Below are positions 1 through 37,623 of a stretch of 37,623 nt of DNA, one piece after another (the first letter of the stretch is position 1; every line of letters begins with the position of its first letter). The notes beneath the pieces were generated by a model, which saw nothing but the letters and a program-made list of their open reading frames with translations, was not told the origin of the DNA and ran no database searches. The stretch is taken from positions 1 through 37,623 of the forward strand of contig JANTGH010000018.1 in NCBI GenBank assembly GCA_024763055.1. Reading direction: 5' to 3'. This DNA is from Desulfobulbaceae bacterium. Its GTDB lineage: Bacteria > Desulfobacterota > Desulfobulbia > Desulfobulbales > Desulfobulbaceae. The translations under genes were made by a program, and so were the position numbers.

Positions 1-3
1 GGC

Positions 4-33
4 TTCTGCTAAGCATCTCAATCTTTATATAAT
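4..33 (+). promoter_or_regulatory. Candidate hemL promoter
   Basis: A perfect TATAAT lies at 28-33 with a weak -35-like TTCTGC at 4-9 (18-base spacing). A start site about 7 bases after the -10 would fall at roughly 40, only a few bases before the ATG at 43. No Shine-Dalgarno sequence is visible before that ATG. The -10 match is direct; promoter activity is inferred. Confidence 0.35.
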
Positions 34-42
34 GGTAACTCT

Positions 43-1332
43 ATGAAAACAGAGCAATCCGGGCTTTTTTTTTCCCGGGCCAAAAAAGTAATCCCGGGAG
101 GAGTGAACTCTCCGGTGCGTGCCTGTAAATCCGTTGGTTGTGATCCACTTTTTATTCAAAGTGCAAACGGCTGCATGGTAACCGATGTTGACGGCAACAG
201 TTATATTGATTTTGTCGGTTCCTGGGGTCCGATGATTCTGGGACACGCCCATCCAGATGTCATAGAAGCTATCAGTAATGTAGCGCAACGTGGCACCAGT
301 TTCGGCGCGCCCACCCCGCTTGAGATCGAGCTTGCCGAGCTGGTTTGTGACTCGGTTCCCTCTCTGGAAAAAGTACGGTTCGTTAGTTCCGGTACTGAGG
401 CAACAATGAGTGCAGTTCGTCTGGCCCGGGGATATACCGGTCGAAATATGGTGGTGAAATTTGACGGCTGCTACCATGGGCATGCTGATTCTTTTTTGGT
501 CAAGGCCGGTTCCGGTATTATAACGCTTGGTATACCCGGTAGTCCCGGCGTGCCGGAGGATATTGTCAAGAATACCCTTTCTATTCCATATAATAATATC
601 GATGAGTTGGAGAAGACGTTGCGCGCCCGCACCACCGACATTGCTTGTGTTATTGTCGAACCGGTTGCCGGGAATATGGGTGTGGTGGTACCGGAAATAG
701 ATTTTTTGCAAACCCTGCGCGCTCTAACTGCTGAACTGGGTATTATTCTTATTTTTGATGAGGTGATCACTGGATTTCGCCTGGCTCTTGGTGGCGCCCA
801 GGAACGGTTCGGCATTATGCCTGATTTGACATGCCTGGGGAAGATTATTGGTGGTGGCCTGCCGGTTGGCGCTTACGGCGGGAAACAGGAGATAATGGAC
901 CAGGTGGCTCCGGATGGCCCTGTTTATCAGGCGGGGACACTGTCGGGTAATCCACTGGCCATGGCCGCAGGGCTCGCCATGCTTAAGGTTGTGCGCCGAC
1001 CAAATTTTTATGCTGAACTTGAGGAAAAGAGTGACTGGTTTGCCGGAAAGCTTGCCCGTCTTGCAGAAAATGCCGATGTCCCGACCGTGCTTAATCGAAT
1101 AGGTTCCATGATGACCTGTTTTTTTACGGATGCTCCTGTCCGTGATTTTACGACCGCCATGAAAGCCGATACGGAACTCTATGGACGTCACTTCAGACAA
1201 ATGCTGGCGGGCGGGGTCTGGCTTGCGCCCTCGCAGTTTGAGGCTGCATTCATATCAGCTGCACACGACCGGACTTGTATGAAAAAGGCATTGACAGAGA
1301 TTGAATCGTCCTTTAAGAAAATATCGGCTTAA
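43..1332 (+). CDS. hemL: Glutamate-1-semialdehyde 2,1-aminomutase
   Basis: This PLP-dependent enzyme converts glutamate-1-semialdehyde to 5-aminolevulinate, the last step of the C5 route to tetrapyrroles, in the cytoplasm. The 429-residue protein has the usual length. It shows the family N-terminus (PGGVNSPVRA), the SSGTEATMSAVRLARG cofactor-binding stretch, the IFDEVITGFR motif, and the Schiff-base lysine in CLGKIIGGGLPVGAYGG (about K267). The ATG at 43 gives the standard N-terminus, but there is no clear ribosome binding site and a TATAAT box ends only nine bases upstream. The gene is followed by a long spacer, so it is probably transcribed separately from the ATPase genes. Its last ~50 bases are imperfectly repeated about 97 bases downstream. 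Confidence 0.96.
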   Translation: MKTEQSGLFFSRAKKVIPGGVNSPVRACKSVGCDPLFIQSANGCMVTDVDGNSYIDFVGSWGPMILGHAHPDVIEAISNVAQRGTSFGAPTPLEIELAELVCDSVPSLEKVRFVSSGTEATMSAVRLARGYTGRNMVVKFDGCYHGHADSFLVKAGSGIITLGIPGSPGVPEDIVKNTLSIPYNNIDELEKTLRARTTDIACVIVEPVAGNMGVVVPEIDFLQTLRALTAELGIILIFDEVITGFRLALGGAQERFGIMPDLTCLGKIIGGGLPVGAYGGKQEIMDQVAPDGPVYQAGTLSGNPLAMAAGLAMLKVVRRPNFYAELEEKSDWFAGKLARLAENADVPTVLNRIGSMMTCFFTDAPVRDFTTAMKADTELYGRHFRQMLAGGVWLAPSQFEAAFISAAHDRTCMKKALTEIESSFKKISA

Positions 1333-1450
1333 AAAAATCATTGCGATTGCCGATTGTGCATGCTGCTGATTTTACACTTTGTAATGCTTGACAATGACTG
1401 AATCGTCATTCAAAAAAATATCGATTTTTAAAAAAAATCATTGCGATTGC
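1302..1450 (+). repeat. Imperfect direct repeat of the hemL 3' end
   Basis: Bases 1302-1350 (last hemL codons plus the following 18 bases) recur imperfectly at 1399-1450. Both copies share TGAATCGTC, an A-rich stretch with ATATCG, and AAAAAAATCATTGCGATTGC exactly at the end. The second copy is non-coding. This looks like an old local duplication. Confidence 0.7.
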
Positions 1451-1526
1451 GAAAAGCTCGTGCTAATACAACCTGCACCGTAAGGAACATGCGGAGAGCG
1501 TACATGCGGGGGAGCAAATGCAATGA

Positions 1527-1562
1527 TTTTAATATAAATTTTCATTAAAATTTATATTAAAA
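1527..1562. repeat. 16-bp AT-only perfect inverted repeat
   Basis: TTTTAATATAAATTTT (1527-1542) is followed by a CATT loop and its exact reverse complement (1547-1562). The right arm is followed by A residues, so it is not a standard terminator on the + strand. On the - strand the hairpin would be preceded, not followed, by T residues. Being all A/T it could be a cruciform or protein-binding site. Confidence 0.75.
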
Positions 1563-1682
1563 AAATGCATGAATGCAAGGCAGGGAAGAATGGTTACGAT
1601 GTTTGAAGAGGTTACATTTTAAATCGTTTAAATCCCGATGAATGACGGGCGAATCTGAACCATTTATTGCCGGTCAGCTTGT

Positions 1683-1710
1683 TTGCTGAGAGTTTGCTGA
1701 ATTGTATAAG
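1683..1710 (+). promoter_or_regulatory. Candidate atpB promoter with 11-bp-phased direct repeat
   Basis: GTTTGCTGA occurs twice, at 1681-1689 and 1692-1700, one helical turn apart. TATAAG follows at 1705-1710. Taking TTGCTG at 1683-1688 as -35 gives 16-base spacing. The atpB start lies 75 bases downstream of the -10. Confidence 0.35.
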
Positions 1711-1784
1711 TGAAGAACAGGTGCAATCTTTTGGGTTTCGCCTTTTAAATATTTAAAGATTTAGGTCAAAGGAGGTGTCCTGGG

Positions 1785-2501
1785 ATGGAACATCCGATAT
1801 TATTTTTTAGTCTGATTTTAAATGCAATGGGTTTGCCGGCACATGGAGGCGCTTCATTTTTAGATCAGATATTGGCCCCTCATATGCAATACGACTATCT
1901 CGCTATTGTGGTCGTTCTGTTGTTGGCATTTTTAGGTACCTCCAAGCTTAAGATTGTACCTTCAGGGCTCCAGAATATCATGGAGATGTTTGTTGGAGGT
2001 CTGCTTGGTTTTGTTGAAGAACAGGTGGGGAGCAGGGAAAGGGCTATGCTGATTTTTCCCATGATAGCTACCTTTGGATTTGTAATTTTAATATCAGACT
2101 TTTTCGGCCTGATACCGGGCTTTATGTCTCCTACGGCAAATATTAATGTTACCCTGGCAAATACTATTATTGCTATTGTAGCCTACCATGCCATAGGTAT
2201 AAAGTATCACGGCTTAAAATATATCAAGCATTTTATGGGGCCGATTCCCGTGATGGCGCCATTCTTTCTTGTAGTCGAGGCATTTAGTCATATGGGAAGA
2301 ATCGCATCGCTTTCCATACGTCTTTTTGGTAACATGATGTCTAAAGAAATGCTGCTTGGGTTACTGGTATCCATGGCAGGACCTTTCTTCGCACCCTTAC
2401 CCATCATGTTGCTTGGTACATTGGTCTGTATTTTACAGGCGTTTATTTTTGTTGTCTTACCAGTTACGTATTGTTCGGAAGCCTTTGCTGAGGCACATTA
2501 A
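1785..2501 (+). CDS. atpB: F1F0 ATP synthase subunit a
   Basis: Subunit a forms the stator half-channels that pass ions to the c-ring. The 238-residue, strongly hydrophobic protein carries the family signature SLSIRLFGNMMSKEM, with the essential stator arginine at about R179, and a C-terminal membrane segment before VLPVTYCSEAFAEAH. Five or six membrane helices can be picked out, as expected. The start at 1785 is supported by AAAGGAGG eight or so bases upstream. It sits 38 bases before atpE, consistent with co-transcription. F1 genes are not in the window, so the F0 cluster is split from F1, as is common in this group. Confidence 0.96.
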   Translation: MEHPILFFSLILNAMGLPAHGGASFLDQILAPHMQYDYLAIVVVLLLAFLGTSKLKIVPSGLQNIMEMFVGGLLGFVEEQVGSRERAMLIFPMIATFGFVILISDFFGLIPGFMSPTANINVTLANTIIAIVAYHAIGIKYHGLKYIKHFMGPIPVMAPFFLVVEAFSHMGRIASLSIRLFGNMMSKEMLLGLLVSMAGPFFAPLPIMLLGTLVCILQAFIFVVLPVTYCSEAFAEAH

Positions 2502-2539
2502 AAAAAATCAGAATAGCAGGTACAGAAAGGAGGAGTTTC

Positions 2540-2887
2540 ATGATGAAAAAAAGTATGTTAATTTCCGGTTTAAGTGTAGTCTTCGTGTTGGCTATGAGTG
2601 CTTTGGCTATGGCCGCAGGTGAAGGTGCAAGTGCCGCAGGTACGAGTAGTCTTGTAATGGCCGCATCTCTTATCGCCGCTGGTATTGCTGTTGGTTTCGC
2701 CGGTGGCGGTTGTGGCGCCGGCATGGGTAGTTGTGCTCGGGGTCTTTTGGAAGGTACAGCGCGGAATCCGGAAATGGGTGGTAAACTGACCATTACCATG
2801 TTTATTACATTCGCCCTTATTGAAACATTTACTATTTATGCTTTGGTTATTGGTCTGATTGCTCTGTATGCCAATCCATTTCTTTAA
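2540..2887 (+). CDS. atpE: F1F0 ATP synthase subunit c
   Basis: Subunit c is the proteolipid whose oligomeric ring turns in the membrane. The 115-residue protein is longer than the typical ~80 because the first ~26 residues look like a cleavable signal peptide (MMKKSML, hydrophobic core, ALAMAAG), a feature known in some deltaproteobacterial c subunits. Two helices follow: a glycine-rich one, the polar loop ARNPE, then the ion-carrying carboxylate E95 in ALIETFTIYALV and a LYANPF end. AAAGGAGG precedes the start; M1 or M2 are both possible. Aligned to sodium-type c subunits, the ring glutamine position is methionine (M62) although T96 and Y100 are kept, so proton coupling is more likely than sodium. 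Confidence 0.95.
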   Translation: MMKKSMLISGLSVVFVLAMSALAMAAGEGASAAGTSSLVMAASLIAAGIAVGFAGGGCGAGMGSCARGLLEGTARNPEMGGKLTITMFITFALIETFTIYALVIGLIALYANPFL

Positions 2888-2964
2888 TAGAAGCAGATCT
2901 TAGTCAATGTGTTGTTTATTGTAAAAATCGAATCTCCTTGATAAGGAGAGATTGAATTTTTATT

Positions 2965-2998
2965 AGCGGTGGGATCTCCGATTCCACCGCTTTTTTTT
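2965..2998 (+). terminator. Intrinsic terminator after atpE
   Basis: AGCGGTGGGAT (2965-2975), a 5-base loop CTCCG, and ATTCCACCGCT (2981-2991) form an 11-bp stem with one G-U pair, followed by a T tract to 2998. A weaker hairpin (about 2927-2957, TCTCCTT/AAGGAGA) sits just before it. The T tract ends eight bases before the atpZ start codon. Confidence 0.9.
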
Positions 2999-3005
2999 AT
3001 TTAGA

Positions 3006-3263
3006 ATGAATCCAGAAACGAGAAAGCATTTTCACGACACACTCCGAATTCTCGGCCAGATTTCAACTATGGCTACGGCCATGGTTTTTTCAACGTTTTG
3101 CGGGGTATGGTTTGGATATTGGCTTGATAATAGTGTTTTTCATGGAAAAACACATCCGTGGCTGACAATAATTTTTTTCCTGTTTGGGTTAGCCGGGGGG
3201 CTTCGTAATCTTTTTAGTATGGGCCAGCGTCTTAAGAAAAAAGAAGAGGAACACGATAAATAA
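3006..3263 (+). CDS. atpZ: AtpZ-type F0 accessory membrane protein
   Basis: This 85-residue protein has two membrane helices (about 18-38 and 48-68) separated by a short loop with FGYWLDNSVF, and a charged C-terminus (RLKKKEEEHDK). This is the pattern of the AtpZ/AtpQ family encoded beside F0 genes and proposed to help assembly or magnesium supply. It is read with atpI immediately downstream. It follows atpB-atpE, whereas AtpZ/AtpI genes usually lead such clusters. There is no Shine-Dalgarno sequence: the terminator T tract almost reaches the ATG. The start fits the family N-terminus. Confidence 0.85.
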   Translation: MNPETRKHFHDTLRILGQISTMATAMVFSTFCGVWFGYWLDNSVFHGKTHPWLTIIFFLFGLAGGLRNLFSMGQRLKKKEEEHDK

Positions 3264-3304
3264 TAAACTCAATAACGGAATAACGGATAAGAAAGGCTGA
3301 TAGT

Positions 3305-3715
3305 ATGTTGATATGGGTGGGTGATGTAGATGAAGGTCTTGGCAAGAGATTTCTGATTGCAATTTGGATCATTCTATTGGCATTGGTGGCTGCGGGAAAT
3401 CTTTTTTGGACTCCGGCCGGGGTCTATGGCATTATATTGGGTGGAGTCGTCGCCGGTGTAAATGCGTTGGGGATTTGGCGCGATACGAAGCGATTGGTAA
3501 AATGGCGAAATCAGGCAGTATATTTTGTAGGTTGGACTGCTCGCATGATTCTTGCGATTTTGATAATCGCAACATTAGTACTGAAATTTCCAGACAAGTT
3601 TTCTCTGCCAGGTATTTTTATCGGGATTACAGTGGTACCTATTACATTTTTGATACTGGTTATTCAAATGCAATTAATACGAAAAAAAAAGGAAAAGAAG
3701 GAAAAGAAAGAATAG
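3305..3715 (+). CDS. atpI: AtpI-like ATP synthase accessory protein
   Basis: This 136-residue protein has four predicted membrane helices (about 15-32, 38-56, 72-92, 102-123) and a very basic tail (RKKKEKKEKKE). That matches the ATP synthase I family, thought to assist c-ring assembly. It lies 41 bases after atpZ with AGAAAGG before the ATG. The first ~12 residues (MLIWVGDVDEGL) are less typical, so a later start cannot be excluded, though no good alternative ATG is near. The family assignment rests on size, topology and position rather than on a diagnostic motif. Confidence 0.78.
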   Translation: MLIWVGDVDEGLGKRFLIAIWIILLALVAAGNLFWTPAGVYGIILGGVVAGVNALGIWRDTKRLVKWRNQAVYFVGWTARMILAILIIATLVLKFPDKFSLPGIFIGITVVPITFLILVIQMQLIRKKKEKKEKKE

Positions 3716-3742
3716 AATTCCGTTAGGGCAACAAGGATGATT

Positions 3743-3758
3743 CTGATTATATAATCAG
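3743..3758. promoter_or_regulatory. 16-bp perfect palindrome
   Basis: CTGATTATATAATCAG is a perfect 16-base palindrome, flanked by partially symmetric GATGAT and ATCATC. It lies between atpI and the next gene and lacks a T tract, so it looks more like a dimeric regulator site than a terminator. Confidence 0.4.
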
Positions 3759-3847
3759 TGATCATCATAGTGAATTTATAGTCTGTAAATCAATAATGTT
3801 TTGTCCCTCTTGTCTATGACGCTGCATGGAAGATCCTGGAGGAAATA

Positions 3848-4204
3848 TTGAAGGAAGAAACTGAAAAAGAACGGCTTAATTCTCAAGAAGATAAAGTCAA
3901 TTTTACCGGAAAGGATAAAAAAACCATTATAGCCATGAGTATTGTAGCTGTTGGGTTTTCTATCAGGGGTGGAGCATTCCCGGGTTGTGTTTCCGCCACA
4001 TTGCTTCAGATAGCTTCCTGTTTTATTTATGGCTTTGGTTTGGTTTTTCTTTTTATCGGCATGACAAAAAAAACCTTTAATTATAATCCGTCAAAAGTTC
4101 AGATCATTAGATGGGCGGTAACCTTGGCGGCTATTTTCGCCTTTAGCGAGATGCTGCACGAAGGTTATCTTATTCTCACAGACCAACTTCCCGTTAAAAA
4201 ATAA
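3848..4204 (+). CDS. Small membrane protein of unknown function
   Basis: This 118-residue protein has a charged N-terminus (about 25 residues rich in E and K) and three hydrophobic segments at about 28-44, 52-72 and 88-108. I do not recognise the family. The start is TTG at 3848, chosen because GGAGG stands at correct spacing upstream (CTGGAGGAAATATTG); no in-frame ATG gives as complete a protein before the first membrane segment. It lies 132 bases after atpI, beyond a palindrome, and ends in a terminator, so it may be its own unit or the end of the atpZ-atpI transcript. A role with the ATPase is only suggested by position. Confidence 0.75.
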   Translation: MKEETEKERLNSQEDKVNFTGKDKKTIIAMSIVAVGFSIRGGAFPGCVSATLLQIASCFIYGFGLVFLFIGMTKKTFNYNPSKVQIIRWAVTLAAIFAFSEMLHEGYLILTDQLPVKK

Positions 4205-4207
4205 TCT

Positions 4208-4235
4208 TCACTTGCAACAAGTGATTTTTATTTTT
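4208..4235 (+). terminator. Intrinsic terminator
   Basis: TCACTTG (4208-4214), loop CAA, CAAGTGA (4218-4224), then TTTTTATTTTT. It begins four bases after the stop of the small membrane protein. Confidence 0.85.
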
Positions 4236-4278
4236 CCAGGGATGCGGGACCCTCTCCAATTAACTCTCCTCTTTTAAT

Positions 4279-5640
4279 GTGTGTGTGGTGAATAGAAAGA
4301 AAACGGTGCATCTTGTCAGTCTTGGCTGCGCGAAGAACCTCGTCGATTCCGAGGTTATGCTCGCCTTGCTTGAAAATGCAGGCTACGGCGTTGTTGAAGA
4401 TCCTGCTTATGCTCAGCTGCTTCTCATCAATACCTGTGGTTTTATACAACCAGCAGTGGAAGAAGCGGTGGATGAGATTCTTCGCCTCTCTGAGTATAAA
4501 AAGAAGGATCCAGACAAATTGCTGGTGGTTGTCGGGTGTCTTGTCCAGCGCTATGGTCGGGAACTGCCTGACGAACTGCCCGAGGTTGACCTTTTCACCG
4601 GAATTAACGGTATTGCAGAAATTGATGTGTTGATTGATGGGCAAATACGACGGAATACAACTTCGCTTTATGTGTCGCGGCCAAAATACCTGATGGACAG
4701 TTCCCTTCCCCGTCGTCTGTCAACCCCATTTTTTCAAGCCTATCTGAAGATCACCGAAGGCTGTGATAACCGATGTTCGTATTGTTTAATCCCGTTCATC
4801 CGGGGCAAACTTCGCAGCCGCTCCATCTCGGACCTTATCATTGAAGCCAAACGGTTTGATCAGGAAGGAGTGCGTGAACTTAATCTTATCGCCCAGGATC
4901 TGACCGCTTACGGAAATGATCTGTCAGGGAGCACTGATTTAGTTCTTCTGCTTCGCCGGATACTTGATGAAACGATGATTCCCTGGATACGTCTGCTGTA
5001 TCTCTATCCTACAACGACCAGTGAAGACTTGCTCGAGTTGATGGCGGCTGAGCCCAGGATAGTCCCCTATCTTGATATTCCCTTTCAACACGTCAGTGAT
5101 CAGGTGCTTAAAAGAATGAATCGGCGTTATAATCGAAAGGATCTGGAAAATCTCATTAGACGAATTCGCCATTATCTTCCTGATTGCGCGTTGCGCACCA
5201 CTCTACTGGTCGGTTTTCCTGGTGAGACTGCGGACAATTTTGACGAATTAATCGATTGTCTGCAGCGCTGGCGTCTGGATCATGTTGGTGTTTTTCAGTA
5301 CCAGGATGAAGAGGAATGCGCAGCGTATGAGTTGGAGGATAAAATAAATGAAGAGGAAAAAAAGGAGCGGTATAACAGGGCGATGGCGGCACAGGCAGCA
5401 ATCAGCGCCGATAACGCGCAAAAATATCTCGGCAAGGTGGAGTCGGTGTTGATTGAAGGCGTCAGTGCTGAGACTGAACTTCTGCTTGAGGGCCGGACTC
5501 GTTTTCAAGCCACGGAAATTGATGGCTGCGTGTATATTGCCGATGGTCGGGCTAACCCGGGAGACATTGTGCCGGTACGAATTACCGAGACACATACCTA
5601 TGATTTGGTGGGAAATATAATCGGCCAGGGAGTCGATTGA
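4279..5640 (+). CDS. rimO: Ribosomal protein S12 methylthiotransferase RimO
   Basis: RimO adds a methylthio group to the conserved aspartate of ribosomal protein S12 using two iron-sulfur clusters and SAM. The 453-residue protein shows the N-terminal MTTase domain with cluster cysteines C17 (SLGCAKNLVDSE), C53 (NTCGF) and C87 (VVGCLV), the radical-SAM CxxxCxxC at C162/C166/C169 (CDNRCSYC), and a C-terminal TRAM domain (about 375-450). LVDSEVML and IPFQHVSD separate it from MiaB. The start is GTG at 4279; further GTG codons follow within ten bases, and no Shine-Dalgarno sequence is visible, so the exact start is uncertain by a few residues. Confidence 0.95.
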   Translation: MCVVNRKKTVHLVSLGCAKNLVDSEVMLALLENAGYGVVEDPAYAQLLLINTCGFIQPAVEEAVDEILRLSEYKKKDPDKLLVVVGCLVQRYGRELPDELPEVDLFTGINGIAEIDVLIDGQIRRNTTSLYVSRPKYLMDSSLPRRLSTPFFQAYLKITEGCDNRCSYCLIPFIRGKLRSRSISDLIIEAKRFDQEGVRELNLIAQDLTAYGNDLSGSTDLVLLLRRILDETMIPWIRLLYLYPTTTSEDLLELMAAEPRIVPYLDIPFQHVSDQVLKRMNRRYNRKDLENLIRRIRHYLPDCALRTTLLVGFPGETADNFDELIDCLQRWRLDHVGVFQYQDEEECAAYELEDKINEEEKKERYNRAMAAQAAISADNAQKYLGKVESVLIEGVSAETELLLEGRTRFQATEIDGCVYIADGRANPGDIVPVRITETHTYDLVGNIIGQGVD

Positions 5641-5665
5641 AAATACAACAGTTGCTTATGTTGTC

Positions 5666-5693
5666 ATCAGGACAGGAGGAGACCTGTCCTGAT
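5666..5693. repeat. 11-bp perfect hairpin without T tract
   Basis: ATCAGGACAGG (5666-5676), a 6-base loop, CCTGTCCTGAT (5683-5693). It lies 26 bases after rimO and just before a standard terminator. It could protect the 3' end of the rimO or HU transcript. Confidence 0.7.
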
Positions 5694-5705
5694 AACGATG
5701 AGGTA

Positions 5706-5746
5706 CCGGCAAGGTATATTGCCGGCCTTTTCTTTATTATTTTTTT
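5706..5746 (+). terminator. rimO terminator overlapping the HU gene end
   Basis: CCGGCAA (5706-5712), loop GGTATA, TTGCCGG (5719-5725), followed by CC and a T-rich tail broken by a few other bases to 5746. The tail covers the last codons of the convergent HU-family gene. Confidence 0.75.
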
Positions 5747-6024
5747 CGTTTGCTGTTGACTCGTTCGCGCAAGTCCTTGCCTACCTTGAAAAAAGGTAAT
5801 TTTTTTGGTGCGACCTTGATCTTTTCCCCCGTCTTGGGATTACGACCGGTATAGGAATCGTATTTTTTCACCACAAAAGAGCCAAACCCCCTGATTTCGA
5901 TGGAATCACCTTTGGCCAGAGCATCACTCATGGTGTCGATAATAGTGTTGGTAATCGAAGCCGCCTCACGGACAGGCAGTTGCATTTTGTCGGCCAATGC
6001 TTCAATCAGTTCTGATTTGTTCAT
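5737..6024 (-). CDS. HU/IHF family DNA-binding protein
   Basis: Histone-like proteins of this family bend and compact DNA as dimers. The 95-residue product starts MNKSELIEAL and carries the family signature GFGSFVVKKYDSYTGRNP, with the beta-arm sequence RNPKTGEKIKVAPKK, and a basic tail (NSKRKK). The start at 6024 is chosen over an in-frame ATG at 6039 because AAGGAG lies at correct distance from 6024 and the protein then aligns with HU from its first residue. IHF and HU cannot be told apart with certainty; the sequence is compatible with an IHF-like subunit. It is convergent with rimO and shares its terminator region. Confidence 0.93.
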   Translation of the reverse strand: MNKSELIEALADKMQLPVREAASITNTIIDTMSDALAKGDSIEIRGFGSFVVKKYDSYTGRNPKTGEKIKVAPKKLPFFKVGKDLRERVNSKRKK

Positions 6025-6116
6025 GCTGATCTCCTTCATGCAGCAAGTTAGAAAACCGGTCTGTTATGTCTTAGAATCACAGGCGAAAAAACCTCTTCAG
6101 CTTTTACTATTCAGAT

Positions 6117-6860
6117 TTAATCAGGTATGTTTTTGATTGTAAAGGGAATTTTTTCCGAAAATATATTTTTTATATCTTTTCCGGTCAAAAAACGGTATTG
6201 CATCGGTTGCAGGTTGCCGAGTGTAAGCCCTCCATACGCTGTTCTTTTCAGCCTTTTCACCGGATGACCGATTGCGGAAAACATTTTTCTGATCTGTCGT
6301 TTTTTTCCTTCGTGAAGAATGATTTCCAGTCGTACTTTTTCTTTTTTTCGGGAGATAAGGCGAATTTTCGCCGGTAATGTTTGTACGCCATCAAGATGAA
6401 TCCCCTGTTCAAGCTGGTGTAATTTTCCAGGAGCGGGTGCCTTTCTAACAGTGATTTCGTAGGTTTTTGTCACGTTGTAGCGAGGATGAAGGATGTAGTT
6501 GGTTAACCTGCCGTCATTGGTTAATAACAGTGCTCCTTCCGAATTGAGATCCAGTCGACCGACGGGAAAGATGCGTTTCTTAATCTCGGGCAACAGGTCG
6601 GTGACAATAGGCCTTCCCTGTGGATCAGACAGAGTGGTGACATAGCCGGTTGGTTTATTGAGCAGAAGGTAGATTTTTTCTTCACCACAAACAGGTTGGC
6701 CGTCAAAGGCAATGGTTACCTGACCGGCATCTACCTTGACGCCCATAGTGGTGATTGTACGGCTGTTAACAGCGACCCGTCCCGCCTTGATGAATTCCTC
6801 GCATTTCCGCCGGGAGCCGAGCCCGGCCCGAGCCAGGATTTTTTGTAATCGCTCTTCCAT
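6117..6860 (-). CDS. rluB: RluB-type rRNA/RNA pseudouridine synthase
   Basis: The enzyme isomerises uridine to pseudouridine in RNA, in this subfamily usually one position of 23S rRNA. The 247-residue protein has an N-terminal S4 RNA-binding domain (about 1-60, MEERLQKILARAGLGSRRKCEEFI) and the RsuA/RluB catalytic domain with the active aspartate D104 in GRLDLNSEGALLLTNDG, plus GKKRQIRKMF. An in-frame ATG exists 87 bases upstream, but it would overlap ubiD and add 29 unrelated residues, so the ATG at 6860 is preferred. It follows ubiD by 43 bases and is probably co-transcribed. RluB, RluE and RsuA are close relatives, so the target site is inferred. Confidence 0.9.
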   Translation of the reverse strand: MEERLQKILARAGLGSRRKCEEFIKAGRVAVNSRTITTMGVKVDAGQVTIAFDGQPVCGEEKIYLLLNKPTGYVTTLSDPQGRPIVTDLLPEIKKRIFPVGRLDLNSEGALLLTNDGRLTNYILHPRYNVTKTYEITVRKAPAPGKLHQLEQGIHLDGVQTLPAKIRLISRKKEKVRLEIILHEGKKRQIRKMFSAIGHPVKRLKRTAYGGLTLGNLQPMQYRFLTGKDIKNIFSEKIPFTIKNIPD

Positions 6861-6903
6861 TATCAATAACGGCGGGATTGGAAACAGTGATGGCTTGAAA
6901 AAC

Positions 6904-8676
6904 TTAACGCCACCGTCCCGGGATGATGGAATTAAATTTACCATCAACCAGCGCCTTGGTATCCGGATCTACTTCCAGCACATCCGTATACCAGGGTTTT
7001 AGTCGACAATCAAAGACCACGGGAGGTTTGAGACCGACGTGAAAACGATGAGTTGTCTCGGCAGCGCCATGAATATCAGCCGCAGGTTCAAAACGGGTGA
7101 AAAAAGTCCAGAGAAATTCCTGCAGATTTAAGGTCGCCTCTTTGCTTGAATCAACGAGCAGGAGAACCGGCCAGTCGGCAACACCAGGAAAGCCTGCCAG
7201 TTCAGTTGCCTGCAGTGGATTGTCATCATAGGATTTTCCCTGTACAACCAGCGTGCCTGGTAGAAAGGGAACAGGCCGACTGCAACCGTCGGGCAGAGAG
7301 CCGGTAAATTCTCTTGGAAGGTCCCGTCGTTTCTCTTTGCCCAGTCCCATCATCATGGCCTTGGAGCCTTTATTCACCGAGGGGCCGGTGTAGTCCAGGG
7401 TGTCCTGGGAGACGTTGGCAAAGATGAAGAGATCCTGGTCCCAGCCGATACGCTCGAGGATATGCTGCCAGAGTTTCGGAAAATCGGACATGTCAATGCT
7501 GCCGTCGGTCAGGAGTAGAAATTTTGTCAGCGAGAGTTGACCTTCGCCAAGAATGCGCAGTCCGGAGGCAAAGGCTTCACGGGGATAGCGGTTGGCAACC
7601 CGAGCCGCAGCCAGACAGTGGAAGCCGGTTTCACCAAAGGTTTTTAACTGCCTGACCCCGCCCATCACCAAGGGAAACAGGGGCGAGAGGAGATCCTGGA
7701 GAAAATCTCCTATAAAATAATCCTCTTGCTTCGGACGGCCGACAACAGTGGCTGGATAAATAGCGTTTTTGCGCTGATAGAGATGGCTGGTCTGGAAAAC
7801 CGGATACTCGTGCTGCAGGGAATTATAGCCGTAATGATCGCCAAAAGGCCCTTCAGGCCTTCGTAGATGCGGCGGCACTATGCCCTTAACGGCAAATTCC
7901 GTCTCGGCAACGAGCCGGTGGCCGCCTTTGGGATCGGCTGCCATGCCCAGTTTTTTTCCCTGCAGCAGGGCGGCGAGCATGAGTTCGGGTATATTTTCCG
8001 GCAGCGGGGCAATGGCTGCCAGCATTAACGCCGGTGGTCCGCCGATATACAGGGTCATGGGCAACGGTTGGTTTTTCTGTTCTGCCGCATGATAGTGAAA
8101 ACCGCCGCCTTTATGGATCTGCCAGTGAATACCGGTTGTGGTATCGTCATAGCGCTGGATACGGTACATGCCCAGGTTGTGGCCCAGACCGTCGGGATGT
8201 TCGGTGTAGACCAGCGGTAAAGTGACAAAGGCGCCGCCGTCGGAATGCCATGAGGTCAGCATGGGCAGTTCCGTCAGCCGGGCGGGTTGTCGGCAGCATT
8301 CCATGACCGGCGCATTGCGAACAGTTTTGAGCCCGACTTTTATTCCCTGGCCAAGTAATGACCGTGCCTGCCAGAGGGTAGAGATCTTTGGCGGCATAAG
8401 ATGCTCCGCCAGCTCTACCAGGTCGCGGACAAAATCAAGGGGCCTGTTGCCGAAGGCAAGTTCCAGTCTTTGACTCGTTCCAAAGAGATTGGTGACCACC
8501 GGAAAGGAAGAACCCTTGACCCTGGTGAAGAGCAGAGCCGGGCCCTGGCGGGCGATAATCCTTCTATGAATTTCTGCAATTTCAAGATAAGGATCAACTT
8601 CGGCATCAATGATCAGCAGCTGGTCATTTTTTTTCAGGATGTCGAGATAATCACGCAGGTTGAGAATCGGTGCCAT
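6904..8676 (-). CDS. ubiD: UbiD-family decarboxylase
   Basis: UbiD enzymes are prenylated-FMN-dependent reversible decarboxylases of aromatic or alpha,beta-unsaturated acids; the best-known role is decarboxylating the quinone ring precursor. The 590-residue protein shows the UbiD core: GIHWQIHKGGGFHY, the catalytic segment AETEFAVKGIVPPHLRRPEGPFGDHYGY with the Glu-Arg-Glu set, and the GRPKQED stretch. It is about 100 residues longer than E. coli UbiD because of a long C-terminal part, as in MenA-pathway or futalosine-type paralogues. The ATG at 8676 (MAPILNLRDYL) is preferred to an in-frame TTG at 8691. No UbiX partner is in the window, so quinone synthesis is likely but another substrate is possible. 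Confidence 0.88.
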   Translation of the reverse strand: MAPILNLRDYLDILKKNDQLLIIDAEVDPYLEIAEIHRRIIARQGPALLFTRVKGSSFPVVTNLFGTSQRLELAFGNRPLDFVRDLVELAEHLMPPKISTLWQARSLLGQGIKVGLKTVRNAPVMECCRQPARLTELPMLTSWHSDGGAFVTLPLVYTEHPDGLGHNLGMYRIQRYDDTTTGIHWQIHKGGGFHYHAAEQKNQPLPMTLYIGGPPALMLAAIAPLPENIPELMLAALLQGKKLGMAADPKGGHRLVAETEFAVKGIVPPHLRRPEGPFGDHYGYNSLQHEYPVFQTSHLYQRKNAIYPATVVGRPKQEDYFIGDFLQDLLSPLFPLVMGGVRQLKTFGETGFHCLAAARVANRYPREAFASGLRILGEGQLSLTKFLLLTDGSIDMSDFPKLWQHILERIGWDQDLFIFANVSQDTLDYTGPSVNKGSKAMMMGLGKEKRRDLPREFTGSLPDGCSRPVPFLPGTLVVQGKSYDDNPLQATELAGFPGVADWPVLLLVDSSKEATLNLQEFLWTFFTRFEPAADIHGAAETTHRFHVGLKPPVVFDCRLKPWYTDVLEVDPDTKALVDGKFNSIIPGRWR

Positions 8677-8767
8677 AAGAGGTCGTCCCAAAAAACAAAA
8701 AAGGTGTGTAAAACTGAGTTGTTGCGATGTTTACGTTTTATTACGTTCCGGACATGGATGCTGCCGG

Positions 8768-9016
8768 TCAGTGATGATGGCCATGATCATCGAGAAACAG
8801 CTCATGGTATTCGTTTTCCTGCAGGTGATTACGCATAAGACCGGTGAGCATGTTAATGGTTTGTTCTATTTCCACATCATCAAGGCGTGGAATAAGGGTG
8901 GCCAGCAGTTGGTCCCGGCTGAAGAGTTTGAGAAAGAGGGCCAGCGAATGTTCATCAGTTAAGCGGTCCAAGCCGAAACAGATTTCACTTGCCTCCTGAG
9001 GAGTATTTTTTGCCAT
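8768..9016 (-). CDS. Small His-tailed protein of unknown function
   Basis: I do not recognise this 82-residue protein. It is mainly helical, acidic and cytoplasmic in character, with SLALFLKLFSRDQLLATLIPRLDDVEIEQTI in its middle (positions about 24-54), and it ends in the metal-binding-like tail DDHGHHH. The ATG at 9016 lies five bases after the stop of yjbQ, which argues for translational coupling. An in-frame start ten codons upstream would overlap yjbQ and is less likely. The His tail might bind zinc, nickel or copper, but there are no cysteines or other supporting motifs. It lies 91 bases before ubiD. Confidence 0.75.
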   Translation of the reverse strand: MAKNTPQEASEICFGLDRLTDEHSLALFLKLFSRDQLLATLIPRLDDVEIEQTINMLTGLMRNHLQENEYHELFLDDHGHHH

Positions 9017-9021
9017 TGCCG

Positions 9022-9423
9022 TTATTCCGTCAGTGCCTTCCACCAAACCCTGCGGGTACGGGGCCCGTCGTATTCACAGAAAAAAATACGCTGCCAGGTG
9101 CCGAGCTTAAGTCTTCCGTTCTCAATAAAAACAGTAGCCGAGCTGCCGGTCAGGGTAGTCATTATGTGGGATGGCGAGTTGCCCTCCCGGTGTTTATAGG
9201 GATAGTCTTTAGGGATAATCCGGCGCAAGACGCCAATCATGTCGCCTTGAACGGCGGGATCGGCGCCTTCGTTTATGGTAATACCCGCCGTGGTATGCGG
9301 ATTATAGACAACCAGCATACCGGCGGTTATACTTTTCTCATCAACAGCCTGCTGGAGTTCTTCCGTAATATCAATAAACTCCATATGTGCGGCAGTGGAG
9401 ATGGAAAATTGACCTGAAACCAT
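9022..9423 (-). CDS. yjbQ: YjbQ/UPF0047 family protein
   Basis: The family is often named secondary thiamine-phosphate synthase from weak complementation evidence; its real role is unsettled. The 133-residue protein has the two diagnostic blocks NPHTTAGITINEGADP (about 42-57) and SHIMTTLTGSSATVFIENG (about 85-103), followed by LGTWQRIFFCEYDGPRTRRV. These supply the metal-binding residues of the fold. The ATG at 9423 is used because it lies eight bases after the stop of the lipoprotein gene and gives the family length; the open frame runs far upstream but antisense-like into that gene. It is tightly followed by the small His-tailed gene. Confidence 0.9.
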   Translation of the reverse strand: MVSGQFSISTAAHMEFIDITEELQQAVDEKSITAGMLVVYNPHTTAGITINEGADPAVQGDMIGVLRRIIPKDYPYKHREGNSPSHIMTTLTGSSATVFIENGRLKLGTWQRIFFCEYDGPRTRRVWWKALTE

Positions 9424-9430
9424 GGCTCTT

Positions 9431-9895
9431 TTATGGTTGTATCTGCCAGTGGCCATATTCATCACGGCAGGCTGTGCTATAAACCTTTTTATGCTGGCCA
9501 TCGATAATTGCATCGATTTCCGCCTTGCGGCAGGGTTGATGCGTTGATGGATTGCTATAAGCCGGTTGCGGAGTAACGCTGTACTGGTTCCCGGTATCAG
9601 GATTGACCCAGGAAGATGGACGATAGGAGGCGCCTCGCTCGTAAACATGGTTGAGCTCCCTGAGATCATATTTGTCCATTTCATTGCCGACAATATAGCC
9701 AAGAAGACCTCCGATTGCCGCGCCAAGCAGGGTTGCTTCCGTATCGTGGCCTATTGCCTGGCCGATAATTGCACCGGCGGCTGCTCCACCGACGCCACCG
9801 ACCTGTCCCTTCTTCCCTTGTTGCACTCCCATGCCGGTACAGGATGAAAGAGTAAGAATACTGAGTGCTGCCAGAAAGCTGATGTACTTTTTCAT
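9431..9895 (-). CDS. Glycine-zipper outer-membrane lipoprotein
   Basis: This 154-residue protein starts with a lipoprotein signal peptide and the lipobox LSSC (lipidated C19). A glycine-zipper segment follows (about 32-70: GGVGGAAAGAIIGQAIG and LLGAAIGGLLGYIVGNEM), then a C-terminal domain with CRKAEIDAIIDGQHKKVYSTACRDEYGHWQ of the type seen in 17-kDa surface antigens. The two cysteines there (in CRKAE and TACRDE) may form a disulfide. AGGAGG stands before the ATG. It lies 14 bases after rmuC and before yjbQ. Role: probably envelope structural or stress-related; no specific function is evident. Confidence 0.88.
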   Translation of the reverse strand: MKKYISFLAALSILTLSSCTGMGVQQGKKGQVGGVGGAAAGAIIGQAIGHDTEATLLGAAIGGLLGYIVGNEMDKYDLRELNHVYERGASYRPSSWVNPDTGNQYSVTPQPAYSNPSTHQPCRKAEIDAIIDGQHKKVYSTACRDEYGHWQIQP

Positions 9896-9909
9896 GGTGA
9901 ACCTCCTGA

Positions 9910-11244
9910 TTAGAGTTGTTCTTTTATTGTTTCCGGTAGGTTTCGCTCGGGTTGAATACCGAGTTGCTTAAGTGATTCAACCTTATCAACGAGATTGCCT
10001 CTTCCTGAAATGAGTCGTTTGCGCGCAGTTTGCCAGGAATAGCGGCTTTGTTCAAGTCGGAAGCCAACTTCTTCAAAGGCCTGGACAAAACCGACAAATT
10101 TATCATAAAGATGTCCAGCCTGTTTGGCAATAGTTAAACCGTTACGTCCCTGTTCATCAATTCTCCACAAGTGATGAATAGTGCGCAGGGTCGCCAGCAG
10201 CGTCGAGGGCCCGGCCAGAATGACTTTCTTGCGCATAGCGGTGGTCAATAGTTGCGGTTCAAGGCTGATTGCGGCCTGAAAAGCCCCTTCCGCAGGCATA
10301 AAGAGCAAGACAAAATCAACGGTGTTGACACCGGGAAGTCGGTGGTATGCCTTACCGGACAATCCTTTTATGTGGCTGTGCAGGGATCGCAGATGCTGTT
10401 TAAGAAGTTTTTGCCGTTTTTTCGGGTCTTCCTCATGTGCAGCCTGTGCCCAGGACTTCAGGGACACCTTGGCATCTATTATAATATCCCGTTTTTTGGG
10501 TAGATGAATAATAACATCGGGCTGACGTAAATGGCCCTGTTCATTACGTAATCCCGGCTGAATTTCAAATTCGGTTCCTTTCCGCAGGCCTGAATTCTCA
10601 AGCAGTTTTTCCAGGATCATCTCACCCCATTGGCCCTGGATTTTACTTTGCCCCTGCAGGGCCTGGGTAAGATGCAGGGCATCACTGCTAAGCTGCTGGT
10701 TTAAAGCCCTGAGCAGTTCCATTTCTCTGCACAGGGCGGCATTATCACGGGACCCCTTGTCGTAGACATCCTCCACCTTGCGTTTAAAATCCTGCAATTG
10801 CTCGCGCATGGGCTTAAGCAGTGCCTGCAGACCGGATTCATGTCTGCTGCCGATTTCTTTTCCCTGCTCGGCAAGGACACGCCCGGCAAGCAGTTCAAAG
10901 TCCTGTTCCATCTGCCTGCGAACGGTTTCAAACAGGATCTCCCGCTCTTCAAGAAAACGCTTGCAGCTTGCAAGGTTTGCCTGGAGCCCGGCAGTAGTTT
11001 CGCTCGTTTTTCGTACTTGTGCGCGAAAAGTATCCCGTTCTACCCGCAGTCGGGAAATAGTACTGTCAAGACGGGCGATATTTTTCCCTGCCTGTTCCAG
11101 CCGAATGGATAGCCCAAGGTTGCGTCGGCTCAGACGATTATACAGTACAAGGCAACATATCAAGGCTATGCTTCCGGCAAAAATGAGACCGGCAAAAAAT
11201 GATGGACTGTGCAGCCTCCCTGTAACGAGTGAAAAATAATCCAA
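9910..11244 (-). CDS. rmuC: DNA recombination protein RmuC
   Basis: RmuC-family proteins limit DNA rearrangements at inverted repeats and contain a restriction-endonuclease-like core. The 444-residue protein has an N-terminal membrane anchor (about 16-36), a coiled-coil region (about 50-180, rich in E, R and L), and the RmuC core with QGQWGEMILEKLLENSGLRKGTEF and PDVIIHLPKKRDIIIDAKVSLKSW, where the acidic IDAKV motif is nuclease-like. VDFVLLFMPAEGAFQAAI is also typical. It follows cbpM by three bases, so it is in the same - strand operon. Confidence 0.93.
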   Translation of the reverse strand: MDYFSLVTGRLHSPSFFAGLIFAGSIALICCLVLYNRLSRRNLGLSIRLEQAGKNIARLDSTISRLRVERDTFRAQVRKTSETTAGLQANLASCKRFLEEREILFETVRRQMEQDFELLAGRVLAEQGKEIGSRHESGLQALLKPMREQLQDFKRKVEDVYDKGSRDNAALCREMELLRALNQQLSSDALHLTQALQGQSKIQGQWGEMILEKLLENSGLRKGTEFEIQPGLRNEQGHLRQPDVIIHLPKKRDIIIDAKVSLKSWAQAAHEEDPKKRQKLLKQHLRSLHSHIKGLSGKAYHRLPGVNTVDFVLLFMPAEGAFQAAISLEPQLLTTAMRKKVILAGPSTLLATLRTIHHLWRIDEQGRNGLTIAKQAGHLYDKFVGFVQAFEEVGFRLEQSRYSWQTARKRLISGRGNLVDKVESLKQLGIQPERNLPETIKEQL

Positions 11245-11247
11245 AAT

Positions 11248-11553
11248 TTAACGTATCCGGCGCAGACGGCGTAACTCTTCCAGTTCTTCAAGGAGCTGCA
11301 GAGCCAGGGCGCAGCCGGGGAGATTGACCCGCAGGTCTCGCTGCAGGTGGACCGTGGTCTGAACACGTTTGATTTCAATGGCGGTAAAACGCCATTCTCC
11401 CGGCGTGGTTCCCTGCGGGCACAACAACCCCTCGTCAATCATCTCAAGGACAAGGTCGGCGGGAACACCGCACAGTCGGCAGAGATCGCCGAAACTACAG
11501 AGTGTGTCTTCATCAAGGACAGTGCCGGTGAGCGGGTTGAATAGATCAGTCAT
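11248..11553 (-). CDS. cbpM: CbpM-like chaperone modulator
   Basis: CbpM inhibits the DnaJ-like co-chaperone CbpA by binding its J domain. The 101-residue protein has a MerR-like helix-turn-helix part (LCSFGDLCRLCGVPADLVLEMIDEGLLCP) followed by a helical segment with HLQRDLRVNLPGCALALQLLEELEELRRL, the standard CbpM layout. The ATG at 11553 comes one base after the cbpA stop, so translation is probably coupled. The open frame extends upstream into cbpA in another register, which is not used. The pairing with cbpA makes the assignment firm. Confidence 0.88.
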   Translation of the reverse strand: MTDLFNPLTGTVLDEDTLCSFGDLCRLCGVPADLVLEMIDEGLLCPQGTTPGEWRFTAIEIKRVQTTVHLQRDLRVNLPGCALALQLLEELEELRRLRRIR

Positions 11554-11554
11554 C

Positions 11555-12505
11555 TTAGAATCCAGGAGTATTTCGCGGGTTGACCGGCATGATTTCGGCC
11601 ATTTTCCTGTACCATTTTTTCTGCTCTTGAGTTTTGGCTTCGGGCACGACGATGCGCAGGGTGACGATCTGGTCACCTTTTTTTGTTGCCGTTGATAATC
11701 CCCGGCCCTTCAGACGCAGTTTTTTCCCACCCTGGGAGCCGGCGGGAATTTTTAACTGTACCCTGCCGCCCAGAGTCGGGACGGTGATAGTCGCGCCAAG
11801 GGCAGCTTCCCAGGGCGTGATCGGCAGTTCCAGGTGGATATCACGTTTCTCGGCATGAAACATCGGATCTTCGGCAAAGGCGATCTCAAGATAGAGATCT
11901 CCAGCCGGAGCACCGCCCATTCCAGGCATCCCCTGGCCTTCAAGCCGTATCCGCTGCCCTTCAATGATGCCTTTAGGGATAGTGACCTGCAGGTTATGCG
12001 GCCTGGTTGTGACGCGGCCGTTTTCCTCCACGGTTGCCCTGGTCAGGGTAATGTTCTGTTGGGAACCATGATAGGCCTCAGCCAGCCGGATGACGATTTT
12101 TGCATGCTGGTCCTCACCTTTCATTTGAAAAGTGGAGCGACGGGTAGCACCACCGGTATATCCGGTGCGGCCAAACAGTGATTCAAAAAAATCGCTGTAA
12201 TCATGATCGGTGCCGCCGGTGTAGCCGGCGCCTTTGAATTCAAAGCCGGCGTCCCAGTTTGGCGGAGGCTCAAAGTCCTGGCCGGTTTGCCAGTTGCTGC
12301 CGAATTTATCATAGGCAGCGCGTTTTTCCGGATCTTTTAAGACCTCATAGGCCTCACCGAGATCTTTAAATTTTTTTTCGGCCTCAGTTTCCTTGCTTAC
12401 GTCCGGATGATATTTTCGGGCAAGACGCCGGTATGCCTGTTTGATGGCATCCTGGGTCGCATCACGGTCTACTCCTAAAATTTCGTAATAATCCCTGTAT
12501 TCCAT
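11555..12505 (-). CDS. cbpA: DnaJ-type co-chaperone CbpA
   Basis: CbpA is a DnaJ homologue that stimulates the ATPase of DnaK and hands it clients. The 316-residue protein has a J domain (about 1-70) with HPD at 33-35 (KYHPDVSKETE), a Gly/Phe-rich linker (about 75-135), and two DnaJ C-terminal domains (about 135-300, with LQVTIPKGIIEGQRIRLEGQG and VQLKIPAGSQGGKKLRLKGRG). The zinc-finger cysteines of DnaJ are absent, as in CbpA. It leads the - strand operon cbpA-cbpM-rmuC. Upstream, between this gene and the divergent aroK, is a long inverted repeat that could be an operator. Confidence 0.94.
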   Translation of the reverse strand: MEYRDYYEILGVDRDATQDAIKQAYRRLARKYHPDVSKETEAEKKFKDLGEAYEVLKDPEKRAAYDKFGSNWQTGQDFEPPPNWDAGFEFKGAGYTGGTDHDYSDFFESLFGRTGYTGGATRRSTFQMKGEDQHAKIVIRLAEAYHGSQQNITLTRATVEENGRVTTRPHNLQVTIPKGIIEGQRIRLEGQGMPGMGGAPAGDLYLEIAFAEDPMFHAEKRDIHLELPITPWEAALGATITVPTLGGRVQLKIPAGSQGGKKLRLKGRGLSTATKKGDQIVTLRIVVPEAKTQEQKKWYRKMAEIMPVNPRNTPGF

Positions 12506-12587
12506 TTTTTAACTTTGATAGACTCGTAAAAAGTCATAAACGGTATTAACCTGCAACGTATAATCAATATGTTACAATTTTTCCGCC

Positions 12588-12617
12588 GTCGGTATCGGGG
12601 CTTTTTGCGATACCGAC
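12588..12617. promoter_or_regulatory. 10-bp inverted repeat between cbpA and aroK
   Basis: GTCGGTATCG (12588-12597) and CGATACCGAC (12608-12617) form perfect arms around a 10-base spacer. The site lies about 82 bases upstream of cbpA and 115 upstream of aroK. It does not match the CIRCE element. It may be an operator or a hairpin. Confidence 0.45.
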
Positions 12618-12732
12618 AATCTTTTGAGTGGAAAATTTTTCTTTATGGCATACTGTAAGTACAGCAAGGTAAAAAGAAAAGGAAAAAGTTTATACAGGAA
12701 TTTCCCCTTGAAAGGCCAACTCTTTATCCTCT

Positions 12733-13326
12733 ATGGTAGATAATAAGAGAGCAAAAGCGCAGGATGCGGAAGCTCGGATTTGTTGTAAACGTATCCTGCT
12801 GGCCGGTTTTCGGGCCACGGGTAAATCGCTTGTCGGAAGGCTTCTCGCGGACAGGATCGGCTGGGAATTTCTTGATACTGATGCCCTGCTCTGCAAGCAG
12901 ACCGGTCACACCGTGGCTGCCTGTGTCAAGCGATTCGGCTGGCAACGGTTTCGGCAAATGGAAGAACAACTTTTGTCGGATTTAGGTAAGCGTTCATCGG
13001 TAGTCATTGCAACCGGAGGCGGGGCCATTGTCCATGAACAGGCGTGGCAGACTCTGCGAAAAAAGAGTATTGTTATCTGGCTGTGTGCCGATGCACAGAC
13101 TATTGAGAATCGTCTGCGTTTTGACTCGCATTCCAAACATCAGCGTCCCTCACTCACAGGTGAAGAGCCTTACGTAGAGATCAGAAAGCTTCTTGCCGAG
13201 CGGACGCCTCTGTATAGGCAGGGATCCGATTTTGCCGTCACAACCGATGAACGCTCACCTTTGGAACTGGTTATGGAGATTGAGCGGGCATTGGAGGCTT
13301 TTACGGGAGATCGACAAAACGTTTAG
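12733..13326 (+). CDS. aroK: Shikimate kinase
   Basis: The enzyme phosphorylates shikimate at the 3-hydroxyl with ATP in the chorismate pathway. The 197-residue protein has a Walker A loop GFRATGKS (K31), the substrate-binding DTD in [15 protein letters not shown] (about 95-100, shikimate contact) and a lid region RPSLTGEEP. About 20 residues precede the usual start of the fold; no ribosome binding site is evident, so the N-terminus could be shorter. It precedes aroC by ten bases, giving a two-gene shikimate module on the + strand. Confidence 0.93.
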
Positions 13327-13336
13327 GTGGGAGAAA

Positions 13337-14449
13337 ATGGCAGGAAATACATTCGGAACGGTTTTCAGGGTGACGACCTGGGGTGAATCGCACGGCACGG
13401 CTCTTGGGGCGGTCATTGACGGTTGTCCTCCGGGTATGGAGCTTACCGAGGCAATGATCCAGGAGGAATTGGAGCGAAGGCGGCCTGGCAAGGGTGGTGC
13501 AACCTCGCCGCGCAAGGAGCCTGACCGGGTGCAAATCATGTCCGGCACCTTTTGTCCTGAAGGCTGTCCCTGCGAGTTGACCACTGGCACTCCCATATCT
13601 CTGGTCATCATGAATAGGGACGCCCATTCCAAGTCATACAGCCATCTGCGTGATGTGTTTCGTCCCGGCCATGGTGATATGACCTACCAGGCCAAATACG
13701 GTATTCGCGATCACCGGGGAGGTGGCCGAGCTTCGGCCCGTGAGACTGCGGCCCGGGTCGCGGCCGGAGCGGTGGCCGCCTGCCTGCTCCGGAAATATTC
13801 CATGGATGTGCAGGCTTATACCGTGGCCCTCGGCGGCATCAGTGCCATGCGCCGCGACCTGGATGAAATTTGCGAAAACAGGTTGTTTTGTCCCGACAAT
13901 GAAGCCGCAGGCAGGATGGAAGAGCGAATCGCCGAGGTGCGAAAACAGGGCGACAGTCTGGGTGGTATTGTCGAGATACGGGCCACCTGTCTGCCCGGAC
14001 TTGGTGAGCCGGTTTTTGATAAACTCGATGGAGAGCTTGCCCGGGCCCTGATGTCAATCGGCGCTGTCAAGGGCGTGGAGATTGGTGCTGGTTTTGCGGC
14101 CGCGGCAATGCTTGGGTCTGAGAATAACGATCCCATTTCGCCGGATGGATTCTTGGGAAATAATTCCGGCGGTATTTTAGCCGGCATCAGTAACGGTGAG
14201 CCCTTGATCGTCCGGGTGGCGGTCAAGCCCATTCCTTCCATTCATAAGCAGCAGCAGACCGTTGATATCCATAATGAGTCCAGGACCATCAAGGTCGGAG
14301 GTCGTCATGATATTTCGGCCATTCCGAGAATCGTGCCTGTCTGTGAGGCCATGGTCAGATTGACCCTGGCTGATCATTTGCTCAGGCAACTGCCTCTCAT
14401 CGAGGTACAAAAAACATTTCAGCAGCATGATCGACAAAATGACACGTAA
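13337..14449 (+). CDS. aroC: Chorismate synthase
   Basis: Chorismate synthase converts EPSP to chorismate using reduced FMN, the last common step to aromatic compounds. The 370-residue protein has [18 protein letters not shown], the [12 protein letters not shown] region typical for the family, and [20 protein letters not shown]. Length is normal. The ATG at 13337 follows GGTGGGAG and gives [20 protein letters not shown], the family N-terminus; the open frame upstream overlaps aroK and is not used. Its 3' end overlaps the next gene by 23 bases. Confidence 0.96.
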
Positions 14450-16091
14450 GGAAGCACAACAGTCGCTCGTCCGTTCTGTCTGGATGGTCAGCCGCGAATA
14501 TGAGGGCCTGGCAGGTGCCGGCGGGGTAAAGGATGTCTGCCGGCAACTGGCAGAAACCCTCGTTGCCGAGGCCGGTCTGGCGGTAACCGTTATCCTGCCC
14601 TGTTACGGATTTATGGATGCCGGAAAACTTGGTTTTATTCGGCTGCAACTCATGGGCGGCAGGCAGGCTGAGATCTGTGGCGGTCGGCAGCGTGAGGATT
14701 GCAGTGTGGATATGCATTTTCCCGACAGGGAGCGGCGGGAAACGGTTTCTTTCTGGGAGCAGCGACGCAGAGGGGTTCGGGTGCTGCTGGTCGAGGCCGA
14801 ACGGTTTGCCGAAAAGTCAGGGGTGTATACCTATACGGCCCAAGAGGAGAAAAAGCACGCCTGGCAACGGCGGGGCAGTGGCCATTATGATTATTTTGCC
14901 ATGAATATTCTCCTGCAGAAAGCCGCCCTGGATGTCATGATGCTTCTTGATGAGCGTCCGGATGTCATCCACTGCCATGACGGTCACGCGGCAACCCTTG
15001 CCGCCATGATGCGGGAAAATCCGGGTCATCGCCATTATTTTCGTAACAGCGGCGTGGTGGTGACTATTCATAATGCCGGGCTTGGCTATCATCAGGACGT
15101 TGGCGACCTGCCCTTTGCCCGGGCCGTTACCGGTCTGCCGAAGCCGATCATTGACAGCGGCCTGTTAGGGAAGAGTTTTGATCCCTTTGTGGCGGCTGCC
15201 CGGTATGCGGTCATGAATACGGTCAGTGAAAATTATGCCCGCGAACTGCAGGAAACAGGCGATGATGCCCGTACCGGCTGGCTGGGCCATCGTCTGCTGA
15301 AGATGGGTGTTCGGCTGGCCGGAGTGACCAATGGCATCAATCCGCAGGATTTCAGTCCGGCGCGGGCGGAAAAGCTTAACCTGGCGGCCCCTTTTAACCC
15401 TATGCAGGGAGATTTTGCAGGGAAGCATCTTTGCAAAGAGGATATGCTCGTCGCCTGCAGCAGGAAAACAAAATGGGCGCATGTAGAACAGGTGGGCCTG
15501 TTGACACCTGAGGATAGATTACCGCTTTTTACCTTTATCGGCCGGCTGACCGCGCAAAAAGGGGTGGATATCCTGCTGCGCAGCCTGTCCCTGCTTCTTG
15601 CAGAAGATTCACGTTTTCAGCTTTTGGTTTTGGGTTCCGGGGATCCCCTGCTTGAAGAGGAGCTTGCCGCTCTCACCGGGAAGAAAGAGATTGCGAACCA
15701 GGTCTGTTTTCTTAAAGGCTATGATCCCGATCTGGCCATGCGGATATACGCGGCCGGTGATTTTTTTGTTATTCCTTCGCTCTATGAGCCCTGCGGTCTG
15801 ACCGATTATATTGCCCAGCTGCTTGGTAACCTCCCTATTGTCCATCTGGTGGGTGGCCTGGTTAAGGTGGAAGACGGAAAGAACGGTTTTGGATACCGTG
15901 AACATTCTCCGGAAGCCCTGGCTGCAACCATGCAGCGGGCATTATCGGTATACAGGAAGAAACCGGACCGGATCCTGACCATGCAGGAGACAGCAGTGCA
16001 ACGTATCTATAGCCGTCACACCTGGAAGCAGGCCATGGATGGTTACCTTGCCCTCTATGATCAGGCACTGACCATGACCTGCGGAAGTTGA
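14427..16091 (+). CDS. glgA: GT5 glycogen/starch synthase-like glycosyltransferase
   Basis: GT5 synthases add glucose from ADP- or UDP-glucose to an alpha-1,4-glucan. The 554-residue protein has the catalytic N-terminal half (about 15-270, with [15 protein letters not shown]) and a GT1-like C-terminal half with [15 protein letters not shown] and [18 protein letters not shown] (the EPCGL motif, about 455-459). The usual KXGGL donor-binding motif reads GAGGVKD, so the lysine is replaced by glycine. Between about 60 and 145 there is an Arg-rich stretch unlike E. coli GlgA. Starts at 14427 (M1) or 14439 (M5) both overlap aroC and neither has a clear ribosome binding site. The next gene begins one base after the stop. 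Confidence 0.82.
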
Positions 16092-16092
16092 C

Positions 16093-17043
16093 ATGAAGCG
16101 GGGAAACATACAGTCAACACACGATCGAGACAAACACTATCCTCGCTGGTTTGGACAGCGACGCGATCATTTTCTCCGCCGGATGATGGAAGATCTTTTT
16201 CATTTCGACAGGTCGTTTCAGCAGTTGTACGGGGTCTATCTTGATTGCCGCAAACCCGAGGGACCTTATGGCATCGTTGATCTGCTTACCCCTGAGACAC
16301 GAAAACAAAGGGAACGTATGGGGGAGCTGTTAACCCGGATGATAGGTACGGAAACTGAAAAAGGCCGGCTCTGGGAGCTGAAAGACCTCTGTCACCTGAT
16401 CTGGCCCGGGCATGATCTGGAACAGAATATCCGTGGTTCCCTGATTGACTGGTTGTTTGGTTCCGTGTTTCATGAGTCCATGAAACTTAAGGAAAATATA
16501 TATCTGCTCAATACCTATGGCCCGACAGCTATTCGTATGCATCGGCTACCACCTGTCCCTTCCGGACAGGGCCGGCAATCATTAAAGACCCTTCCCCGGT
16601 TGTCTGCTATGGTTGATGTGGAGGCCTTGATTCATCGGATTGCATCTGATGTGGTCCGCCAAATAGAGCAGATTGCCGTTCTTCTCGGGCAGGCAAATTG
16701 CACTGTGCGGATGATGCTGCCCGAGCTGGCCGGCAACCTGCTGGTTGTCAGGTTACTGGTGGAGAAAGAAGAGACTGTCCGGGAATTATGGGGAGAAGGG
16801 ATTGAAGCGTTGTTGTCCGATATGTTTGCCGGCAGTGTTGCCCGGGGTTTTTGTGCCGTCGGGCGAAGCTATCTTTCGGGTCAGTGGTATCCACAGGCTC
16901 TGACCATGTATAAACGGGCCTTGGGGAGTGATCCCGAGTGTAATGAGGCCCGCGTGAAGGCTGCGCATATCGAGGCCATGTTAAGGGAAAACAGCCGCCT
17001 GCGGGACTGGGGGGTGAGCAAGAAGGTAGAGCAGTTCAACTGA
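16093..17043 (+). CDS. Unknown protein with TPR-like C-terminus, coupled to glgA
   Basis: I do not recognise this 316-residue protein. It has no signal peptide or membrane segment. It is helical throughout; the last third (about 255-300) reads like a tetratricopeptide unit (SGQWYPQALTMYKRALGSDPECNEARVKAA). The N-terminal part is basic and aromatic-rich. GGAAG precedes the ATG, and the ATG starts one base after the stop of the glycogen synthase (TGACATG), so the two are almost certainly co-translated. That suggests a partner or regulator of the synthase, but this is inference from position. gap follows 99 bases downstream. Confidence 0.8.
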   Translation: MKRGNIQSTHDRDKHYPRWFGQRRDHFLRRMMEDLFHFDRSFQQLYGVYLDCRKPEGPYGIVDLLTPETRKQRERMGELLTRMIGTETEKGRLWELKDLCHLIWPGHDLEQNIRGSLIDWLFGSVFHESMKLKENIYLLNTYGPTAIRMHRLPPVPSGQGRQSLKTLPRLSAMVDVEALIHRIASDVVRQIEQIAVLLGQANCTVRMMLPELAGNLLVVRLLVEKEETVRELWGEGIEALLSDMFAGSVARGFCAVGRSYLSGQWYPQALTMYKRALGSDPECNEARVKAAHIEAMLRENSRLRDWGVSKKVEQFN

Positions 17044-17142
17044 AGGATTTTTAAAGGTAGCCTGAAAAGATTGCATTGGCGTATCTGTCCTGTGGGGAGA
17101 GTTTGCGAACGGGCAACCTGATCATTACCAATGGGGGAAACG

Positions 17143-18147
17143 ATGAGTATTAAAATAGGTATTAATGGTTTTGGCCGGATCGGAAGAAATATTTTCAGGG
17201 CGCAGGTTATGGATGAAGCTTTTGCCGACATTGAAGTTGTCGGCATTAACGACCTCACTGATATACCTACCATTGCCCATCTGCTTAAGTATGATTCGGT
17301 GATGGGGGTCTTTGATTCCGAGGTAACAGCCACCGATGATGGCATTATTGTAGACGGCAGGCTTGTTCCTCTCTCTAACCATCGGCGGCCGGAGGATATT
17401 CCCTGGGGAGAGTATGGTGCGGAGTACGTTCTTGAATGCACCGGTTTTTTCAGAGATATGGATTCGGCCAAGGCCCATATTGATGCCGGGGCGGTCAAGG
17501 TCATTATTTCCGCTCCGGCCAAGGGGGCTGTCAAGACTATTGTCATGGGGGTTAATGAAGATGAGTATGATCCCACCGAGCATCATGTGCTGTCCAATGC
17601 CTCCTGCACGACCAACTGTCTGGCTCCCATGGCCCAGGTCATTCTGGATAATTTCGGCATCAGGCGAGGGCTAATGACGACAGTCCACGCTTATACCGGT
17701 GATCAGCGTTTGCTGGATTTTCCCCATTCCGATCTTCGCCGGGCACGGGCTGCCGCTATGTCGATGATTCCAACAAGAACCGGGGCCGCGGCAGCTGTGG
17801 CATTGGTGATTCCGGAGCTGAAAAATAAGTTTGACGGCCTGGCTGTGCGGGTTCCCACCCCCGATGTCTCACTGGTTGATGCGGTCATGGAGGTAGAACG
17901 GGAGACCACGGTTCCCGAGGTGAATAAGGCCCTTAGCGAGGCGGCCAACCGCTATCTGCGGTATACTGAAGAGCCACTGGTTTCCATTGATTTTCAGGGA
18001 GACCCTCATTCTTCCATTGTTGACGGCCTTTGCACCAGGGCCCTGGGAACAACGGTCAAGGTCATGAGCTGGTATGACAATGAGTGGGGGTATTCCAATA
18101 GAATGCTGGACCTCGTTTTGCATATGGAGTCGAATAAGCCGTTGTAA
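17143..18147 (+). CDS. gap: Glyceraldehyde-3-phosphate dehydrogenase
   Basis: GAPDH oxidises glyceraldehyde-3-phosphate to 1,3-bisphosphoglycerate with NAD and phosphate, and runs in reverse in gluconeogenesis. The 334-residue protein has the NAD-binding start IGINGFGRIGRN, the active-site cysteine in SNASCTTNCLAP, and the C-terminal SWYDNEWGYSNRM. The ATG at 17143 is chosen because GGGGGAA is at the right distance; an ATG twelve bases upstream (17131) is possible. A 99-base spacer separates it from the upstream gene, long enough for its own promoter. Confidence 0.96.
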   Translation: MSIKIGINGFGRIGRNIFRAQVMDEAFADIEVVGINDLTDIPTIAHLLKYDSVMGVFDSEVTATDDGIIVDGRLVPLSNHRRPEDIPWGEYGAEYVLECTGFFRDMDSAKAHIDAGAVKVIISAPAKGAVKTIVMGVNEDEYDPTEHHVLSNASCTTNCLAPMAQVILDNFGIRRGLMTTVHAYTGDQRLLDFPHSDLRRARAAAMSMIPTRTGAAAAVALVIPELKNKFDGLAVRVPTPDVSLVDAVMEVERETTVPEVNKALSEAANRYLRYTEEPLVSIDFQGDPHSSIVDGLCTRALGTTVKVMSWYDNEWGYSNRMLDLVLHMESNKPL

Positions 18148-18349
18148 TCGAAAGGTAAAGGATGTAGAATACCGTTGGGTTTATTTACGTTTACGGCGGT
18201 CGGCTATGTTACTCCGTATTTATTTTATTTGACCAATACGGCTGGATCAGGTAGGCGGAGCGCAGACTTGGAATTTTCAGGTCACAGCAATAATCATACC
18301 ACCGCTGTGTTGTTGAAAATCTGCCGGGACATAACTGTTTTGAGGCTGG

Positions 18350-18530
18350 TTTTCAGATAAACCAGCATGGCTGGACCAAATTGGTCGGCCACAACAGATA
18401 AGCGTAGACTTCGAACGATGAAAACCCCTTGCTCCGGCATGGGCAGGCCCTGCCTCAAGGGATTTTCGGATAAACCAGCATGCCCGCAGAGCGCGCACAA
18501 CCAGATAAGCGCCGACTTCGACAATGAAAA
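18350..18530. repeat. Imperfect direct repeats, period about 110 bases
   Basis: Unit 1 (18350-18424) and unit 2 (18463-18530) both begin TTTTC(A/G)GATAAACCAGCATG and both end CAGATAAGCG, two variable bases, GACTTCGA, a short gap, ATGAAAA. A fainter third copy of the GCGCAGACTTGGA part lies at about 18258-18272. The middle of each unit differs. The pattern resembles a dispersed non-coding repeat family. Confidence 0.7.
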
Positions 18531-18544
18531 TGAAGCAGGCTGAT

Positions 18545-18560
18545 TGCGTGACATCACGCA
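18545..18560. promoter_or_regulatory. TGCGTGACATCACGCA palindrome
   Basis: Two perfect 7-base arms (TGCGTGA/TCACGCA) flank a 2-base centre, 149 bases upstream of the carbonic anhydrase gene. It has the size of a dimeric regulator site. Its half-site resembles CRP-family GTGA but the spacing is too short for a standard CRP site. Confidence 0.35.
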
Positions 18561-18708
18561 TGCTGCGTGGATCTCACGAGGCTCTGGAATCTCGACGTAA
18601 TAGGCTCTCGCAGCATCCGCTTGCGGTGCTGCGTGTTTTCCGGCGCTCTGCGTCATTTTTGGATAAAATTTACGTTTTCTTGACAGGTTTAATTTACAGG
18701 AGGGAAGT

Positions 18709-19446
18709 ATGAAAAAGGCATGTTGGTCACTGACTGTCGCCTTTATTTTTGCCGCCGGCAGCAGTCTGGCCGCTGATGTGCATTGGAGCTATACCGGTGA
18801 TGGTGCTCCCGATCAATGGGGAGAGCTTGAACCCGCTTATGAAATGTGCGCCAAGGGTGTAAACCAGAGCCCGATTAATTTAACGGGCTTTGTTGAAGCG
18901 GAACTCGAACCCATAACCTTTCATTACACCGGGCTTGCGACTGAGGTCGTCAATAACGGGCACTCCATCCAGGCAAATTACACCTCGGGTTCGACTATGG
19001 AGATGGCAGGAAAGATCTTTGAGCTGAAGCAGTTTCATTTCCATTCACCAAGTGAAAACGCCATCAATGGTGAGTCCTTCCCCATGGAAGCCCATTTTGT
19101 CCACGTGGCCCAGGATGGATCTTTGGCCGTTCTTGCTGTTATGTATCGGATCGGTGAGGAGAATGAGGCGATGGCAAGACTGTGGAAACAGATGCCGGCG
19201 GAGGCCGGTCAACAAGCTGCCATGGCTTCCCAGGTCAGGGCGGACGATCTGATGCCTGAGAATCGCGATTACTATCGTTTCAACGGGTCCCTGACCACCC
19301 CTCCCTGCACGGAAGGTGTTTTTTGGCTGGTCATGAAAGAGCCGATGACTATATCGCAAAAACAGTTGGATGAATTTACCCATGTCATGCATCATCCCAA
19401 TAACCGTCCGGTACAACCGGTCAATGCCCGTCCGATATTGCAGTAA
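18709..19446 (+). CDS. cah: Periplasmic alpha-class carbonic anhydrase
   Basis: The enzyme interconverts carbon dioxide and bicarbonate. The 245-residue protein begins with a Sec signal peptide (MKKACWSLTVAFIFAAGSSLAA, positions 1-22, likely cut near SLAA), so it works in the periplasm. Zinc ligands are H110 and H112 in QFHFHSPSEN and H129 in EAHFVH. NQSPINL and TTPPCTEGVFW are family signatures; cysteines C47 and the one in PPCTEG may form the usual disulfide. AGGAGGG precedes the ATG. It stands alone, followed by a strong terminator. Confidence 0.96.
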   Translation: MKKACWSLTVAFIFAAGSSLAADVHWSYTGDGAPDQWGELEPAYEMCAKGVNQSPINLTGFVEAELEPITFHYTGLATEVVNNGHSIQANYTSGSTMEMAGKIFELKQFHFHSPSENAINGESFPMEAHFVHVAQDGSLAVLAVMYRIGEENEAMARLWKQMPAEAGQQAAMASQVRADDLMPENRDYYRFNGSLTTPPCTEGVFWLVMKEPMTISQKQLDEFTHVMHHPNNRPVQPVNARPILQ

Positions 19447-19482
19447 TTTTTTTTATCGCACTCAGGCCGACTTAAAAAAGAT

Positions 19483-19520
19483 ATCCCCCGTAAACGGTTT
19501 TTGTTTACGGGGGATTTTTT
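19483..19520 (+). terminator. Strong intrinsic terminator after carbonic anhydrase
   Basis: ATCCCCCGTAAAC (19483-19495) pairs perfectly over 13 bases with GTTTACGGGGGAT (19503-19515), followed by TTTTT and more T residues. Confidence 0.93.
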
Positions 19521-19564
19521 ATCTTTTTCTGGTGTATAATCGTACCGATAAGCCAGGCGGATCA

Positions 19565-19675
19565 ATGGAAAAAGCAGTGCGCCTCAATTTGAACTGGTGG
19601 GAGATGTGTGTGGCCAAAAACGTTTGGTCGTCAGAGCTTGGAGGAGGTAAATATTGTCTACGCCGCCGAAGTTGA
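19565..19675 (+). CDS. Possible 36-residue micro-ORF
   Basis: The ATG at 19565 follows AGGCGG at fair spacing and a perfect TATAAT lies 25 bases upstream. The peptide has two tryptophans early (NLNWWEMC) and ends basic (LRRRS). It resembles nothing I know. It is reported only because a -10 box, ribosome binding site and start codon are in order. Confidence 0.22.
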   Translation: MEKAVRLNLNWWEMCVAKNVWSSELGGGKYCLRRRS

Positions 19676-19713
19676 GTGGAGAGGAGCGTCAGTGGGTTGA
19701 GGGGGAAGGCTGA
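19654..19713 (+). CDS. Possible 19-residue micro-ORF with strong RBS
   Basis: GGAGGAGG at 19640-19647 is one of the strongest Shine-Dalgarno matches in the window and is six bases before TTG at 19654. The peptide reads MSTPPKLSGEERQWVEGEG. Its stop overlaps an ATG (TGATG). It might be the start of a gene that has lost its body. Confidence 0.22.
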   Translation: MSTPPKLSGEERQWVEGEG

Positions 19714-19791
19714 TGTTGTGGTTTTGGAAAGGTAAATAAAAATGTTGTTCAGTTTTTTTACTGAAAAGATACAGAAGAGATAACGTATCCT

Positions 19792-19835
19792 GGCAATTAC
19801 GGAAGAGTTACCGAGGTAACTCTTCCGTCGTTGCC
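19792..19835. terminator. Long hairpin without T tract
   Basis: GGCAA and TTGCC enclose a 2x2 internal mismatch and then a perfect 13-bp stem ACGGAAGAGTTAC/GTAACTCTTCCGT with loop CGAG. It lies 37 bases past the stop of the - strand lipoprotein gene. No T run follows on either strand, so termination is uncertain; mRNA 3' protection is an alternative. Confidence 0.5.
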
Positions 19836-19872
19836 AAGCCTCTTCTTGGTCGGTTTTTCTGCAACATACGGC

Positions 19873-20136
19873 TTACCTGGGGGCATATCCATCATACTTA
19901 TCCCAATATTGACAAAAATATGCATCGATTTCCCTGTCAAAAATACATTCCTTACCGTTTATGTGTTTATGACCTTTTGGAAACATTTTTTCATGCTCAG
20001 CCCGGGGAATCTTCATGAAAAGGTTGCCCTGATTATTCGTTACGGCCGGTTGGCTGGTTTTCTGAGTACAACCGGTAAGCATGGCCGTTGACAGAAAAAG
20101 AAATGCTCCTGCTACAAGTAATAAATTCATTTTCAT
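19873..20136 (-). CDS. Small lipoprotein of unknown function
   Basis: This 87-residue protein begins MKMNLLLVAGAFLFLSTAML and has the lipobox LTGC (lipidated C23). The mature part is about 64 residues, with HEKMFPKGHKHINGKECIFDREIDAYFCQYWDKYDGY, containing two cysteines and several histidines and aromatics that could bind a metal or form a disulfide. AAAGGAG lies at good spacing before the ATG, which supports it as a real gene. I do not recognise a family. It is transcribed alone on the - strand; an AT-rich inverted repeat lies about 60 bases upstream. Confidence 0.82.
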   Translation of the reverse strand: MKMNLLLVAGAFLFLSTAMLTGCTQKTSQPAVTNNQGNLFMKIPRAEHEKMFPKGHKHINGKECIFDREIDAYFCQYWDKYDGYAPR

Positions 20137-20849
20137 AAGATTGACTCCTTTTCTATTTGATAGTGAGACTGCGCCAATACAACTTTATTAAAAGTGATAA
20201 TAATTCTTTAACATATAGCATTATCATTAAACTGAAAAAACAAGCCGGACTTAATGCGAAAACGTTCACCAGTGAGCAAGCACGAGAAAAATAATTTTGA
20301 ATATCTTCTCTGTTGAAGGACTCTATCTATTGAAAACATAACCGAAAAGAAAGAACAGAGCAAGTCAAAAAGGTGAATTGTTTTTTTCATAAATAAGGGC
20401 TACATAAAAAGAAAAGAGTAAAAAAAAAGCACTGTTGGCTGTTAAGGCGGACAGGCCTGATTCGATTGAAGGAAATCGGGGATGGCGGAGGAAATTCGAG
20501 GATTGCATGATTAAGCGGCTTGAGGACAGAAGGGTATTGGTTGTTTATTCTTGACCCTATGTCTATTGGGCAGAAAAACAGCATCAATTTCGGCCAACAG
20601 CCCAACCCATAGATTGATGTTGCGGGTGGGAATTGCTACAAAGAATTGAGTTGGTCAGAATATCTGCTGTTGGTGTATTGGTCCGGTAACGTTATGCGCC
20701 GTATCATACTTTTTAGATGGGCCCTCCCTACGCGAAAATGTAATCCGTTTTTTTCCTTTTTCTATTCCCCCTGCGGGGGTACTGTCATGATGGAGAGTAG
20801 GAAGACTGGGTAGCGTTGTTGTATTATGTAATCAGAAAATGAGAGAACT
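20137..20849. other. 713-base region without a supported gene
   Basis: The left third is very AT-rich and carries TGATAAT/ATTATCA arms (20195-20201 and 20220-20226). Further right are CTGTTGGC and GCCAACAG about 160 bases apart, a CATCAAT/ATTGATG hairpin (20582-20619), and CCCCC-TGC-GGGGG (20767-20779). A + strand frame at about 20420-20550 contains ADRPDSIEGNRGWRRKFEDC but has no start or ribosome binding site, so it may be a remnant. The promoter of the following large gene must lie here. Confidence 0.55.
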
Positions 20850-23800
20850 ATGACCAATCATCAATCATCTCCCGAAAAAATAGAATCCGAGGCCTTGCGG
20901 GCTAATTTGCAGGAAACCGCCGGTCAGGTCGTCATTGATCCCCTCTATCGTCCCCTGCAGGATGTTGTCGTTAAATTTCAGGGATTATCGGGCAAGCTGG
21001 AAAAGCTGCTTTACGAGATTAACCACCCTTATCGTAACTGGCAGATCGTTGTTCCCGAACTTCGGGCTTTTGTTTTGAAGAATCTCCACCATTACCGCAA
21101 GCATCCGCAGGGGCCGGAGGCATTCACCCTGTTTACTTCCATTTTTCTTGAAGCCCTGGAAGAGTCACAAAAAAAAGGCCATCTGGTGCGAATGGTTATG
21201 GAGGCCATGCTTGCCTATACTGATAAACTGATCAACTCCATGGATTACAGCTGCCTGCTTCGTTATGAGGCGTCTTTAAATGATTTGTTTATCCGTCTTG
21301 CTCATCTCGATACAATAAATAACCGAGTTATGATGTACATGGTGCAGGGCCACCATCCCATGAAGAAAATGGCTCTATGTTTAATTGGTTTTGCCGGAGG
21401 CCGGGATGAAATAGAGTTTGCTTACGGCCCGATTGCCCATCTGATGCAGAAAATTCTGCGGCTGAACTATGCATATTGGCTCGGAGAAGAGGACCCGCTG
21501 CCTTGGTTTGAGGAGCATTGCGGGGAATATTGTAATGACTGGCAGGCCGGGCCTTTTCTTGCCGCCATTTCCCATGCCAGGATCAGGGAGCATTTGCGGG
21601 CTTTGGAAAAGATCGATGTTGATAAAGATCCTTTGGCCGGTTTGCAGGAGATACTTCAACTGCCGGCCCATATGGACATTGTCCGTCTTTATCGGGAAAT
21701 ACCGGGAAAGTTAGGGGCAAATTCGGCAAAGGACGAGGGCTCGCCCTTTGTCGAAAATCGCAAACTTCTCTTCCTTTTTAGAATTATGGATACTCCCGGT
21801 TTGTATCTGATTCATGAGGAGAGCCTGCGTGAAATTAATCGTTCTCTTGTTCAGTTGATTCGCAAACAGAGTTTTGAAGATATTGAGCAGTTTTTTGTCA
21901 CTACCTTCCAGTTGCTCAAGGCCAATGTCCGTAAATATCCGCATACCTCGCTGCAATGTATCCAGGTGATAGGAGGGGAAGTGTTCAAACGGGGCAACTC
22001 GCGTCTTGTTGAGGCCTTTCTCTGGCAGGCAGTGCGTTTTGGTTTCCAGTATGCCAATGTCATGGGGGTAGATGAGGATTGGCAGCCTCTTACCAACCCT
22101 GCCCATTTGGCCAATATCCGGGTCTGGCTCAATCTGATCATGCAGGAACCCAAGTGGTGCTCCATCCTTTTTTCGGCCCTGATCATCAATATCAAACTAT
22201 CCGGCACCTGTGTCAAGGATACGGATCTTTTTCAGCGCGACATCACCGATCTGCTCAATCACCCCATTGGACCGATTTACAACCTTGCCAAACAGTTCAC
22301 CAAGCTGATGCCGGTTTTCTTTAATGAGATCGGGGCCGAGGGTGAACTGCGGGAGGTCTCCACCGAACTCGACGAGCTGCATAAACGCAGGGACGTGCTC
22401 ATTCATTTTTTACGCAAACAGAGTCATGTGGAATCGAGCAACCTGATTGTCGATTTTATCAAGGCGATATTTCGCTTCTGGCTCACCTTGGACAAGCAGC
22501 ATCTCCAGGAATATCTTCCCGATGAAATTCTGGCCCAGGTGGAGGTGTCCGGCCCTTTTGTTGACGGGCAGCACCTTCTGACCACCAGAATACGTGAGGA
22601 TCTGCAGTTTGATTCCATGCAGGATATCCTGCTGTGGGAGGATAAGGAGCGACAAGTTTATCTTGCCCGTCAGCAGGATGTGTCGGCCGTGGAGAGAAAG
22701 CGATTTGAACAGCTGGTGCGGATGTTCAAGCTTCTGCACCAGAAGTATAATCTTGGCCTGCCCGAGCTCCGCAACCAGCTGCAACAGGCAGCCCAGACAG
22801 GTTTCCCGGAGATGGAGGAGTTGCTGACGGTGCTTGAAAAATGCGACACCATGAAGTGTCTTTCCGCGCTCATGGACCATCTTGAACACCTTAAAGAGAT
22901 CATCTTAAGCGAGGAGGTGTTTGAACCCCGGGAGGAGATTTATTATAAACGCCATATTGCTGTGGATATCCCGTCTGTTTATGGACGTTACAGTGAACGT
23001 AAATTTGATGCACTGGGCTTGAGCTTCCGGCTGGAAAATCTCGCTAACATCTACCTTGAACGACTCTCACATACCATCAATCTCAACTTTATTACCCAGG
23101 CCACATTTATTCAGATCGTCAAGTGTCTGCGTCTCTACCTCAGAGCCCTGAGGATAGACGGTATCAGCAGCCGCCGGTTGGATACCTATGCCAGCCTGCT
23201 TTCCTCTTCCATTGCCATTAAACGATTTTCTTATACCCAGCACCTTGATATTATGCGGGGTCTTTCCGAGGGGGTCAAGGATGTCATCTATGCCTATTAT
23301 ACCAATATCCATCAAAATAACCTGTCGATTATTATCCCCCAGATCGGCAGAGAAAACCTGCTGACTATATACAGGTCGCTCTGGGATGAGCAGGATCTTC
23401 CCTCAACCGTCCTGCGACTGTCTGAATCTTTTTTTCGGGATTTGATTGCCACCACCTTTGGCCTCCAGCATCTTGACAATTTTATCAGTCGGATCATTCA
23501 AACTTTGGAAGCGCAAAAGGATATTCTTGACGAGAAGACCCTTGACCTGTTGATGACCTATAATCCTAAAAAAGCAATCAGCTCGTTGTTTAATAAGAAT
23601 CCGGCGACCCATAACCTGATTCATTTAGGCAACAAAGGATTTAATCTGATGGTGCTTGCCGATGACGGTAAGCCCGTGCCGCAGGCGGCAATCATAACAA
23701 CGGAAATTTTTCGCTGCTGGCCGGCGGTCCGCGAGTTTGATCGGGCCCGGGATGAGTTTATGGGCCGGGTACGTTCTTCAATTACGGAGATTGAAGAACT

Positions 23801-25109
23801 GACCGGCAAGGTTTATGGTTCGGGTGACCGGCCGCTTCTGCTCTCGGTACGAAGTGGCTCAGCCATATCCATGCCCGGCATGATGACGACTATCCACAAT
23901 GTTGGCTTTAATGGTGAACTTGTCGAGGAATTTGTCCGTAAATATCCGGAACAAACGTATTTCGCCTGGGACAACTACCGACGTTTTATTCAGTCCTGGG
24001 CCATGGCCAGGGGTGTTGACCGGGAAGAATTTCAGACCCTGATGAATGAGCATAAACTTCGTTATAACGTTCGCCTGAAACGTGATTTTTCACCAACGCA
24101 GATGCAGGAGCTTGCCATCAGGTATGAAAAGGCCGGGCAGCTGTTTGACTGCGCTGTTCCCGAAGATCCCTGGCTGCAACTTATCGGATCGGTTGAAATG
24201 GTACTGGGCTCATGGAATACCCATAAGGCCAGGGAGTACCGCCGGTTGATGGATGTGTCCGATGACTGGGGAACCGCTGTCATTATTCAGGCCATGGTGT
24301 ATGGAAACCTGAGTCATCAGGCAGGCAGCGGGGTGCTGTTTACCGCCCATCCCTATCGTAAGGTTCGGCGGGTGGCGCTCTGGGGTGATTACGCTCCCGG
24401 TGATCAGGGTGAGGATATTGTCTCCGGGCTGGTGACCAGTTACCCGATATCCGTGGAACAGGCAGAGCTCGATGGCAGGTCGGTGGAAAATTCCCTGGAA
24501 CGGCGTTTTCCCAAAATTTATGAGGAGTTGCTCTCCATCTCCCGTGACCTGGTCTACACCAAGGAGTGGAATCCGCAGGAGATCGAGTTTACCTTTGAAG
24601 GGCCGGAGCCGGAACAACTTTACATCCTCCAGACCAGGGATATGATTACCATTAAGAAGAAAGAGCATCTCAATGTGTTTACAGATACGCAGCGTCTGCA
24701 GGAATCGGTTCTTGGCAAGGGGATCGGGGTCAGCGGTTCCGCGCTTTCCGGGCGCGCGGTCTTTACCGAAGAGAATATTCGTCAGCTGCGCAAAGAGGAC
24801 AAGAAGGTATCCCTGATTCTTATTCGCCAGGATACGGTTCCCGAGGATATCCGTGAAATATCAATGGCTGAAGGACTGTTGACCGCCCGCGGCGGTCAGA
24901 CCTCGCATGCTTCAGTGGTGGCCACCCGGCTGGAAAAAACCTGTGTGGTCGGCTGTCGGGATCTGCAGGTATTTGAAACCAGAGAGTATGCCTTGATAAA
25001 CGGGCGGAGGATTAACTTCGGTGATCCCATTTCCATTGACGGCCGCAACGGGCTGTTTCTTAAAGGCATGCATCCTATACAGGAAGAAGTCCATATTTTG
25101 CCGTTGTGA
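20850..25109 (+). CDS. PPDK-like dikinase lacking the PEP/pyruvate barrel, with large unknown N-terminal region
   Basis: This 1419-residue protein has two modules of pyruvate phosphate dikinase at its C-terminus. An ATP-grasp domain (about 925-1265) carries GNKGFNL (K929), LSVRSGSAISMPGMM (R1001), FAWDNYRRFIQSW, GSGVLFTAHP, GDQGEDIVSG (E1188) and LYILQTRD. A phosphohistidine domain follows with ARGGQTSHASVVA (H1353). The protein stops 66 residues later, just after GDPISIDGRNGLFLKG, where PPDK would enter its PEP/pyruvate barrel. All ATP-site motifs look intact, so autophosphorylation of H1353 from ATP is likely; the acceptor is unknown. The first ~920 residues are soluble and helical with no domain I recognise. 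The ATG follows GAGAG. It is a single gene, convergent with a small membrane protein. Automatic names such as PEP synthase would be misleading. Confidence 0.88.
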   Translation: MTNHQSSPEKIESEALRANLQETAGQVVIDPLYRPLQDVVVKFQGLSGKLEKLLYEINHPYRNWQIVVPELRAFVLKNLHHYRKHPQGPEAFTLFTSIFLEALEESQKKGHLVRMVMEAMLAYTDKLINSMDYSCLLRYEASLNDLFIRLAHLDTINNRVMMYMVQGHHPMKKMALCLIGFAGGRDEIEFAYGPIAHLMQKILRLNYAYWLGEEDPLPWFEEHCGEYCNDWQAGPFLAAISHARIREHLRALEKIDVDKDPLAGLQEILQLPAHMDIVRLYREIPGKLGANSAKDEGSPFVENRKLLFLFRIMDTPGLYLIHEESLREINRSLVQLIRKQSFEDIEQFFVTTFQLLKANVRKYPHTSLQCIQVIGGEVFKRGNSRLVEAFLWQAVRFGFQYANVMGVDEDWQPLTNPAHLANIRVWLNLIMQEPKWCSILFSALIINIKLSGTCVKDTDLFQRDITDLLNHPIGPIYNLAKQFTKLMPVFFNEIGAEGELREVSTELDELHKRRDVLIHFLRKQSHVESSNLIVDFIKAIFRFWLTLDKQHLQEYLPDEILAQVEVSGPFVDGQHLLTTRIREDLQFDSMQDILLWEDKERQVYLARQQDVSAVERKRFEQLVRMFKLLHQKYNLGLPELRNQLQQAAQTGFPEMEELLTVLEKCDTMKCLSALMDHLEHLKEIILSEEVFEPREEIYYKRHIAVDIPSVYGRYSERKFDALGLSFRLENLANIYLERLSHTINLNFITQATFIQIVKCLRLYLRALRIDGISSRRLDTYASLLSSSIAIKRFSYTQHLDIMRGLSEGVKDVIYAYYTNIHQNNLSIIIPQIGRENLLTIYRSLWDEQDLPSTVLRLSESFFRDLIATTFGLQHLDNFISRIIQTLEAQKDILDEKTLDLLMTYNPKKAISSLFNKNPATHNLIHLGNKGFNLMVLADDGKPVPQAAIITTEIFRCWPAVREFDRARDEFMGRVRSSITEIEELTGKVYGSGDRPLLLSVRSGSAISMPGMMTTIHNVGFNGELVEEFVRKYPEQTYFAWDNYRRFIQSWAMARGVDREEFQTLMNEHKLRYNVRLKRDFSPTQMQELAIRYEKAGQLFDCAVPEDPWLQLIGSVEMVLGSWNTHKAREYRRLMDVSDDWGTAVIIQAMVYGNLSHQAGSGVLFTAHPYRKVRRVALWGDYAPGDQGEDIVSGLVTSYPISVEQAELDGRSVENSLERRFPKIYEELLSISRDLVYTKEWNPQEIEFTFEGPEPEQLYILQTRDMITIKKKEHLNVFTDTQRLQESVLGKGIGVSGSALSGRAVFTEENIRQLRKEDKKVSLILIRQDTVPEDIREISMAEGLLTARGGQTSHASVVATRLEKTCVVGCRDLQVFETREYALINGRRINFGDPISIDGRNGLFLKGMHPIQEEVHILPL

Positions 25110-25122
25110 TGGGAGGGTACCC

Positions 25123-25650
25123 TTACAGCAGATACCTGCCGCCATCATCCTGTTTCGGTCCAAATATCTTCAGGTTGGGGAAAACCTTCCTGCTGATGAA
25201 CCAGGAAAGAAAGATGATGAAAAACAGGGACAGCAGTTTAAGGGCGGCTGTCAGGGTTGGCGCTCCGGTAAGCAGGAGATCTTCCACCAGGTCGAACAGG
25301 CACCACAGGGTGATCAGTCGATAGACCCCGCCATGAAAATGAAAGACAAAGTAAGCGAAAATGATCGGCACCAGGGTGCGGAGCAGAATAAAAACAGTTG
25401 GTTTCGTAAGATCAATGGGTAATTCGGCAAGGACGGTAAGAGCAGCGTAGGAAACAAGGAGTACCAAAAGCAGGCCGTTGAGCTTCAGGTACTTTTTGCG
25501 GAGTGCGGCCGTGGGAATAGAGGCTATACAATAGGCAAATTTTGTGGCTTCCGCAGGAGATGCCCGCACATATTTTTTAAATATTTCTGCGCGGTTCAGG
25601 CCGCTTTCCAGATCTGCGCTTATTGCGTTCGTGATGTCCAGAAATCCCAT
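25123..25650 (-). CDS. Small integral membrane protein of unknown function
   Basis: This 175-residue protein has a soluble N-terminal ~50 residues (MGFLDITNAISADLESGLNRAEIFKKYV, helical) and then four hydrophobic segments at about 56-75, 84-103, 108-127 and 132-152. The N-terminal part is reminiscent of a small helical adaptor. GGAAGAG precedes the ATG at good spacing. It ends 13 bases from the stop of the convergent dikinase gene. I do not recognise a family or function. Confidence 0.78.
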   Translation of the reverse strand: MGFLDITNAISADLESGLNRAEIFKKYVRASPAEATKFAYCIASIPTAALRKKYLKLNGLLLVLLVSYAALTVLAELPIDLTKPTVFILLRTLVPIIFAYFVFHFHGGVYRLITLWCLFDLVEDLLLTGAPTLTAALKLLSLFFIIFLSWFISRKVFPNLKIFGPKQDDGGRYLL

Positions 25651-25868
25651 ATCTCTTCCTGTTGTTCAATAGAAGTTTCCCCCTTTTTCCGGTTTTTTGA
25701 TGCCGCTGTTTCAGGGTAACTGTGATTAATTGTACTACAATGTGTAGGCAGAGCCGAATATAATGCTTATCCTGTGCCAAAGAATAGAAAAAAACTATAC
25801 AACACATACCCCCTTATTTCCATGGTTGAAACTGGTGGTCAATAAATTTTGTACAGGGGCTTAATCTC

Positions 25869-25878
25869 ACCGATCGGT
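25869..25878. promoter_or_regulatory. ACCGATCGGT palindrome upstream of copA
   Basis: A perfect 10-base palindrome ends 18 bases before the copper ATPase start and overlaps its likely leader. It does not match the CueR or CsoR operators I know. It may be chance. Confidence 0.25.
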
Positions 25879-25896
25879 AGAGGATGAGGTGATGAA

Positions 25897-28878
25897 ATGA
25901 GTACGTTTACACTCGCAGTAACCGACATGAGTTGTGAGCATTGTGTTCGGACCGTTGAGGAAGCGGCCCTGTCCGTGGACGGGGTGATTGACGCAACGGT
26001 CGATCTGGACAATGGGCAGGTAGAGGTTGAAGGAGGGGAATCCCAAACTGTTATAGAGGCCATCTGTGCGGCCGGCCATGATGCACGTCCGCAGAAACAG
26101 GAGGAAGAAAAAAATGATGCCGCTTGCGTGCCTGCTCATGCGGCAGCCTCCCCGGAAACAGGTAAGCAGGTGTCGGCAGAGGAGCCTGAATACCTGGTGC
26201 GGGTGACGGATATGAGTTGTTCCGCCTGCGTCGCCAACGTGGAAAAGGCGATTCGCTCCGTTGCCGGAGTAACGGAGGCCGCCGTCAACCTGGTGGAAAA
26301 AGAGGCATTGGTACGCGGCGGTGATCCTGAGGCGGTGGTGGCTGTTGTCAGAGAGCGGGGTTATGAGGCATCATTGCCTGAGGGGATGGGAAAACAGGCA
26401 GATGGCTATGATATTCTTGTTGATGATATGAGCTGTTCCGCCTGCGTGACCAATGTGGAAAAGGCTGTTTTGTCTGTACCCGGGGTGCGGAGCGCGGTGG
26501 TTAATCTGATCGAAAAAAGGGCCCGTGTAACCGGGGGCGATCCGCAGATGGTTGTGGCGGCAATTGTGGAAAAGGGGTATGCCGCCCGGTTGCCGGAACG
26601 ATCAATTGTCGGTGTGTTTTTTCTTCGGCCCGTCGAAGGTGGGCGGGACGTGCTGGGTCGGGCGCAGGAAATTGTTATCAACCGCTTTCCCGATATGGAA
26701 ATAGAACAAACGGGCACCAGGCTGCGGGTGAAGACCTCGGTCCATCCGGCTGCAGTGGCCCTGCAGCTTGCGGAACAGGGTTTGGATGTTCAAATTGAAG
26801 AACAGCTGGAGGATACCGCCGCCCGGGAAGAAAGGGCCGCGATCCTGGAAATCCGGTGGTCCTGGATGCGGGCTATCCTGGCCGCCATGGTTGGTTTCGG
26901 GGTTATGGCCGGTCAAATGTCGGGTCTGTTTCCACCCGTGGCCGACCACAGGGGATTCTGGCTGTTGATGGCCCTGGTTTGTCTTGCCACCATGGTTCTG
27001 TCGGGGAAACATTATTATGTCAATGCCTGGAAACAGGCCCGGCACGGGACCTCCAATATGGACACCCTGGTTGCCCTTGGTACGTCCGCCGCCTGGATAT
27101 CTTCCCTGGTGGTGATTTTGAAGCCGGATTTTATTGCCGGCGGTGGGAATCACCTCTATCTTGATGCCTCGGTTATGATTCTGGCCTTTCTGCAGTTCGG
27201 ACATGCCCTGGAAACCAGGGCCAAGCGGACAACGAGTGAGGCTATAAGTTCACTGATCGGTCTGCGGCCGACAAGTGGCCGGGTGGTTATCGATGGGAGC
27301 GAAATCGAGATCCCGGTTTCTCTGCTCAGGATTGATGATATTCTCCGTGTCCGTCCCGGAGAGCGTATTCCCATTGACGGTATCGTCACCGAGGGGCACT
27401 CAAGCGTTGATGAATCCCTTCTGACCGGGGAGCCGTTGCCGGTGAAAAAACAAGCCGGGGATTTCGTCACCGGTGGCACTATGAACAAATCCGGGACGTT
27501 TACCCTGCGGGTGAGCCGTCTTGGTGAGGAGACCACCCTTGCCCATATTATCGGCATGGTGAAAAAAGCGCAGCTCTCCAGGCCGCCTATCGGCCGTTTG
27601 GCTGACAGGGTTGCCGCTGTTTTTGTGCCCACAGTCATCGGTATTTCCATTGTCACCTTTATTATCTGGATGTTTGTCGTTCCCCATCCACAGGCGGCCT
27701 TTGCCCTGACCGCAGCCATAGCTGTTCTGGTTATCGCCTGCCCCTGCGCCCTGGGGCTGGCAACGCCCATTGCCGTCATGGTCGGCACCAGCCGGGCGGC
27801 CCAGCTTAATGTGCTGATAAAAAATTCCGACGCTCTGCAGACCGCATCCACACTCAGCCATGTGGTGGTTGATAAGACCGGTACCCTGACCATGGGCACA
27901 CCGACGGTGACCGAGGTCCTGCCGTTGATGGATCAGGATCAGGAGCAGCTGACGCGGATAGCCGCCGCGTTGGAAAAAGGTTCCGAGCATACGCTGGCCG
28001 AGGCCGTGCTGGAGGCCCGGCGGAAGGATGGCGACCTGCCGCCGGTGGAAAATTTTATCGCCGTTGCCGGGCGGGGCGTTCAGGGTGATATTGAAGACCA
28101 CACCTATCTGCTGGGGAATCATCTCTTTCTCCAGGAGCGGGGCATATCCCTGCCTGATGACGTGAGAACAAAAGCCGAGACAGAGGCATCTTCCGGGGCA
28201 ACGCCTATCTGGCTTGCCGACGGGCGCAATCCTTTAGGGCTGCTTTTGCTTCGTGATCCGGTGCGAAAGGATTCGGCAGCTGCCGTCAAGACCCTGCAGC
28301 GGGCTGGAGTTACTCTTGTTATGTGTACCGGCGACAGCCGGGCGACTGCCGAAGCCGTGGCCGGGGAACTTGGGATTGATCAGGTCCACAGCGAAGTCCT
28401 GCCCGAAGAAAAACTTGCCGTCATACAGGAGCTGCAGGCCAGGGGCCATAAGGTGGGTATGGTAGGCGACGGCGTCAATGATGCCCCGGCGCTCGCCCGG
28501 GCGGATACCGGATTTGCCATAGGATCGGGTGCGGATGTGGCCATTGACAATGCCGATATTACCCTGGCCGGGGATTCCCTGGCCCATGTTGCCGTGGCCA
28601 TCGAAATATCCCGTGCCACCATCAGGAATATAAAACAGAATCTGTTTGGCGCTTTTTTTTATAACAGTATTGGTATTCCGCTTGCTGCCGGTCTCTTCTA
28701 TCCCTTTACCGGTTGGCTCCTGCAGCCGATGTTTGCCTCGGCAGCCATGGCGCTTTCCTCGGTGACGGTTGTCACCAATGCCAACCGGCTGCGGTTTTTT
28801 CAGTCGGGGGTACCGGCCAAGGGAAAAATAAAGAGAGGACCGGGAAATGCCTGTATCGGGGGAAATAAGCTGGTATAA
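25897..28878 (+). CDS. copA: Copper-exporting P1B-type ATPase with three HMA domains
   Basis: CopA pumps Cu(I) out of the cytoplasm. The 993-residue protein has three N-terminal HMA metal-binding domains with MSCxxC cysteines at C13/C16, C108/C111 and C180/C183, then a fourth stretch (about 230-305) without cysteines that may be a degenerate HMA fold. The core has TGEP, the membrane copper site CPC (615-617), DKTGTLT (D659 is phosphorylated) and GDGVNDAP (857-864). YN in FFYNSIG and MALSS in the last helices are P1B-1 (copper) signatures. The nucleotide-binding HP motif reads SEHTLAEAV, so the proline is threonine (T699). The GAGGTGATGAAATG context fits the start. A terminator follows. Confidence 0.95.
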
Positions 28879-28880
28879 AG

Positions 28881-28919
28881 AAAAAGTAAGCAAAAACACC
28901 AAGAAGAATTACTTTTTTT
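28881..28919 (+). terminator. Terminator after copA
   Basis: AAAAAGTAA (28881-28889) pairs with TTACTTTTT (28909-28917) around a 19-base loop; the right arm lies in a run of seven T. The stem is AT-rich, so strength is moderate. Confidence 0.65.
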
Positions 28920-29034
28920 CTGCGATTTTTTTTGCTATTTCCTTAAGCGGGCGATACACTATTCCGATAAGTGATTGAAGCTATGCTTTGGTACCGCCAA
29001 CTCTTTGAGAATAAATATCTGGATAAAGGAATAT

Positions 29035-29439
29035 ATGGATTCTTTTCAAGAACAACGAAAATACCCTCGAATTTTTTTCTCCGGTGAAGAGGTGGCTCTT
29101 GCCAAAATTGCCCCTGCCGCTGGAGAGAAGAGTTTCGACGTTCGCCTGTTAAATGTCAGTGAGGGCGGCATCGGTTTTCATCTCAAGCGCTCAGCGGGCA
29201 TCTGGCTCAAGGTGAACGACAGTCTGCAGTTGATTACCCTGTTCGGCCATCCGCATCTTGGTGACGTCTCTGATCTGTCCATGGAAGTACGCTGGATAAT
29301 GGATGAAGAATATCTTGATCATGTGGTGGTCGGTTGTGAATTCATCAATCTTGATGTCCATAATCGGGAATTGCTCCAGGATTTTGTCCTGGTTGCACTG
29401 AGTGAGCATAAACACCAGCAACAGGATGTGCCCTCATAA
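29035..29439 (+). CDS. PilZ domain protein
   Basis: PilZ domains bind cyclic di-GMP and pass the signal to partners. The 134-residue protein has RxxxR (R8 to R12, RKYPR) and NxSxxG (N40, S42, G45 in NVSEGGIGF), the two ligand motifs, on a single-domain beta-barrel. No other domain is present. The ATG at 29035 follows AAAGGA; an in-frame ATG 60 bases upstream lacks a ribosome binding site and adds residues before the PilZ motif, so it is not used. The last six bases overlap the end of the convergent letB. The target process is unknown. Confidence 0.9.
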   Translation: MDSFQEQRKYPRIFFSGEEVALAKIAPAAGEKSFDVRLLNVSEGGIGFHLKRSAGIWLKVNDSLQLITLFGHPHLGDVSDLSMEVRWIMDEEYLDHVVVGCEFINLDVHNRELLQDFVLVALSEHKHQQQDVPS

Positions 29440-32211
29440 CGATGCATCGGCATCATCCTTGTTCTCTTCCGGGTAGGTCTGTTGTTGTCCCTGTTCGATT
29501 TCCACTCCCGGTACATCTGTTTCCCCTGCGGCATGGCCCGTTAATTTAAGGTTCGGGCTCCATGCTTTCCAGTCGTCCCTCGCTTTTTTTGCAAGCGGAA
29601 AATGGGCACCGTCGGTCACTGGGCCGCCCATGGCTTTTCCTGCCGGAGTCGCTAATGCCACTCCACCCCTGATGAGCGCTTCCATGGACTCCGTCCTGAT
29701 GCTCATGCCGGAAAATACTCCGCCGTCTACTTCAAGACCGCTGACATTCCAGAATTTTGTTCCCTTATGGACAATAAAGACATATTCAGGAAGAATGTTG
29801 GCCTGCAGCCAGACCTGCCTGCCGGTGGGCGAAAGCTGGTAACCGGTTATTGATCCGACCGGCACCCGGCGATAGTAGATCGGGCTTCCCGGCCCCAGAG
29901 AACCCCTGGTCGGACTCTCCAGGATGATCTGCAGACCGGCAATGGTTCCATTTCCTCCCTGTGCCTGATTTGACACTGAAAAGGTATCGGCCGGTTTTCC
30001 TTTTCCCGGAAGCAGGCTGATATATGATCCTCCCAGGACGGTCTCCAGGTTGCGAATGCCGGCAAGGTTCATCTGGGGTCCAACCAGGTAAAGAATGGTA
30101 TCCTCTCTGAACAGTTTTTTTGCCTCCCTCCGAACCACGGCCCGGGCTATCACCTGATCAAATTCGGGGTTAAAATCGACATCGATGATTCTGCCGATCT
30201 CGATGCCCTGATAGCGGATTTTCGTATGCCCATTGATGGACTTTGCCGAGTGCAGATACAAGGTCAGGCGTAGTCCGTCGGCATCTTTGGCTGCGTTCAG
30301 ATTTTTGTAGAGATGAAAAATGGTGCCCTTGTGGAAGCGGGAGGTCTGCCTGGGGTTATACAGGGAGATGCCGCCGCTGAAAATTGATTCCAGAGACCCT
30401 GCTTCCAGTAAAATACCCTGCAGACTGGCTTCGGCTTTTATTCCGGATAGCGCATAAAAACGAGAGAAGCCATTGATCAGATAGCGGAATTTCTGGAAGA
30501 TGAGCAGGTCGATGGTTATCCGGTGGGATTTGCGGGCAAGGGACAGATCCATGACCTCGCCGATTTTAATATTGTTATACAGCACCGGTGAGCCGATCTT
30601 GATGGCGGCGGGTTTTTCCGTCTGTATCTGCAGGCTGAGCCCGTCTGGCTGCAGGGCGCTTTCATGCGCTACGGCATCATGGTAGCTTTCATAGAGGTGA
30701 AACTTTTTTATTATTTTGCCCGGTGGTTGTTTTTCCCCCTGTTCAGCTTTCGGAGTGACAAAGGTAACACCGCCGGCGAGCATGGCCCGCATGGAGGAGA
30801 GGTTGATTTTGAAATTGGAAAGATTGCCGTTTATCTGGACGCCACTGACATTCCAGAAGATGGAGTTGTCGGCAACAAGCTGGTCAAAGGGTTTGTAGAT
30901 AAGGATGGTAGTGCGAACACCTTTGCCGTTTTCGGTCAGGGCGATATCCGTGATCTCGCCGACGATGAGCTTTCGATAAAAAACAGGCGTGCCGATGGTC
31001 AGTGATCCGCTGTCTTTGGCCTTGAGGGTTAACATTGTCCCCGGCCGCAGGGTGGGAATGGGCATGGGGTTGGCCTCCACAATAAATTGGTCGCAGTGAG
31101 GGCCGCCGCCGATCTGGAAGGTTATGTATGCCCCGGAAATCAAGGTCTCGAGGTTTTTAATGCCTTCAATGGAGACCTGGGGCCTGATGACCCAGAAACG
31201 GGTGTTTTTTCTTAAAATGACTTCTGCACGAGGGTCAAGGAGAATGGTGGCAGTGACCGTGTGAAAGGTATCGTTGTTAATGTCAAGGCTCTTGACGACC
31301 CCGGCCTTGAGGCCGCGATACAGAACCTTGGTTTTACCGGCGACGATTCCGGCTCCGGTGGCTAACTGCAGGGTCATGGAAACACCGTATTGGGCATCTT
31401 CAAAATCCTTATAGAGGTGATATTTGCGTCCGGATTGTATCGTCGGCGTGTTTTGCAGCTCTTTGGGCGTTGCGCAGGATATGCCGCCGTAGATAAGCGA
31501 GGCCAGAGATTCCATGTTGACGGTCAGGCCGGTTTGCAGGTCACCGCTGACCGAGAGACCGGAGGCATTCCAGAAACGGGTTCCTTCATGGATCAGGTGG
31601 CGAAATTCCGGTTTGATGAGAATCTTGAGGGTGATCATCTCATCCCTATCCAGGCTGTAATCTTCGACCAGGCCGATGTTCAGGTTTTTGCTGTAGACTC
31701 GGGACCCCCGCTGCAAAGAGTACAGGCTTGGCGTTTTCAGGGTAATGTGCAGGCCCGGCGCATCGGAATCCAGTGGCGGCGGGGTCTCCAACCCTTCAAA
31801 AAAACGGCTTTCAGTTGTTGCGTTGCCTTTTTTAACGGCAATATAGGAGCCGCTGACCAAGGTCTCTAAACCGGTGATGCGGCCGGCGGAGATCTCCGGA
31901 CGGACAATCCAGAATTTCGTGTCCTTGACCAGGCCCGGCCGCGTTTTTTTATTCATCTCGATATGCAGATCAATGCCCTTGAGGTCACCGTCGATTTCAA
32001 CTTTTTTTACCGTCCCCACCGCAATTCCCTTGTATATGACCTTGGTCTTGCCGGCTGTGACGCCCTCGGCAGTGGCAAAGTGAATGATGATATCAATGCC
32101 GGCGTCCCGATAACTGGTGTACAACAGCCAGCCGCCGATGCAGAGAGCGATAAAGGGAAGAAACCAGATCGGCGAGATGAATGATTTATTTTTCAGTTCA
32201 GGCTGTTGCAT
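29434..32211 (-). CDS. letB: LetB/YebT-like MCE protein with seven MCE domains
   Basis: MCE proteins form tubes across the periplasm that carry lipids between the membranes. The 925-residue protein has one N-terminal membrane anchor (about 13-32) and seven MCE repeats beginning near residues 39, 153, 276, 391, 523, 646 and 759, each with a strand, a YxxIxxG-type turn and, in most, a FW(N/V)(V/A)SG or VRP segment. E. coli LetB also has seven, PqiB three, so the LetB assignment is favoured. The C-terminal ~65 residues are low-complexity and polar. The start overlaps letA by 14 bases, indicating translational coupling. No PqiC-like lipoprotein gene follows. Confidence 0.93.
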   Translation of the reverse strand: MQQPELKNKSFISPIWFLPFIALCIGGWLLYTSYRDAGIDIIIHFATAEGVTAGKTKVIYKGIAVGTVKKVEIDGDLKGIDLHIEMNKKTRPGLVKDTKFWIVRPEISAGRITGLETLVSGSYIAVKKGNATTESRFFEGLETPPPLDSDAPGLHITLKTPSLYSLQRGSRVYSKNLNIGLVEDYSLDRDEMITLKILIKPEFRHLIHEGTRFWNASGLSVSGDLQTGLTVNMESLASLIYGGISCATPKELQNTPTIQSGRKYHLYKDFEDAQYGVSMTLQLATGAGIVAGKTKVLYRGLKAGVVKSLDINNDTFHTVTATILLDPRAEVILRKNTRFWVIRPQVSIEGIKNLETLISGAYITFQIGGGPHCDQFIVEANPMPIPTLRPGTMLTLKAKDSGSLTIGTPVFYRKLIVGEITDIALTENGKGVRTTILIYKPFDQLVADNSIFWNVSGVQINGNLSNFKINLSSMRAMLAGGVTFVTPKAEQGEKQPPGKIIKKFHLYESYHDAVAHESALQPDGLSLQIQTEKPAAIKIGSPVLYNNIKIGEVMDLSLARKSHRITIDLLIFQKFRYLINGFSRFYALSGIKAEASLQGILLEAGSLESIFSGGISLYNPRQTSRFHKGTIFHLYKNLNAAKDADGLRLTLYLHSAKSINGHTKIRYQGIEIGRIIDVDFNPEFDQVIARAVVRREAKKLFREDTILYLVGPQMNLAGIRNLETVLGGSYISLLPGKGKPADTFSVSNQAQGGNGTIAGLQIILESPTRGSLGPGSPIYYRRVPVGSITGYQLSPTGRQVWLQANILPEYVFIVHKGTKFWNVSGLEVDGGVFSGMSIRTESMEALIRGGVALATPAGKAMGGPVTDGAHFPLAKKARDDWKAWSPNLKLTGHAAGETDVPGVEIEQGQQQTYPEENKDDADASL

Positions 32212-33484
32212 GGTCGGAAGACGGGTGGTCGGAGGGAGAGGTTACGTCCCAGAGGAGGCGGGGATCAAAACTTATGGTGGCCAGCATGGTGCAGGCCACG
32301 ACTCCGGCAAAGTAGAACACCGCCGGGGCGGCATTGATGGTCGAGAGAAAACCAAATCGGACCAGGGCGCAGAGAAGGGCAATGACGAAGATATCGAGCA
32401 TCGACCATCGGCCGATAAATTCAATGAAACGCAGCATAATGGTTTTATGCCGCCGCCAGCCGGGAAGACGGAAATGGATGGTCAGCAGGATGAGAAGCAA
32501 CCCGGAAATTTTGAAAAGCGGCACCAGGATGGAGGCGGTGAGAATAATAGCGCCGATGCCGTAGGACCCCTCTTTGAAAAAATAAATAATACCGTCCATG
32601 ATGGTTGACTGATCGGGAACACCGAAATAATCTACTTCCATAATGGGCAGAACATTGGCGGGCAGGGTAAGGATAATGGCAGTGAGCACCAGCGCCCAGG
32701 TACGGCTGAGGCTGTTTTTTTTTCGGAGATGCAGGCGCTCGCCGCAACGGGGACATCGTCGGTTCTGTGAGGCAATGGGGACGACTTTTTCACAGCCGTG
32801 ACAGAGGCAGAGCCCGGCATCCGCCCCAGTAACGGCTTGGACCGGCTCGGGCAGCGGTGAGCCGCTGTCGGGATCCAGGCGGGACCAGAACAGCGGTCTG
32901 TCCATGGTCGAAAGAACGCCAATGGTGCACAGTACCAGGCCGATGAAGCAGAACAGGCCGATGTCATATTGTATCTTCGCCATGTGGCTCATCTTGATGA
33001 TGGTGACAAAGACACCGATCAGATAGACATCCGGCATGGCCCATTCCCGCAGGTGATGGATGGTCGTAAGGGAACGGGCGATCCAGGGCTGTCGCCATCC
33101 CCTGTTCAGGGTCAGGCTGACGGAAAATATCAGGAAAAGCAGGAGCAGGGGAAGGAAAAACCCGCAAAGCATGATCAATATGCCGACGATAAATTGTCCC
33201 TGACCGAACATACTGAGTGTGCTGGCAAAGAGTGAGGCCGAAGTGTTTGTGCCCAGGATATCAAAGGTGAGAAGCGGCATGAAGTTGGCAGGCAGGTAAA
33301 GAAGTAGTCCGGTCAGGCTGATGGCCAGTGTTTTTTCGATGCTGTTTGTTTTCCACTTATGCAGCCGTTTTCCGCAGCGTGGACAGCGGACGGTATGGCC
33401 CGGCGGCGGCTGGACGTCCGCCATCAGCAGGTCGCAGTTACCGCAGAGCAGGGGCTCGGGTGTGGGGGAATGATCGTTTTCCAA
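32198..33484 (-). CDS. letA: LetA/PqiA-like inner-membrane protein
   Basis: LetA works with LetB in lipid transport at the inner membrane. The 428-residue protein is a tandem duplication: each half has a zinc-ribbon (C14/C17/C34/C37 in the first, CHGC and CPRC near 225-245 in the second) followed by about four membrane helices containing the family stretches LPANFMPLL and LPANVLPIM. The start is TTG at 33484 (TTGGAAAACGAT) because no upstream ATG is in frame and the zinc ribbon is then complete. It heads the letA-letB operon and diverges from the MFS gene. Both zinc sites look intact. Confidence 0.93.
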   Translation of the reverse strand: MENDHSPTPEPLLCGNCDLLMADVQPPPGHTVRCPRCGKRLHKWKTNSIEKTLAISLTGLLLYLPANFMPLLTFDILGTNTSASLFASTLSMFGQGQFIVGILIMLCGFFLPLLLLFLIFSVSLTLNRGWRQPWIARSLTTIHHLREWAMPDVYLIGVFVTIIKMSHMAKIQYDIGLFCFIGLVLCTIGVLSTMDRPLFWSRLDPDSGSPLPEPVQAVTGADAGLCLCHGCEKVVPIASQNRRCPRCGERLHLRKKNSLSRTWALVLTAIILTLPANVLPIMEVDYFGVPDQSTIMDGIIYFFKEGSYGIGAIILTASILVPLFKISGLLLILLTIHFRLPGWRRHKTIMLRFIEFIGRWSMLDIFVIALLCALVRFGFLSTINAAPAVFYFAGVVACTMLATISFDPRLLWDVTSPSDHPSSDHATA

Positions 33485-33582
33485 GAGACTCTCGGGATAT
33501 AGTTTTTTTCACTGCCAAATCAAGGAAATGTAGCATAAAGCGGAATACAGCGCGAGTTTTTTTGTCTTTTCTCGAGAACAGC

Positions 33583-33611
33583 TTGACAGCGTGATGGTTT
33601 CCCTTCATTAT
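33583..33611 (+). promoter_or_regulatory. Candidate promoter of the MFS gene
   Basis: TTGACA (33583-33588) and CATTAT (33606-33611) are 17 bases apart. A start site would fall near 33618, next to the ATG at 33619. A palindrome TTCTCGAGAA (33569-33578) lies just upstream of the -35 and could be an operator. Confidence 0.45.
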
Positions 33612-35007
33612 GTCCTTCATGGGTAACTCATCGGATATTTCACCTTTTTCTCTGCCGAATGTACAACGCTTTCTCGCCTTTCGCGTCCTGTTCAATGCCC
33701 GGTTTTATTATCCGGTTTTCACTATTCTCTTCCTTGATTATGGTCTCAGCCTTGAACAGTTTGCCCTCTTGAATACCGTTTGGGCCGTGACCATAGTGCT
33801 GGCGGAGGTTCCCTCCGGTGCGCTGGCTGATCTACTTGGTCGAAAGCGATTGCTGGTGGGCACTTCGCTGCTCATGGTCATGGAAATGTCGATCATTGCC
33901 TTGGTACCGCTTGGGAAAGGCACCATTATTTTTCTCGCCTTTTTGCTCAATCGCATCCTCAGCGGTCTGGCCGAGGCCATGGCCAGCGGCGCCGATGAGG
34001 CCATGGCCTATGATACCCTGGTGGAGTCGGGTCTGGAAAAAGAGTGGCCACGGGTGCTTGATATCCAGATGCGCATGCAGCATGTGGGCTATATTTTTGC
34101 CATGACCATCGGCGCGGTGGTCTATGACAATGCAACCGTCAATCATGCCCTTGCCTGGCTTGGCTTCACGGTTTCCGTCACTCAGCAGGTGAGCATGCGT
34201 TTCCCCGTCTATTTAACCCTTGTTCTTGGATTGCTTTCTCTGGCAGTCACCATGGGTATGCTGGATCCGCAACTGGAGGAGGCAGGAGGGGAGAAGGTGC
34301 TGAAAGAACAACCAGGCGGCAATGGAGAGAAAATTCGCGAAGCCCTGCATCTGACCCTGCAGGCGGGCCGATGGATCCTGCGTACGCCCTTTGCCCTGGC
34401 CGTGATTTGTTTCGGCATGTGTTTTGACCATGTACTGCGTATGCTGGTCACCATGACCAGCCAGTATTTTCGGCTCATTGCCCTGCCCGAGGCAAGCTTT
34501 GGCCTGATCGGATCCGGTATTGCCCTGTTGGGTCTGGTGATCCCTCGAATCGCCCGGGCCATGGTGCATCATCTCAGGCCGGTGCATAATGTCTGTATCG
34601 TGGGCGCAATAGCCTTTTCAGCCTTCTGGGGCCTGATCCTGTTTGTTCCCTATGTCGGCATTATTCCCGTGGTCTTCATCTTTATTGCTATGATGATGAC
34701 CTCGTTTTTTACCAGTTATTATCTCAATGAGATCGCCGATTCGGCGCACCGGGCCACGGTGCTCAGCTTCAAGGGGCTGGCCTTTAACGCGGCCTATGGG
34801 TTGATAGGTCTTTTGTATGCCGGGTTGATGGGTTATTTGAGGAATTCTACGGGCAGGGTTCATCCGGCCTGGTCGACGCAGATGGTGGAAAATGAGGCGT
34901 TTCGGACATCGATCAGTTGGTTTCCCTGGTATCTGGCTCTGGCCTTGGCTGTGGTCGTGCTCATGATTTTTTGGCGATATTCATTGACTGATAAAGATTG
35001 TTCTTAG
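33610..35007 (+). CDS. MFS transporter
   Basis: The 465-residue protein has about twelve hydrophobic segments and the MFS motif A between helices 2 and 3 (GALADLLGRKRLL). AMASGADEAMAYDTL in the fourth to fifth helix region recalls drug or sugar-type MFS proteins often described as MFS transporters near RND pumps, but the substrate is not evident. A cytoplasmic loop of about 50 residues separates the two halves (about 215-260). ATG codons at 33610 and 33619 are both possible; no ribosome binding site precedes either, and a promoter-like TTGACA lies close. It converges on the RND gene, overlapping its 3' end by four bases. Confidence 0.88.
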   Translation: MSFMGNSSDISPFSLPNVQRFLAFRVLFNARFYYPVFTILFLDYGLSLEQFALLNTVWAVTIVLAEVPSGALADLLGRKRLLVGTSLLMVMEMSIIALVPLGKGTIIFLAFLLNRILSGLAEAMASGADEAMAYDTLVESGLEKEWPRVLDIQMRMQHVGYIFAMTIGAVVYDNATVNHALAWLGFTVSVTQQVSMRFPVYLTLVLGLLSLAVTMGMLDPQLEEAGGEKVLKEQPGGNGEKIREALHLTLQAGRWILRTPFALAVICFGMCFDHVLRMLVTMTSQYFRLIALPEASFGLIGSGIALLGLVIPRIARAMVHHLRPVHNVCIVGAIAFSAFWGLILFVPYVGIIPVVFIFIAMMMTSFFTSYYLNEIADSAHRATVLSFKGLAFNAAYGLIGLLYAGLMGYLRNSTGRVHPAWSTQMVENEAFRTSISWFPWYLALALAVVVLMIFWRYSLTDKDCS

Positions 35008-37559
35008 AGTAATTCCCGTTTTTTGACCACCTCTTCGATATTGATAAACCGTTCCCGCAGGCTTTCCAGAAGAACGAAGATCACCGGTACCAGCATGGTG
35101 GAGATAAAGGTTGCCGCAACCATGCCGCCCAGGACAATGGTGCCGATGGAGCGCATGGTCATGGCGCCGGCGCCCGAGGCGACGGCCAGCGGAATGACCC
35201 CGAAGACAAAGGAGAGAATAGTCATCATGATGGCTCGAAAGCGCAGTTTTGCCGCATTCAGGGCCGACTCGATAATCGGCACCCCGCTTTCGCGCTGTTC
35301 CTTGGCAACTTCGACGATGAGGATGGCATTTTTGCAGGACAGACCGATAAGCAGCACCAGGCCGACCTGGGCAAAGAGGTTGTTGTCAAGCCCTGCAATA
35401 TTCTGCAGAGTCAGCGCCCCTAACATGACCAGCGGTACCGAGACGAGAATCATGATCGGCAGGATCCAGCTTTCATACTGGGCGCAGAGGACCAGATAGA
35501 CGACGATAATGGCAAAGCCGAAAACAAGAATTTTGGTATTGCCGGCCAGTTTTTCCTGGTAGGACATGCCCGACCAGTCATAACCGAACGAACCATCATC
35601 GGGCAGGATCTCTTCCGCCAGTTCTTCCATGGCGGCCATCGCCTGGCCGGAGCTGTAGCCGGGCGCAGCACTGCCGTTGATGGTAATGGCCCGGTAGAGA
35701 TTGTAGTGGGGCAGGTCCTGGGGCGCGGTCATGAAATTGACCGTAACAAGGGCGTTTAGGGGAACCATGTCGCTGTTTTTGTTGCGGACAAAGAGTTTGG
35801 AAATATCTGAAGGATCACTGCGGAACTGTTTATCCGCCTGTACAAAAACTCGAAAGACCTTGCCGTACTTGCTGAAATCATTGACATAAAAAGAGCCTGA
35901 ATATGTCTGCATGGTGGCAAACAGTTCCGCCATGTCCACTCCCAGGGAATTGACTTTCTTTCGGTCAATGTCAATGGCCAGCATGGGGTAATTGGGTGCA
36001 TAGCTGGTATAGGCCGTGGCAATACGGGGATCTTTGTCGGCCTTGACAATGAGTTTGTCGGCATAACCGACAAAGGTATTGATATCGCCCGCCAGGTAAT
36101 CCTGCAGGCGAAAGTCAAAACCGCCGACATTACCGAGCCCGGGGATACCGGGCACATTAAAGGCAGCGATGCGGGCATCGGAGAATTTGGCTGCCTGCAT
36201 ATTGATATTTTTAATAATTGATGCACCACTTTGGGCGGTATCGGTACGATCGTTCCAGTGTTTGAACGAGATAAAACCTGTCCCGGCACTGGAATCCATG
36301 GTTTGACTGAGCAGGTTGTAGCCGTCAACGGCAATCATATTTTCCACACCCGGAACAGCCAAGATGATCTTTTCCAGCTTTTTTCGCAGCTGGGAAGTAC
36401 GTCCGATGGCAGTTCCCGGTTTTAGATTATACATAACCATGCATACGCCCTTGTCCTCTTCCGGGACAAAGCCGCTCGGGGTGATGGTAAAAATCCAGTA
36501 AGTTGCCGCCAGGAGACCGCAGAAAATAAGGAGGACGATATAGCGGATTTTTATTAGAAAACGGACAATGACCATATACCCGCTGGTCAGGCGGTCAAGC
36601 AAACGATCAAACAGCCGAAAGAGGACGAATTTCCGTTCACCCGGACCAAGCCGTTTAATGATGATGGCCGACAAGGCCGGGGAGAGGGTCAGGGCGTTAA
36701 TTGAAGAAATGATGACCGCAAAGCAGATGGTCAGGGAAAACTGCTTATAGATGGAACCGACCAGCCCGGGCATCATGGATACCGGGACAAAGACCGCCAC
36801 CAGCACCAGCGTGGTGGCGATGACCGGGCCGATGAGCTGGAGCATGGATTTTTTCACCACCTGGGGGATCGTCAGGTCTGGATGTTTGTACATGAGACGT
36901 TCCACATTTTCCACCACCAGGATAACATCGTCGACGACAATGCCGATGGCCAGGATCAGACCGAACAGGGTGAGAAAGTTGATGGAAAAACCGGCCAACT
37001 GGAGAATGCCGAAGGTGCCGATAAGAGAAACGGGAATGGCCACCGAGGCAATAATCGTCGGCCGCCATGAACCGAGGAAAAGAAAGACAATCAGGATGAC
37101 CAGAGCGACGGCTATGAGCAGGTTCCGGACTACATTTTTAATGGCTACATCAACAAAGAGGGTGGTGTCATAAGGAATCTTGTACTCAAGGCCATCGGGA
37201 AAACGGCCTTTCAGTTTCTTCATGGCCATGACAACTTTCTTTTTTATTGCCAGGGAGTTGGATCCGGGAAGCTGGTAAATGCCGATCAAAGCGGTCGGTT
37301 TTTTGTTGAGCAGGGCATTCCAGTCGTATGTTTCCGCCCCTAATTCAATGGTGGAGACGTCTTTAAGAAAGATCAGTGTGCCGTCATCCTTGGTTTTTAT
37401 AACAACATCACCAAATTCCTGCGCCTTGTTTAATCTTCCCTCCGCGGTCAGGATAAATTGTATCGGCTGGTTGTCAAAAGTGGGAGCGGCACCGATCCGA
37501 CCCAGGGCGGCTTGTTTATTTCGTAATAAAGGGTGTTGAAAAGTGTTCCCTAGAACCAA
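35004..37559 (-). CDS. RND efflux permease, 5'-truncated (probable pseudogene)
   Basis: AcrB-type RND pumps export drugs or other compounds with the proton-motive force as homotrimers. This 851-residue frame matches AcrB from the segment equivalent to about residue 215 onward (NKQAALGRIGAAPTFDNQ) and covers the rest: helices 2-12, with the proton-relay aspartates in GIVVDDVILVVENVERL and the lysine in GLSCKNAILIVE. The first helix and the PN1 porter domain are absent, so the product is unlikely to assemble. The frame starts at a TTG with an in-frame TGA two codons upstream, and its first ~10 residues (MVLGNTFQHP) do not resemble RND sequence. The break at about 37530 coincides with a mobile-element-like end. 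A membrane fusion protein and outer-membrane factor are not in the window. Confidence 0.9.
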   Translation of the reverse strand: MVLGNTFQHPLLRNKQAALGRIGAAPTFDNQPIQFILTAEGRLNKAQEFGDVVIKTKDDGTLIFLKDVSTIELGAETYDWNALLNKKPTALIGIYQLPGSNSLAIKKKVVMAMKKLKGRFPDGLEYKIPYDTTLFVDVAIKNVVRNLLIAVALVILIVFLFLGSWRPTIIASVAIPVSLIGTFGILQLAGFSINFLTLFGLILAIGIVVDDVILVVENVERLMYKHPDLTIPQVVKKSMLQLIGPVIATTLVLVAVFVPVSMMPGLVGSIYKQFSLTICFAVIISSINALTLSPALSAIIIKRLGPGERKFVLFRLFDRLLDRLTSGYMVIVRFLIKIRYIVLLIFCGLLAATYWIFTITPSGFVPEEDKGVCMVMYNLKPGTAIGRTSQLRKKLEKIILAVPGVENMIAVDGYNLLSQTMDSSAGTGFISFKHWNDRTDTAQSGASIIKNINMQAAKFSDARIAAFNVPGIPGLGNVGGFDFRLQDYLAGDINTFVGYADKLIVKADKDPRIATAYTSYAPNYPMLAIDIDRKKVNSLGVDMAELFATMQTYSGSFYVNDFSKYGKVFRVFVQADKQFRSDPSDISKLFVRNKNSDMVPLNALVTVNFMTAPQDLPHYNLYRAITINGSAAPGYSSGQAMAAMEELAEEILPDDGSFGYDWSGMSYQEKLAGNTKILVFGFAIIVVYLVLCAQYESWILPIMILVSVPLVMLGALTLQNIAGLDNNLFAQVGLVLLIGLSCKNAILIVEVAKEQRESGVPIIESALNAAKLRFRAIMMTILSFVFGVIPLAVASGAGAMTMRSIGTIVLGGMVAATFISTMLVPVIFVLLESLRERFINIEEVVKKRELL

Positions 37560-37623
37560 TTTTCAGTGATGTAGGGCTGAAAAATCAGCATTTTTTTCGT
37601 TGAGCTTTCTTTGCCGAGGCTTG
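37531..37623. mobile_element. Probable insertion-sequence end (partial, window edge)
   Basis: Past the point where RND homology stops, the sequence becomes non-coding and starts GGGTGTTGAAAAGTG, a form common for insertion-sequence termini. Two short stems follow (TTTTCAG/CTGAAAA at about 37560-37583, and GCTGA/TCAGC with seven T just after). No transposase is visible before the window ends, and the partner inverted repeat is outside, so this is an inference. Confidence 0.4.

Follow-up and report, generated by a model that had tools for sequence, protein, structure and literature searches.

DIK, a putative barrel-less dikinase of the PPDK type that pairs almost one to one with a divergent GAPDH, GapL, in Desulfobacterota

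The DIK gene and its domain layout

The window, the whole stretch of 37,623 nucleotides that was analysed (contig JANTGH010000018.1, Desulfobulbaceae), carries an open reading frame, here designated DIK, whose product comprises a long N-terminal module, an ATP-grasp domain and a phosphohistidine domain (Table 1). As the sequence-only reading had reported, a gap gene lies 2.7 kb upstream of DIK and a GT5 gene ends 4.76 kb upstream.

Table 1. Features of the DIK locus (positions in the window; residue limits of the domains are approximate)
Feature	Position	Strand	Remarks
GT5 gene	14427..16091		
Canonical type I gap, 338 aa	17131..18147	+	Conserved DIK neighbour, also near DIK in relatives
DIK open reading frame	20850..25109	+	1419 aa, ATG start; Desulfobulbales; predicted barrel-less PPDK-type dikinase
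N-terminal module, residues 1-~905	20850..23564	+	No known family; predicted helical, one beta hairpin
Conserved block, residues 441-530	22170..22439	+	SALIIN...DTDLFQ...IGAEG.LR...FLRKQSHVES; candidate acceptor site
Conserved block, residues 695-730	22932..23039	+	E.IY.KRHIA.DIPS.YG.Y.E.KFDALGL.FRLE; candidate acceptor site
ATP-grasp domain, PPDK type, residues ~906-1280	23565..24689	+	Approximate limits
Phosphohistidine (swivel) domain, residues ~1281-1411	24690..25082	+	Approximate limits
H1353 codon	24906..24908	+	Predicted phosphohistidine; kept in 57/57 family sequences

In the Pfam scan only PPDK_N (best stretch at residues 969-1208, E 6.6e-25) and PEP-utilizers (residues 1323-1401, E 8.6e-17) were matched, and the barrel domain (PF02896) was absent from DIK, which confirms the earlier claim that the barrel is missing. 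The protein ends at the point where the PEP/pyruvate barrel would begin. It had also been claimed that some 920 N-terminal residues hold no recognised domain; the absence of a domain was borne out, while the length is better given as ~905. The N-terminal 920 residues were matched in 133 of 145 related genomes, including all 97 of good quality, and the frame is therefore not a product of chance. The gene is apparently interrupted in a few genomes, by division into two frames (G207) or by in-frame stops (G087, G171, G295 and G078), which was counted against the best explanation given below.

The DIK family is conserved in sulfate-reducing bacteria and relatives of these; cultured members that carry the gene include Desulfobulbus rhabdoformis DSM 8777 (L091) and Desulfobulbus elongatus DSM 2908 (L095). 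A search of contigs gave at least 579 encoding stretches, and the best 80, which were kept, look by title and identity like Desulfobulbales and close relatives; no match was found in the plasmid collection. Alignments A2 and A3 comprised 68 of these 80 loci (12 left out, some of them truncated) and 71 of them (9 below the coverage filter), respectively. Of the 111 neighbourhood sources, 109 yielded a recognisable DIK frame; the exceptions, L078 and L155, were scored as lacking an upstream gap in the 80-locus figure and were excluded from the 64-locus figure.

A protein of this layout might be one half of a split PEP synthase or PPDK whose barrel is encoded elsewhere, and its two catalytic domains do match PPDK residues 2-518. 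However, only three PEP-utilizers_C barrels were found in the 97%-complete window genome, and all three sit in complete enzymes, namely two PEP synthases and one enzyme I. No orphan barrel protein was found in that genome, and none at the DIK locus. Moreover, DIK is conserved to its last residues among Desulfobulbales. A split enzyme is thus disfavoured and appears extremely improbable, and the description of DIK as barrel-less stands.

The catalytic part resembles that of PPDK

By phmmer, DIK residues 918-1412 were aligned with PPDK residues 13-514 (E 1.5e-72). In a model of residues 300-1419, residues 906-1417 (model 607-1118) were aligned with residues 2-518 of PPDK 1kbl; this predicted structure gave a Z of 37.8 over 467 residues, with an rmsd of 14.3 because the mobile domains are differently placed. 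For the ATP-grasp and His domains the best VIA Z against PPDK was 38.1 (Foldseek E 8.6e-29), and the phosphohistidine domain matched the isolated PPDK carrier domain 2fm4 (Z 17.3, 127 residues, rmsd 2.5). PEP synthase (Z 19.1) and rifampin phosphotransferase (Z 19.0) both scored far below PPDK over the C-terminal third. The NCBIfam scores were 349 bits for PPDK, 68 for PEP_synth and 28 for RIF_Ptrans, the first of these lying under the curated PPDK cut-off (TIGR01828, 843.45).

The catalytic set of the PPDK ATP-grasp domain is Lys, Arg, an acidic pair, Gln and Arg. K929, R1001, E1246, Q1261, R1263 and H1353, the last within the motif RGGQTSHA, were invariant in all 57 DIK family sequences (31 from Desulfobulbales and 26 from other orders, leaving out L016, L047, L064 and, earlier, L006, L007, L011 and L018), and E1244 was kept in 56; the last four ATP-grasp residues were placed by eye via the EFT...LQTR motif. 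The first acidic residue is Glu in DIK and Asp in PPDK. DIK therefore has an ATP-grasp domain with the catalytic residue set and a phosphohistidine domain with the catalytic His, and the earlier claim to this effect agrees with Pfam, phmmer, the structure alignment and conservation alike. These two domains are 30-35% identical to those of 13 PPDK entries (TIGR01828) over 447-476 aligned residues. In contrast to PPDK, DIK is without the PEP/pyruvate barrel and carries the ~905-residue module in front. On these sequence data DIK is best read as a PPDK-type dikinase that lacks the barrel and would be active.

The N-terminal module as a candidate acceptor site

Neither Pfam nor the PDB sequences gave a significant match to residues 1-~905, and the N-terminal alignment gave none against PDB profiles and Pfam. 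By structure prediction and fold search, which had been proposed as a check, the AlphaFold model of the module was found to be helical with one beta hairpin and not a barrel; on this model a hidden PEP/pyruvate barrel in this region is rejected. The likeness to HEAT/ARM solenoids is loose (best Foldseek E 4e-3; the top VIA alignment spans 162 residues with Z 10.2 and rmsd 5.1, such Z values being common for helical models). The rifampin-binding-domain fold was not among the matches to residues 1-905 in whole-model searches, in which ~737-905 were barely covered.

Two blocks of the module are strongly conserved. The first, residues 441-530, contains invariant columns in alignment A1 (32 sequences), and R522, K523, H526 and E528 are kept in 57/57 family sequences. 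The second, residues 695-730, is likewise conserved in columns of A1, has K700, R701, H702, E716 and K718 in 57/57, and holds the predicted beta hairpin (strands 694-701/708-715). The most conserved loops have low model confidence, which was counted against the best explanation. The sequence-only reading had placed the acceptor site in this region; that proposal gains support, and the module, which seems to replace the barrel, is the likely candidate for the acceptor site.

Barrel-less enzymes with another arrangement have been described. As outlined in PMC4844700, members of the RPH superfamily combine an ATP-grasp domain, a swivel histidine domain and a separate acceptor domain. DIK is similarly barrel-less with both catalytic domains; however, the RPH acceptor domain lies between them (order ATP-grasp, rifampin-binding, histidine), whereas in DIK the N-terminal module precedes both, and DIK scored only 28.3 bits against the RPH family NF041857 (cut-off 999). 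HpeHI and its relatives are presented in PMC12167813 as two-component barrel-less dikinases with a swivel histidine and aromatic acceptors. HpeI matches the DIK ATP-grasp domain (Z 15.6), but HpeHI consists of two proteins with an RPH-type ATP-grasp domain, while DIK is a single protein with one of the PPDK type. DIK would widen the dikinases by setting the same ATP-grasp/histidine engine to work with a new acceptor module at the opposite end of the polypeptide.

Gene neighbourhood and the glucan question

Throughout the phylum the genes that recur near DIK are gap, gapL, pgk and tpiA, gapL encoding a divergent GAPDH (GapL). In 28 loci of other orders (distant paralogues L066 and L067 omitted), gapL lies downstream of DIK in the same orientation in 20 (no more than 400 bp away in 19, and 403 bp away in L041) and is convergent with it in 4, and canonical gap directly precedes DIK in 12. 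The order gap-DIK-gapL-pgk-tpiA was found in L042 (pgk and tpiA identified by Pfam), L046, L048 and L049. The presence of canonical gap and pgk in these operons, which leaves no obvious missing step, was counted against the best explanation. In the window genome gapL heads gapL-pgk-tpiA-secG on another contig, and gapL was absent from the fetched DIK flanks in all 80 Desulfobulbales loci, a point counted against the best explanation. In several orders DIK and gapL adjoin the old rpoN-hpf-ptsN-rapZ cluster. Several other neighbours (aroC, aroK, rimI, dnaJ and others) are named by inspection of their sequences.

The plant enzymes GWD and PWD are barrel-less dikinases with starch-binding domains and a C-terminal ATP-grasp domain. 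DIK might by analogy phosphorylate a glucan or a free sugar, as had been guessed from the nearby GT5 (glycogen/starch-synthase-like) gene, which lies near DIK in 41 of 111 sources. Nearly all of these are Desulfobulbales, and in other orders GT5 was near DIK in 1 of 30 loci. When the genome lists were compared by eye, GT5 was found in 346 of 395 phylum genomes, 240 of them without DIK, while in 9 of 115 DIK genomes GT5 gave no match at E<=1e-10, although 8 of these are at least 95% complete. DIK is barrel-less like GWD/PWD, but no starch-binding domain was found in it by Pfam: for residues 1-920 of the window's DIK no family reached E<=1, and none of the 25 listed of 30 weak families (32 members, N-terminal region) was a starch-binding domain. 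Together with the phylum-wide neighbours named above, the spread of GT5 and these Pfam results disfavour a glucan acceptor, which appears very improbable; the earlier guess is not supported, GT5 being near-universal and mostly without DIK while GapL tracks DIK.

DIK is paired with GapL

In GapL the Cys, His and substrate Arg of GAPDH are retained, whereas the NAD-binding Asp is lost. Both Pfam GAPDH domains were above cut-off in GapL of the window genome; three GapL proteins fell below the TIGR01534 (GAPDH-I) cut-off (292-332 bits against 367.2).

Among 395 phylum genomes, 114 have both DIK and GapL, 276 have neither and 5 are discordant (the Fisher test on this co-occurrence ignores phylogeny). 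Three of the discordant genomes have DIK only: two hold the distant paralogues L066 and L067, whose occurrence without GapL was counted against the best explanation, and one is 76% complete. The two with GapL only are 79% and 62% complete; the occurrence of GapL without DIK in two incomplete genomes of family f20 was likewise counted against it. Six families (f16, f24, f25, f47, f63 and f68) include genomes with and without the pair; compared by eye, each genome has either both genes or neither, except G254 of f24. DIK is thus paired almost one to one with GapL, unlike GT5. As DIK occurs almost only with GapL, its target is probably a component of central sugar metabolism. A mirror-tree comparison was uninformative: over 10 loci the distance correlation was higher for DIK with canonical Gap (r 0.82) than with GapL (r 0.76), which was counted against the best explanation.

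A decidedly unlikely possibility is that DIK acts on a small molecule outside this node and that its link to GapL is a shared ancestral gene cluster only. The acceptors of described barrel-less dikinases are small molecules of various kinds, to judge from PMC4844700 and PMC12167813, and the position of both genes beside the rpoN cluster would fit. However, the co-occurrence holds where the two genes are unlinked, as in Desulfobulbales, and where families gained or lost both.

The main rival is that DIK is a regulatory protein kinase which passes the phosphate of H1353 to GapL (or to Gap/PGK) and so switches its activity. The near one-to-one pairing with a single protein is consistent with it, and the helical module, with its weak HEAT/ARM likeness, could be a docking surface. 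But such likeness is common for helical models, no phosphate-accepting residue was found in GapL, and we infer that the invariant charged motifs, which sit in loops of low model confidence, suit a ligand site better than a broad docking face. Regulation by DIK is therefore rather unlikely.

Proposed role at the triose-phosphate/3-phosphoglycerate node

The best reading is that the DIK family represents new barrel-less dikinases which, partnered by GapL, act at the triose-phosphate/3-phosphoglycerate node, and it seems somewhat probable that DIK is a small-molecule dikinase there. As a tentative candidate for the acceptor, the carboxylate of 3-phosphoglycerate fits best. ATP would bind in the ATP-grasp domain, and its beta-phosphate would be transferred to H1353 with release of AMP. 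As in PPDK, the gamma-phosphate would probably be taken up by Pi to form PPi, water being the less likely acceptor; Pi is suggested only by the closeness to PPDK. The histidine domain may then swing towards the N-terminal helical module, which stands in place of the barrel and would hold the acceptor. As a phosphoglycerate dikinase, which is possible though doubtful, DIK would convert ATP, Pi (or water) and 3-phosphoglycerate into AMP, PPi (or Pi) and 1,3-bisphosphoglycerate via H1353, and the product would be passed to the dedicated GapL and reduced, probably with NADPH. Such a reaction would use a dikinase to drive gluconeogenesis, as PEP synthase or PPDK does at the pyruvate step.

The reaction might also run the other way and save energy, 1,3-bisphosphoglycerate (or another C3 phosphate) with AMP and PPi from sulfate activation giving ATP and Pi. 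According to PMC5371819, PPDK of bacteria and protozoa runs towards ATP formation, and aprA was above cut-off in 84 of 115 DIK genomes. However, it did not reach the cut-off in the other 31, and 75 of 159 aprA genomes were without DIK (two with distant paralogues counted as lacking it). Since aprA and DIK are often apart, a strict link with sulfate reduction is rejected as a rule, and energy saving is quite improbable.

In the searched literature, subscription papers and preprints lying outside its coverage, neither the architecture of DIK nor its link to GapL was found described. The presence of DIK in all 97 good-quality related genomes, together with its acceptor module of no known family and its near one-to-one partner in a textbook pathway, would mean an undescribed component of lower gluconeogenesis/glycolysis in much of Desulfobacterota. 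If it is a phosphoglycerate dikinase, DIK would combine PPDK machinery with a new acceptor module and could take the place of phosphoglycerate kinase in the uphill gluconeogenic step. GapL offers a direct handle on the substrate of DIK, which a simple coupled assay of the two purified proteins could therefore address.

Architecture of DIK

The sequence-only reading had the dikinase end where the PEP/pyruvate barrel (PF02896, PEP-utilizers_C) should start, and indeed the chain of DIK, the barrel-less dikinase of the pyruvate phosphate dikinase (PPDK) type, stops just past its histidine domain (Table). Pfam recognises PPDK_N and the PEP-utilising mobile domain and nothing else, and the top PDB sequence match is PPDK (DIK 918-1412 against PPDK 13-514). 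In the AlphaFold model, which covers residues 300-1419 with a mean pLDDT of 79.5, model residues 607-1118 (window residues 906-1417) match residues 2-518 of PPDK 1kbl. In the fold comparison 13 PPDK entries reached Z scores of 27.3-38.1, PEP synthase reached 19.1 and rifampin phosphotransferase (RPH) 19.0; the rmsd to PPDK is high (7-14) because the domains differ in placement.

Sequence alignment places K929, R1001 and H1353, the predicted phosphohistidine, on PPDK Lys22, Arg92 and His455. E1244, E1246, Q1261 and R1263 were matched to Asp321, Glu323, Gln335 and Arg337 by eye through the EFT...LQTR motif, because the HMMER alignment differed over that stretch. In PPDK these residues are catalytic. 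A set of 57 DIK family sequences, 31 of them belonging to the window's order and 26 to other orders, keeps E1244 in 56 cases and the other six residues throughout.

Features in the window and at other loci (L071-L073, loci of the window's genome; G207, a genome with a DIK copy)
Feature	Position	Description
316-aa protein	window 16093-17043	
Alpha (eukaryotic-type) carbonic anhydrase	window 18709-19446	between gap and DIK
DIK open reading frame	window 20850-25109	ATG start, 1419 aa, intact
pqiA and 925-aa PqiB-like protein	window 29434-33484	- strand
PPDK_N protein without barrel	L071:2691-5252 (contig C44)	854 aa, PEP-synthase-type ATP-grasp and histidine domain
PPDK_N protein without barrel	L072:3874-7029 (contig C29)	1052 aa, response-regulator domain and PPDK_N
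PPDK_N protein without barrel	L073:3605-6133 (contig C97)	843 aa, PEP-synthase-type ATP-grasp and histidine domain
DIK copy of G207	C1:682935-685599	apparently split across two frames

A split enzyme completed by a separate barrel protein had also been considered; the search of the window's genome turned up three PEP-utilizers_C barrels, two in PEP synthases and one in an enzyme I, which argues against it. The same genome encodes three further PPDK_N proteins without a PF02896 barrel, and an enzyme I gene lies near that of the 843-aa protein.

Assignment of DIK to PPDK was ruled out by the missing barrel and a score under the cut-off, and assignment to RPH by domain order and score. Glucan water dikinase is likewise a barrel-less dikinase. 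We know of no case among it, RPH and HpeHI in which an acceptor module lies ahead of the ATP-grasp and histidine domains. RPH (PMC4844700) and the two-component HpeHI (PMC12167813) are barrel-less dikinases too. Judged by its sequence, DIK is a predicted dikinase forming a separate family, with its own putative acceptor module.

The N-terminal module

Pfam gives nothing at E<=1 for residues 1-920 of the window's DIK and weak, scattered matches only for the same region of 32 family members, and a PDB sequence search with the module returned nothing significant (best E 0.049). A module that folds as the PEP/pyruvate barrel would have refuted the sequence-only reading; instead, AlphaFold predicts it to be helical (mean pLDDT 80.4, pTM 0.63) except for one beta hairpin at 694-701/708-715. 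Fold matches, which cover mainly the residues up to ~736, are generic helical solenoids of a kind common for helical models; the top hits reach E 4e-3 in Foldseek and Z 10.2 in VIA. In the family alignment, blocks 441-530 and 695-730 match the ATP-grasp in conservation, and charged residues within them are invariant. The lowest model confidence includes several loops of conserved blocks (403-417, 454-458, 527-529, 697-712), which would fit a predicted site modelled without its ligand or partner.

Distribution of DIK and its co-occurrence with GapL

Of 145 related genomes, 133 encode the N-terminal module, among them all 97 of good quality; in a sample of 395 genomes of the phylum it occurs in 117. 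Among the best 80 of at least 579 stretches, the named relatives belong to Desulfobulbaceae and allied groups, with cable bacteria and species of Desulfobulbus among them. Two of the 117 (genomes G444 and G515) hold distant paralogues with 25-28% identity across part of the query, which keep the catalytic His and 26-27 of 69 invariant residues and lack the KRHxAxxIPS motif. The two distant paralogues, at loci L066 and L067, are frames of 1489 and 1549 aa with the ATP-grasp kept as well; genes of one cluster adjoin both, that at L066 being a GAF/sigma-54 activator by Pfam. In-frame stops were seen in the DIK copies of G087, G171, G295 and G078.

GapL, a divergent GAPDH, was found at E <= 1e-60 in 116 of the 395 genomes; 114 carry both DIK and GapL and 276 neither (Fisher p = 3e-93, uncorrected for phylogeny). 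DIK occurs without GapL in G254 (76% complete) and in the two genomes of the distant paralogues, where the search at this threshold gave no GapL; GapL occurs without DIK in G149 and G220 (79% and 62% complete, both of family f20). In six families of mixed content (f16, f24, f25, f47, f63, f68), the two are jointly present or absent except in G254, a fairer sign of linkage than the uncorrected p value. Agreement of DIK with aprA is much lower (84 genomes with both, 31 with DIK alone, 75 with aprA alone), and GT5, a glycogen/starch synthase-like gene, is near-ubiquitous (346/395). On the other hand, pairwise distances of DIK over 10 loci correlate no better with those of GapL (r 0.76) than with those of canonical Gap (r 0.82).

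Gene neighbourhood

When genes around 110 loci of Desulfobulbales and other orders and the window (111 sources) were clustered, GAPDH was the single dominant neighbour family, present in 68 of the 111 sources and in 25/30 loci of other orders. These GAPDHs are of two kinds, canonical Gap (~335 aa) and GapL (407-443 aa), the latter scoring under the GAPDH-I cut-off. Among 28 loci of other orders, a count that omits the distant paralogues, gapL follows DIK in the same orientation in 20, and in 4 the two genes converge; at the remaining 4, L047 and L064 stop at contig ends, gapL of L063 is ~11 kb off and that of L043 is on another contig. Canonical gap is immediately upstream of DIK in 12 of the 28, and L042 (confirmed by Pfam), L046, L048 and L049 have the order gap-DIK-gapL-pgk-tpiA.

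For Desulfobulbales, no gapL was found near DIK in the best 80 of at least 579 stretches; gap is immediately upstream in 35/64 loci with enough upstream sequence. The window's genome has gapL on contig C195, in gapL-pgk-tpiA-secG.

Further upstream, the 30 loci of other orders carry rapZ (13), hpf (12), rpoN (9), ptsN (8) and EIIA-man (6), with examples checked by Pfam. A rpoN-hpf-ptsN-rapZ-EIIA-man cluster lies shortly upstream of gap/DIK in several orders (L043-L070), and is a possible regulatory context for these genes.

GapL and a possible reaction of DIK

In an alignment of 20 GapL and 16 canonical Gap proteins, GapL has several insertions and retains the active-site Cys (SaASCTTT), His (TvHA) and substrate Arg; the NAD-selective Asp is missing (canonical NDL, GapL N.GR). 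Loss of the Asp suggests that GapL uses NADP(H) and, together with the kept catalytic residues, makes it look like an active, possibly biosynthetic GAPDH.

Sequence comparison establishes the architecture of DIK, its intact catalytic residues and missing barrel, the conserved N-terminal motifs and the linkage to GapL. In the mechanism we propose, ATP would load H1353 and, given the PPDK type of the domain, PPi would probably be released; the histidine domain would then move to the N-terminal module, where the acceptor may be a member of the triose-phosphate/3-phosphoglycerate node. The main rival is that DIK regulates GapL. For the catalytic reading, kinases that make acyl phosphates are often paired with reductases of the GAPDH type, as in aspartate kinase/semialdehyde dehydrogenase and PGK/GAPDH, and by this analogy 3-phosphoglycerate is the boldest specific candidate acceptor. 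Compared with PGK, a dikinase would give this uphill step a stronger drive, much as the conversion of pyruvate to PEP is driven by PEP synthase and PPDK.

Other genes of the window

The 316-aa protein has no match in Pfam or NCBIfam; in several Desulfobulbales its relatives are flanked by the GT5 gene and gap. Relatives of the carbonic anhydrase occur near DIK in a few further loci. The PqiB-like protein contains six MlaD-domain stretches and exceeds the 542-position PqiB model.
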